A stretch of 52,278 nt of DNA from Alkalihalobacillus sp. CinArs1 (GTDB lineage: Bacteria; Bacillota; Bacilli; Bacillales; Guptibacillaceae): contig NZ_CANDOB010000008.1 of the NCBI RefSeq assembly GCF_947387515.1, positions 1 through 52,278 on the forward strand, read 5' to 3'. Positions 1 through 52,278 of the stretch are shown in pieces; within the stretch, counting starts at the first letter, position 1; every line of letters begins with the position of its first letter. The position numbers were made by a program, and so were the translations under genes. Below the pieces are notes generated by a model. It was not told where the DNA came from, did no database searches, and saw nothing but the letters and a program-made list of their open reading frames with translations.

Positions 1-31
1 TCCTGAGCCAGGATCAAACTCTCCGATAGAA
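1..31 (-). rRNA. rrs: 16S rRNA, 5' end only (partial)
   Basis: The minus strand reads the conserved 16S start, with GAGAGTTTGATCCTGGCTCAG. Only about 30 nt lie in the window; the gene continues past the left edge. The mature 5' end is placed near 30-33 by comparison with Bacillus 16S. It follows two tandem promoters and starts the next rRNA operon downstream of lysS. Confidence 0.95.
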
Positions 32-33
32 AA

Positions 34-263
34 GTTCAATCTAGCTTTAAAACAATGTTTGTTTCCGTAGAAACAATATCTTGCATGGCGTTTCGTTCAG
101 TTTTCAAAGATCGATTTGTTTCTTTCAATGTCGTTTTCAGCGACTTTATTAATGTAACACATTAACTTGTCCGAAGTCAACATCTTTTTTGTTTTTTTAT
201 TTCGTGTGTTGCCGTGTTTTTAACGGCGAGTATTAATATACCATGTACTCCAAAGTAGCGCAA
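34..263 (-). promoter_or_regulatory. rRNA operon tandem promoters P1/P2 and leader
   Basis: Two sigma-A type promoters lie between the lysS terminator and 16S. P1 has -35 TTGCGC (258-263), a 17-bp spacer and -10 TATATT (235-240). P2 has -35 TTGACT (175-180), an 18-bp spacer and -10 TACATT (151-156). About 115 nt of leader follows P2 and contains TCTTTGAAAACTGAAC, typical of Bacillus rrn leaders. Tandem rrn promoters are usual in Bacillus; rRNA control by the initiating nucleotide is family knowledge, not visible here. Confidence 0.85.
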
Positions 264-280
264 TGGTTTTTCGTAAAAAA

Positions 281-307
281 TAATAAAAAGAAGCCCGAAG
301 GCTTCTT
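281..307 (-). terminator. Rho-independent terminator of lysS
   Basis: On the minus strand, stem GAAGCC / GGCTTC closes a TTCG loop (290-305) and is extended by A-T pairs. A U-rich tract follows (281-289). It lies directly after the lysS stop and separates lysS from the rrn promoters. Confidence 0.9.
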
Positions 308-309
308 TT

Positions 310-1871
<1,562 letters not shown>

Positions 1872-1924
1872 GTATTCACGGCATGGTTTTCATTGACAAA
1901 TGCGCCGGGTGTGTCGCTCATTAT

Positions 1925-1959
1925 AAGAAGAAAACTGCCAGTCAACGATCCTGGCAGTT
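1925..1959 (-). terminator. Terminator of the folate operon
   Basis: Minus-strand stem AACTGCCAG / CTGGCAGTT (9 bp, 1933-1959) is followed by a pyrimidine-rich T tract. It lies about 80 bp after the yazB stop and ends the pabB-yazB transcript. Confidence 0.85.
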
Positions 1960-2037
1960 GGTTTAATCATAGGTGTAGTATAAAAAATGGTAGTTAGAAA
2001 GTCAAACTACAGATTTATAATTTCAATGTGTCTTCAT

Positions 2038-2256
2038 TTATTTCCTTAACTGGTCTATTGGGAATAGTTCTTCAAGAGAAACATTAAGTTGTTTCGCGAC
2101 ATGCAGCAAAAAGTCATATGATGGCGCCCTGTTTCCCCGCTCTATCTCTCCAAGGACGGACACTGAGACACCTAAGTCTCTTGCTAATCTTTCTTGAGTA
2201 AAACCTTTCAGCTTTCGAAAAGCTCGAATACGCCTCCCGTAGATCTCTGCTTCCAT
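2038..2256 (-). CDS. yazB: Small XRE-family helix-turn-helix protein (YazB-like)
   Basis: 72-aa protein that is essentially a single XRE/Cro-type DNA-binding domain (about residues 8-65), with the turn motif FTQERLARDLGVSVSVLGEIERG. Its target is unknown. It overlaps the 3' end of folK by 49 bp in another frame, so it is translated with the folate genes, as yazB is in B. subtilis. Its place as the last gene of the folate operon is conserved, but a regulatory role in folate synthesis has not been shown to my knowledge. Confidence 0.9.
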   Translation of the reverse strand: MEAEIYGRRIRAFRKLKGFTQERLARDLGVSVSVLGEIERGNRAPSYDFLLHVAKQLNVSLEELFPIDQLRK

Positions 2257-2732
2257 AGACGTACACCTTCTTTGTCTTCTATATGATCAATATACGACTC
2301 TATTCGTTTATTCGTAGTAGGTATGACTGCTTCAGGATTTAGTTCATGTAATGGGATGATAACAAATCCTCTTTGAATAAGTCGTGGATGTGGAATAACA
2401 AGGCCTTCAGCTACAATGTTTTCGTGATTATAAAGTAATATGTCAAGGTCTATCGTTCTCGGCCCCCAACGTATATCCCTTTCTCTACCCAAAGTTTGTT
2501 CGATTCCCTGTAGGATTTCAAGTACTTGAAAAGCGTTCATATCTGTTTGTAGAAGTGCGACCATATTTAAAAATGCAGCTTGTTCCGTTACTCCTACAGG
2601 CTCAGTTTCGTATAGCGACGAGACGTCTGCAACAGTGATATCTGGATACTCTTCAATTCTCTCAAGCGCAGTCTTTATATAATTTTCGCGATCTCCAATA
2701 TTGGAACCAATCCCAACATATACGCTATTCAT
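2208..2732 (-). CDS. folK: 6-hydroxymethyl-7,8-dihydropterin pyrophosphokinase
   Basis: HPPK transfers pyrophosphate from ATP to 6-hydroxymethyl-dihydropterin, the step before dihydropteroate synthase. The 174-aa protein has the GIGSNIGDRE start and the family block WGPRTIDLDILLY followed by PHPRLIQRGFVIIPL. It overlaps folB by 8 bp upstream and yazB by 49 bp downstream, which points to coupled translation. Confidence 0.97.
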   Translation of the reverse strand: MNSVYVGIGSNIGDRENYIKTALERIEEYPDITVADVSSLYETEPVGVTEQAAFLNMVALLQTDMNAFQVLEILQGIEQTLGRERDIRWGPRTIDLDILLYNHENIVAEGLVIPHPRLIQRGFVIIPLHELNPEAVIPTTNKRIESYIDHIEDKEGVRLWKQRSTGGVFELFES

Positions 2733-3090
2733 TACGTTCCCTCTTCATCTCGATCGCAACTGAATCATAGTGTCCATTGATAGGAGGATCCGGTTTAATT
2801 ACCTTCACTGTACAGACCTTCACAATTTCAAACGCTTCGAACATTGCTTTTGGAATTTCTTCTGCGATTGTTTCGACTAACTTTCTAGGCTCACCCTCAA
2901 CGATTTCTTTAATGGTATTGTACGCATCTGCGTAATTCACCGTATAGTTAAGATCATCGGACGCACTCGCTTTAGAGAGGTCCGCTTCCAATACAAGATC
3001 TACATAGAATCGTTGACCTAACTTGTTTTCTTCAGGGAAAACACCATGGTAACCATAAAACTCCATTCCGTTCAGGTGAATCTTATCCAT
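2725..3090 (-). CDS. folB: Dihydroneopterin aldolase
   Basis: Converts 7,8-dihydroneopterin to 6-hydroxymethyl-dihydropterin and glycolaldehyde. The 121-aa single-domain T-fold enzyme has FYGYHGVFPEE near the N-terminus, the LVET segment, and a C-terminal KPDPPINGHYDSVAIEM block. It lies between folP and folK in the folate operon, 12 bp after folP. Confidence 0.97.
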   Translation of the reverse strand: MDKIHLNGMEFYGYHGVFPEENKLGQRFYVDLVLEADLSKASASDDLNYTVNYADAYNTIKEIVEGEPRKLVETIAEEIPKAMFEAFEIVKVCTVKVIKPDPPINGHYDSVAIEMKRERNE

Positions 3091-3102
3091 CCAACCACGC
3101 TC

Positions 3103-3966
3103 CTAGTTAGTGATGATATCTTGTTTTAGCATTGCGTCCATCATTTTTGCCATTCGAACGATCGGTTTCACATCATGAACGCGAACGATTTGACACCCAC
3201 GCTCAATGCCGAGGCACACTGTTGCTCCCGTACCTTCTACACGATCATTCGCTTGTGTGTTCAATGTTTTTGCTATAAGTGACTTTCTAGAAGTTCCTAA
3301 TAATACGGGATATCCTAATGCTGAGAACTCGTCCAACCTGCGCATAACCTCGAGGTTTTGTTCATATGTTTTTGCGAAGCCGATGCCTGGATCTAAGATG
3401 ATGTTACGATCAAGTACGCCTGCACGTTTTACAATGGCGATGCTTTCCTCGATATCCACTTTGATATCTTCCATAATATCATCATAGTTTGTACCTAGGC
3501 GATTATGCATTAAGATAATAGGCACCTCATGCTTTGCAGCAACTTGCCCCATCAGCGGGTCAGCTTTTGCACCCCAAACATCGTTGATGATATCCGCTCC
3601 TGCTAATACGGCCTGATCAGCTACTTCCGCTTTGTACGTATCGATTGAGATCGGAACGTCAACTGCTGCACGTACTGCTTTGATCACAGGGATAACCCGC
3701 TCAAGTTCTTCTTCGAGAGAAACAGGAACAGCTCCAGGCCGTGTAGACTCACCACCGATATCAATGATGTCAGCACCTTCCTGCACAAGCTGCACAGCAT
3801 GTTCCACCGCTCTGTCACGCGTATCATACTTCCCCCCATCAGAAAATGAATCAGGGGTTGCATTCAAAATCCCCATGACCCAGGTTTTCTTGTTCCAGTC
3901 GATTACTTTGTCCCGCCACTCCATTATCATCGGGTGGTTTGTTTGCTTTTTGATTACCGTAGCCAC
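3103..3966 (-). CDS. folP: Dihydropteroate synthase
   Basis: Condenses p-aminobenzoate with hydroxymethyl-dihydropterin pyrophosphate and is the sulfonamide target (sul in B. subtilis). A TIM barrel is indicated by MGILNATPDSFSDGG, GADIIDIGGESTRPG, SIDTYKAEVAD, and the C-terminal GTSRKS and VRVHDV motifs. Three non-ATG starts are close together (GTG 3975, TTG 3969, GTG 3966). I prefer GTG at 3966 (287 aa) because AGGAG is 8 nt upstream; the 3975 start would sit on its own ribosome-binding site. It follows pabC by 28 bp. Confidence 0.95.
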   Translation of the reverse strand: MATVIKKQTNHPMIMEWRDKVIDWNKKTWVMGILNATPDSFSDGGKYDTRDRAVEHAVQLVQEGADIIDIGGESTRPGAVPVSLEEELERVIPVIKAVRAAVDVPISIDTYKAEVADQAVLAGADIINDVWGAKADPLMGQVAAKHEVPIILMHNRLGTNYDDIMEDIKVDIEESIAIVKRAGVLDRNIILDPGIGFAKTYEQNLEVMRRLDEFSALGYPVLLGTSRKSLIAKTLNTQANDRVEGTGATVCLGIERGCQIVRVHDVKPIVRMAKMMDAMLKQDIITN

Positions 3967-3994
3967 CAAGCTCACTCCTTTTTATTGCATAAAA

Positions 3995-4855
3995 TCATCT
4001 CGTTACATCTTTGCTGCTGAATAACGAAGTGCGGTCTTTCTCATAGTGCAGGATAAGCTTGCTGGTAACAGTACCATTTTTACCTGGCATAGAGACACGA
4101 TCTACGCTTCGCAATGGGACAATTTCCTGAATAGAGTTCGTTACGAATACTTCATCCGCGTCGAGTAAGCACTCTTTCTTATAGTACCCTTCTTCAACAG
4201 AGATACGTAGCTTTTCTGCAGTACGGATCACATATTGACGAGTGATCCCGTTAAGAATGCCTGTCCCTAAAGAGGGAGTAAAAAGGGTATCTCCTTTTAC
4301 CCAGAATAAGTTTGAAACGATCCCTTCTGCTACATAACCTTCTTCTGTTAAAAAAATCCCTTCAGTTTTTGGATCATTTCCAATCTCTCTTTTGGCGAGT
4401 ATGTTATTCAGATAATGATGTGACTTTAATCTATAGTTTCCTTCGGGTGTGTTTCTTCTTAATGATAAAAGTGTCCCGTCCTTTTCATTTCGAACAGGAG
4501 CACCAAGCGACTTAACATAGATGATCCGTGTAGGTGATTGATAAGGTTCAGTCTGCAGCCCTATATTCCCTGCACCTGCTGAAACATTAAGACGAATGTA
4601 ACCATCTCTCATATTGTTTGCTGCAAGGGTTCGCTTCACCTCATGCAGCAAATCATCTGAATTCGTTTCAAGCTCAATCTGCAGTTCTTCTAATGACGCT
4701 TGCAGGCGATCGATATGATCGTTGAACAAAAAGGGGTGACCGTCATAGGTGCGGAATGTTTCAAATACACCTAATCCATATAAAAAACCATGGTCGTATG
4801 CCGATATCACAGCGTCCTCTTCACGCATCAGTTCGCCATTTACGTTTATATACAT
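3995..4855 (-). CDS. pabC: Aminodeoxychorismate lyase
   Basis: PLP enzyme of fold type IV that splits 4-amino-4-deoxychorismate into p-aminobenzoate and pyruvate. The 286-aa sequence has the expected N-terminal [17 protein letters not shown], the [14 protein letters not shown] stretch containing the PLP lysine, and GITRQYVI followed by [15 protein letters not shown]. It overlaps pabA by 10 bp. Branched-chain aminotransferases share the fold, but the pab context settles the call. Confidence 0.95.
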
Positions 4856-5430
4856 AGCTCGTTTTTATGTGTATCGATAAAGTTTTTTAGAAGCGTTTTG
4901 CCTACTGCTGTCATAATAGACTCAGGATGAAATTGAACCCCTTCTACTGCAAGCTCCTTATGGCGAATAGCCATAATTTCTCCTTCTTCTGTCCAAGCAC
5001 TTACCTCAAAGCATTCAGGAAGTGTCTCTTTCTTCACGATTAAAGAGTGGTACCTAGTAGCGGTGAATGGATTCTCCATTCCTTTAAAAACACTTCTTCC
5101 ATCGTGATGCATTTCAGATGTCTTCCCGTGCATCAACCGCTCAGCTTTCACAACATCTCCACCGAATACTTGCGCGATTGATTGATGGCCAAGACAAACG
5201 CCAAAGATCGGAATCTTGCCAGCAAAATGCCTAACAGCATCCATGCTGATCCCAGCTTCATTTGGACTGCACGGTCCAGGGGAAATCATGAGGAATGAAG
5301 GGTTCATGCTTTCAATTTCGTCGATTGTGACCTCATCGTTCCTCTTAACGACAAGCTCCTCCCCCATCTCACCAAGGTACTGTACTAAGTTATACGTAAA
5401 TGAATCGTAGTTATCAATCATTAATATCAT
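4846..5430 (-). CDS. pabA: Aminodeoxychorismate/anthranilate synthase glutaminase subunit
   Basis: Class I glutamine amidotransferase (194 aa) supplying ammonia to PabB. It has the N-terminal [16 protein letters not shown], the nucleophile elbow FGVCLGHQ and the catalytic His-Glu in VQFHPESI. In Bacillus one such protein commonly serves both folate and tryptophan synthesis (PabA/TrpG); no trp genes are in view. The start overlaps the pabB stop (ATGA-type) and GGAGG lies upstream. Confidence 0.96.
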
Positions 5431-6875
5431 ACTTTATTCCTCCTCTGCTCAACTCTTCTAGGCTCTTCACTCAACTCTTTGGCTTTCCAAAGGGCTCTAG
5501 CTTTCTTTAACGATTCCTTATACTCTGCTTCTGGATCGGAATCGATTACGATTCCAGCACCAGCTTGGACGTGGGCAAAACCATCTTTGATCACCATCGT
5601 CCGGATGGCGATGTTTAATTCCATATCGCCATTAAATCCTATCCATCCGATAGACCCAGTGTATATGCCACGGCGAACAGGCTCAAGTTCCTCGATTATT
5701 TCCATCGTCCTGATCTTTGGAGCACCTGTGATCGTGCCTCCGGGAAACGTCGCTTTGATCGCATCGAAAGCATCGTATTCAGGAGCGCAAACTCCTCGGA
5801 CATTCGAAACAATATGCTGAACATGAGAATACTTTTCGATCACCATGAACTCGTCTACTTCTACGGATCCGTATCGGCATACTCTGCCAAGATCGTTACG
5901 CTCTAAGTCTACAAGCATAACGTGCTCTGCACGTTCCTTTTCATTTTCGATCAGCGTTCTAGCGAGCTGTTGATCTTGTGCATCATTTTTACCACGTGAT
6001 CGTGTACCAGCTATTGGTCGAGTACTGAGCTCGCTGCCTTTCTTCTTTACCAAAAGCTCTGGTGATGCACTTACAAGATCGAATCGCTCTGAGTGAATGA
6101 ACGACATATAAGGTGAAGGATTCAACGTTCTTAACGTTTCGTATACATGAAGGGGCTCTGCATGCAGCGTCCTCGTTTCTCTAAGAGAAAGATTCACTTG
6201 AAATACGTCTCCACTTGAGATATATTCTTGCACTTTTTTAACTGCTGACCCAAATGAGTCCTCATCCATTGAGAAGTGACGTTCATCTTCTTTCGTTGTA
6301 CTAATTGAATGATGTGTTGTAGTCACACTAGCCTCGAGCCATTCATTCTTGTACTGCTTCAATCGGGCACGAGCAATTTCTGACTTGCTTTCTTCTACTT
6401 GAGAAATAAACCACAGCACTTGCTCTTCATGATCATAAACTCCAACATCTTCATAGACAATAAACGATAATTCAGGCAGTCCTAAGTCGTCTTCAGCATG
6501 ATGTGGAAGTTCTTCAATCTGACGGGCAATATCGTAACTTAAGAAGCCCATCGCTCCCCCCTGAAAGTCTGGGAGCCGATCATCTGTTTCCGCTACATGT
6601 TGTTGCATGTAATCGCGCATTAAATCGAGCAAGTTCCCTTCAAGCTTTCTTGTTATACCATTCTCAGTTATTGAAAGGGTACGTTCCTTACCTTCTAGAC
6701 TAGCCATCGGCAGGATGCCGAACATGCTATAGCGGCCTCCTCTTGTGCTATCTAAAAGGGTGTGTTCAGAAAGGTCGGATACAAACCGTTTATATTTTGA
6801 AAACCATTCATCTCCTGATAAATGTAGCGTTTCAAATATTGGAATGCGGGTTGTTTTTTCTTGGTGTTGCGCCAC
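5427..6875 (-). CDS. pabB: Aminodeoxychorismate synthase component I
   Basis: Chorismate-binding enzyme that aminates chorismate with PabA. The C-terminal half has the family motifs [31 protein letters not shown] and [11 protein letters not shown]. The start is GTG at 6875, preceded by AGGGGTG with 8-nt spacing; translated as [14 protein letters not shown] it resembles the N-terminus of B. subtilis PabB. A TTG 33 nt upstream (6908) has its purine stretch too close. This gives 482 aa. It is the first gene of the folate operon, isolated from cysK by a terminator. Confidence 0.95.
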
Positions 6876-7033
6876 TATCGTTACACCCCTATTCGGAAGT
6901 ATCAACACTTCCTTCGGATTATGCCTCTATTTTACATGAAGACGAAAAATCCTTCATCCTTTTTGTATAGAGTTTGTTCTCCATCTATTCAGTAGGATAA
7001 CCGCACACGATCCCTCTCATGAAAATTTTTTAT

Positions 7034-7060
7034 AGAAAAAAGCAGCCCGAAAAGGACTGC
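7034..7060 (-). terminator. Terminator of cysK
   Basis: Minus-strand hairpin GCAGTCC / GGGCTGC (7 bp with one G-T, loop TTTTC) is followed by TTTTTT. It lies 14 bp after the cysK stop and separates it from pabB. Confidence 0.9.
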
Positions 7061-7073
7061 CTGTTATTGACTG

Positions 7074-7997
7074 TTATTCATCATCGAATTGAAAAAGCGG
7101 GGTGCTTAAGTAGCGCTCACCGTTACTTGGAATAACTGCGAGTACTTTCTTACCTTTCCCTAGCTTTTTAGCAACTTCAAGTGCAGCGTATATTGCAGCA
7201 CCTGAAGAGATGCCTCCAAGAACACCTTCTTCTCTTGCAGCCTTTCTTGCCCATTCGAACGCTTGCTCATTCTCCACTTGAATCACTTCATCGTAAATAT
7301 TCGTGTCTAGGATCGATGGTACAAACCCAGCTCCAATTCCTTGAATTTTATGCGGACCAGGCTTACCTCCTGATAAAATCGGTGAATCCGTCGGTTCAAC
7401 TGCGTATAACTTAATTGAAGGGAAGTGTTTCTTTAACACCTCTCCAGCACCAGTAATTGTCCCACCAGTTCCAATACCTGCTATGAAAGCATCGAGATCA
7501 TCAAATTGGTCTACAATTTCTTTACCTGTCGTACGACGGTGTATTTCTGGATTCGCTACGTTTTGGAACTGCTGAGGCATAAAGTAGCCATGTTCTTTAG
7601 ACAGTTCTTCAGCTTTACGAATCGCGCCGCCCATTCCTTCAGACCCAGGGGTCAATACGAGTTTTGCGCCATAAGCTTTTAAAAGATTTCGGCGTTCCAT
7701 ACTCATTGTATCAGGCATAACAAGAACGGCTTGATACCCTTTTGCTGCAGCTACCATAGCAAGACCGATACCAGTATTTCCACTTGTAGGTTCTACAAAC
7801 GTGTCACCTGGTTTAAGTTCACCTTTCTCTTCGCCAGCTTCAAGCATAGCTAATGCGATTCGATCTTTGACACTGCTTCCCGGGTTCATAAATTCTAGCT
7901 TCAAGTATACATCTGCATGATCTTCTCCAGTTAGACGGTTTAGCTTAACGATTGGAGTTTGACCGATTAATTCTGTAATTGAATTTGCAACTCTCAT
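7074..7997 (-). CDS. cysK: Cysteine synthase A (O-acetylserine sulfhydrylase)
   Basis: PLP enzyme making cysteine from O-acetylserine and sulfide. The 307-aa protein has NPGSSVKDR with the PLP lysine, the substrate loop PTSGNTGIG, and GTGGTITG for phosphate binding; the C-terminal GISSGAA loop is intact. GGAGG precedes the ATG. It has its own promoter and terminator. A palindrome at the start of transcription (8030-8043) may be an operator. In B. subtilis cysK is controlled by CymR with CysK itself as co-regulator; the same control here is inference. Confidence 0.97.
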
Positions 7998-8029
7998 CTC
8001 TTTCGCCTCCCAATCCCAAGTGATTTTAT

Positions 8030-8074
8030 AGGAATAATTTCCTTAAAGATAGCATCAAGGGGAAAAAGCGTCAA
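8030..8074 (-). promoter_or_regulatory. cysK promoter with palindromic candidate operator
   Basis: TTGACG (8069-8074), 17 bp and TATCTT (8046-8051) form a sigma-A promoter inside the short hslO-cysK gap. Just downstream of the -10, at the expected start point, is the inverted repeat AGGAA-N4-TTCCT (8030-8043). Its position suits a repressor. CymR is the obvious candidate, but the match to the CymR consensus was not checked. Confidence 0.6.
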
Positions 8075-8084
8075 TCCAAAACCC

Positions 8085-8966
8085 TTAAACCTTACTTTCT
8101 GCAGATAATTCTTCTAGCTCTTCCTTAGAAAAGTGATAGTGAGCGTTACAGAAATGACAAACCGTTTCTGCTTCGCCATCGTCTTCGATCATTTTATTGA
8201 TCTCTTCTTTACCAAGCCCTATAATTCCATTCGCAAAACGTTCTTTCGAACAACTGCATTCGAATGAGACAGGCATTTTATCTAAAATTTTTATATTATC
8301 TTCACCTAACAGTTCCGCGAGGATTTCTTCAGGTGTATAACCCTTCTCAATTAATTTTGAGATAGGAGGAATGTTTTGAATGCGCTTCTCGATGAATTTG
8401 ATCGTTTCTTCTGCAGCATCAGGCAGAAGTTGAATCATAAAGCCTCCAGCTGCAAGGATTGAATTATCAGGATTCACCAATACGCCAACACCAACAGAAG
8501 AAGGAACTTGCTCTGATGTTACAAGATAGTACGTGAAGTCTTCTCCAAGTTCACCAGATACGATTGGAACTTGACCAGTAAACTTATCGCGCATACCAAT
8601 ATCCTTAACGACTGATAGGAAACCGTCACGACCGACTGCACTTGCTACGTCCAATTTGCCGTGCTCGTTTAAATCAAAGTGCACATGAGGATTGCTCACG
8701 TATGCACGCGTGTTTCCCTGTGCATTAGCATCGACGATAATTGCGCCGATCGGTCCGCCACCTTCTATTTTAACAGTGATTTTTTCTTTTCCTTTTAATG
8801 AGGAAGCCATCATTGTTGAAGCGGTCATTGCGCGCCCCATTGCAGCAGATGCAGTTGGCCATGTCGTATGACGCCTCTGTGCTTCTGCAACCATTTCTGT
8901 ACTTGATATCGCATAAGCTCTAACATTCCCATCGAACGCTAGTGCTTTAATTAAATAATCATTCAT
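8085..8966 (-). CDS. hslO: Redox-regulated chaperone Hsp33
   Basis: Cytosolic holdase activated by oxidation. The C-terminal zinc switch is present as CSC (C237, C239) and CHFC (C270, C273), with numbering from the chosen start. I start at MNDYLIKA (ATG 8966), with AGGAG 11 nt upstream, giving 293 aa like other Hsp33 proteins; an in-frame ATG 21 nt upstream lacks a ribosome-binding site. It lies between coaX and cysK as in B. subtilis, but the PrsA-like gene yacD that separates hslO and cysK there is absent. Confidence 0.96.
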
Positions 8967-9132
8967 TTCGTTTGAATCTCCTTTCAAATGAGCATATGCC
9001 CACTTACAACATACATGATTTTAATCAGAACTTCCATTATGGAAACCTGCGTGCTCTTCACTATTTTATTTAAACTCCCCTTGCTTAGTACCATCTATGC
9101 TATCTTATGTGCCTTTTACAAAGTAAAGCAAT

Positions 9133-9163
9133 TGAAAAACGCATCCCTTAGCGGTATGCGTTT
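9133..9163 (-). terminator. Terminator overlapping the coaX stop
   Basis: Minus-strand stem AAACGCAT / ATGCGTTT (8 bp) is followed by TTTTC. The 5' arm contains the last codons and stop of coaX (stop at 9148), so the terminator is built into the gene end. Confidence 0.75.
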
Positions 9164-9933
9164 AATTCTTCTTTATTCTTATTATAGATTAGATGTAAAC
9201 CGTTTAACGTTAAAAACGGATCTACCACATCTATTAGGTCACACTCTTCAGCAATCAGCGATGCAAGACCTCCAGTTGCGATAACAGTCGGCTCTTTCGT
9301 CGCATGTTTCTTCATTCTCGATACGATCCCCTCTACCTGACCTACATATCCATAAAGTGTACCGCTTTGCATTGCACTAACGGTATTCTTTCCGACGATG
9401 TGGTCTGGTTTTGCAATCTCGATACGAGGAAGCTTTGCTGCATGCATATATAATGCTTCAGTAGAAATGTTAATACCCGGCGCGATGGCACCACCAACGT
9501 ATTGTTTATTTTCATTGATGTAGCAATACGTAGTCGCCGTTCCGAAATCAACGATGATCAGGGGTGATCCATATTGATGAATCCCAGCTACCGCATTTAC
9601 AATACGATCTGCACCAACTTCTTTTGGATTATCATATTTTATGTTCAACCCTGTTTTAATCCCAGGCCCAATAACTAATGGTTTATGATGAAAATACTTC
9701 TGGCACATTCGTTCCAGAGCGAACATTATTGGAGGTACGACTGAAGAGATAATGATCCCTTCTATATCATCAAAAGTTAGATCCTCATGAGAGAATAGCC
9801 CCTTAATGACCATTGCATATTCGTCTTCCGTTTGCTTTTTGCTCGTTCCGATTCTCCAATGATGCGTTAGTTCATCACCTTCGTATACACCGAGAACGAT
9901 GTTCGTGTTTCCTACATCAAGCACAAGTATCAT
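9148..9933 (-). CDS. coaX: Type III pantothenate kinase
   Basis: Phosphorylates pantothenate, the first step of CoA synthesis. The 261-aa ASKHA-fold protein shows DVGNTN (6-11), GADRIVNA, and [11 protein letters not shown] with GGAIAPGI, all diagnostic of CoaX. It is expressed from a gap after the ftsH terminator. The upstream gene is ftsH, as in B. subtilis. Confidence 0.97.
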
Positions 9934-9978
9934 ATTATCACCTTATTTAAATATTTAGCTTTGGTCATGCTCTCTATA

Positions 9979-9989
9979 GTTATACCACA
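9979..9989 (-). promoter_or_regulatory. Possible extended -10 promoter of coaX
   Basis: TG-G-TATAAC (extended -10) reads toward coaX about 45 bp before its start, downstream of the ftsH terminator. No convincing -35 hexamer is present, so the call rests on the extended -10 and context. Confidence 0.35.
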
Positions 9990-10043
9990 GATTGACCGTA
10001 AACACGAAGCACTTTTTGGAAAGCGCTTACCAGGTTTAACGCA

Positions 10044-10079
10044 TAAAATAAAGCAGGATGCCTGAACGACATCCTGCTT
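10044..10079 (-). terminator. Terminator of ftsH
   Basis: Minus-strand stem AAGCAGGATG / CATCCTGCTT (10 bp) with a 9-nt loop is followed by TATTTTAT. It lies 8 bp after the ftsH stop. Confidence 0.8.
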
Positions 10080-10086
10080 TTATGAC

Positions 10087-12015
10087 TTACTCTGAATCTT
10101 CTTCTTCAGAATCTTTCTCTTCTTTTTTAGAAATGTTTACTTTCACGTCATCGTCTGAACTTGTAGCATGATGACCTTCAGGTAATTTTCCGTCTTCAAC
10201 AAGAGAGCGAATCTGTTCTGCATCTAGCGTTTCAACTTCTTTAAGCGTTTCTGCCACTAGATTAAGCTTATCCTGGTTGTCAGTAAGAATCTGACGACAG
10301 CGATCATAAGCGTCTTTGATGATCTTCTGAATCTCAAGATCGATTTCATGTGCGATCGAATCACTGTAGTTAGGATCGTTCTGGATATCACGACCAAGGA
10401 AGACATTGCCGCCCTGGCTTGAACCAAATTGCATCGGTCCAAGTTTTTCGCTCATTCCGTATTCCGTCACCATACTACGAGCGATAGCCGTTGCGCGTTG
10501 GAAGTCATTACTTGCTCCGGTACTTGCTTCACCGAAAGTAATTTCCTCTGCTACACGACCGCCAAGTAGGCCGATGATCTTATCTTCTAGCTCAGGCTTC
10601 GTCATGAGATAACGATCTTCTTTAGGAAGCGTTACGGCATAACCACCAGCCTGGCCACGTGGTACGATTGTTACTTTATGAACGATGTCTGCATTATCGA
10701 GCTCGGTACCAATAATGGTATGACCAGCTTCGTGGTATGCAACGATGTTCTTTTCTTTCTCAGAGATGACACGACTCTTCTTAGCTGGACCAGCAATGAC
10801 ACGGTCAGTAGCTTCATCGATGTCATTCATGTCGATTTTCTTTTTGTCATGACGAGCGGCAACAAGTGCAGCTTCGTTCAGCAAGTTCTCTAGGTCTGCA
10901 CCAGAGAAACCAGGTGTACGCATCGCAATTGTCTTAAGGTCGATCTCATCGCTTAGAGGCTTATTACGGGCATGTACCCCAAGGATTTGTTCACGACCAT
11001 TAACATCGGGACGGTTAACCGGAATTTGACGGTCAAAACGTCCAGGACGTAGTAACGCCGGGTCAAGAATATCAGGACGGTTCGTAGCTGCAACGATGAT
11101 GATTCCTTCGTTTGCACTGAAGCCATCCATTTCTACTAGTAGCTGGTTAAGTGTTTGTTCACGCTCATCGTGTCCGCCACCTAGACCTGCACCACGCTGA
11201 CGACCTACAGCATCGATTTCATCGATGAAGATGATACAAGGAGCATTCTTCTTTGCATTCTCGAATAGGTCACGTACACGTGATGCACCGACACCTACGA
11301 ACATCTCAACGAAATCTGAACCAGAGATCGAGAAGAACGGCACTCCTGCTTCACCTGCTACTGCACGTGCAAGCAACGTTTTACCAGTACCTGGAGGTCC
11401 AACGAGAAGAACACCTTTTGGAATTCTAGCTCCAACTGCTGCGAACTTACGAGGGTCTTTAAGGAATTCTACGACCTCAACAAGCTCTTGTTTCTCTTCG
11501 TCAGCTCCTGCTACGTCTTTAAATGTTACTTTCTTCTTTTCTTCACTATAAAGCTTTGCTTTACTCTTACCAAAGTTCATGACACGGCCACCGCCGCCTT
11601 GAGCTTGGTTAAGTAAGAAGAAGAATAGAATAAAGATGATTACAAATGGAATGATGGATGTGAAGAAAGTGATCCAGCCGCTTTGCTCCGGAGCCTTTTC
11701 AACAGTAACATCCGTGTTTTCACCTGCAGCAGATAAGATGTTCTCCACTGCATTCTCAGAATCTGGTACGTTCGTTACAAAGGTGTTTTCTTCACCTTCT
11801 TCAGTCTCACCAGTTAGTGTACCTTGAACAGTGTAAACGCCACGTTCAGGTTGTATCGTTAATTCTTGAATTTCACCATTACTAAGTTTCGATTGAAATT
11901 CGCCGTAATTTAAAACATTCGTTTCGTTGGTGGATCCGTTAAAAAAGCTAACAACACCTACTACGACGAGGAAAATCAATAAATAAAATATTGTATTTCG
12001 GAAGATACGATTCAT
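10087..12015 (-). CDS. ftsH: ATP-dependent zinc metalloprotease FtsH
   Basis: Membrane-anchored AAA protease for quality control of membrane and regulatory proteins; in B. subtilis it also affects sporulation entry. Two membrane segments (about 6-26 and 115-136) flank an extracytoplasmic region. The AAA module has Walker A GPPGTGKT (206-213), Walker B IIFIDE (261-266) and the second region of homology with [20 protein letters not shown] (about 310-329). The zinc site HEAGH is at 428-432. The tail is acidic and low-complexity. The start has AGGAGG with ideal spacing. Length (642 aa) is normal. Confidence 0.98.
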
Positions 12016-12051
12016 TCCTTACCTCCTCCCACGAACAGGAAACCATAGATT

Positions 12052-12081
12052 ATCTTACCATATTGGCACATTGAACTACAA
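12052..12081 (-). promoter_or_regulatory. Possible sigma-A promoter of ftsH
   Basis: TTGTAG (12076-12081), 18 bp and TAAGAT (12052-12057) read toward ftsH in the 70-bp gap after hprT. The match is moderate. It would give ftsH its own transcript in addition to read-through from hprT. Confidence 0.4.
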
Positions 12082-12085
12082 CAAA

Positions 12086-12625
12086 TCAACCTTGATACAT
12101 TTCGGGTTTAAGAATACCGATGAACGGAAGGTTTCGATACCTTTCAGCGAAGTCTAGGCCGTACCCTACTACAAATTCATCTGGTACGATGAATCCGGCA
12201 ACATCTGGTTTAAGATCGACCTTTCTGCCTGTTGGCTTATCCAACAGCGTTACGATTTTAATCGATTTAGCTTTTCGATATTTCAGCAGGTCAACTAGGT
12301 AGCTCAAAGTCAAACCACTGTCGATAATATCTTCGAGAATCAGTACGTCTCGTCCTTCTACCGAAGTATCAAGATCCTTAATAATCTTAACTTCTCCTGA
12401 AGATACAGTTGAATTGCCGTAGCTTGAGACATCCATAAAGTCCATTTCAAGATGGCACGTAATACGCTTCGTTAGATCTCCCATAAAAGGCAGCGCACCT
12501 TTTAGCACACCAATTACTAGTGGAAAACGATCTTCGTACTCATCTGAAAGCTGTTTACCCAGCTCGCGGCATTTCTCTTGTATTTCTTCCTCACTGATCA
12601 ATGTTTCTTGTATTTCATTTAGCAT
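12086..12625 (-). CDS. hprT: Hypoxanthine-guanine phosphoribosyltransferase
   Basis: Purine salvage enzyme making IMP/GMP from PRPP and hypoxanthine/guanine. The 179-aa protein has the PRPP-binding signature [14 protein letters not shown] and the C-terminal base-binding region [22 protein letters not shown]. It overlaps tilS by 7 bp. In Bacillus and Listeria this neighbourhood with tilS and ftsH is conserved; TilS-HprT interaction at the ftsH promoter has been described in B. subtilis. Confidence 0.97.
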
Positions 12626-14022
12626 CTGTGATCCTGTCCTCCCAGCCTATGTAGATAATTTTTTTCGTAGTGCAGATGCACGAGCTTTTTCCTTTTTGCA
12701 GGTAGTGTAACTTTTTCAGAACGGGTCAGTCCTGCTACCCAGATAATCGTTCCATCTGAACTTTCCACGATGGGCCAACTATCACGCTCTGAACGGTTTA
12801 TTTTACGGTCAATAAAAATATCCTTTACCTTTTTCGTTCCAATCATGCCTTTTGGCTGAATTCGATCACCCGCTCTTCTTGAACGTACGGTGACTGGGAA
12901 CATAGTACTCTCAATGATTAAATCCTCGCCTGATAAATTTAGAGGTAGCTCATCCACTAATGTAGCTGTAATAGTCCCTAGAGGTGTTTCAACCGAACCG
13001 GGACTATCCAACTGCTTTGTATACGACTCTACTTCCCTAAAGGTTTCAAATGTAAAACAACAGGTGTCATAGGATTTTACTGCCCTTAATTCCAATGGCA
13101 AATCAAGGGAAGCTGAAGGATGCTCAGAATCGAGCAAAGACCGCAAATCCTCAATATGTATAGAAGAAAAAGGAGCATTGCTTTTGTAAAGATAGTTTAA
13201 TATTAGATGAATCACTCTTCTTTGTAAAGGAATAGGCAAGTAATGATAGGACTTGTTATCGATCTTCACAATTTTGTCATTTTGATCGATGATTACTTCG
13301 TCCAAACGGCTGCCTGCAAGCTCCATCAAATAGTCTTCATCGCTCTGCATACGTTCGCTATAAAGTTGATATCTCACGTGGACGTTTGGGTTTTCTTCCT
13401 TTAGAAATGGGAGAACTTGCTTTCTAAACCGATTTCTCATGTAATTGTCGCTCTCATTCGAAGGATCAATACGAAATGGAAGTGAATGTTCTTCACAGTA
13501 CGAAAGAATCTGCTCTTTTGTCACCCCTAATAAAGGACGAATAAGAAGACCACTAGCAAATTTCCGTTTGACTGCGATGCCAGAAAGCCCAGAAATACTT
13601 CCGTGCACTTGCCTCATCAACATCGTCTCGATTTGATCATCCCCGTGATGCGCGAGCGCTAAACTTGTTGCATTGTATTTATTCATCACTTGATGGAAAA
13701 AGTCATAACGGCACTCTCTTGCAGCGACCTGGGTAGAAACACCCTTTTCCTTTTTATATTTTTCCACATCGATGGAAGCTGACTCAAATTGTATCCCCTC
13801 TCTTTCGCACATACGTTTTACAAAAGAAAGGTCTTCAGCGGATTCAGCGCCTCGTAGCTTATGATCGACATGAGCCGCGATGAGCTTAAGTCCTAACTTA
13901 TTTAGATAATGAAGAAGTGCTACAGAGTCAGGACCTCCAGAAACGCCTGCAACAACAACATCACCTTCATGTAGTAAGTCATGCTTTTGGATAAATCGGT
14001 CAACATCCTGCTGCAAAATCAC
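12619..14022 (-). CDS. tilS: tRNA(Ile)-lysidine synthase
   Basis: Modifies C34 of the CAU-anticodon tRNA-Ile to lysidine so that it reads AUA; essential. The N-terminal PP-loop ATPase domain has SGGPDS at 28-33, followed by the family motif [14 protein letters not shown]-terminal domains typical of the longer TilS form complete 467 aa. The start is GTG at 14022, with AAAGGAAG upstream. Confidence 0.96.
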
Positions 14023-14082
14023 GTCTTCCTTTCTTGCTGGGTATTTACAGATTAAATTAGTCTATTCTCTACTTCCTTGTGT

Positions 14083-15051
14083 TTAGAACCCATACCCAAC
14101 TAAGTATAAAGTATAGAGAGTTAGAATAAAAGCAAACAACAGCACCGTTTCTACCCACCTGATCCTTTTATTCTTCGCTTTAACCGTTCGTTTTCTTGCG
14201 GTCACCCTTGAAGTTGCTTTAACCTTTGGTGCCGCCTTAGGTTTATCATCCTGCAGGAGTGTAAAAAGTTCGTTCCTCATCTCTAACGCATTTTGATACT
14301 TGCCTTTTAACGCTTTTCTAAGAATCGATTTGTATGGTTTGAGAATAGAGGATGCATCGACCTTACTCATTAAGTATGCCTCTGCATTCTCCTTAGGACG
14401 TTCAAAGCGCTTTGGGTATGCAGCATTTATTACGACCATCGCTGTTGCAAAAAGATCGTAAGAAGGCTCTGCTACTCTCGATCCTAATCCCCAATACCCA
14501 CGATCAAAGAATTCCGTGAACTCTTTTACGGACCTACCGATCACTGTCGTTCCTCCAACATCTAACCACCTCATCTTTGGAGGTGCTCCTTCTACTAGAA
14601 GATTATCTGGTTTGAGATCCCCAAACACCCAGCCTTCTCTGTGTAACACGGACAAGTCCCTAAGCAGCTGTAACATGAGGATTCCGAGCCACTCTTTTCC
14701 TCTCCGCTGTATAAACGAGAAAAGCGGCTCTCCGTGAATGTACTCCATCACGTAAAAAGGATATCGCTTTCCACCCACTTCCCAATCGTCCATCTCATAG
14801 AAAAACGGCCCAAGAACGGATCCCTGGACCTGCGATAACTGTTTAAGAACGTTCACCTCAGAAGAAATCGACATGGTATCATTACCCACTTTAACAGCTA
14901 CATGGCCCTTTCGAGAGTTTGCTAGATAGACTGTACCGAGCGCTCCGCTGCCGAGTTTTTTTTCAATTTGGTAACTCTCTTTGTTCCACTTGCCTCTTAT
15001 CGTTGTTCCATAAGAAACATTAACTGCCTGACTCTTCGATGTATCCGTCAT
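14083..15051 (-). CDS. yabT: Membrane-anchored Ser/Thr protein kinase YabT-like
   Basis: Hanks-type kinase of 322 aa. The glycine loop GSGALG and VAVK lysine (K54) are intact. The catalytic loop reads FGDLKPDNLL (143-152), so the usual HRD is FGD, and the DFG position is DVG (164-166). A basic linker and one C-terminal membrane segment (about 300-320) follow. In B. subtilis YabT is activated by DNA and acts during sporulation, phosphorylating RecA among others. It overlaps yabS by 32 bp. The kinase call is firm; targets here are inference. Confidence 0.9.
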   Translation of the reverse strand: MTDTSKSQAVNVSYGTTIRGKWNKESYQIEKKLGSGALGTVYLANSRKGHVAVKVGNDTMSISSEVNVLKQLSQVQGSVLGPFFYEMDDWEVGGKRYPFYVMEYIHGEPLFSFIQRRGKEWLGILMLQLLRDLSVLHREGWVFGDLKPDNLLVEGAPPKMRWLDVGGTTVIGRSVKEFTEFFDRGYWGLGSRVAEPSYDLFATAMVVINAAYPKRFERPKENAEAYLMSKVDASSILKPYKSILRKALKGKYQNALEMRNELFTLLQDDKPKAAPKVKATSRVTARKRTVKAKNKRIRWVETVLLFAFILTLYTLYLVGYGF

Positions 15052-15754
15052 CTTCTAGCAGTCCTCTCTTTGAGCGCTTTTTCTGATATGCATCGATCGC
15101 TTCTTTCAATGCAGGCCCCGTCGGCGTTACGCCTCCAGATGATAGTTTCGGGAAGACCTTATGAATGTCTTTCATTTGTGGCGTCCAATCCATTAGCTGT
15201 TCGACTTGTTTCTTCCGACCTGGAAATGCATACAGGGTATATTCATTTTGACCAATTCTCGAATGGAGACTAATAGAAAGATCGAGCAAGGCATCTTCGA
15301 CCGTAGGCAGTTTATGCTGCATACTAGCGCTTGTGTCGATTAGAATCAACACTTCTAAGTCCATCGTTTCCCCCAAATCATCCACTACCTCTACCACCTG
15401 ACCCCTTTTTTCAGGCGGCAAATCTTCTATCTCTTTATCACTACCTAAAATCGTTTGTAACTCTTTATGAATAAAGCCTTGAATCGTCTGTGTCATTGCT
15501 TTTCTAGTAACCATCTGTACAGTGTGCGATAGTTGGCGCGCATAAACCAACTGGTGAATACCCCCGCCTGATAAAGCGATGTTCTCGATCTCCTTTAAGC
15601 CTCCGTTTGTCCGCTCATTCTCATCGAGCACTCCAATAACATTGACTGTCATACCGTATTCTCTTGCAAGCGCAGCCATCGCTACCGGATCTTCTCCCTG
15701 ATTGGAGCATCCGTCCGTGATCAACAAAATCTGTCTCAGCGTTCCTTTTTTCAT
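15020..15754 (-). CDS. yabS: VWA-type protein YabS
   Basis: 244-aa von Willebrand A-like protein of unknown function. A MIDAS motif DTSAS is at 140-144 and a MIDAS threonine segment GGVTPTG lies further on. The strand that usually ends a VWA domain, LLITDG, is instead at residues 10-15. This order suggests a circularly permuted fold. It lies between spoIIE and the kinase gene yabT, overlapping the latter; in B. subtilis the same trio is conserved. A role in sporulation is inferred only from context. Confidence 0.85.
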   Translation of the reverse strand: MKKGTLRQILLITDGCSNQGEDPVAMAALAREYGMTVNVIGVLDENERTNGGLKEIENIALSGGGIHQLVYARQLSHTVQMVTRKAMTQTIQGFIHKELQTILGSDKEIEDLPPEKRGQVVEVVDDLGETMDLEVLILIDTSASMQHKLPTVEDALLDLSISLHSRIGQNEYTLYAFPGRKKQVEQLMDWTPQMKDIHKVFPKLSSGGVTPTGPALKEAIDAYQKKRSKRGLLEDDGYIEESGS

Positions 15755-15829
15755 CTCGTCCTACTCCCTCCTTTTGCTGTTACAAGCATCGCCTTTAGGA
15801 GGGAAGTTTATACATCAGTGATCACCTCA

Positions 15830-18289
15830 TCACTGTGCTTTCTTCTTTCTGAAAGAAGGTGCTGAATAGATAGGGATTGTAGACCACTTCGGTATGTTAC
15901 GCTTTACCTTTGCTACGACGACAGTCATATCATCATCGATTCTACCGTATTCCGTACGGATCACTTCTTCCATGATCAGGTCGGCAACTTCTTGAGGCTT
16001 ATCCGTGTTTAGCTCTCTGATCTTACGCTTCATCCAGAACTCTGGGTTTTCAATATTCTTGACTCCCTCATAAATTCCATCGCTCATCATGATTAAAAGA
16101 TCTCCCGCCTTCAGTTGCTCACTGACGACTTCCACATCAAACTCTGGAATAATTCCCATCGGTAGATTTGCAGATTCCACCATCATCACTCGATCACCAC
16201 GTTTGATAAAGCTTGGTATCGATCCGATCTTTAAAAACTTCGCTGAAGCATCTTGCAAATCTACCATTGCAAGGTCAAGGGTAGAAAAGATCTCATCCGT
16301 ATTTCTTAAAGATAGTACCGAGTTAACTGATTTAATCGCTACCGTTTCATCGATACCAGAGTGAAGAATTTTTTGGAGAAGCTGAATCGTTTCTGTGCTT
16401 TCTTTATGTGCCCGCTCACCATTCCCCATTCCATCGCTTATCGCGATCGCATACTTTCCAGCTCCAAGCTCAATTGTGGAATGGCTATCTCCAGAAATCC
16501 ATGCACCACCTTTCGCAGCATTTGCAACGCCGGTTTCAACAAGGAATTCTCTTGCAGATCCAAAATAAAGATGACACGTTTGATGTTCATGTTCGGCACA
16601 CACTTCTTTTTTTACGATAATATTTTCTTTTAAAATATCAGAAAGCATCGGAGCTATGACTTTTTCTCCCTCACCGCGCCCTCCACACGCTGGGATTTTC
16701 ATTTCGATGTCAACATTACCCTCCTCAAGACTATAGATTTCAACCTGCCCTACCTCAAGACCCATGCTTTGAATTGCATCTATGATTTGGTCCTCTTGTT
16801 GATGCAAGTTATCTCTTTCTTTTTGTATTTCTTTTGCAAAGTCTCCCATCACTTGTGAGACCCCTAGCAATTGATCTGCTACTATTTTTCTGCTTTCACG
16901 AACTTGTTTTTTTAGCATCCGATTCGCTTGATAATGACTCATTTCTTTTCCAATAATATCGATTACTTTATTGGCTTTAATGCAATGTTGGTCAAAATCA
17001 CGTTTTAAACTATGGTTATTTAGCTCAGTCGTATGTTCAAGCTCTTCCATGATGTTCGTCATGTGAGAGTACGTTGTATCGAAATCCCTTGCCCAACACG
17101 TCTCCTTCTTAAAACATGTCTGACACGTTTTCTCAGTTACATGACTTAAGAAGTAGTCTACTTCTCGCTCCGACTGTTCTTCAGGCACTGTATCTGAGTC
17201 AGAGAAACTCGTAGACAACGCTTGAAACAAGCTTGAAAACTGTTCGACCCTACTAGCGGTAACATCCCTTACTTTTCTAAGATATTGTTGTTGTTCATTC
17301 GCATGCTCAACGGTGCCAGGAATGTATTTAGATAACTGTGATGTAATTCGAGAAGGGGTACAGAAGAAAAGAAGTACCGCGATGCCAGACTCTATCAAAT
17401 TAGGATACAACAGCTCCGGACCACTACCGTAAAGTGCAATTAATAGTGTTCCAATAAGGAGCCCCAAACCAACTCCAATTTTCCTTCCATCCTTCAGAAG
17501 TCCACCTAGTAACCCTGAAAAAGCTAGCATACTCATTTGATAGAGGCTGGCGACATTTGCGAGCGCAAGAATCAAACCTGTTACAACTCCAACCGTTGAT
17601 CCAATGGCTGCGCCGCCCACATAAGCAAATATCAATACAAGATAGCGAGATAATATATTTTCAATCGAGAACCCGTATACTACCCACCCGATCGTACCGG
17701 TTAACATCGTAGCAAGAAGAATGATAAAACTGATGATTTCTTCATTCTTTAACGCCTGGGTTCTTTTCTTAACTGAAATAACGGGAATGCTTTGGATGAA
17801 GATGATGGTCAAGATCATTCCTAAAGCACCTTCTACAACGGCCAATATCCAATTTGTATTCGCGAGAGTGCCTTCCATAATTAAGCTAAGTATAAGCCTT
17901 CCTACCATACTCGTTATGAAAACTAAAACAGGCAGTGTTTTTATAAGCGATAGCGATGAAAGTTTGATAAAACGATTGATGAGAAGGAAGAATAAGATTC
18001 CAATCATGATAAAACCTGTATTCTCGAGGTTCGAGGTTGAAACGGCACCAGCTAGTAAAGCCATGATAATCATGACCGTTCTTTCTTTTTTCAAAAAGAA
18101 TACCGCTCCAAAAAAAGGAAGCGCAAATGGTGTAACCTGCGTAAGGATCACTGCTCGTCCAAGAAGAAAGCCGATTGCAAACAATAAAAGACCTCTTTGG
18201 AACAATAATAGTTCAAGTTTTTCTTTTAACCCTTGAACCCACTTACCTACCTTTGATCTCGATCGTTCCAAAACCAGTTCGCTTTGCAT
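15830..18289 (-). CDS. spoIIE: Stage II sporulation protein E (PP2C phosphatase)
   Basis: Dephosphorylates SpoIIAA to release sigma-F in the forespore and helps place the polar septum with FtsZ. A polytopic N-terminal region of roughly ten membrane helices (about 30-310) is followed by a linker and a C-terminal PP2C domain with SDGMGNGERA and MMSDGIYEG carrying metal-binding Asp residues. Two starts are possible: ATG 18307 (825 aa) has a weak ribosome-binding site, while ATG 18289 (MQSELV, 819 aa) has AGGTG 5 nt upstream and is preferred. It is preceded by a 21-bp-spacer Spo0A-type promoter. Confidence 0.96.
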   Translation of the reverse strand: MQSELVLERSRSKVGKWVQGLKEKLELLLFQRGLLLFAIGFLLGRAVILTQVTPFALPFFGAVFFLKKERTVMIIMALLAGAVSTSNLENTGFIMIGILFFLLINRFIKLSSLSLIKTLPVLVFITSMVGRLILSLIMEGTLANTNWILAVVEGALGMILTIIFIQSIPVISVKKRTQALKNEEIISFIILLATMLTGTIGWVVYGFSIENILSRYLVLIFAYVGGAAIGSTVGVVTGLILALANVASLYQMSMLAFSGLLGGLLKDGRKIGVGLGLLIGTLLIALYGSGPELLYPNLIESGIAVLLFFCTPSRITSQLSKYIPGTVEHANEQQQYLRKVRDVTASRVEQFSSLFQALSTSFSDSDTVPEEQSEREVDYFLSHVTEKTCQTCFKKETCWARDFDTTYSHMTNIMEELEHTTELNNHSLKRDFDQHCIKANKVIDIIGKEMSHYQANRMLKKQVRESRKIVADQLLGVSQVMGDFAKEIQKERDNLHQQEDQIIDAIQSMGLEVGQVEIYSLEEGNVDIEMKIPACGGRGEGEKVIAPMLSDILKENIIVKKEVCAEHEHQTCHLYFGSAREFLVETGVANAAKGGAWISGDSHSTIELGAGKYAIAISDGMGNGERAHKESTETIQLLQKILHSGIDETVAIKSVNSVLSLRNTDEIFSTLDLAMVDLQDASAKFLKIGSIPSFIKRGDRVMMVESANLPMGIIPEFDVEVVSEQLKAGDLLIMMSDGIYEGVKNIENPEFWMKRKIRELNTDKPQEVADLIMEEVIRTEYGRIDDDMTVVVAKVKRNIPKWSTIPIYSAPSFRKKKAQ

Positions 18290-18353
18290 TCCCACACCTG
18301 CTTTCATGATTCATATTTTATTTCCGAACATTACAAGTGAGTTTGTGTAATCC

Positions 18354-18387
18354 ATTAAATCACAGGGCATATTCACTTTTTGTCAAA
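18354..18387 (-). promoter_or_regulatory. spoIIE promoter: sigma-A with 21-bp spacer and 0A box
   Basis: Minus strand has TTGACA (18381-18386), exactly 21 bp, then TTTAAT (18354-18359). The plus strand carries TTTGTCAAA (18379-18387), matching the Spo0A box TTTGTCRAA, overlapping the -35. Over-long spacers with Spo0A boxes are the hallmark of spoIIE/spoIIG promoters in B. subtilis, so this is a strong match to known regulation. Confidence 0.85.
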
Positions 18388-18427
18388 AAAAGAAGCCGAA
18401 ACGAATAAAAGTTCTCGACTTCTTCGT
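18385..18427 (-). terminator. Terminator just upstream of the spoIIE promoter
   Basis: Minus-strand stem AAGAAGTCGA / TCGGCTTCTT (10 bp, one G-T) with a long AT-rich loop is followed by TTTTTTT that runs into the spoIIE -35. The tRNA transcript already ends at 18601-18639, so this second terminator either backs it up or ends a separate short RNA. Confidence 0.7.
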
Positions 18428-18600
18428 GTGAAGCTTGTCAATCAAATGTAGACACAGGAAGAAATCTGTAAACACTTGGAAGCAGCGTCCATGCACCCAA
18501 ACCACAATAAATGAAGTGGGACAAAGACTAATTTGGATTTTTTCATAGAAAAGACTAACGGGGATAAAAAAGTCGAAAAGAAGTGAGAAAAGAGGATAAA
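18428..18600. other. Non-coding stretch between tRNA terminator and spoIIE
   Basis: No credible gene. On the minus strand TTTACA, 16 bp and TACATT form a possible promoter leading into the terminator at 18385-18427. Two imperfect 27-bp direct repeats sharing AAAGACTAA-N3-GGAT start at 18523 and 18550. The rest is AT-rich with no feature I recognise. Confidence 0.5.
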
Positions 18601-18639
18601 AAACACAAAAAACCCTGCATTAATTTCTTAATGCAGGGT
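18601..18639 (-). terminator. Terminator of the tRNA-Met/tRNA-Glu unit
   Basis: Minus-strand stem ACCCTGCATTAA / TTAATGCAGGGT (12 bp, perfect, 18612-18639) with a GAAA loop is followed by TTTTTTG and more T. It lies about 38 bp after the tRNA-Glu CCA. Confidence 0.95.
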
Positions 18640-18677
18640 ATATTTATTAGTTTAGATTAATTTAAGTATTTAAAATA

Positions 18678-18752
18678 TGGTGACCCGTACGGGATTCGAA
18701 CCCGTGTTACCGCCGTGAAAGGGCGGTGTCTTAACCGCTTGACCAACGGGCC
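18678..18752 (-). tRNA. tRNA-Glu (anticodon TTC)
   Basis: 75 nt with encoded CCA. The minus strand reads GGCCCGT at the 5' end, the anticodon stem CCGCC-CTTTCAC-GGCGG with anticodon TTC, and the T arm GGGTTCGAATCCC. The acceptor pairs with ACGGGTC. It follows tRNA-Met by 11 bp. Confidence 0.98.
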
Positions 18753-18763
18753 AAAGATAAAAA

Positions 18764-18840
18764 TGGTAGCGGCGGAGGGGATCGAACCCCCGACCTCACG
18801 GGTATGAACCGTACGCTCTAGCCAGCTGAGCTACACCGCC
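18764..18840 (-). tRNA. tRNA-Met (elongator, anticodon CAT)
   Basis: 77 nt with encoded CCA; 5' GGCGGTG pairs with the 3' acceptor CGCCGCT (wobble allowed). The anticodon loop reads TTCATAC with CAT, and the T arm is GGGGGTTCGATCCCC. The first pair is G-C and can form, unlike initiator tRNA, so it is called elongator Met. B. subtilis has the same Met-Glu pair upstream of spoIIE. Confidence 0.95.
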
Positions 18841-18925
18841 ATATTATCTGTGGCTTTTATAAGCACAAGATATATAATACATGCCTAGAAAGTATGTGTC
18901 AACTAGTTTTTTAAATATCTTTTGT

Positions 18926-18959
18926 ATAAAAAAACAGACGTGCCTTTGCACGTCTGTTT
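18926..18959 (-). terminator. Terminator of yabR
   Basis: Minus-strand perfect stem AAACAGACGTGC / GCACGTCTGTTT (12 bp) with an AAAG loop is followed by a run of T. It separates yabR from the tRNAs. Confidence 0.95.
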
Positions 18960-18994
18960 AGGTTGTTACACATATATTTAGTAGACAACAAGGT

Positions 18995-19447
18995 CTAGCC
19001 GCGTCGAGCTCCACGCCCACCTCGTTTAGACTCAGTTTGTTTTTTCAAGGTTGAAAGGCGATCTTCGCTGTCTTTAAGGAATTTACTCATCTTATCCTCA
19101 AACGATTCTACCTGCGGGCGTCCGCCTCCGCGCGGTTTTCCTTTGAAACCACCGCCGCCGGGTCTTCCTCCACCAGGTCTGCCACTACTACGTGGGCGTT
19201 CTGATACAGGTCGATCTTTTGCCTTCTTGATCGATAATCCAATCTTACCGTCGTTTTCAACTTGAATTACCTTAACTTCAACCTGGTCACCTACTGATAG
19301 AAAATCATTGATATCTTTGACATAATTGTCTGCGACTTCACTGATGTGAACGAGACCTGTCTTTCCATCTGGCAGCTCAACAAATGCGCCAAAATTAGTA
19401 ATACCTGTTACCTTTCCCTGTAGCTTGCTGCCTACTTCGATTGCCAT
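18995..19447 (-). CDS. yabR: S1-domain RNA-binding protein YabR
   Basis: 150-aa protein with one S1/OB domain (about 1-73: GSKLQGKVTGITNFGAFVELPDGKTGLVHISEVA) similar to those of polynucleotide phosphorylase and general stress protein 13. The tail is long and rich in Arg and Gly (GGGRPGGGGFKGKPRGGG), then a charged helix and a RGGRGARRG end. B. subtilis YabR is about 128 aa, so the tail is longer here. An RNA-binding role is inferred from the domain. It follows divIC and ends in a strong terminator. Confidence 0.93.
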   Translation of the reverse strand: MAIEVGSKLQGKVTGITNFGAFVELPDGKTGLVHISEVADNYVKDINDFLSVGDQVEVKVIQVENDGKIGLSIKKAKDRPVSERPRSSGRPGGGRPGGGGFKGKPRGGGRPQVESFEDKMSKFLKDSEDRLSTLKKQTESKRGGRGARRG

Positions 19448-19522
19448 TTTAAAAAAAGCTCCTCCTTAAAATCTTTAAAAGATCAGTCGTATTTTAATTA
19501 TACCTCTTTCCAAAACAACGTG

Positions 19523-19906
19523 TCAATTTGATGAAGAAGGAAGCTTGAATATTGTCTCGCCGGGTTTTGACATCGAATAATCTCTTCTTGCTAATTCACC
19601 TATATAATCCAGATTATTGAGTTTTTTAATCTCTTCCTTCAAATATTTTTCTTGTTGTTCGAGTTTAACTAATTCTTCTTCTGCCTGCTTTTGCTGTATT
19701 TGTTTTTCCTTGATCGTTGCAGCTTGTGAAGTGAATACGGAGATAAATAGAATAGTTAGGACTAAAGCAGGTACCGCGAATGCTATAAGGCGGCGAATAA
19801 GACCTCTACGTCTACGCTCTTTGACTTTATCTTGTAGCTGTTTTTCCTTATGATAATCCGAGTGTACCTCTGTTACTTTAGGCTTCCGCTTATTCGCAGT
19901 AACCAA
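19523..19906 (-). CDS. divIC: Cell division protein DivIC (FtsB-like)
   Basis: 127-aa bitopic division protein: basic cytoplasmic N-terminus (RRRRGLIRR), one membrane segment (about 40-58), then an extracellular coiled coil (about 62-97) with heptad-like KEKQIQQKQAEEELVKLEQQEKYLKEE, and a short C-terminal end with YIGELARRDY typical of the FtsB/DivIC family. It works with DivIB and FtsL at the septum. It lies 12 bp after yabQ, as in B. subtilis. Confidence 0.95.
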   Translation of the reverse strand: MVTANKRKPKVTEVHSDYHKEKQLQDKVKERRRRGLIRRLIAFAVPALVLTILFISVFTSQAATIKEKQIQQKQAEEELVKLEQQEKYLKEEIKKLNNLDYIGELARRDYSMSKPGETIFKLPSSSN

Positions 19907-19918
19907 GCTCTTCCCTCC

Positions 19919-20509
19919 TCACTTTCTGAATTTCATTAACCAGTTTTTTATGTAGTTCTTTATTGTATCGGCAATTCCTGCTGTTTTTATTAGCCTAGCT
20001 CGAATTGACCGAGGAATCAATTTCCATAACAACAAAAAACTCCACTTAACCGGTACCCAAAAGAGCTTGATAATAAACCAAAAAATGGTTGTAATCATAC
20101 TAATTAACATCATACATAAGCTCAATAGAAGTTTCAATATAAACAATACTGGGCGATAGACGAGATTCGTAAATAAAGACTTAACGACATTAGCGACGTT
20201 CACCGTTATAATAATCATTCGTTCTAATGAATTGCGGTATAGCTGTTGAAATAATGCACGGTATGCTGCGTACCCACACAATAACGCTAAAAACACATAT
20301 AATCGCAACGTTCCTTCGTTCACTATAAACAATACATAAAAGGTCAATAATCCTTGCAGCAACCAAAAAACCACATCATTGAGATAAAGCCATAGACTTT
20401 TACTCTTCCTTGGATGAAGAAAACGGCTATAGGTATCCATGGCTATTCCCAGCCACACCCCCATAGCCACCATGGCAACCATTGTATAGAATTGAACGGT
20501 AAGCGTCAT
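19919..20509 (-). CDS. yabQ: Spore cortex/coat assembly membrane protein YabQ
   Basis: 196-aa polytopic membrane protein with about four or five hydrophobic segments (first at about 5-25, then 45-63, 70-85, 120-145, 150-170) and a basic C-terminus. In B. subtilis YabQ is made in the mother cell under sigma-E and is needed for cortex formation. It overlaps yabP by 4 bp. No enzymatic motif is visible. Confidence 0.9.
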   Translation of the reverse strand: MTLTVQFYTMVAMVAMGVWLGIAMDTYSRFLHPRKSKSLWLYLNDVVFWLLQGLLTFYVLFIVNEGTLRLYVFLALLCGYAAYRALFQQLYRNSLERMIIITVNVANVVKSLFTNLVYRPVLFILKLLLSLCMMLISMITTIFWFIIKLFWVPVKWSFLLLWKLIPRSIRARLIKTAGIADTIKNYIKNWLMKFRK

Positions 20510-20814
20510 TTGAATAACTTGCTAAAGAACCCTTTAGCTTTATCCCCTTCATGGTGATCCAGGTAGCTGAGATCAAAAATCTTGCCTTCAATCGAAACAC
20601 GCCCTTGCTCAACATTGAGATTTTTCATCTTGAGGTGCTGCCCTCTGATCGCAAGAAATCCCATCGAAGTTTCGAGAAGAAATTCCTCATTATCAAAACT
20701 ATCTACATGTTTAACCCCCGTGATCTCAAGTGATTTACGGGCTTTCATAACAAGATCATGATCAGGTGTACTCGCTGAATTTTCGTAAGAGCCATACTCA
20801 TAGTAATTATCCAT
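20506..20814 (-). CDS. yabP: Sporulation protein YabP
   Basis: 102-aa YabP/YqfC-family protein with the core VTGVKHVDSFDNEEFLLETSMGFLAIRGQHLKMKNLNVE and the basic end GFFSKLFK. It is a sigma-E regulon member in B. subtilis; the exact role is unknown. GGGGGAG lies before the ATG. A CATA-containing element about 35 bp upstream could be a sigma-E -10, but no good -35 was found. It is transcriptionally separated from rqcP by the terminator at 20914-20941. Confidence 0.93.
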   Translation of the reverse strand: MDNYYEYGSYENSASTPDHDLVMKARKSLEITGVKHVDSFDNEEFLLETSMGFLAIRGQHLKMKNLNVEQGRVSIEGKIFDLSYLDHHEGDKAKGFFSKLFK

Positions 20815-20913
20815 CGCTCTCCCCCTCTTCTCGATACATTACTATGAGTAGAAAAGATGTTTTAGAACAAGCTGTATCACTCTGATCATGACAGTATTAA
20901 TCTCATTTTTTCA

Positions 20914-20941
20914 CAATAAAAAAAGGCCGTTCTCGACCTTT
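20914..20941 (-). terminator. Terminator at the rqcP stop
   Basis: Minus-strand AAAGGTC / GGCCTTT (7 bp with one G-T), loop GAGAAC, is followed by TTTTTTTATT. It begins at the rqcP stop codon. Confidence 0.85.
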
Positions 20942-21201
20942 TATTCCCCTGCAGCTTCTTCTTTTAAAATCGTGAACATGTTTCCTGCTTCGTCTTTCTT
21001 TGTCGTCTCTTTCAATTCATCTACTCGAGCAGTTACCTTTTTATGTCCAAACGAAATAACAAGCTCGTCTCCAGGTTTTACATTCGTTCCAGCTTTCGCT
21101 TTGTTTCCGTTCACTTCAATTCTGCCTTTGTCGCAGATTTCTTTTGCGATCGAACGACGTTTGATCAATCTAGATACTTTTAGAAATTTATCTAATCTCA
21201 T
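20941..21201 (-). CDS. rqcP: S4-domain ribosome quality-control factor RqcP (YabO)
   Basis: Small S4 RNA-binding protein (Hsp15 family) that acts with RqcH in C-terminal alanine tailing on stalled 50S subunits. I start at MRLDKFLKVSRLIKRR (ATG 21201), with GGGGAG 7 nt upstream; this gives 86 aa, the length of B. subtilis RqcP, and starts just after the mazG stop. An upstream ATG would overlap mazG and add 19 residues. The S4 motif continues with SIAKEICDKGRIEVNG. Confidence 0.95.
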   Translation of the reverse strand: MRLDKFLKVSRLIKRRSIAKEICDKGRIEVNGNKAKAGTNVKPGDELVISFGHKKVTARVDELKETTKKDEAGNMFTILKEEAAGE

Positions 21202-21214
21202 CGTTATCTCCCCT

Positions 21215-22675
21215 TTATTTAATTCCTTTGGTTTTGGCTTCTTCCCAATAACGATCAAGCACTTCTAGCGCTAAATCTTCAATCTTCTCGTTATTCTCTT
21301 CTACACACTTCTCAATGTATTGAAATCGTTTTTCAAATTTATGATTCGTTCGATGAACGGCTACTTCAGGATCTATCTTATAAAATCGTGCGAGGTTTAC
21401 TATGGCAAAAAGCAAATCGCCAAGTTCTTCTTCACGCAACTCGTGCGTTCGATGAGTCACCGCATCATGAAACTCGTCTAACTCCTCTTTGACCTTGTCC
21501 CAAATCGGTTCAGCTTCATCCCAGTCAAATCCAACTTTTGCTGCAGCCTTCTGAAGTTCTGAAGCTCGCATTAAGCCTGTCAGACCTTTTGTTATTCCAT
21601 CTAACTTTGAAGGCATCGATTCTTTTTCTTGTGCCTTCACGCTGTTCCAAAGACCTGCAACTTCTTCTGCAGTGTGAGCTTTTTCTTCACCAAACACGTG
21701 AGGGTGTCTTCTGATAAGCTTTTCATTTAGATAATAAATAACATCATCAACTGAGAACATTCCCTCATCTTCACCGATTTGAGCATGCAGCATGACTTGC
21801 AGCAGTACATCTCCTAATTCTTCAGCTAAATGATCGACATCTCCAGAATCGATCGCTTCAATTACTTCATACGATTCTTCTAATAAGTATTTCTTTAGTG
21901 ACTCATGCGTTTGCTTTTTATCCCAAGGACATCCTTCAGGACCACGTAATGTTGCAACGACTTGTCTTAACCATGAAAAATCGCGATATAACAGTGCTTC
22001 TTCTTGCACAGGCGGTACATAAACGGCTGTTAAATTATTCACTTCCACTGTTCGATCGAGTTCAAACAAAGGAACAGAGGTCACCTTCTCTTCTTTACTA
22101 CCTGCAGCTTGCAGAACAGTTACCTCGTAGTCATCAGGAAGCAATTCCATCAGGGTTAACTTCACGTTTGATGCTGTAAATTGATCATAGACTTGAACAA
22201 AGATCAAATGATTCCTCACCTGTACTTCATTTCGCGTGAAACGCGTTGCATCAAGGATTTGGCATCCCTCGATCGGATCGATGCGCACTGCAGTGAACAA
22301 TGCATCAAGAAAGCTTTGTCCTCCCGCAACTTCTACATCGATACCTTGGTCCACACTTTCATTCAATAATAATTGTACAGTCGCTTCAGCCATCATCGGA
22401 TGACCAGGCACTGCATAAACGAGTGAACCCTTCTTAGCTTCAGCCCACAGGTTATCTACTATCGTACGGTACGTTTCTTCAAAGGATTCATTTCCTTCAT
22501 ATATATGATCGAAGCCATGTATTTCTAACCCTTCATTCATCAGTTCCTGAATGACTGGATGATCTAACGTTCTTGCGTAGACTCTTTCGGCTGATTGTAA
22601 CGTACGGTAGCTTCCAATCGAAAGCTGATCGAAATCACCAGCACCTGTGCCTATGATTGTAATTTTATTATTCAT
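21215..22675 (-). CDS. mazG: Tetrapyrrole methylase / MazG nucleotide pyrophosphohydrolase fusion (YabN)
   Basis: 486-aa two-domain protein. The N-terminal half (about 1-225) is a tetrapyrrole methylase-like domain with ITIIGTGAGDFDQLSIG and YAVPGHPMMAE. The C-terminal half has tandem MazG modules with CPWDKKQTHESLKKYLLEESYEV and the EELGD metal-binding motif, seen twice. MazG removes house-cleaning or aberrant NTPs. The fusion is normal in Bacillus; the methylase part has no proven substrate. It follows the flippase gene by 4 bp. Confidence 0.95.
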   Translation of the reverse strand: MNNKITIIGTGAGDFDQLSIGSYRTLQSAERVYARTLDHPVIQELMNEGLEIHGFDHIYEGNESFEETYRTIVDNLWAEAKKGSLVYAVPGHPMMAEATVQLLLNESVDQGIDVEVAGGQSFLDALFTAVRIDPIEGCQILDATRFTRNEVQVRNHLIFVQVYDQFTASNVKLTLMELLPDDYEVTVLQAAGSKEEKVTSVPLFELDRTVEVNNLTAVYVPPVQEEALLYRDFSWLRQVVATLRGPEGCPWDKKQTHESLKKYLLEESYEVIEAIDSGDVDHLAEELGDVLLQVMLHAQIGEDEGMFSVDDVIYYLNEKLIRRHPHVFGEEKAHTAEEVAGLWNSVKAQEKESMPSKLDGITKGLTGLMRASELQKAAAKVGFDWDEAEPIWDKVKEELDEFHDAVTHRTHELREEELGDLLFAIVNLARFYKIDPEVAVHRTNHKFEKRFQYIEKCVEENNEKIEDLALEVLDRYWEEAKTKGIK

Positions 22676-22679
22676 ACCT

Positions 22680-24275
22680 TTAGGCTCCTTTACTGAATTT
22701 CTGTTGTAGAGAAATGAGCTTCTCTCCCTTTGGGAACTGGAGTAATTCTGCTTTTGTAAACACTCGAATCCAGATAACAGTAAGACTTAAAACGATCACT
22801 CCGATCGTTGCCCCAGATAGTGCAGTAATGCTTGAAAGTAGTCGGGAGTCACTAGAAGGCATAATGAAACACAGCAAACCTACTGCACCGCTCATCACTG
22901 CAAGAGCAAAAAGGAACCGCCAAAAGCGAAACGCATATGTCTCTAATCCAACTTGAGCATGCACCGTTCTAGTAGCTAAAGCGGCAACTACAAAAAAGCC
23001 TAATACACTTGATAATGCAGCACCATTTATCCCGATCACAGGAACGAGAACAACATTCCCTAACCCTTTTATCATCACACCAATGATCGTATACCTAGCA
23101 GCTAATCGTTCTTGACCGAGCCCCTGCAGAATGCCTGCTGCAGTCATAGCAATCGCACCGAATAAGATGGCACCTGTTAAAATGCTTAATGTCACCGAGA
23201 GCGAATCATCTGTAAATAACATCGTGTTTGTTTCTCTCATGATAAGTGCAAGGCCAACAGATGCAGAAGCACCTGTTACGAAGCTGATTTTTAGTGCAAG
23301 GCCTGTTTTTTCCCTAATCAGCTGAAGGTTTTCTTGAGAAACAGCTTTTACGATAACAGGGACGATCGATAAAGAAAGTGATGTTGCTAAAACGGTTCCT
23401 ACTTGTATCAGCGGCTGTCCTCTATCGAATATTCCTTTTGTTTCTTTTGCATGATAAGCACTCAACCCGTATTCTCCTAAAGCGGGAACGATCGTTAATG
23501 CATCCATTAATTGAAAAAGGACCATGATCAACACGCTAACACAAATCAATGTACCTTCTGATAAGAGTCTGCGGCCAACGTAGACTAATTGAGCGATATT
23601 GATCGATACCGACTTTCTATTCGGTTGTTTTAGCCTAAGTACTACAAGAAGGAAGAGCGCTGATAATCCTCCGATTAAAGAGCCTATAGCGGCACCTGTC
23701 CCAGTAGCATACGCGTTATAACCATTCATCACTAACGTAATGGAGATCACAAGAATGGCTGCTACTCGGACGGATTGCTCTGTTACTTGAGACCAGGCTG
23801 TCGGCAGTACATTTTCATTGCCTTGAAAATAGCCTCTAATCGATGCGATTCCCGGCATCAATAGAAAGGAAAACGAAGTCGCTTTAAGAGGAACGGTAAG
23901 GTCACTGTCTCCCATTAATCCTGCTAGTAAAGGCGCGCCATAGAAAAGAAAGATAAACCCTAGTCCTCCAAACACGACGAGTGTAATAAAGCTGTACCGA
24001 GAGATTTCTTCTGCTTTCTCATACTCGTTATTGGCTACCTTCTCGGACACCAGCTTTGACACGATGACCGGAAATCCATATGTAGCTAGAATAATCGTAA
24101 TCGAATAAAAGGGATAAATTTGCTGGTAGACGTAAAAGCCAATGTCTCCTGCAATATTTTGATAAGGAATTCGATACCCGACGCTCAACACCTTCATAAA
24201 GAGTGCTACAGCAGTTAACAAAAAAGCGCCGTGCCAAAAACCTTTTACACTACTTGTATTCATATTCACCGCCAT
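22680..24275 (-). CDS. yabM: SpoVB/MurJ-like polysaccharide flippase family protein (YabM)
   Basis: 531-aa integral membrane protein with about 14 hydrophobic helices, beginning GFWHGAFLLTAVALFMKVLSVGYRIPYQNIAGDIGFYVYQQIYPFY, typical of the MOP-superfamily polysaccharide exporters related to SpoVB. It probably flips a lipid-linked envelope precursor; the substrate is unknown. It sits between spoVT and mazG as in B. subtilis and ends 4 bp before mazG. Confidence 0.92.
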   Translation of the reverse strand: MAVNMNTSSVKGFWHGAFLLTAVALFMKVLSVGYRIPYQNIAGDIGFYVYQQIYPFYSITIILATYGFPVIVSKLVSEKVANNEYEKAEEISRYSFITLVVFGGLGFIFLFYGAPLLAGLMGDSDLTVPLKATSFSFLLMPGIASIRGYFQGNENVLPTAWSQVTEQSVRVAAILVISITLVMNGYNAYATGTGAAIGSLIGGLSALFLLVVLRLKQPNRKSVSINIAQLVYVGRRLLSEGTLICVSVLIMVLFQLMDALTIVPALGEYGLSAYHAKETKGIFDRGQPLIQVGTVLATSLSLSIVPVIVKAVSQENLQLIREKTGLALKISFVTGASASVGLALIMRETNTMLFTDDSLSVTLSILTGAILFGAIAMTAAGILQGLGQERLAARYTIIGVMIKGLGNVVLVPVIGINGAALSSVLGFFVVAALATRTVHAQVGLETYAFRFWRFLFALAVMSGAVGLLCFIMPSSDSRLLSSITALSGATIGVIVLSLTVIWIRVFTKAELLQFPKGEKLISLQQKFSKGA

Positions 24276-24327
24276 GCTTACAACTTCTTAATATGTACGA
24301 ATTATATCATACGATCATCTTTTTCAA

Positions 24328-24356
24328 ATAAAAAATGGAGGCAACACGGCCTCCAT
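24328..24356 (-). terminator. Terminator of spoVT
   Basis: Minus-strand stem ATGGAGGC / GCCTCCAT (8 bp), loop CGTGTT, is followed by TTTTTATTT. It lies 9 bp after the spoVT stop. Confidence 0.9.
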
Positions 24357-24364
24357 AGCTTGTC

Positions 24365-24895
24365 CTATTGCTCCATCTGCCTGGCCAAAAAGCCAGCTGC
24401 AGTTTCTGCGAGCTTTTGTTCTAATTCTGTGACTTGCTCTGCTTCTTTCGCTAGTAGAATAACTGATCCGATCGGGTCCCCATTCGCAATGATCGGAGCG
24501 ATAACGTGTCCAGTGTCATTGGGAACACTGTCAATAAGTTCTGCGCTAGCAGGATTCAAAAGACACTTACGTTCATTCATAGACTTTTCTACAGTGCTCC
24601 CAATGCTCTTGTTCAAGTACTCTTTCTTTGGACCGCCTGCAGCAGCGATGTACACGTCTCGATCAGAGATCAACGCAATATGCCCAGAGTGCTCTGCCAG
24701 GGATTCAGCGTATTCTCTTGCAAAATCACCAAGCTCACTAATCGGAGAGTATTTCTTTAAAATAACTTCTCCTTCACGATCCACAAAAATTTCTAATGGA
24801 TCTCCTTCCCTTATTCTTAGGGTTCTGCGAATTTCTTTTGGTATGACAACACGACCTAAGTCATCAATACGACGAACGATACCTGTTGCTTTCAT
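24365..24895 (-). CDS. spoVT: Stage V sporulation protein T, forespore transcription regulator
   Basis: 176-aa regulator of sigma-G genes. The N-terminal swapped-hairpin AbrB DNA-binding domain (1-52: MKATGIVRRIDDLGRVVIPKEIRR) is followed by a GAF-like domain (about 56-176) with IALISDRDVYIAAAGG. It is a paralogue of AbrB, found 20 kb away on the other strand. A sigma-G-like promoter lies upstream. Confidence 0.97.
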   Translation of the reverse strand: MKATGIVRRIDDLGRVVIPKEIRRTLRIREGDPLEIFVDREGEVILKKYSPISELGDFAREYAESLAEHSGHIALISDRDVYIAAAGGPKKEYLNKSIGSTVEKSMNERKCLLNPASAELIDSVPNDTGHVIAPIIANGDPIGSVILLAKEAEQVTELEQKLAETAAGFLARQMEQ

Positions 24896-24970
24896 CTAAG
24901 TTGCCTCGCTTTCTAGAAATGTAAGTTTCTTCAACCATTGATGATTAACTGATCTACAATATCTTTCCAT

Positions 24971-25000
24971 TAGTATCTTTTCGTCTATTGAGTTCTATTC
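24971..25000 (-). promoter_or_regulatory. Sigma-G-like promoter of spoVT
   Basis: GAATA (24996-25000), 18 bp and GATACTA (24971-24977) match the sigma-G pattern GHATR-N18-CATNHTA with one mismatch (first -10 base). spoVT is a sigma-G gene in B. subtilis, which supports the reading. Confidence 0.6.
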
Positions 25001-25040
25001 ATAAAACTGTCAAATTTATGTTGTTCACCCAAAATCGCCT

Positions 25041-28000
25041 TTATTTCGCATTCATCGGCTGCTTCATTGCTTTTTTAATTTTCTTTAGCACTTGTTCAAC
25101 GAGCTGAAGGTGAGGTTTAGTTTCAAGACCCCTTCCTTTAACTGTGATCGAGACTTTATTGCCGTCTGCACCTAGGGCTAATTTATTTCCATATTCATTG
25201 GCCACTTCAAATATCGTTTCTCCCCCGATCGCATCGCGTGCAGATTCATGGAAGAGAAGCTTGATATCTTTTTTACTTCGACTAATCTTTTCAACCTTCA
25301 ATTCTTTCGCCATTTCTTTTAGTCGGGAGATTTGGAACAAGTAATCGACTTCTTCAGGGAAATCACCGAATCGATCCATCATCTCATCCTGAAGGTCCAT
25401 GATGTCTTTTAACGATTCGATTGAACGGAAGCGTTTATACATATCGATCTTTTGCTTTTCGTCACTAATGTACGTACCTGGAATATACGCATCGACTTCA
25501 ACATCGATTTCGACCGTGAATTCAGGCTCTTTCGGCTTTTCTCCTTTTCGCTCTTCAATGGCATCTTTAAGCATTTGAGAATACAAATCAAAACCTACCG
25601 AGTCGATAAAGCCGTGCTGTTCAGCTCCAAGAAGATTTCCGGCTCCTCTGATGGATAGATCTCGCATCGCAATCTTAAATCCTGAACCTAATTCAGTAAA
25701 TTCCTTAATCGCTTGCAACCTTTTCTCTGCAACTTCTGTTAGGACTTTGTCACGCTGATACGTGATGTATGCGTAAGCCACTCGATTCGATCGCCCTACA
25801 CGTCCTCTTAGTTGGTAAAGCTGTGAAAGTCCCATCTTATCTCCGTCATAAACGATAAGCGTGTTCACATTAGGGATATCTACTCCCGTTTCAATAATCG
25901 TTGTGCTTACAAGTACGTCATAGTTTCCATCGAGAAAATCAATCATAACGGATTCCAGCTCATTTTCACCCATTTGCCCATGTGCGAACGTTACTCTTGC
26001 TTCTGGCACGAGCGTTTGGATTTGATCTGCCATATACTCGATCGACTCGACGCGATTATATAGGAAGTAAACCTGGCCTCCACGCGCAAGTTCTCTCTCA
26101 ATCGCTTCTCTCACTAACGTTCCACTATGTTCAACCACATACGTTTGGACTGGGAAACGATTTTCTGGAGGAGTTTCAATGACAGAAAGATCTCGCACTC
26201 CAAGCATCGACATGTGAAGCGTTCGCGGAATAGGAGTAGCAGTTAATGTAAGAACATCAACATTTGCTTTAAGTTTCTTGATCTTCTCTTTATGTGTGAC
26301 GCCAAATCGCTGTTCTTCATCCACAATCAGCAATCCTAATTGACTATAGGTAACATCCTTCGAGAGCAAACGATGCGTCCCGATCACAATATCGACCGTT
26401 CCGTTCTTCAAACCTTTTAACGTTTCATTTTGCTCTTTTCTTGAACGGAAGCGACTTAGTAACCCTATATTAATAGGGTGGTCAGCAAAACGCTCTCGTA
26501 TCGTTTCAAAATGCTGCTGCGCAAGAATTGTGGTAGGAACGAGTAAAGCAACCTGTTTTCCATCCATAATTGCTTTAAATGCCGCACGAATACTCACTTC
26601 CGTTTTCCCATACCCTACGTCACCACATAGGAGACGGTCCATCGGACGAGACTTTTCCATATCTTCTTTAATTTCCTGGATCGCTCTTAGTTGATCATCA
26701 GTTTCTTGGTATGGGAAGGCAGCTTCAAATTCCTTCTGCTCAAGCGTGTCTTTTTCAAAGCTATGACCGACGCTTGCCTCACGTTCCGCGTATAACTTGA
26801 TCAAATCATCTGCAATATCTTCAACAGATGATTGTACTTTTCGCTTAACTTTCTTCCATTCCGTTCCGCCTAACTTATATAACTTAGGCTCTTTTCCTTC
26901 AGACCCCACATATTTTTGAACCTGGTCGATCTGATCTACCGGTACGTATAAATTGTCATTCCCTGCATAGCTAACATAGAGGTAGTCCTTGTGGATTCCT
27001 CCCACTTCAAGCGTTTTTATGCCAAGGTATTTTCCAATACCATGGTTTACGTGAACAATATAGTCACCGACTTTTAACTCGGAATAACTCTTAATCCGTT
27101 CAGCATTGGACATCTTTTGTGAGCGACGTGGCTTTTTAGACTGCTTAGTAAACACTTCTGCTTCTGTTAAGACAGCAAGTTTTTGCATTGGAAGCTCAAA
27201 GCCTCCATTAAGACTGCCGATCAACATTTGCGGTTTATTATGTGAGATCGGTGAATCTTGTTCTACCACCATCGCTTCGATATCATAATCCTCTAACACA
27301 CGTTCTAAGCGTTTACGCCGCTCTTCGGTAGCTGCAAGAAAAACAATGGCCATTCCACTTTTCTTCCAGCGCTCGATTTCACTCGTTAACACCTTCATCT
27401 GTCCATGGAAATTCTGCATCGCTTTACAAGAAACATTGATGATGTTTTGAGGGTTTGTATAAGGAACATGCCTCAAAAAAATCGATAAGTATAGAGTAAC
27501 GTGTTCAGGTTGAGTAAATAACGCATCATAAGACCTCGATAACGAAACAGAAGAAACGATTTCTCCTTGTTTTAACAAAGCAGTTTGCCACTCAGCTTCT
27601 TCTTTGTCCAGGTCTGAAGACATTTCTTGTATACGGCTGACTTCATCAAAAACGACCAGACCATCATCCGGTAAATAATCTAGTAAACTGGCTGGTTGAT
27701 CGTAGTAAAAGTCCATGTACTTAATGATACCTTGAAAATTTTGGTTGTTCTTTAACTGATCGATTTCATATGTGATGTTCTGATGCATCGCTTCCTTGGC
27801 CTTCTGGTCTTTTACCTTCTTAAGGGAAGCTTGTAGTTCTTTCTGCAGTCGCTCTGCCCCTTTTTCAAATTGTTCAGGATACAGCACGACTTCTTCTGCA
27901 GGACCAATCGTAATTTGTTCTGTTTTATTAGCAGAACGCTGCGATTCAATATCGAAGAACCGTATCGAATCTACTTCAGTATCAAAAAGTTCAATACGAA

Positions 28001-28574
28001 TTGGATTGTTTTCTGTTAGTGGATAGACGTCGATGATACCACCACGCACGCTAAATTCGCCTGGAGAAGATACCATAGGTACTCTGTCATATCCAAGCGA
28101 TACAAATTTATTGAGCGTTTCATCTAGAGGGATGTCATCTCCAACATTAAACGTAACCTGACTTTTCTCCCAAATATCTTTTGGAGGCAAATAGCGACGA
28201 ACACCAGATATTGGTGCGATTACGATTCCTTTCTTGTTCTTGATCCAATAATTCAAGGCTTCCATTCTCTGACCTCTGAGCTCAGGGCTAGCTATCGCAA
28301 TTTCTGAAGAGATCAGTTCATTTACCGGGTATAAGTAGACTTCATCCGCCGGAACCAGTTCACTCATATCCTCATATAGTTTTTGAGCTTGAAACAAGTT
28401 ATGGGTAATGATGAGCTGGGGACGTTTTGTTTCGTGGTAAAGGGAAGCCATTAAAAGCATCCGTGCAGAACCAGACAAGCCTGCTACGAGCTGCTCTTTG
28501 AGTCCTTCTTTCACACCGGAAAAAATAGACTGAAACTCATCACCTTTACTAAAATATTCTCTTAGGCCTAACAT
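25041..28574 (-). CDS. mfd: Transcription-repair coupling factor Mfd
   Basis: DNA translocase that removes RNA polymerase stalled at lesions and recruits UvrA. The N-terminal UvrB-like module ([22 protein letters not shown]), the RNA polymerase interaction domain ([19 protein letters not shown]), and the RecG-like motor with [24 protein letters not shown] and QLRGRVGRS are all present. I start at ATG 28574 (MLGLREYF), with GAGGGGAG upstream; the resulting 1177 aa equals B. subtilis Mfd. The ATG eight codons earlier has no ribosome-binding site. It follows fin, as in B. subtilis. Confidence 0.97.
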
Positions 28575-28629
28575 CGTTTGCTTATTCTCCCCTCTCATTC
28601 TTAAAAGCAGCGAATCACTTTTAAGAACG

Positions 28630-28657
28630 CAAAAATGCTTTGGTTTCCGCCCAAAGC
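28630..28657 (-). terminator. Terminator of fin
   Basis: Minus-strand stem GCTTTGG / CCAAAGC (7 bp) with a short loop is followed by ATTTTTG. It starts 4 bp after the fin stop and would limit read-through into mfd. Confidence 0.7.
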
Positions 28658-28660
28658 CTC

Positions 28661-28891
28661 TTATTGAATAAATGTGTCTAATTCATGGTAAGATGGTGTT
28701 CTTTCCATCGCATCATGACAATCCTCGCAAATTGTCTTCACTGTAATTGTACCATCCTGTTTATATTCAATCATCGATTGCCGCTCTTCTTGAGTAAGCT
28801 GATGAAAGCCCAATCCTTCTGCTGAACAATCGTTTTGATTCAGTGTGCCAACCTGCACGTCGCAATGGCGACATACATAATGAATAGTCAT
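28661..28891 (-). CDS. fin: Anti-sigma-F factor Fin
   Basis: 76-aa zinc-binding protein that shuts off sigma-F in the forespore so that sigma-G can take over. Two CxxC pairs are visible (CRHC near residues 7-10 and CEDC near 55-58), and the length equals that of B. subtilis Fin (YabK). GGGAGG precedes the ATG. I did not find a clear sigma-F promoter. Together with csfB at the other end of the window, this gives both known small inhibitors of forespore sigma factors. Confidence 0.93.
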   Translation of the reverse strand: MTIHYVCRHCDVQVGTLNQNDCSAEGLGFHQLTQEERQSMIEYKQDGTITVKTICEDCHDAMERTPSYHELDTFIQ

Positions 28892-28948
28892 CGTTTTTCC
28901 TCCCTGTCATTACCTAATTTTAGTATTGACGGGAGAAAGAACGGATAT

Positions 28949-29506
28949 TCAAGCGTTGTATTGATTCATCACTTCCGGGAAGGACTCAGTTGTCCAAGCT
29001 TCGCAAGCTTTTACTGTTCGCTCAATAGCTTCTTGAATTGGTGGTTGTTCTTCTTTTGAAAATGGTTTTAGCACATAGTCGATAACAGAGTCTCTACCAG
29101 AACGGTCAATTCCAATTCTCACTCTCTTAAATTCTTGGGTGTGAACGTGAGCGATGATTGATTTCATCCCGTTATGGCCACCAGCGCTTCCTTTCTGACG
29201 AAGTCTCACTTTACCAGTCGGTAGATCGAGGTCGTCATAAATGACAAGAAGGTCATCCACCTCAATATTAAAGTATTCCATCAAGGGTCTAACCGATTCA
29301 CCGGATAGATTCATATAAGTTTGCGGCTTGAGTAAAAAGACCGTCTCTCCATTCACCATACCTTTTCCATATAGCCCATTAAACTTTTTTTGGTCGACGG
29401 AGATGCCGAGCTCCTTTGAAAGTTCATCTATCGCCATAAACCCAACGTTGTGGCGTGTGTTATTAAATTTTTTACCAGGATTTCCGAGGCCTACTATAAG
29501 TTTCAA
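28949..29506 (-). CDS. pth: Peptidyl-tRNA hydrolase
   Basis: Releases tRNA from peptidyl-tRNA that drops off the ribosome (spoVC in B. subtilis). The 185-aa protein starts MKLIVGLGNPGKKFNNTRHNVGF with the catalytic His in the RHN motif, and has KPQTYMNLSGESV and GGHNGMKSI. It follows ctc, separated by the ctc terminator. Confidence 0.97.
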   Translation of the reverse strand: MKLIVGLGNPGKKFNNTRHNVGFMAIDELSKELGISVDQKKFNGLYGKGMVNGETVFLLKPQTYMNLSGESVRPLMEYFNIEVDDLLVIYDDLDLPTGKVRLRQKGSAGGHNGMKSIIAHVHTQEFKRVRIGIDRSGRDSVIDYVLKPFSKEEQPPIQEAIERTVKACEAWTTESFPEVMNQYNA

Positions 29507-29591
29507 CTGTTAACGTCCTACCTTTCGTTACTTTTCTTCTATCGTATCAAAAAAACCATTCAATATTCATCGATCGAAGAAATTAATTCTG

Positions 29592-29624
29592 TAAAAAAGA
29601 CGTAACCGACCAGGTTACGTCTTT
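29592..29624 (-). terminator. Terminator of ctc
   Basis: Minus-strand perfect stem AAGACGTAACC / GGTTACGTCTT (11 bp) with a TGGTC loop is followed by TTTTTAC. It lies directly after the ctc stop. Confidence 0.92.
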
Positions 29625-29629
29625 GCTGT

Positions 29630-30283
29630 TTATTCTGTTTTCGTTGTTTCATCGTCTGTTTCTTCAACTTCGTCAGCAGGTGGCTCTTCTGCCACTTCAT
29701 CTGCTTCTTCTTCATCTTCAACAGGTTCTTTCGTTGGAGGAACGACAGATGCAATCGGTTCTTCTCCATCAACCACAATCTCGTATTTATTACTTGTCGG
29801 AAGATCACTGATGAGAACAGCGTCTCCTACATTCAATTCAGTAATATCAACGTCGATACTATCTGGGAAATCATTAGGTTTTGCTTTTACTGTGATTTCA
29901 TGAAGCATTTGCTGTACAACGCCACCGTCTTTGTCGCCTTGTGCAGTTCCTTTTAAGTGAACAGGAACTTCAGCTTCAACTTCTTTATCAAGGTCTACTG
30001 AATAGAAATCTACGTGCAAGATTTGGTTTTTCAGAGGATCAACCTGTAAGTCATACACCATTACAGGATATTTTCCCTGTCCTTCAAAATCAAGCTCGAT
30101 AACACCGTTCTTACCTACATCACGGTAGACTTTGACAAATTCAAGAGCATCGACTGACACCGGTGCGCTTGAACGATCCTTGCCGTATAGTACCGCCGGA
30201 AGACCTTCCTTCTCTTCACGTAGTACTCTTAATTCGCTTCTCTTTGTTGTATTACGATCTAATGCTTTTAATGTTGCTGCCAT
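29630..30283 (-). CDS. ctc: 50S ribosomal protein L25/general stress protein Ctc
   Basis: 217-aa TL5/L25 family protein that binds 5S rRNA. The N-terminal L25 domain (1-95, VLREEKEGLPAVLYGKDRSSAPVSV) is followed by a beta domain (about 95-180). The C-terminal 40 residues are almost all acidic (EDEEEADEVAEE...), longer than the minimal family. A sigma-B promoter matching that of B. subtilis ctc lies upstream, so stress induction is likely. Confidence 0.95.
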   Translation of the reverse strand: MAATLKALDRNTTKRSELRVLREEKEGLPAVLYGKDRSSAPVSVDALEFVKVYRDVGKNGVIELDFEGQGKYPVMVYDLQVDPLKNQILHVDFYSVDLDKEVEAEVPVHLKGTAQGDKDGGVVQQMLHEITVKAKPNDFPDSIDVDITELNVGDAVLISDLPTSNKYEIVVDGEEPIASVVPPTKEPVEDEEEADEVAEEPPADEVEETDDETTKTE

Positions 30284-30326
30284 TTGGAAATCACCTTCCT
30301 GAATAGGTTTTATGTCTTCTATATGA

Positions 30327-30352
30327 ATACCCTTATCCAGTAAGTAATAAAC
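30327..30352 (-). promoter_or_regulatory. Sigma-B promoter of ctc
   Basis: GTTTAT (30347-30352), 14 bp and GGGTAT (30327-30332). The consensus is GTTTAA-N13/14-GGGTAT, and the known B. subtilis ctc promoter has the same spacing. It lies in the prs-ctc gap and implies a general stress regulon in this organism. Confidence 0.8.
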
Positions 30353-30375
30353 CTTGTATTTAAATCTTATTTTTC

Positions 30376-31326
30376 TTAATCGAAGAGTTTGCTGACAGAA
30401 AGCTGCTCATGAACACGGATAATCGCTTCGCCTAGTAGCGGAGCAACTGATAGTTGAGTGATCTTATCGATTTGCTTTTCTTCGTGTAGCGGGATCGTAT
30501 TCGTTACAGCTAATTCTTTAATTTTGGAATTATCGATCCTTTCGATTGCCGGTCCAGATAGAACAGGGTGTGTACAACAAGCATATACTTCTTTCGCACC
30601 ATTCTCTACGAGGGCATTTGCTGCGAGCGTAATCGTACCTGCAGTATCGATAATGTCGTCGATAATGATCGCAGTTTTGCCTTCGATATTTCCGACGATG
30701 TTCATCACTTCCGCCACATTCGGACGCGGGCGACGCTTATCGATGATTGCGATTGGTGCTTTTAGACGTTCAGCAAGCTTACGAGCTCTTGTTACACCAC
30801 CGTGATCCGGAGAAACGACTACTATATCATCTAAATCTTTCTCCTCAAAATGTTTAGCAAGTGTTGGTACACCGAGTAGTTGATCGACAGGAATATCAAA
30901 GAATCCCTGGATTTGAGACGCATGAAGATCGAGCGTGATCAAACGGGAAACACCTGCTACTTCGAGCAAGTTTGCCATCAACTTAGCCGTAATAGGCTCT
31001 CTTGATCTTGCCTTACGGTCCTGACGTGCATAGCCGTAATACGGAATCACGACATTGATGGTTTTTGCAGAAGCACGCTTTAAAGCATCAACCATAATAA
31101 GAAGTTCCATGATGTTTTCGTTTACAGGTGAACATGTGGACTGAATAACATACACGTCACAACCACGAATACTTTCTTCAATATTAATCTGAATCTCGCC
31201 GTCGCTAAAACGAACTACCGAACACTTTCCCATATGAACACCAATATGTTCAACAATTTCCTCCGCAAGGTCAGGATTCGAGTTTAAACTAAACACTTTC
31301 AAGTTTGGATCTAAATAATTAGCCAT
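30376..31326 (-). CDS. prs: Ribose-phosphate pyrophosphokinase
   Basis: Makes PRPP from ribose-5-phosphate and ATP, feeding purine, pyrimidine, His and Trp synthesis and the HprT and PurR functions in this window. The 316-aa class I enzyme has [28 protein letters not shown], the [12 protein letters not shown] signature, and the PRPP loop [11 protein letters not shown]. It follows glmU by about 96 bp without an obvious terminator. Confidence 0.98.
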
Positions 31327-31422
31327 TGGCCGTTACCCCTCCATTATTTAATAAGAAAAGTACAAACGCTCAAGTGACAGAGCGCTGATTCGCACTACGT
31401 TGCTTTCTTATTGTTTCAAAAA

Positions 31423-32790
31423 TTACTTTTCGGTTGATTTCGAAGCATAGTCTTCTTTATTTGTTTGACGAGAACGTGCAATTGACAAGGCTTGTTCAGG
31501 CACATCATCTGTGATGGTTGAGCCTGCTGCTACAAAAGCTCCTTTACCTACATTAACAGGTGCAATGAGATTTACATTACAGCCAATAAACGCTCCATCT
31601 TCTACTTTTGTGAGGTATTTATTCTTACCATCGTAATTTACGGTGATTGAACCACAGCCGAGGTTCACATCTTTACCGATCTCAGCGTCGCCGATATAGC
31701 TGAGGTGAGAGGCTTTACTTCCTTCTCCCATTACTGACTTCTTCACTTCTACAAAATTCCCGATCTTTACGCCATCGTGAATTTGAGAGGAAGGACGCAC
31801 GTGTGCAAAAGGTCCAATCGTCACTTCTGAGCCTACTTCGCTATTATGAACGACAGATTGCTTCACTACACTCTTACTACCGATTTTACTATCTTTAATT
31901 TCACTGTTCGGACCAATAGCAGACTCTTCACCGATAACAACTTCTCCATTAATAGTCGTACCAGGATAAATCACAGTGTCTTGTCCGATTACCGCTTCAG
32001 AAGAAATATACGTTGCATCTGGATCGATAAGAGTAACTCCATTACGCATATGTTTCTCATTAATACGCTTTTTCATAGCTTGTTCTGCACGAGAAAGTGC
32101 TACGCGGTCATTAACTCCCATGGTTTCATTGAAATCTGCCGTTTGATAAGCAGCAACAATTTCTCCTTTTTGCTGAAGAATTTCAACGACATCTGGTAAG
32201 TAGTACTCACCTTGTGAATTTTCATTATTCACTAACTGCAACGTCTCGAAGAGTGTCTTATTATCAAAGCAGTATGTACCTGTGTTGATTTCAGTTACTT
32301 TTTGTTCTGCTTCGTTTGCGTCTTTTTGTTCGACGATACGCTGAACGCTTCCATGATCATCACGGATAATACGGCCATAACCAAACGGATTATCTGCTTT
32401 CGCAGTCAGAATCGTAGCTTTAGCATCTTGCTCTTCGTGATATGAAAGAAGTGAATCCATCGTTTCTTTCGTAATCAAAGGGGTGTCACCACATACAACT
32501 AGCGTTACTCCATCCTTATCAGAAAGGATATCTTTAGCTTGCATAACCGCATGAGCTGTACCAAGCTGTTCTTCCTGAAGAACATACTCAGACCGCTTCC
32601 CTAGCTGTTCACTTACCATTTCAGCTCCGTGCCCAACAACAGTCACAACATTTTCTAGCTCAAGCGCATTAAGTTGGTCGACGACATGTTCTACCATCGG
32701 CTTTCCACAAACAGGGTGAAGGACTTTGTATAGCTTTGACTTCATACGTGTACCTTGACCTGCTGCCAATACCACTGCGTATCTATTCAT
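31423..32790 (-). CDS. glmU: Bifunctional UDP-GlcNAc pyrophosphorylase / glucosamine-1-P acetyltransferase
   Basis: Makes UDP-GlcNAc, the precursor of peptidoglycan and teichoic acids. The N-terminal uridyltransferase (1-230) has [25 protein letters not shown]; the C-terminal left-handed beta helix (about 250-440) has hexapeptide repeats and the [12 protein letters not shown] acetyltransferase site. The 455-aa length is normal (gcaD/tms in B. subtilis). AGGAGG-like GGAGG lies before the ATG. Confidence 0.98.
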
Positions 32791-32829
32791 GTATATGGAA
32801 CCTCCATTGTATCCTTTTTTTCCACTATG

Positions 32830-32858
32830 ACTATATCTTAAAAACCCCTTATTTTCAA
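32830..32858 (-). promoter_or_regulatory. Sigma-A promoter of glmU
   Basis: TTGAAA (32853-32858), 17 bp and TATAGT (32830-32835) lie downstream of the spoVG terminator and about 40 bp from the glmU start. It probably serves glmU-prs. Confidence 0.7.
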
Positions 32859-32961
32859 GGAAGTTCCCTAAATATCAAGCATTTTACATTTCAAACGAAA
32901 TAATCGTCAATTTCTTGAAACAACTCTTCCATATTAATGTAGAGACCGATCCTTTTTGCAT

Positions 32962-32992
32962 ATAAAAAAGCCCGGTCGATTGACCGGGCTTT
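32962..32992 (-). terminator. Terminator of spoVG
   Basis: Minus-strand stem GCCCGGTC / GACCGGGC (8 bp, AATC loop, extended by A-T pairs) is followed by TTTTTTATA. It starts 7 bp after the spoVG stop. Confidence 0.95.
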
Positions 32993-32998
32993 CACCTA

Positions 32999-33289
32999 TT
33001 AAGAAGCACCTGCTTCTTCATATGCGGATTCCATTTCTCCAACACGATGATATTCAGCTAGGACAGCTGATTGAATTTTTTCCCTTGTATTCGAGGAAAT
33101 CGGATGAGCGATATCGCGAAATTCTCCATCTGGAGTTCTTTTGCTTGGCATCGCTACAAACATGCCGTTATTTCCATCAATAACACGAATATCATGAACA
33201 ACAAATTCATGATCCATAGTGATGGAAGCGATTGCGCGCATGCGTCCTTCCGTATTCACACGACGTAGGCGAACATCTGTAATTTCCAC
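32999..33289 (-). CDS. spoVG: Septation/RNA-binding regulator SpoVG
   Basis: 96-aa SpoVG family protein ([50 protein letters not shown] core), a nucleic-acid-binding regulator affecting asymmetric septation, cortex synthesis and virulence in relatives. It has its own sigma-H promoter, and AAGGTGG lies before the start. A terminator separates it from glmU. Confidence 0.97.
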
Positions 33290-33333
33290 CTGTTAGTACA
33301 CCACCTTTTTCCATTAGTTAGAGCATATATGCA

Positions 33334-33362
33334 ATATTCAACTTATTTACAAAAATCCCTTC
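33334..33362 (-). promoter_or_regulatory. Sigma-H promoter of spoVG
   Basis: GAAGGGATT (33354-33362), 11 bp and GTTGAATAT (33334-33342). The consensus is RNAGGAWWW and RNNGAATWW: the -10 is perfect and the -35 has one mismatch. B. subtilis spoVG is a reference sigma-H promoter; AbrB normally represses it and binds AT-rich DNA, and the region just upstream (33363-33410) is almost pure A/T. Confidence 0.8.
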
Positions 33363-33402
33363 TTCAAAAAATAAAAAATGTTATAAAAATTTATTTAGAT
33401 AT

Positions 33403-33430
33403 AAAAAAACACCCAAAAATTGAGTGTTTT
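33403..33430 (-). terminator. Terminator at the ridA stop
   Basis: Minus-strand AAAACACTC / GGGTGTTTT with a loop of A and T is followed by more T. The 5' arm overlaps the ridA stop (33429). It isolates ridA from the spoVG promoter. Confidence 0.75.
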
Positions 33431-33803
33431 ATCGAACGAGAGCGATGACTTCCATTTCTACTAATGCGTCTTTTGGTAAGCGAGCTACTTCTACGCACGA
33501 TCTAGCCGGCTTATGTTCTGAGAAATACTCCCCATATACCTCATTGATAGAGCCAAACTGATTCATATCTTTTATAAATACCGTCGTTTTCACTACGTCT
33601 TCTAATGAAGAGCCAGCAGCTTCAAGAACAGCTTTAACGTTAGCAAATACTTGATGCGTCTGTTCTTCGATTCCTTCACCAACCATGGTTCCATCTGGCT
33701 TTAACGGGATTTGACCTGAACTATAAAATAAATTGTTCACGATGATTCCTTGAGAGTATGGTCCAATTGCTTCTGGTGCTTCTTGCGTAAACACGTTCTT
33801 CAT
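33429..33803 (-). CDS. ridA: RidA family enamine/imine deaminase (YabJ)
   Basis: 124-aa YjgF/YER057c/UK114 protein that hydrolyses reactive enamines such as 2-aminoacrylate. Family motifs: [51 protein letters not shown], and [21 protein letters not shown] with the conserved Arg. It overlaps purR by 4 bp; YabJ was linked to purR-dependent control in B. subtilis. Confidence 0.96.
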
Positions 33804-34654
33804 TCGGTTTCCACTCCTTGTGTTGAATTCTCGAGAAAATCTCTGTAGTTCCCTGGAGCTACTTGAATGGTTCGCTGTTTCATATCGACTCCACCGAGAT
33901 TCATCATCGATACATATTCTTCAACTAACCTTTCTTCTCCTTCACCTTCTGCTTCAACGAGAACACCGATTCCCGCTACTTCAGCCTGAAATTCTTCAAG
34001 AAGATTCACCATTCCTTGAATGGTTCCACCTACTTTCATGAAATCATCAACGATTAATACGTTTGCCCCGGGCTGCAGGCTTCTTCTCGCTAAAGCCATC
34101 GTTTGGATTCGTTTCGAAGACCCTGAGACATAATTAATGCTCACAGTAGAACCTTCCGTAACTCTACTGTCTCGACGAACGATCACGACTGGTACATTCA
34201 AATGACTTGCCACTGCGTATGCGAGCGGAATCCCTTTTGTAGCTACCGTCATAACCACGTCGATGTCTCGATTCGCAAAAACAGAAGCAAACAAGCGCCC
34301 TACCTGATTCATCATTTCTGGATTTCCAAGAATATCTGTTAAATATAAATATCCACCAGGCAATAACCGTTCTGGACTTTCTAAAAACTCACAGAGTTCA
34401 GAAACGACTTTATCTGCTTCGGGACGACTGATCAATGGGATGTACCGCACTCCCCCCGCTGCCCCTGGGACAGTTAACAATGAGCCTACACCTTGTTGCT
34501 CAAAGTTTTCTTTGATGATTACCAGATCCTCACTAATGGAGGATTTAGCTGCTCCATATCGTTCAGAGAAATTTGTTAATGATACTAACCGATGCGGATG
34601 CTCAAGTAGGTACCTTGTCATGTCCACCAGTCGAGAACTTCGCTTCATCTTCAT
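33800..34654 (-). CDS. purR: Purine operon repressor PurR
   Basis: 284-aa PRPP-responsive repressor of purine genes. The N-terminal winged helix (about 1-75, [38 protein letters not shown]) is joined to a phosphoribosyltransferase-like domain with the PRPP loop [13 protein letters not shown] and [10 protein letters not shown]. PurR-box-like sites flank its own -10, so autorepression is likely. GGAGG lies upstream of the ATG. Confidence 0.97.
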
Positions 34655-34667
34655 AGAAGAACCTCCA

Positions 34668-34717
34668 AAATCCGAATAATTAACAATAATATACCACTAA
34701 CATACGGATTTTATCAA
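34668..34717 (-). promoter_or_regulatory. purR promoter with two PurBox-like operators
   Basis: TTGATA (34712-34717), 18 bp and TATATT (34688-34693). The plus strand has AAATCCGAATAAT (34668-34680), 12 of 13 matches to the PurBox AWWWCCGAACWWT, placed at the start of transcription. An opposed, weaker copy AACATACGGATTT (34699-34711) fills the promoter spacer. The -35 overlaps the ispE stop region. Confidence 0.7.
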
Positions 34718-35580
34718 GGGTTCTTCTCGCCTAGCAGCCTAACAGCATAAACCTGATCACAAAAGCCTCGTAATCCGTTATAAATTCTCTGCATGCGCGA
34801 TTCATGTCTCGTTAACCCAAATACAGTTGGACCGCTACCACTCATCAAGACACCATCAGCACCAAGCTGTTCCATCTTTTCTTTAATCTGACGGACTTCA
34901 GGATGAAGTTCGAGTGTAACATCCTCTAGTACATTCCCGAGTTTAGCACAGATTGAATCGTAATCCTTTGATTCAACTGCATTTATCATCCCTTTAATAT
35001 CAGGGTGAATCATATTCGATGTGTTTAGTCTCTTATACACATCGGCAGTTGAAACTCCGATCGAAGGCTTCGCAAGAACGACCCAGCACGGCGGAGGTGC
35101 GTCGATCGGTGTAATGATCTCTCCTCTTCCTCTCGCAACTGCTGTGCCACCATATACGCAAAACGCTACATCAGAGCCTATTTCTGATCCAAGCTCAGCA
35201 AGTTCATCATAACTGAGGCCTAACTCCCAAAGCTCATTCAATCCACGAAGAGTCGCAGCAGCGTCACTGCTCCCACCTGCTAGACCCGCAGCAACTGGAA
35301 TTTGTTTATCGATCTTAATCGATATCCCTTTCTTGATCGAAAAGCGTTCTTTCAATAAGGCCGCTGCTTGATAAGCTAAATTTCTCTTGTCATCTGGAAC
35401 GAAGCCACTCGTTGACTCAAGAACAATGCTATTGTACCTTAGCTCAGAAAGCTCCAAGCGATCAGCTAGATCTACATTCGTCATCACCATCTCTACTTCA
35501 TGAAAACCATCAGATCGTTTATACAACACATCAAGCGCCAAATTGATTTTCGCCGGTGCCTTCACACTTAATTTCTTCAT
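34714..35580 (-). CDS. ispE: 4-diphosphocytidyl-2-C-methyl-D-erythritol kinase
   Basis: GHMP kinase of the MEP isoprenoid pathway. It has [12 protein letters not shown] at the N-terminus, the ATP loop [19 protein letters not shown], and the C-terminal [12 protein letters not shown] start at ATG 35580 ([12 protein letters not shown]), with AAGGTG 6 nt upstream, giving 288 aa; two upstream in-frame starts (35595 and 35643) would give longer N-termini not seen in the family. An extended -10 promoter lies about 55 bp upstream. Confidence 0.96.
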
Positions 35581-35608
35581 CTCGTTCACCTTCATTTTAG
35601 TTCTACCG

Positions 35609-35642
35609 TTCGACAAATTTATTTCTCCGAATAATTGTAACA
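35609..35642 (-). promoter_or_regulatory. Possible ispE promoter with 0A box
   Basis: Extended -10 TG-T-TACAAT (35634-35642) has no clear -35. TTTGTCGAA, an exact Spo0A box, lies downstream at 35609-35617, about +10 from the expected start, the same geometry as at abrB. One such 9-mer could occur by chance in a window of this size. Confidence 0.4.
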
Positions 35643-35647
35643 CAACC

Positions 35648-36052
35648 GAAAAGCGGAAACGAGCGCTTAGAAACGGAGATATTGGAACTCTTGAAATAGA
35701 ACACGCTTTTTGTGTTCTGTTGAGAGAGTGAAATATCGCAGTTTCTGCGAGTTGCAGCTGGACATCACGAAAAGCGGAAGTGGCCGTTTAGGTCCGACAA
35801 GCGCTGGAGACTTACAAATTGAACACGTTCTTTGTGTTCGAGTTGTAAGTTGAAGCGATCGAGGACCTGGCCACTGCAGCTGGACACCAGAAAGGCGGAA
35901 ACGAGCGCTTAGAAATGGAGATATTGGAACTCTCGAATGGGAATACGTTTTTTGTATTCCTATGAGAGAGTGAAATATCGGAATTTCTGCGAGTTGCAGC
36001 TGGATATCACGAAAAGCGGAAGTGGCCGTTTAGGCTCTACAAGCGCTAGAGA
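35648..36052. repeat. Tandem array of 121-bp hairpin repeats (A-B-A-B')
   Basis: Four units begin with GAAAAGCGGAA or a one-base variant at 35648, 35769, 35890 and 36011, exactly 121 bp apart. Units 1 and 3 (type A) are close copies; units 2 and 4 (type B) share header, length and end (GCAGCTGGA) but differ in the stems. Each complete unit folds into a long nested hairpin with an AT-rich central loop. Unit 4 stops after 42 bp, next to the sspF terminator. The array fills the ispE-sspF gap; no gene is encoded. Confidence 0.9.
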
Positions 36053-36067
36053 ATCTCTCAACCCCAA

Positions 36068-36094
36068 ACAAAAAACCCCGACAATTTGCCGGGG
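36068..36094 (-). terminator. Terminator of sspF
   Basis: Minus-strand stem CCCCGGCAA / TTGTCGGGG (one G-T; short AT loop) is followed by TTTTTTG. It lies 17 bp after the sspF stop, beside the truncated repeat unit. Confidence 0.92.
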
Positions 36095-36110
36095 TCCCTC
36101 GTCACAGGGT

Positions 36111-36293
36111 TCAGTGTTTTTGTTGGTTTGCAAGCTGTTCTTGTGCCATTTCAATAGCACGCTTCACGATGTTACCTGCATCGCGAGCTTTGATTCCTCC
36201 CCAACCTTCTTTCTGAACCGTATCATAAAATCCAAGCTCTTTCGCAATTTCTTCCTTCAAATGGTCTGACATGATTCCTTTATGTCTGCCCAT
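36111..36293 (-). CDS. sspF: Small acid-soluble spore protein SspF (alpha/beta type)
   Basis: 60-aa SASP that coats forespore DNA. It has [21 protein letters not shown] followed by [17 protein letters not shown], the two conserved SASP segments in SspF form. B. subtilis SspF is 61 aa at the same locus. AAAGGAG lies before the ATG. It is normally sigma-G dependent; no confident promoter was identified here. Confidence 0.94.
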
Positions 36294-36411
36294 GCGAATT
36301 CAGCTCCTTTCAATCCTGTGACACTCTTAGTGTTAGAATCGAAAGAAGTTGCTATCCCCTTAATATGTATCCAATAATGGGAAGCATTGCAACGAATAGC
36401 TCGTTAAAAAA

Positions 36412-36454
36412 GCAAAAAAAGCAGTTAGACCGATCGCCTTAACCGCTTACTGCT
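36412..36454 (-). terminator. Terminator overlapping the end of veg
   Basis: Minus-strand AGCAGT / ACTGCT outer stem plus an inner TTA / TAA pair is followed by TTTTTTTG. The 5' arm lies in the last codons of veg (stop at 36439). Confidence 0.65.
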
Positions 36455-36696
36455 GCTTGTTCTTCGTTAAATGTTAACTGTACTGTTTCGGTCAGTACGT
36501 CCGTGTAGCTGTAAGAGACACGTTCAAACGCATTTGTGTCCTGGTCTAGCTTAACAATGAACACTGCCGGGTAGGTTTCTTCAAGGATGCCTGAACGTTG
36601 AATTGTCTTCCTGCGACCTCCGTTTGCCTTCAAGGTCAACCGTTTGCCAACTTGGGATTGTAACGTCTGTTTGATCTCTACGATCGTTTTTGCCAT
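36439..36696 (-). CDS. veg: Veg protein (biofilm-related small protein)
   Basis: 85-aa Veg family protein with [31 protein letters not shown] and [12 protein letters not shown], nearly identical in pattern to B. subtilis Veg (86 aa). There it is very highly transcribed and stimulates biofilm genes by acting on SinR. The start is ATG 36696 (MAKTI), with GAGGTG 9 nt upstream; the ATG four codons earlier sits on that site. A consensus sigma-A promoter drives it. Confidence 0.95.
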
Positions 36697-36721
36697 AGGA
36701 ACATCCACCTCACTTAGACAA

Positions 36722-36751
36722 ATTATAACATCTTTTGCGCCGTTTTGTCAA
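36722..36751 (-). promoter_or_regulatory. Strong sigma-A promoter of veg
   Basis: TTGACA (36746-36751), 18 bp and TATAAT (36722-36727): both hexamers are consensus, with a very AT-rich upstream region. The veg promoter is one of the strongest vegetative promoters in B. subtilis. Confidence 0.9.
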
Positions 36752-36880
36752 ATAAAACTTAAATTATAACAACCAATTAAAAACTATGTCAATTGTTATT
36801 TATCAAAGATGTGTAATTTTAGTCTTTGCAAGTTTATCGAAAAATATGTGAATGCGCTTAAAAATCTTCCAATACGCGAT

Positions 36881-36908
36881 TGAAGGATGGTGAGATCACC
36901 ATCCTTCA
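36881..36908. other. 28-bp perfect inverted repeat after yabG
   Basis: TGAAGGATGGTGA and its complement are separated by only two bases (GA), just past the yabG stop (36911). No T-run follows on either strand, so it is not a standard intrinsic terminator; it may stabilise the 3' end of yabG mRNA. Confidence 0.6.
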
Positions 36909-36910
36909 TC

Positions 36911-37789
36911 CTATTCTGAATATTCCTCGTGGTCTTTCATCGGCATACCAGTTCTAAGAATTCCCTTTGTTTCTACTCCCCCAAGACCATCTTCTCCTGT
37001 TAATGTATTCCTGAGAGCATCCCACACATTTACGTGATCAGTGAACGATGTTAATGCAATTTTTGAAACGATAAACACCGGATCCAACATATGAATGTTA
37101 ATTCTTGAAGGAGAGCTCGCAAAATTTGCACCGGCGCGAATCAACGATTCGAAGTGTGATTGACAAGCTCCTGCAAAAATAACTAAGTGGTCTAGATTTG
37201 GAAAAACACTTCTCACTTCTTTTACAGCACGAACAAAATATCGTGAATTTCGATAGGATTGTAAGTCTTTTTTCTCACCCTTATGTTTACTATATGCATC
37301 ATGACCTGTGATCACGAGAATATCTGGCCTGACGTTGTTTACCAGCTTGATGATTTTCTCAGGAATTTCACTTTCCTTCATATAAATACCATAGACGGGC
37401 ACACCTAACCGCTTATACATATCTAGGCATTTATTTAAATATAATGCATCGCCGTCTATATGAAGGATCTTCCCTGGTATTTCGAAAAAACTTGTTTCCT
37501 TCTTAAAGTGGTTTGTTGCGGTATATTCTCTCTTCATTCGTAAAAGCTGATAATCTTGACGAAACAATCGAAAAGAATAGTCCTCCTTTTCCTTTATTTG
37601 CTCTTGTCTCGACTTGTGCTCCTTCGTATCGATCAGCACAAGATCATCAACTGGCGAGTCAGCGATCAACCTCATATCTTCTCCTACAAGCTCAACAATT
37701 TGAGTTGATTCATTCACCTTAGTGATCCTAAAAATTAAATCACAGCCATATGAACGCCTGGCTACGATATCTCCTTCTTTCATTGTCAT
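36911..37789 (-). CDS. yabG: Sporulation-specific cysteine protease YabG
   Basis: 292-aa protease of the mother cell that processes coat proteins (and germination proteins in Clostridioides). The likely catalytic pair is H163 in ITGHDAYSK and C209 in FAGACQSHFESL. The N-terminal segment GDIVARRSYGCDLIFRI matches the family. GGGGGG lies before the ATG. A CATANNNTA element upstream fits sigma-K or sigma-E control. Confidence 0.95.
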   Translation of the reverse strand: MTMKEGDIVARRSYGCDLIFRITKVNESTQIVELVGEDMRLIADSPVDDLVLIDTKEHKSRQEQIKEKEDYSFRLFRQDYQLLRMKREYTATNHFKKETSFFEIPGKILHIDGDALYLNKCLDMYKRLGVPVYGIYMKESEIPEKIIKLVNNVRPDILVITGHDAYSKHKGEKKDLQSYRNSRYFVRAVKEVRSVFPNLDHLVIFAGACQSHFESLIRAGANFASSPSRINIHMLDPVFIVSKIALTSFTDHVNVWDALRNTLTGEDGLGGVETKGILRTGMPMKDHEEYSE

Positions 37790-37841
37790 TGTCTTCCCCC
37801 CAGGCCGCTTTACCTCTTTGCTTAAAGCATCACTCTTTTTT

Positions 37842-37850
37842 TACTATATG
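37842..37850 (-). promoter_or_regulatory. Sigma-K/E-type -10 upstream of yabG
   Basis: CATATAGTA is a perfect match to the sigma-K -10 CATANNNTA, about 53 bp before the start. The -35 (AC at 16-17 bp) is poor. yabG is a sigma-K gene in B. subtilis. Confidence 0.5.
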
Positions 37851-37913
37851 AAAGCTCAGTAAAAAGATGAACTCGTAGGAAAAGCTTGAAACGGGCAATT
37901 TCTAAATGGACAT

Positions 37914-37940
37914 AAAAAAAGACACTTCATTTGAAGTGTC
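37914..37940 (-). terminator. Terminator of rsmA
   Basis: Minus-strand stem GACACTTCA / TGAAGTGTC (9 bp, AA between) is followed by TTTTTTT. It begins at the rsmA stop codon. Confidence 0.9.
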
Positions 37941-39373
<1,433 letters not shown>

Positions 39374-39390
39374 AATACGTCCTCCAGAAA

Positions 39391-39417
39391 TGAAACCTTT
39401 TCGATTCCTAATTCGTC
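39391..39417 (+). promoter_or_regulatory. ECF-sigma-type promoter antisense to yabE
   Basis: On the plus strand TGAAAC (39391-39396), 17 bp and CGTC (39414-39417) match the sigma-X/sigma-M type consensus. It sits between rnmV and yabE and points into the 3' end of yabE. In B. subtilis yabE is controlled by an antisense RNA from a sigma-X/sigma-M promoter at this place, so the element looks conserved. Confidence 0.65.
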
Positions 39418-39458
39418 TATATTAATAGCTATGTCCATCACAGTCTTTTATTTTTCAT

Positions 39459-39496
39459 ATAAAAAACACAGAGAGAGAAAAATCCCCCTCTGTGTT
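39459..39496 (-). terminator. Terminator of yabE
   Basis: Minus-strand stem AACACAGAG / CTCTGTGTT (9 bp) with a 14-nt loop is followed by TTTTTATA. There is no T-run on the plus side, so it should not stop antisense transcription. Confidence 0.85.
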
Positions 39497-39519
39497 ACTA
39501 GCATATCATAGATCTTGTC

Positions 39520-40758
39520 CTAATTTAGAATCGTAATTTTCACTGACTTACGTCCCCAAGCATAGGCAGCTGATTTTGAAGAGAAGAATACGTCGATCTT
39601 GTTTCCTTTGATCGCACCACCAGTATCCGCTGCAATAGCTGTACCGTATCCTTCAACGTGTACTTTTGAACCTAGAGGTATGACACTAGGATCAACAGCT
39701 ATAACTTTAGCACCAGGGTTAGACTTCAAGTTAAAACCAGTAGCCGTGATGCCTGAGCATCCAGAGCAATTCGCTGTGTAAGCAGTACTTGATACATATA
39801 AGACCTTACCACTTGAAGGTTTTGATGATGAAGTAGATTTTTTCTTCGTTGTTGAAGCGGTTTTAGCCGTCTTTTTCTTAGCTGCTGTCTGCTTGATCAC
39901 CTGTGTACCAACTGCAACAACACGATCGCTACTTTTTTCAACTACTTCTGTTTTCACAAGCTCTCTCGAGACTTCTTTACCGTTCTCAAGAACCACTTCA
40001 TAGTGCTTCTTTTCCTTACCATTTTTACCTGAATTGATAACCTTTTCTTTGCCCTTTTGCATTGAGCTATCATTCTTGGTAACTGTTGTAAAATCAATCG
40101 ATTCTTCCACTACATCGGTGACTTTTTCTACTCTTACAACGTTGATGTCAGATCTTGATTTAAGCTTAGTCTCCTTACCTGGCTCAACGCGGTCGAGTTC
40201 TCCGAGTTCAATATTCTGCTGTTCTAAAAAGTCAGCGACCGTAGTCGAAGTGGTCCAAACGTCCGTTTGTTTCCCGCCGTCATTGACATTTACCTGGAAT
40301 GCTTCAGTAATTGAAATCACCATGTCTTTCTTAAGTTCACTGCCCATCGAAACTGATAGCTGGTCATGTTCACTTAAGTTGATCTTCTCTTCTGCTAGTA
40401 ATTCCTTAACTGTATCTTTCGTAGTCCAAACACGTTCTTCTTTACCGTTCACCTTTATCGTAACTTCCATCGCAGGTTTCCAGATGATTCGATTCCCTCT
40501 AGTTAACTCAGCTGAAAGGTCACGGTTTACATAATCGTATTCTCCAACATCGACTTCTTGTTCTTTTAACACATCTCCAACCGTATTTGCATGCGTCTTA
40601 ACTAGCTTCTCTTCCCCATCTAGGACAAGTGTTACTGAAGCTTTTGTAGTTTCAAACACGATAAAGCCGGAGACTAAACCTAGCACAACCACGCTCAATA
40701 GCGCCATAAAAATTTTCTTTCCGGTGTTAGCGGAAAAACTTTGCATCTTGGTTTTCAT
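39520..40758 (-). CDS. yabE: Cell-wall-binding resuscitation-promoting-factor-like protein YabE
   Basis: 412-aa exported protein: one N-terminal membrane/signal segment (about 14-36), three DUF348-type repeats (about 40-85, 95-140, 150-195), a G5 domain (about 205-290), a Lys/Ser/Thr-rich linker (290-320), and a C-terminal 3D domain (about 322-412) with ADTGGAIKGNKIDVFF carrying the three Asp. 3D domains act as lytic transglycosylases in peptidoglycan remodelling. GGAGG lies before the ATG. An ECF-type promoter antisense to it is present downstream. Confidence 0.93.
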   Translation of the reverse strand: MKTKMQSFSANTGKKIFMALLSVVVLGLVSGFIVFETTKASVTLVLDGEEKLVKTHANTVGDVLKEQEVDVGEYDYVNRDLSAELTRGNRIIWKPAMEVTIKVNGKEERVWTTKDTVKELLAEEKINLSEHDQLSVSMGSELKKDMVISITEAFQVNVNDGGKQTDVWTTSTTVADFLEQQNIELGELDRVEPGKETKLKSRSDINVVRVEKVTDVVEESIDFTTVTKNDSSMQKGKEKVINSGKNGKEKKHYEVVLENGKEVSRELVKTEVVEKSSDRVVAVGTQVIKQTAAKKKTAKTASTTKKKSTSSSKPSSGKVLYVSSTAYTANCSGCSGITATGFNLKSNPGAKVIAVDPSVIPLGSKVHVEGYGTAIAADTGGAIKGNKIDVFFSSKSAAYAWGRKSVKITILN

Positions 40759-40967
40759 CGTTTTAGAGTCCTCCTAGAACCGTCTTTGTTTCATAAAGAA
40801 AAGCTTCATTCACTCTCACACAAGTCCCGCACTTTGCAAGTTTAATAGATTTGACGCTATTTTCCTCGCAAAATGAAGGGGAAATCATAAAGAAATAGGT
40901 TTCACTTTTATAGGGTGAATATCTTATTTCAAAAAGCCTAACTTATCATCGATCGACAGTTTCTTTT

Positions 40968-41738
40968 TTAACGTTGTATTCCAAATAACCGGATCGCATT
41001 GTCGAAAGTTACTTTAGCCAAGTCTTCGTATTCCATATCCTTTAGATCAGCAACCTGTTCAGCTACTAGCTTAACGTACGATGGTTCGTTCCGTTTCCCT
41101 CTGTAAGGATGAGGGGCAAGAAATGGACAATCAGTTTCGACAAGAAGGCGTTCAAGAGGCACTTCCTTCGCTACTTCTTTTGGTAGTTTTGCGTTTTTGA
41201 ATGTTACTGGACCACCTAAAGAAATATAAAAGTTCATGTCCAAGCACTCGTTCGCTTCTTCAACTGTGCCTGCGAAGCAATGCATGATGCCGCCAACTTC
41301 AGATGCATCTTCTTCTTTAAGAATATCGATAACATCCCTTGTCGCTTCACGGTTATGTATGATGATCGGTAGTTTCACTTTCTTTGCAAGTTGTATTTGC
41401 TTTCGAAAAACTTCTTTTTGAATGTCATGTGGTGACTTGTCCCAATGATAGTCAAGTCCCATCTCGCCTATGGCAACTACCTTCGGATGTTCTGCGAGTT
41501 TTTCAATCCACGCCAGGTCTTCCTCTTTCATGTCGACAGCATCTACTGGATGCCAACCTACTGCAGCGTATAGAAAGTCATACTCTTCAACAAGCTTCAT
41601 AGCATTCGTTATTGTTTCATGGTCGAAACCAACGACAATCATCTTACTTACCCCAGCTTCTCGAGCGCGATCAATAACCTCTTTCTTATCTTCGGAAAAT
41701 TGTTCAACGTTCAAATGGGTGTGCGTGTCGAATAGCAT
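40968..41738 (-). CDS. yabD: TatD family metal-dependent hydrolase (YabD)
   Basis: 256-aa TIM-barrel hydrolase/DNase with the metal motif DTHTHLN at the start, GEMGLDYHWD, PIIIHNREA, HCFAGT and the final ETDCPFLAPHPYRGKRNEP. The start is ATG 41738, with AAAGGAG upstream; the longer reading from 41780 has no support. It lies between metS and yabE as in B. subtilis. TatD proteins are often 3'-5' exonucleases or D-aminoacyl-tRNA deacylases; which applies here cannot be told. Confidence 0.95.
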   Translation of the reverse strand: MLFDTHTHLNVEQFSEDKKEVIDRAREAGVSKMIVVGFDHETITNAMKLVEEYDFLYAAVGWHPVDAVDMKEEDLAWIEKLAEHPKVVAIGEMGLDYHWDKSPHDIQKEVFRKQIQLAKKVKLPIIIHNREATRDVIDILKEEDASEVGGIMHCFAGTVEEANECLDMNFYISLGGPVTFKNAKLPKEVAKEVPLERLLVETDCPFLAPHPYRGKRNEPSYVKLVAEQVADLKDMEYEDLAKVTFDNAIRLFGIQR

Positions 41739-41951
41739 GAAAAAACTCCTTTTCCGTATAGTACGAAGCAAGTGTATCAAATGTACTAGTTATTTTCTAA
41801 TGCTAAACAGTTTCAATTCAATTACAATTCCGTTACAAACGACAAATAACACCCATTTTTATTGTTAACTTAAAACTATTTTTGGTTATTAAAAAGGAAT
41901 TGCTGATGGTAAAAGAGAACTATTGCAAGGAATATATTGTGAAATTAAAAG

Positions 41952-41981
41952 TAAAAAAGACCCGGTCCAAGGACCGAGTCT
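41952..41981 (-). terminator. Terminator of metS
   Basis: Minus-strand stem AGACTCGGTCC / GGACCGGGTCT (11 bp with one T-G) has a very short loop and is followed by TTTTTAC. It lies 8 bp after the metS stop. Confidence 0.92.
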
Positions 41982-41988
41982 CACACAA

Positions 41989-44184
<2,196 letters not shown>

Positions 44185-44209
44185 GAATGTCACTGATTCG
44201 CAAAACCGA

Positions 44210-44257
44210 ATCGACAAACCCCCATTTTGTCGAAGGAATCTCGAAAAATATGTCGAA
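44210..44257 (+). promoter_or_regulatory. Cluster of three Spo0A-box sequences between metS and abrB
   Basis: TTTGTCGA-type boxes: minus strand near 44210-44218 (one mismatch at the end), plus strand TTTGTCGAA at 44226-44234 (exact), and TATGTCGAA at 44249-44257 (one mismatch). They lie about 100 bp upstream of the abrB promoter and 25-75 bp upstream of the metS -35. Confidence 0.6.
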
Positions 44258-44354
44258 ACTTCATAGCATGAAGAGTTCGTATTTTCATAGTATCAGTTCA
44301 CAAAAACCGTTAAAAACACCTTCATATTAGGAAATATTTACCCTTTGAAAAGGA

Positions 44355-44412
44355 TTGACGGTTATGGGAAACACTGGTATTATATAAACCATAAATAGAG
44401 AAATTTGTCGAA
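44355..44412 (+). promoter_or_regulatory. abrB promoter with downstream 0A box
   Basis: TTGACG (44355-44360), 17 bp and TATTAT (44378-44383). An exact 0A box TTTGTCGAA is at 44404-44412, about +14 to +22. In B. subtilis phosphorylated Spo0A represses abrB from boxes placed downstream of the start, so this is the expected layout. Confidence 0.8.
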
Positions 44413-44459
44413 TCATGACGTATTTAATAAAAAAATTGGGAATAGGGGAGAAATGTATC

Positions 44460-44741
44460 ATGAAATCTACTGGAATTGTACGTAAAGTTGACGAACTAGG
44501 CCGTGTTGTAATCCCGATCGAATTACGTCGTACTCTTGGCATCGCTGAAAAGGATGCTCTTGAGATTTATGTGGATGACGACCGCATCGTACTTAAGAAA
44601 TATAAGCCAAACATGACTTGCCAAGTAACTGGAGAAGTTTCTGATGACAACCTTGCAATCGGCAACGGTAAGATCGTTCTAAGCCGTGAAGGTGCAGAAC
44701 AAGTACTTGAAGAAATTCAAAAAGCACTAACGAATAAGTAA
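44460..44741 (+). CDS. abrB: Transition-state regulator AbrB
   Basis: 93-aa DNA-binding protein that represses post-exponential genes, spoVG among them. The N-terminal swapped-hairpin domain MKSTGIVRKVDELGRVVIPIELRRTLG is almost that of B. subtilis AbrB; the C-terminal multimerisation region has MTCQVTGEVSDDN. GGGGAG lies upstream of ATG 44460; the upstream in-frame ATG has no ribosome-binding site. It is the only plus-strand gene of the window. Confidence 0.97.
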   Translation: MKSTGIVRKVDELGRVVIPIELRRTLGIAEKDALEIYVDDDRIVLKKYKPNMTCQVTGEVSDDNLAIGNGKIVLSREGAEQVLEEIQKALTNK

Positions 44742-44748
44742 TTACAAA

Positions 44749-44779
44749 AAAGCTCCTGCGATGCAGGAGCTTTTATTTT
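44749..44779. terminator. Bidirectional terminator between abrB and rsmI
   Basis: A perfect 11-bp stem AAAGCTCCTGC / GCAGGAGCTTT (loop GAT) has T-runs on both sides: plus strand to 44779, minus strand to 44745. It serves the convergent genes abrB and rsmI. Confidence 0.95.
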
Positions 44780-44791
44780 GATATAGAGTTT

Positions 44792-45658
44792 TTAATCGAC
44801 ATGATAAGCTTGATAAACGTCCCGTTTTGGGATATTTCGGTCCTTTGAAACTAGCTTTATCGCCTCTTTACTCTTTGTTCCTTCATTAATATAGTGGGTT
44901 ACATGTTCTTCTAACGAATAACCTTCCCACCATGCTTCTTGCGTAACATCTTCACCAGACCCACCGTCTACAATCACGCAGAACTCGCCTCTAACATTCG
45001 AATCCTCACACCATGCTAATACTTCTTCAGCTGTGCCTCTGACAAACTCTTCATATCGCTTGGAAAGTTCTCTTGCAATAACGATTTTTCGGTTTCCAAG
45101 AACCTCTAAGATCGCCTTGATCATTTCTTTCAAACGGTGAGGTGCTTCATAGAACAAGATTGGTGACCTAATAGGTACTAGCTGCTCAAGCTCGCTTTTT
45201 CTTTCCTTTTTCTGTCTAGAAAGAAAGCCATAATAATAGAAATGTTGCGTTTTAAGACCTGATGCAATCAATGCAGTCGTTGCTGCGTTCGCACCTGGCA
45301 ATGGTATAACAGGTATCTCTTCCTCCACACACGCACAGACAAGTTCATAACCAGGATCTGAAATAGCCGGCATACCCGCATCGCTGACTAAGGCAATGTT
45401 TTGGCCATCCCGTAGTTTCTCTATTAACTTTTGACCGCTCGTATCCTTATTATGTTCGTGGTAACTCGTAAGTGCCGTCTCGATCTCGAAGTGATTCGTT
45501 AATTTTCTCGATTGCCTCGTATCTTCTGCTGCGATCAGATCTACTTCTTTTAGTATCTTCACCGCCCGAAACGTCATATCCTCTAGATTCCCAATAGGCG
45601 TTGGGACGAGATATAACTTACCTGTTTCGCTTTCCTTGTAACTCTGTTGACTCCACAT
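44792..45658 (-). CDS. rsmI: 16S rRNA 2'-O-methyltransferase RsmI
   Basis: 288-aa tetrapyrrole-methylase-fold enzyme that 2'-O-methylates C1402 of 16S rRNA. GKLYLVPTPIGNLEDMTFRA and SDAGMPAISDPGYELV are diagnostic. The start ATG 45658 (MWSQQS) has GGAAG upstream and overlaps yazA by 41 bp; an upstream ATG (45679) lies further inside yazA. Confidence 0.96.
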   Translation of the reverse strand: MWSQQSYKESETGKLYLVPTPIGNLEDMTFRAVKILKEVDLIAAEDTRQSRKLTNHFEIETALTSYHEHNKDTSGQKLIEKLRDGQNIALVSDAGMPAISDPGYELVCACVEEEIPVIPLPGANAATTALIASGLKTQHFYYYGFLSRQKKERKSELEQLVPIRSPILFYEAPHRLKEMIKAILEVLGNRKIVIARELSKRYEEFVRGTAEEVLAWCEDSNVRGEFCVIVDGGSGEDVTQEAWWEGYSLEEHVTHYINEGTKSKEAIKLVSKDRNIPKRDVYQAYHVD

Positions 45659-45917
45659 GCTCGTACACTTCCTTTTCAATCAGAGACATTTTCTGAGCTC
45701 GGGTTAATTGTTTAATACGATATTCTTCTTGAAGTGCCTTGCGCTTCGTATCGTATGTGGCATGATAGACGAGTGAAAACGGTCCTCTTCCACGTGTATA
45801 CTTAGCACCCTTCCCACTCTCATGCTGAGATATACGATGAGCCAGGTCTGTTGTGTACCCAGTGTAAAAACTATCGTCTTTGCATCTCAATATATAAACG
45901 ACATGCTTACAGCTCAT
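45618..45917 (-). CDS. yazA: GIY-YIG nuclease superfamily protein YazA
   Basis: 99-aa single-domain UPF0213 member with HVVYILRCKDDSFYTGYT (GIY-YIG as VYI...YTG) followed by HESGKGAKYTRGRGPFSLVY. Its substrate is unknown. It overlaps trmN6 upstream by 11 bp and rsmI downstream by 41 bp; the trio is conserved in Bacillus. Confidence 0.93.
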   Translation of the reverse strand: MSCKHVVYILRCKDDSFYTGYTTDLAHRISQHESGKGAKYTRGRGPFSLVYHATYDTKRKALQEEYRIKQLTRAQKMSLIEKEVYEHVESTELQGKRNR

Positions 45918-46647
45918 TATATAATTCTTTCATTTCGTTCGTATAGTTGCCATTGTCTTCGTAAACGACAAACGGAGGAAGTACTTTTAAATCAGGCTTT
46001 CCGTCCTTTATTCCTTCTATTAAAAGAATATTTGCCTCTTTGTTCGCTTTTGGATAGACGAGCTGCATCCGTTTAGGTTCAATTCTATACTTCCTCATCA
46101 CTGTCATAATATCCAACAGTCTTTCTGGGCGATGAACAATGGATACTTTCCCGCCTTGTTTTACAAGACTGCTGCACGCCTGAATCACATCATCAAGCGT
46201 ACATAACACCTCATGTCTCGCGATCGTTAAATGTTCATTCAGATTACGCTGCTCCGTTTTCTTACTTTTAAAATAGGGAGGATTGCACGTGACCGCATCA
46301 TAAGATTCGCGCTTCATTTCTACCGGAAGCTCCTTCAAATCTCCATTATAAAGCGTGATCTGATCACTTAATTCATTTAGTGCTACGCTCCGTTTCCCCA
46401 TGTCAAACAGTCTCTCTTGTATTTCCAACCCGTCGATCGCTACTTTGCTTTTCCTAGATAACAACAGCGGAATAATTCCATTACCTGAACAAAGATCAGC
46501 TGTTTTGCCACGTGTAATAGGTACCCAAGCAAAATTAGCAAGCAGGATGGCATCGAGTGAAAATGAAAACACGTTTGGACTTTGAATAATACTGAGTTCG
46601 TTCTCTACAATATAATCCAAACGTTCATCTTCGTTTAATTTCATCAT
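45907..46647 (-). CDS. trmN6: tRNA1(Val) (adenine-N6)-methyltransferase family protein (YabB)
   Basis: 246-aa Rossmann methyltransferase with a SAM region (ADLCSGNGIIPLLLS) and the N6-adenine motif CNPPYFK. It is similar to E. coli TrmN6 (YfiC). AGGAG lies 6 nt before the start. The family assignment is good; the exact tRNA target here is inference. Confidence 0.92.
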   Translation of the reverse strand: MMKLNEDERLDYIVENELSIIQSPNVFSFSLDAILLANFAWVPITRGKTADLCSGNGIIPLLLSRKSKVAIDGLEIQERLFDMGKRSVALNELSDQITLYNGDLKELPVEMKRESYDAVTCNPPYFKSKKTEQRNLNEHLTIARHEVLCTLDDVIQACSSLVKQGGKVSIVHRPERLLDIMTVMRKYRIEPKRMQLVYPKANKEANILLIEGIKDGKPDLKVLPPFVVYEDNGNYTNEMKELYNEL

Positions 46648-46683
46648 CGTGTTCTCCTAACTCATTATTGATAAACAACGTCT

Positions 46684-46714
46684 AAAAAAAGGTCTTTCCA
46701 GAAAAGGAAAGACC
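46684..46714 (-). terminator. Terminator of yabA
   Basis: Minus-strand perfect stem GGTCTTTCC / GGAAAGACC (9 bp, loop TTTTCT) is followed by TTTTTTT. It lies just after the yabA stop. Confidence 0.95.
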
Positions 46715-46720
46715 GTACCA

Positions 46721-47065
46721 CTACTTTTTATTTAAGAACGATAGACAGAAGAGGCAATCGCCTTCCGTCCGAATACTCCCGTAGTGAAGGTTGCAAATAT
46801 GAAAGCCTTCTTGGTACAACCGGGCAAGGTTATCATATCCCTCACCAACTTCAGGCTTTCCGCGCTTCTTCCTGCCAGATGACTTCCCTCTCGGCTCAGA
46901 AGTTTGCTCCAACCGCTCTCGCAAGTGGTGATTCTCAATTTCGAGATGGTGATTTTCTTCTAACATCGCTGCTAGATGTGCTTTTAAATCGCCAAGTTGT
47001 TTATATAAGTCACCAATCTGTTCCTCCATTGAGCTTACTCGTGAAAAAACTTCCTTTTTCTCCAC
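46721..47065 (-). CDS. yabA: Replication initiation control protein YabA
   Basis: 114-aa negative regulator of DnaA that bridges to DnaN. An N-terminal coiled coil (about 1-55, with the LE-I heptads [17 protein letters not shown]), a Lys/Arg/Gly-rich linker, and a C-terminal zinc domain with HICNLHYG and CLFCLS. It is about 5 aa shorter than the B. subtilis protein. It follows ricT by 16 bp. Confidence 0.95.
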
Positions 47066-47081
47066 TTCCGTTCCACCTCAA

Positions 47082-47909
47082 TCACTCTGTGGCTTGCGTA
47101 GACACTGCGCCGTCTTGTATTAATTCATCTAATGTATATTCTGTCACACGATTTAATTCAAAAAGTTCAACCTGTACAAGGCGTTCGAGAATATTCAACC
47201 CTACAACCTTACCTTTACCCTGACCTGTGTTGATCGTTTTTCCAACGTCAGGAAGTTCTTTTTTGCCTGATTCATAAGCATCGTTCTCATATTTTAAGCA
47301 GCACATCAAGCGTCCACATAGTCCAGATATTTTCGCTGGATTCAATGAGAGATTTTGATCTTTCGCCATCTTGATCGACACAGGCTCGAAATCTCCTAAC
47401 CAAGTCGAACAGCATAGCATTCTGCCACAAGGACCGATACCGCCAAGCATCTTCGCCTCATCTCGTACACCGATTTGGCGAAGTTCGATTCGCGTTCTAA
47501 AGATTGAAGCTAAACCTTTAACTAAATCACGAAAGTCTACTCTTCCATCGGCTGTGAAATAGAAAATGATCTTATTGCGATCGAATGTATATTCTACATC
47601 AACAAGCTTCATATCCAGCTTGTACTCTTCAATTTTTGCACCGCATACTTCAAATGCTTCTTCTGCTGCGCTCTTATTATCTTCAACCGCTAAACGATCT
47701 TTCTCATCAGCGATGCGTATCACTTTCTTTAACGGAAGAACTACGTCTTCTTCGTCAACTTTCTTATTTGCTATTACTACTTTTCCGAACTCGACTCCGC
47801 GTGCTGTCTCTACAATTACAAATTCTTTGTTAGAGACCTGGAGGTTATTCGGGTCAAAGTAATAGATCTTTCCCGCTTTTTTAAAACGGACCCCGACTAC
47901 TTCATACAC
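47082..47909 (-). CDS. ricT: Regulatory iron-sulfur complex subunit RicT (YaaT, PSP1 domain)
   Basis: 275-aa PSP1-domain protein. The Cys cluster is clear: GPCGRMLCCSTWLGDF and GLCGRLMCCLKYE, matching the Fe-S ligands of RicT. In B. subtilis it forms the RicAFT complex with RicA and RicF, which guides RNase Y and affects sporulation and biofilm. It lies 4 bp after holB. Confidence 0.95.
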   Translation of the reverse strand: MYEVVGVRFKKAGKIYYFDPNNLQVSNKEFVIVETARGVEFGKVVIANKKVDEEDVVLPLKKVIRIADEKDRLAVEDNKSAAEEAFEVCGAKIEEYKLDMKLVDVEYTFDRNKIIFYFTADGRVDFRDLVKGLASIFRTRIELRQIGVRDEAKMLGGIGPCGRMLCCSTWLGDFEPVSIKMAKDQNLSLNPAKISGLCGRLMCCLKYENDAYESGKKELPDVGKTINTGQGKGKVVGLNILERLVQVELFELNRVTEYTLDELIQDGAVSTQATE

Positions 47910-47913
47910 AAAC

Positions 47914-48900
47914 TTATCCCTCCCGTAACCTGAGCACTAACTGTTCCATTACAAACTGCGGGTTCGTATTGGCGCTCAGACGTCTTTTGGCATCAAGTAT
48001 CGCCATCATATGCTCGCTTATTCTCTTCCTTGGGAATTGAAGGGCATAACGTTCGAGCTTATCTTTATAATCTGCATAGACAATCCGCTCATCTTGCAGC
48101 TGTATCTTCATCAAATCTTTGTACCAAAACAGCATAAGGTTTAGCCCCATGTCTAGCTGTGATTTTTCCTTAAAATGCGCGAGCCATTTATCATGGATCG
48201 TAAGAAAAACCTGATGAGGCCGTTCCTTTAACTCTTCAGTCAATTGTATCACTATCGCTCTTGCCTGTGCAAACCAGTCATCGGTCGCAAGTTCCTTCGC
48301 TTTTCCTTTATCGTTCGTTAATTGTGACGCTAGTTTCGCTAACTGTGACGTGATTCCTTCGTTTACTAGTTCTTTTTCGATATTACTAACCGATAAAGGT
48401 CGAAACGTCAGCACTTGGCACCTCGAGTAAATCGTTGGAAGTATATGCTGCTTTTGTTCCGTTAAAAGGATAGCCATCGTCATTTTACCAGGTTCTTCTA
48501 GAAACTTTAGCAAGCTATTAGCAGCCTGCGTCGTCATTTTATCTGAATGATTAAGGATATAAACTTTCTTATTCGATTCTACACCTAAATAAGAGAATTC
48601 TTTTTGAAGCTTACGAATTTGATCTATTTTAATCGATTGGCCATCAGGCTCAACCAGATGAAGGTCTGGATGATTACCCGAATCGACTCGTTTACAATCT
48701 TTACACGTTTGGCAAGGATCGATACCATCTCTCTCTTGGCAGAAGTAGGTTTTTGCCATGTGCACGGCAATATCCTTTTTGCCAGTGCCAGCTCCCCCAT
48801 CGAATAAATACGCATGAGAGAGCCTATCCTTCTTGAAACTATTCATAACCATCCGTACGACAGTTGGCTGTCGCTCTTCTAATTGCTTCCAATCCGTCAT
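47914..48900 (-). CDS. holB: DNA polymerase III subunit delta'
   Basis: Clamp-loader subunit. The N-terminal AAA-like domain has GGAGTGKK (P-loop) and a four-Cys zinc module CQERDGIDPCQTCKDCKR; the arginine-finger motif SRC is present (TIYSRCQVLTF). I use ATG 48900 (MTDWKQL; 328 aa); a TTG two codons upstream (48906) is an alternative, and neither has a strong ribosome-binding site. It directly follows darA; yaaR, which separates them in B. subtilis, is missing. Confidence 0.95.
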   Translation of the reverse strand: MTDWKQLEERQPTVVRMVMNSFKKDRLSHAYLFDGGAGTGKKDIAVHMAKTYFCQERDGIDPCQTCKDCKRVDSGNHPDLHLVEPDGQSIKIDQIRKLQKEFSYLGVESNKKVYILNHSDKMTTQAANSLLKFLEEPGKMTMAILLTEQKQHILPTIYSRCQVLTFRPLSVSNIEKELVNEGITSQLAKLASQLTNDKGKAKELATDDWFAQARAIVIQLTEELKERPHQVFLTIHDKWLAHFKEKSQLDMGLNLMLFWYKDLMKIQLQDERIVYADYKDKLERYALQFPRKRISEHMMAILDAKRRLSANTNPQFVMEQLVLRLREG

Positions 48901-48926
48901 TTTCAATCACTCATTCCAAACACATT

Positions 48927-49289
<363 letters not shown>

Positions 49290-49931
49290 TTATTTTTTGT
49301 TACTACAATAGTTATCCCAAAGCGCTACAAAATCCTCTTTTATCACCTGAAAAATCTGATTCGCTTCGTTATCGCCATCCACAAGTGTAATTCTTTCTTG
49401 ATTTTGGTCGTATAGTTCTAGAAAAGCGCCGCGCACTTTCTCATGATAGTCTGTTCCTTTTTGCTCGATACGATCGAGTTGGTTCCTAGCAACCATACGT
49501 TCTTTCCCTATTGCTACAGGAAGATCGATCATGTAACTCCGATCTGGGGTTAACCCCCCTGTCGCAAATTCATTGATCATCTTGATCGATTCGACATCCA
49601 GACCAAGGCCAACACCTTGATAGGCGATCGATGCATCAACAAAACGATCACATAACACAACATAACCTTCCTCTAGTGCTGGAATGATTTTTTCGTTTAC
49701 ATGTTGAGATCGAGAAGCGGCATACAATAATACCTCTGTTTCATCAACCATTTCGGCATGCTCAGGATTTAGAATGAGCGATCGGATCTTATCACTGATC
49801 GCGGTTCCTCCTGGCTCTCTTGTATGAATAAAAGGGATGTTTTCCTCACTTAAATACTCGGCAAGCTTTTGGACCTGTGTCGATTTCCCTGCTCCATCAG
49901 GACCTTCAAACGTTATAAATAAACCTTTCAA
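49290..49931 (-). CDS. tmk: Thymidylate kinase
   Basis: Phosphorylates dTMP to dTDP. The 213-aa protein has the P-loop FEGPDGAGKST, the dTMP-binding TREPGG, and the DRF motif CDRFVDASIAYQG. It starts 4 bp after the decarboxylase gene stop; the order with darA and holB is conserved. Confidence 0.98.
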   Translation of the reverse strand: MKGLFITFEGPDGAGKSTQVQKLAEYLSEENIPFIHTREPGGTAISDKIRSLILNPEHAEMVDETEVLLYAASRSQHVNEKIIPALEEGYVVLCDRFVDASIAYQGVGLGLDVESIKMINEFATGGLTPDRSYMIDLPVAIGKERMVARNQLDRIEQKGTDYHEKVRGAFLELYDQNQERITLVDGDNEANQIFQVIKEDFVALWDNYCSNKK

Positions 49932-49935
49932 TGCT

Positions 49936-51372
49936 TTACTCCTCTTCTAGTGCAATCGTTATAGTATTCCCCATCATCCCCTGTACATGACCACCTTCGG
50001 ATAAAACGTTCAGAAGGAACTTAACATGTTTACTTGTAAAACGTTCACCAGGCATAACTACCGGAATTCCTGGGGGATATGGAATCACTGCTTTTGCAGA
50101 AATCTTTCCTATTGCTTCCTTTACTTCGATCTCTCGTTTGCTCATTTTCTCCAATTCTTCAAAAGAATAAGCAGGAGTCGAGATTTCTTTATCTATTTCT
50201 ATATTGTAGGAAATCACGGGATTCGTTCGAGATTTTAATGCGATTTCCTTGAATACTTGAATCGTCTTCTTATAATTTTCTTGTTTTGGCGCAAGTGGTA
50301 AAACGAGGAGAACGTTTAACGAATCTGCTAGCTCTGGAAAAATAGATTCTTGTTCTAACTCATCAGCTAATTGAAAGCCTGATAACCCCTTCACTTGAAC
50401 CGTTACTTTCAACGGGTCAATCGTACTGACTGATGAAGTAGCATGATCGATTACAGTAACACCATCTATATGATTTAGACTTTTCTTAAACCAATCGACC
50501 TCAGAAACAATCTGTGTTAACTGTTCATGAGTTAAGGACGAAAGGTGATATCTAGCTAAATCAAGTGAAGCCATTATCGGATAAGATGGACTGCTAGACT
50601 GAAGGATTTGTAAATAGTCGTTTACCTTCGAACGGTAGTCTTCATTCACAACATGCAAGTACGCTCCCATCGTCATCGCAGGAAGGGTCTTATGAGCAGA
50701 ATGGACAACAAGGTCCGCACCATGTGCGATCGAACTCTTTGGGAAATAGCCAGACTTTCCAAAATGGGCTCCGTGCGCTTCATCTACAATTACTGTAAGA
50801 TGATGCTCATGAGCGAGCGCAATCACTTTCTCTATTTCAACCGACATTCCATAATAATTAGGGTTTGTTAGCACTAGTGTACGTGCCTCTGGGTATATTC
50901 TTATTGCCTCTTTAAGACTTCCAACTGTAATCCCAGTCGCAACCTGACTCCTATGTTCCATTTCCGGTGAAATAAAGACAGGCTTTGCTTTTGTTAACCT
51001 CAGTCCATTTATTATAGACTTGTGACAGTTTTTTTGAATGAAAACAGTGTCACCCTGCTGACATACCGCCATCATCATCGCTAGATTTCCTGCTGTTGAA
51101 CCTCCAACTAAAAATCTAGTTTGTGCGCTGCCGTATAGTTCAGAAGCTAACTCTTCAGCTTCTTTTATCACTCCATATGCATCATGCAGATCATCAAGCC
51201 CAGTAAGCTCCGTTGCATCGATCGCCATCACATGCTTAAATACTTCTTCTGCCTGTTCCATAGCTGGAATGATCGCACCATTTTTGTGACCTGGCACATG
51301 ATAAGATATTGGATCCCTCTTGCTCCAAACTGATAATGCTTCTAGTAGTGGTACTCTGTTTTGGTCTCTCAT
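49936..51372 (-). CDS. yaaO: Orn/Lys/Arg decarboxylase family protein (YaaO-like)
   Basis: 478-aa fold-type I PLP decarboxylase. The PLP lysine motif is HSAHKTLPAMTMG (around residue 230), with VDEAHGAHFG just before it and PISYHVPGHKNG at the N-terminus. It is likely an arginine or lysine decarboxylase; substrate cannot be chosen from sequence alone (a second homologue, speA, exists in B. subtilis). In B. subtilis xpaC and yaaN lie between csfB and yaaO; here they are missing. Confidence 0.9.
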   Translation of the reverse strand: MRDQNRVPLLEALSVWSKRDPISYHVPGHKNGAIIPAMEQAEEVFKHVMAIDATELTGLDDLHDAYGVIKEAEELASELYGSAQTRFLVGGSTAGNLAMMMAVCQQGDTVFIQKNCHKSIINGLRLTKAKPVFISPEMEHRSQVATGITVGSLKEAIRIYPEARTLVLTNPNYYGMSVEIEKVIALAHEHHLTVIVDEAHGAHFGKSGYFPKSSIAHGADLVVHSAHKTLPAMTMGAYLHVVNEDYRSKVNDYLQILQSSSPSYPIMASLDLARYHLSSLTHEQLTQIVSEVDWFKKSLNHIDGVTVIDHATSSVSTIDPLKVTVQVKGLSGFQLADELEQESIFPELADSLNVLLVLPLAPKQENYKKTIQVFKEIALKSRTNPVISYNIEIDKEISTPAYSFEELEKMSKREIEVKEAIGKISAKAVIPYPPGIPVVMPGERFTSKHVKFLLNVLSEGGHVQGMMGNTITIALEEE

Positions 51373-51490
51373 CTATCCCACTTCTATCTATTAAAATATC
51401 GTTACCCATATACTATTATTCTATCATTATCTAGCAAAGACGAGAAGTAAAGGTAGAGGGATAACACGGGTATGTATCAGTTTTATAAAC

Positions 51491-51517
51491 AAAAAAAAGA
51501 CAGCTTTTTCAGCTATC
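51491..51517 (-). terminator. Terminator of csfB
   Basis: Minus-strand stem GATAGCT / AGCTGTC (7 bp with one T-G; GAAAA loop) is followed by eight T. It lies 4 bp after the csfB stop. Confidence 0.9.
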
Positions 51518-51520
51518 CCC

Positions 51521-51718
51521 TTATGCTAAACGACTGAGTCGTAATTTACGTAGTTTTTCTAAGTAGTACTGATAATTTGCATGACTTGTATCGGTTTCAA
51601 TAACCTTTCTCTCACAATCATAACAAATAAAACGCTCACAAATATGAATTCCTTTTAAACGCGTTTCTTCACAAACAAGACAGATTTCTCCCTTACTCTG
51701 TCTTACCGAATTCTCCAT
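51521..51718 (-). CDS. csfB: Anti-sigma-G factor Gin (CsfB)
   Basis: 65-aa zinc protein that holds sigma-G (and sigma-E in the forespore) inactive. Two CxxC pairs are visible (CLVC at 13-16 and CYDC at 32-35), then a charged helix YQYYLEKLRKLRLSRL. GGAGGTG lies 5 nt before the ATG. The position just after an rrn operon is conserved with B. subtilis. A sigma-F-like promoter precedes it. Confidence 0.93.
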   Translation of the reverse strand: MENSVRQSKGEICLVCEETRLKGIHICERFICYDCERKVIETDTSHANYQYYLEKLRKLRLSRLA

Positions 51719-51739
51719 CGTCCCACCTCCATGATAAAA

Positions 51740-51767
51740 GCTTTGCCCAATTGTATGTTAGATATAC
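51740..51767 (-). promoter_or_regulatory. Sigma-F-like promoter of csfB
   Basis: GTATA (51763-51767), 14 bp and GGGCAAAGC (51740-51748). The sigma-F consensus is GYWTA-N15/16-GGNNANANT, so the last T and one spacer base differ. csfB is sigma-F transcribed in B. subtilis. Confidence 0.45.
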
Positions 51768-51919
51768 ATTACAGTTATCATTTCTCAGCAGGAATATAAG
51801 GTTCCTTTCTAAGGATATGTTACACCTGCCTATCCCGTGTCTGTCTTAAGGTAAAAGAGATAAAAAATAACAAAATAGGGTGCTGGAGTGGTGTAATGGA
51901 GGTTGATCGGGATGGAAAA

Positions 51920-51970
51920 GTGCTTTTATCAGCGAAGCGTTGTTTGTAACGATTGCTTTGTTAAAAGCAC
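51920..51970. other. Long imperfect hairpin downstream of the rrn operon
   Basis: GTGCTTTTA / TAAAAGCAC (9 bp) encloses CGAAGC / GCTTTG (6 bp with one G-T) and a short GTT / AAC tip. It could end transcription on the minus strand (TTTTCC follows), but the T-run is short. No gene is present in the surrounding 51768-52000. Confidence 0.6.
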
Positions 51971-52008
51971 ATTTAGATAAAACCTTTTGAGGGCGGGAAT
52001 CCGTGGGA

Positions 52009-52119
52009 TTTCCGCGAAATTTTCATTTTATCCGCGATAATCATGATATATCCGCGCTTTTCGATTTATATCCGCGAAATCGGGGCTTTTATCCGCGATT
52101 CAAAGATTATATCCGCGAA
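52009..52119. repeat. Array of six TATCCGCG-type motifs at 20-bp period
   Basis: TCCGCG starts at 52011, 52031, 52051, 52071, 52092 and 52112: steps of 20, 20, 20, 21 and 20 bp. Most copies read TATCCGCGA with variable AT-rich spacers. It lies in the non-coding stretch between csfB and the 5S terminator. Spacers are about 10 bp and dissimilar, so it is not a CRISPR. Confidence 0.9.
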
Positions 52120-52165
52120 ACCCCAAATCAAGACCCCTAATAACTCACCACCGCCTTCAGACAAA

Positions 52166-52195
52166 ACAAAAAAGCCAGAGCTCAATGCTCTGACT
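52166..52195 (-). terminator. Terminator of the rRNA operon
   Basis: Minus-strand stem AGTCAGAGC / GCTCTGGCT (9 bp with one T-G, loop ATTGA) is followed by TTTTTG. It lies about 9 bp after the 5S 3' end. Confidence 0.92.
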
Positions 52196-52203
52196 TCTCA
52201 TTT

Positions 52204-52278
52204 GCCTAGCGACGTCCTACTCTTGCAGGGGGAGAGCCCCCAACTACCATCGGCGCGCGAGCTTAACTTCCGTGTTCT
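52204..52278 (-). rRNA. rrf: 5S rRNA, 3' part (partial)
   Basis: The minus strand reads AGAACACGGAAGTTAAGC and, further on, GCGCCGATGGTAGTTGGGGG and GAGAGTAGGACG-like CAAGAGTAGGACGTCGC, the 3' two-thirds of Bacillus 5S rRNA. The 5' end lies beyond the right edge. It belongs to the rrn operon upstream of csfB (rrnA position in B. subtilis). Confidence 0.97.

Follow-up and report, generated by a model that had tools for sequence, protein, structure and literature searches.

What is a run of hairpin-forming units, set at an exact spacing, doing between two genes of a Bacillus-like bacterium, and is it a local accident or one member of something larger? The array in question lies in the window analysed here, a stretch of 52,278 nucleotides from Alkalihalobacillus sp. 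CinArs1, whose genome (G000) we call the source genome. It spans positions 35648-36053 and consists of three complete 121-bp units (A, B, A) followed by an incomplete fourth (B'). The headers of the units stand at 35648, 35769, 35890 and 36011, a constant step of 121 bp; both the sequence reading and a pattern search thus confirmed the spacing and the A-B-A-B' order reported in the initial annotation. The fourth unit is indeed cut, since its match to the unit model stops at position 43 (36053). The features of the locus are as follows, where R1 is a covariance model derived from an alignment (A1) of 24 units at seven loci of the source genome.

34714..35580, minus strand: 5' neighbour, on the opposite strand to the array; an open reading frame (34714-35643 from an upstream GTG) that we take to be ispE, name and start both chosen from the gene order.
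35581..35647, no strand: 5' flank, the ispE upstream region, judged from the sites of relatives, 11 of them empty and one (G008) filled.
35647/35648: 5' junction of the array, from comparison with the empty sites and the filled site of G008.
35648..35768, plus strand: unit 1, type A (R1 match 35648-35766, E 1.3e-29), made up of the header GAAAAGCGGAA, a long hairpin, an apical GCTTTTT loop, the tail GCAGCTGGACA and the linker TCAC.
35769..35889, plus strand: unit 2, type B (R1 match 35769-35888, E 6.8e-29), with the header and tail of unit 1, a similar loop, different stems and the internal-loop block CGACAAGCGCTGGAG / GAAGCGATCGAG.
35890..36010, plus strand: unit 3, type A (R1 match 35890-36008, E 2.7e-28), its header bearing a single change, GAAAGGCGGAA.
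36011..36053, plus strand: unit 4, type B', a 3'-cut terminal unit with the header and a portion of the 5' arm only (nhmmer, model positions 1-43; header by pattern).
36065..36096, minus strand: A-tract with a GC hairpin, taken to be the sspF terminator on account of the sequence and of a similar hairpin in the empty sites.
36111..36293, minus strand: 3' neighbour, on the opposite strand to the array; an open reading frame whose product is presumably an sspF-like small acid-soluble protein.

The array stops just past the A-tract and hairpin read as the sspF terminator, a hairpin that a consensus terminator scan missed. A repeat search recovered a 169-nt direct repeat at a spacing of 242 nt with 88% identity, together with common blocks of 24 and 15 nt at spacings of 122 and 120. 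The array at 35648-36053 was absent from the output of Tandem Repeats Finder, which is unsurprising given the divergence of the units: A and B show 68% identity, and the two A units (1 and 3) 87%. This 13% difference between the A units, together with the 97% identity of unit 1 to a unit in another array of the source genome, leaves the recent duplication of an A-B dimer, proposed earlier, without support. Nor do A and B share only a header, a tail and an overall plan, as had been stated, because the apical loop and a GGA/GA internal loop are common to both. The strict unit length that had been emphasised holds at this array but is local, as the starts of full units lie 113-132 bp apart across seven arrays of the source genome.

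On the plus strand, each full unit is predicted to form one long hairpin, at -43.0, -56.0 and -43.1 kcal/mol for units 1 to 3 (z-scores -6.1, -7.1 and -5.9, with none of 200 shuffles equally good), and the minus strand folds more weakly (-30.6, -47.4 and -29.2). Within A1, 23 of the 35 predicted pairs persist in spite of a change at both positions in one or more units. We extended this comparison to 150 units of named genomes, in an alignment (A2) that was fitted to the model and is therefore biased towards the model structure; 19 of its rows belong to the source genus, either by the name of the locus or by our judgement. Here 92.2% of pair cells pair, compared with 61.4% in shuffles and 29-43% once the partners are slid, and both-side changes occupy 1583 cells against 471 in shuffles. 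Since the number of pairs with a both-side change, 33 of 35, is barely above that of shuffles (mean 30.0; 5 of 500 reach 33), we regard the share of paired cells and the number of both-side-change cells as the strong measures. Cells with G-U outnumber those with A-C, by 240 to 64 when the closing pair is left out and by 339 to 64 when it is counted; pair by pair, G-U exceeds A-C in 22 pairs, falls below it in 9 and equals it in 3. This excess indicates that pairing is maintained on the plus strand, that is, that the plus strand is the folded one. The internal loops that do not pair are conserved as well (GGA/GA and, in B units, also GACAAG/ATCGA), which argues against simple palindrome correction. 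Selection for pairing of the folded plus strand, raised in the initial annotation as selection on shape, is strongly supported by the pairs kept in the 24 source units and the both-side changes in the 150.

The array belongs to a hairpin repeat of about 120 nt whose arrays are scattered in large numbers through Bacillus-like bacteria. BLAST located the repeat at 22 places in the source genome, the window's array included. The covariance model, whose use elsewhere had been proposed as a check, revealed a dispersed, multi-copy family in this genome and its relatives: at least 47 matches in 18 arrays of the source genome (E ≤0.01; 150 of 1643 first-pass candidates scored), at least 98 matches in 40 arrays of G010, and at least 67 matches in G007. 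Matches were found in at least 49 of 61 genomes (the source genome and 60 relatives, with up to 59 candidates scored per genome), including all 14 genomes of the source genus, and in at least 15 of 151 genomes of a class-wide sample (source genome included; E ≤1e-5; 24 candidates scored per genome). All of these model-search counts are lower bounds, since a limited number of candidates was scored per genome. A header-to-tail pattern search of named genomes returned at least 118 stretches, 117 of which were confirmed by R1 (79 of 80 and 38 of 38), the sole failure being a Nostoc record (L099); the genera with confirmed stretches include Anoxybacillus, Halobacillus, Lysinibacillus, Neobacillus and Planococcus. 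Clear units also occur in two records named for distant genera, Chryseobacterium sp. ISL-80 (L076) and Paenibacillus sp. FSL R5-0490 (L126); mislabelling or contamination may lie behind these two.

Header and tail are reminiscent in sequence of Bacillus intergenic DNA. However, a literature search over titles and the beginnings of abstracts found no description of the repeat family, a search for the motif letters found nothing relevant among the matches listed, and no family of Rfam 15 matched the window's units at the gathering score. Carriage on plasmids or phages was considered and set aside: blastn of the window's array gave no match among 72,556 plasmid records or 50,697 phage records, and neither of two pattern matches in viral contigs was confirmed by the model. 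Some coordinates had hinted at arrays set 10 kb apart, an idea likewise dropped when the G010 and G007 lists were viewed by eye.

When 15 other loci were compared with Rfam, the sole overlaps with units were matches to the Bacillaceae-1 RNA (RF01690), nested inside units of a Halobacillus locus (L103, 498-857) and a Lysinibacillus locus (L082), in both cases in the orientation of the host unit. The L082 unit (6043-6282) shares 117 identities with its neighbour against 4 mismatches, apart from two insertions, each about 58 nt long, at two internal loops of the 5' arm; the first insert overlaps the Rfam match and the second is similar by eye. Across the 61 genomes, RF01690 occurs in 27, and it is also frequent where units are few or absent (66 copies to 2 units in G021, 58 to 0 in G045), indicating a separate element able to nest in the repeat. 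The window's units have no RF01690 match at the gathering score, 35500-36400 has none up to E 10, and the source genome yielded none among the 69 of 374 candidates scored.

The arrays have a common architecture, in which the 5' end is sharp and the 3' end ragged. The ends of a unit are GAAAAGCGG and GCTGGACA. Among 79 arrays of five genus genomes (three duplicate loci omitted), 57 carry a header after the last full unit, where the chance rate of the test is 723 in 14,200; a cut terminal unit is recognisable over at least 40 nt in 22 arrays, and the remainder of the 57 rely on the header. A 5'-cut unit, seen as a tail before the first unit, is present in 2 of the 79. Most arrays therefore read as (header-hairpin-tail)n followed by a header or a cut unit, with n between 1 and 7 full units. 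With three mismatches allowed, the header pattern occurs at 56 places in the source genome, compared with 3 for the reversed pattern, and all but about four weak ones of the 56 lie inside arrays, with no clear solo header.

Three unit types, A, B and C, are intermixed in the arrays. Neighbouring units are of unlike type in 27 of 34 cases in the source genome (21.5 expected, p 0.03) and in 89 of 134 cases over all genus loci (77.2 expected, p about 0.014); the A/B alternation noted at this array is thus real there but mild over the genus. Runs of a single type also occur, as in L263 (BBBBBBBB) and L216 (BBBBBB). Units run head-to-tail, with exceptions at L237 and in cut copies at L169. At L237 (G003, 1828-2362), three opposite-strand units come after a single unit, and the matching site of the source genome (L169, 5129-5226) holds one cut unit together with a cut copy on the other strand.

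Longer units, forming a second class near 148-150 nt, were seen at L105 (4990-5137), L134 (4530-4830), L154 (7246-7393) and L155. They have an extra conserved apical domain (GAGATAAAGGAAACACG ... GATGTTGACTTATCGTA) and share arrays or neighbourhoods with units of about 122-125 nt.

Sites of the repeat are filled in some related species and empty in others. The ispE-sspF site is filled in the source genome, G008 and G003 (where the contig begins inside the array) and is empty in 11 of the 14 genus genomes; as these genomes are related, arrays that they have in common are not independent. In the 11 empty sites, about 22 nt of native sequence are common right past the point where the array starts, and more within subgroups, and the array takes the place of native DNA up to the terminator A-tract. 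The units of G003 and G008 at this site differ in type from those of the source genome. Flank searches covered the 5' side of 17 of the 18 source-genome arrays, and the site of the window's array was searched separately. A six-unit array (L181) is missing from G003, where the flanks are 88% identical, and at the end of a rho-like gene the header is joined at native AAAAGCGG, which is found in the empty sites of G008 and G012. Shared bases at the 5' junction number 8 at the rho-like gene and are few or none at other sites. Target duplication was sought without a clean case, and ispE-sspF and L181/L255 both show native DNA replaced.

Units also resemble one another across arrays. For 28 of 45 source-genome units, a unit of another source-genome array is at least as close as any of the G003 units compared, a sample of 34 from 10 loci; for the remaining 17 the nearest unit is one from G003. 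A G003 unit in a non-orthologous array matches unit L181:5705 with 100% identity, where flanking sequence reaches about 88 and 92% at these two sites. A units are up to 96% identical in G010, however, so that sequence constraint rather than recent movement may explain part of this likeness.

Placement relative to genes is polar as well. We collected 124 arrays longer than 90 nt with an nhmmer score above 40, namely 18 of the source genome, 36 of G010 (including 4 rRNA copies; the covariance model gives 40 arrays there) and 70 others, which come from 62 of the 118 named-genome loci and include 10 from the source genus. The 5' end lies -3 to 7 nt from a same-strand stop codon in 52 of the 124 (source genome 7/18, G010 18/36, others 27/70), compared with 4066 of 66,524 random intergenic points (6%), and the mirror case, an opposite-strand stop at the array's 3' end, occurs once in 124. 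The rule extends to loci not named for the source genus (23 of 60). Terminator-like hairpins within 130 nt of an array are found on the 3' side in 45 of 114 and on the 5' side in 9 of 114, after 10 of the 124 arrays were dropped for short flanks. Arrays antisense to both neighbours, the class to which the window's array belongs, number 9 of 18 in the source genome and 14 of 40 in G010; these counts (23 of 58) are an overcount, because at least L206, L208 and L214 are stop-adjacent. The antisense and stop-codon counts, like the orientation counts below, rest on a simple ORF caller.

Several individual placements deserve mention. In G010, six single units lie directly behind 23S rRNA genes, all in sense (L198, L199, L202, L210, L203 and L205); four of them start and end alike, the units of L203 and L205 differ in sequence, and the 23S-5S spacer position of L198 was confirmed with Rfam models. 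Two units of the source genome are within an apparent atp operon (L171), between genes that we read as atpG, atpD and atpC. At L172 (G000:C1:1489391-1489657), the array begins inside the end of a gene that we take to be rho, and the repeat supplies the last codons and the stop; the equivalent sites in G008 and G012 have the native gene end. Other short AT-rich repeats, similar to TTCGCGGATATATC, TTTATTGTCCAAA or TTAGCTAATAAA, stand just 3' of the arrays at L172-L175, L177, L194, L197, L214 and L218, and a 20-nt tandem at 52011-52080 of the window looks similar to them.

We favour the view that the array is an insertion of a non-autonomous, hairpin-forming Bacillales repeat laid down by one-ended copying, a reading that we hold to be somewhat probable, over the view that it serves as a functional RNA module at 3' ends. 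The sequence comparisons establish the structure, the polarity, the placement and the turnover of the repeat; from them we infer how it is copied, that an enzyme does so, and any effect on genes. A new tract would enter A-rich, AAAAG-like DNA, for example between a stop codon and a terminator, with copying that starts at a fixed point, the header, and stops imprecisely; it would replace native DNA as far as the terminator. Recombination or slippage among the units could afterwards extend or shorten a tract, with movement or conversion of units between arrays. The plus-strand fold would be kept because the copying machinery, or a transcript holding the repeat, needs it, and a tract behind a stop codon would join the 3' untranslated region and be tolerated there.

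Stop-codon adjacency and covariation are equally compatible with an RNA that is transcribed and has its own role, and this is the most serious rival. According to it, the units act as long hairpins in operon gaps and 3' untranslated regions, where they would determine how stable mRNAs are or how these are processed, for instance via a double-strand RNase, and their usefulness would explain their spread by duplication. In its favour are the covariation together with the conserved non-complementary internal loops, the sense-only site after stop codons (with its single mirror case), the units in the apparent atp operon and behind the six 23S rRNA genes of G010, and the nesting of a second structured RNA, Bacillaceae-1, in units. 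On the other hand, many arrays, the window's included, are antisense to both neighbours even if the count is too high, sites and unit types vary between related species, and the number of full units per array ranges from 1 to 7. We consider a functional RNA possible but unlikely.

The favoured reading of a copied, non-autonomous repeat may also be put in a more specific and more doubtful form, in which copying of a single-stranded template, DNA or RNA, always starts at the header and runs at least one turn past that start. Copying of such a template onto a 3' end in A-rich DNA after a stop codon would yield (header-hairpin-tail)n and a cut header. Types A, B and C and the nested Bacillaceae-1 would then be interchangeable parts for one enzyme, and the combination of one sharp and one ragged end can be likened to SINE-like or rolling-circle elements.

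A further candidate is mobilisation as REP/BIME-type elements by host RAYT-like (Y1 tyrosine) transposases. The repeats are extragenic hairpins that reach high copy numbers and form arrays, and Y1_Tnp (PF01797) matches were found in 55 of the 61 genomes, including all 14 of the source genus. Yet G027 and G057 have 30 and 17 units with no Y1 match, the presence of PF01797 showed no clear link to unit copy number across the 61 genomes, and none of four Y1 transposase loci (L294-L297, two in the source genome and two in G010) has a unit within about 3 kb, other palindromes being there instead. The Y1-free genomes and these four loci lead us not to link the examined Y1 transposases to the family, nor to file it under REP/BIME, and no transposase that tracks the family was found. 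Units of about 120 nt, nearly always in one orientation per array, also sit poorly with this explanation, which we judge improbable. The other palindromes are short and G-rich (GGGACAGGTTCC..., GGGGTCAGGCTCG..., GGTGGTGCCTGTCACC), close to the Y1 genes in L295 and L296 and looser in L294 and L297; they may be REP families of their own.

Orientation relative to replication raised another possibility. In G010, 26 of 34 arrays point against the fork (p 0.003; origin by synteny, 6 rRNA copies left out), as do 12 of its 16 stop-adjacent arrays although 75% of local coding runs with the fork. The G007 count is 19 of 23 with 3 presumed rRNA copies omitted, or 19 of 26 without exclusions, and in the source genome it is 11 of 17 by local coding majority; the window's array, entered into this count by hand, also points against the fork. 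Over 50 arrays of named genomes, once 15 ambiguous arrays and another 5 from short loci are excluded, the count is 26 to 24, and outside the source genus it is 24 to 24. The bias is thus a feature of the source genus and not of the family, and coupling to replication is not general. Survivorship, whereby hairpins arise anywhere and are deleted where the better-folding strand is the lagging template, would account for the against-fork arrays of these three genomes and is in keeping with the plus strand being the better folder; it leaves unexplained the equal counts outside the genus, the stop-codon rule and the cut 3' unit, and we think it quite improbable.

Least tenable is a local slippage product without wider meaning: the single-type runs of L263 and L216 show that local expansion occurs, but the many dispersed copies with compensatory changes, including the many in the same genome that BLAST and the covariance model recovered, refute slippage as a full explanation and leave it a very slim chance; the array is not the unique slippage product whose demonstration the initial annotation would have taken as a refutation.

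A repeat present in most of the examined genomes of a well-studied bacterial group, with units that match no Rfam entry in the window, is of interest in its own right. Its structure is conserved to the grade seen in RNAs, and its placement rule is marked, on the same strand and a few bases past a stop codon in more than two fifths of the arrays. If the one-ended reading is true, the family would suggest an undescribed route of spread for short hairpin DNA; if the RNA reading is true, it would be a 3' hairpin module common to many genes.

Two familiar kinds of element were tried for the window's array and rejected. An intrinsic terminator does not fit, as no plus-strand T-run follows the unit tails and the terminator scan of 35400-36400, which missed the sspF-type hairpin, returned 0 terminator-like sites. 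A CRISPR array does not fit either, since hairpin stems recur between arrays and a CRISPR-DR2 match was at chance level (E 2.5).

Among known repeats, Bacillaceae-1 resembles the family in being a short structured repeat of the same bacterial group that reaches many copies (at least 68 in one genome, with 69 candidates scored), but it is a 67-position motif of two hairpins. In a passage of PMC4333381, its strand is given as uncertain to its discoverers; the units provide a context for it, the orientation of the host unit in L103 and L082. REPs, as portrayed in parts of PMC2817692 and PMC3733652, are 20-40 bp long, carry a GTAG or CGTC tag and alternate in orientation in BIMEs, and REP/BIME are described there as possible non-autonomous mobile DNA. 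The family is like these in being extragenic, hairpin-forming, numerous and organised in higher-order arrays, and unlike them in its head-to-tail units of about 120 bp, which hold no tagged 20-40 nt palindrome of the REP type as these passages describe it. The bcr1-type MITEs, compared by description, are similarly intergenic and foldable as RNA (70-300 bp according to portions of PMC3733652 and PMC3446304, the latter reporting that bcr elements are partly transcribed). They may differ in their ends, MITEs having terminal inverted repeats of 15-30 bp and the unit ends of our family pairing imperfectly, only as AGC/GCT followed by a GGA/GCA loop and more pairs, with the outer 4 and 7-9 nt unpaired; a further difference is that two of our sites show no target duplication. 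Comparable too are the stem-loop families of Petrillo et al. 2008, whose hosts, as named in part of that report (PMC2267715), include B. halodurans and B. anthracis. Compared by size and not by sequence, Bhal-1 (74 bp), Bhal-2 (76 bp) and Bant-1 (72 bp) are shorter than our units of about 120 bp, and they are the same kind of object.
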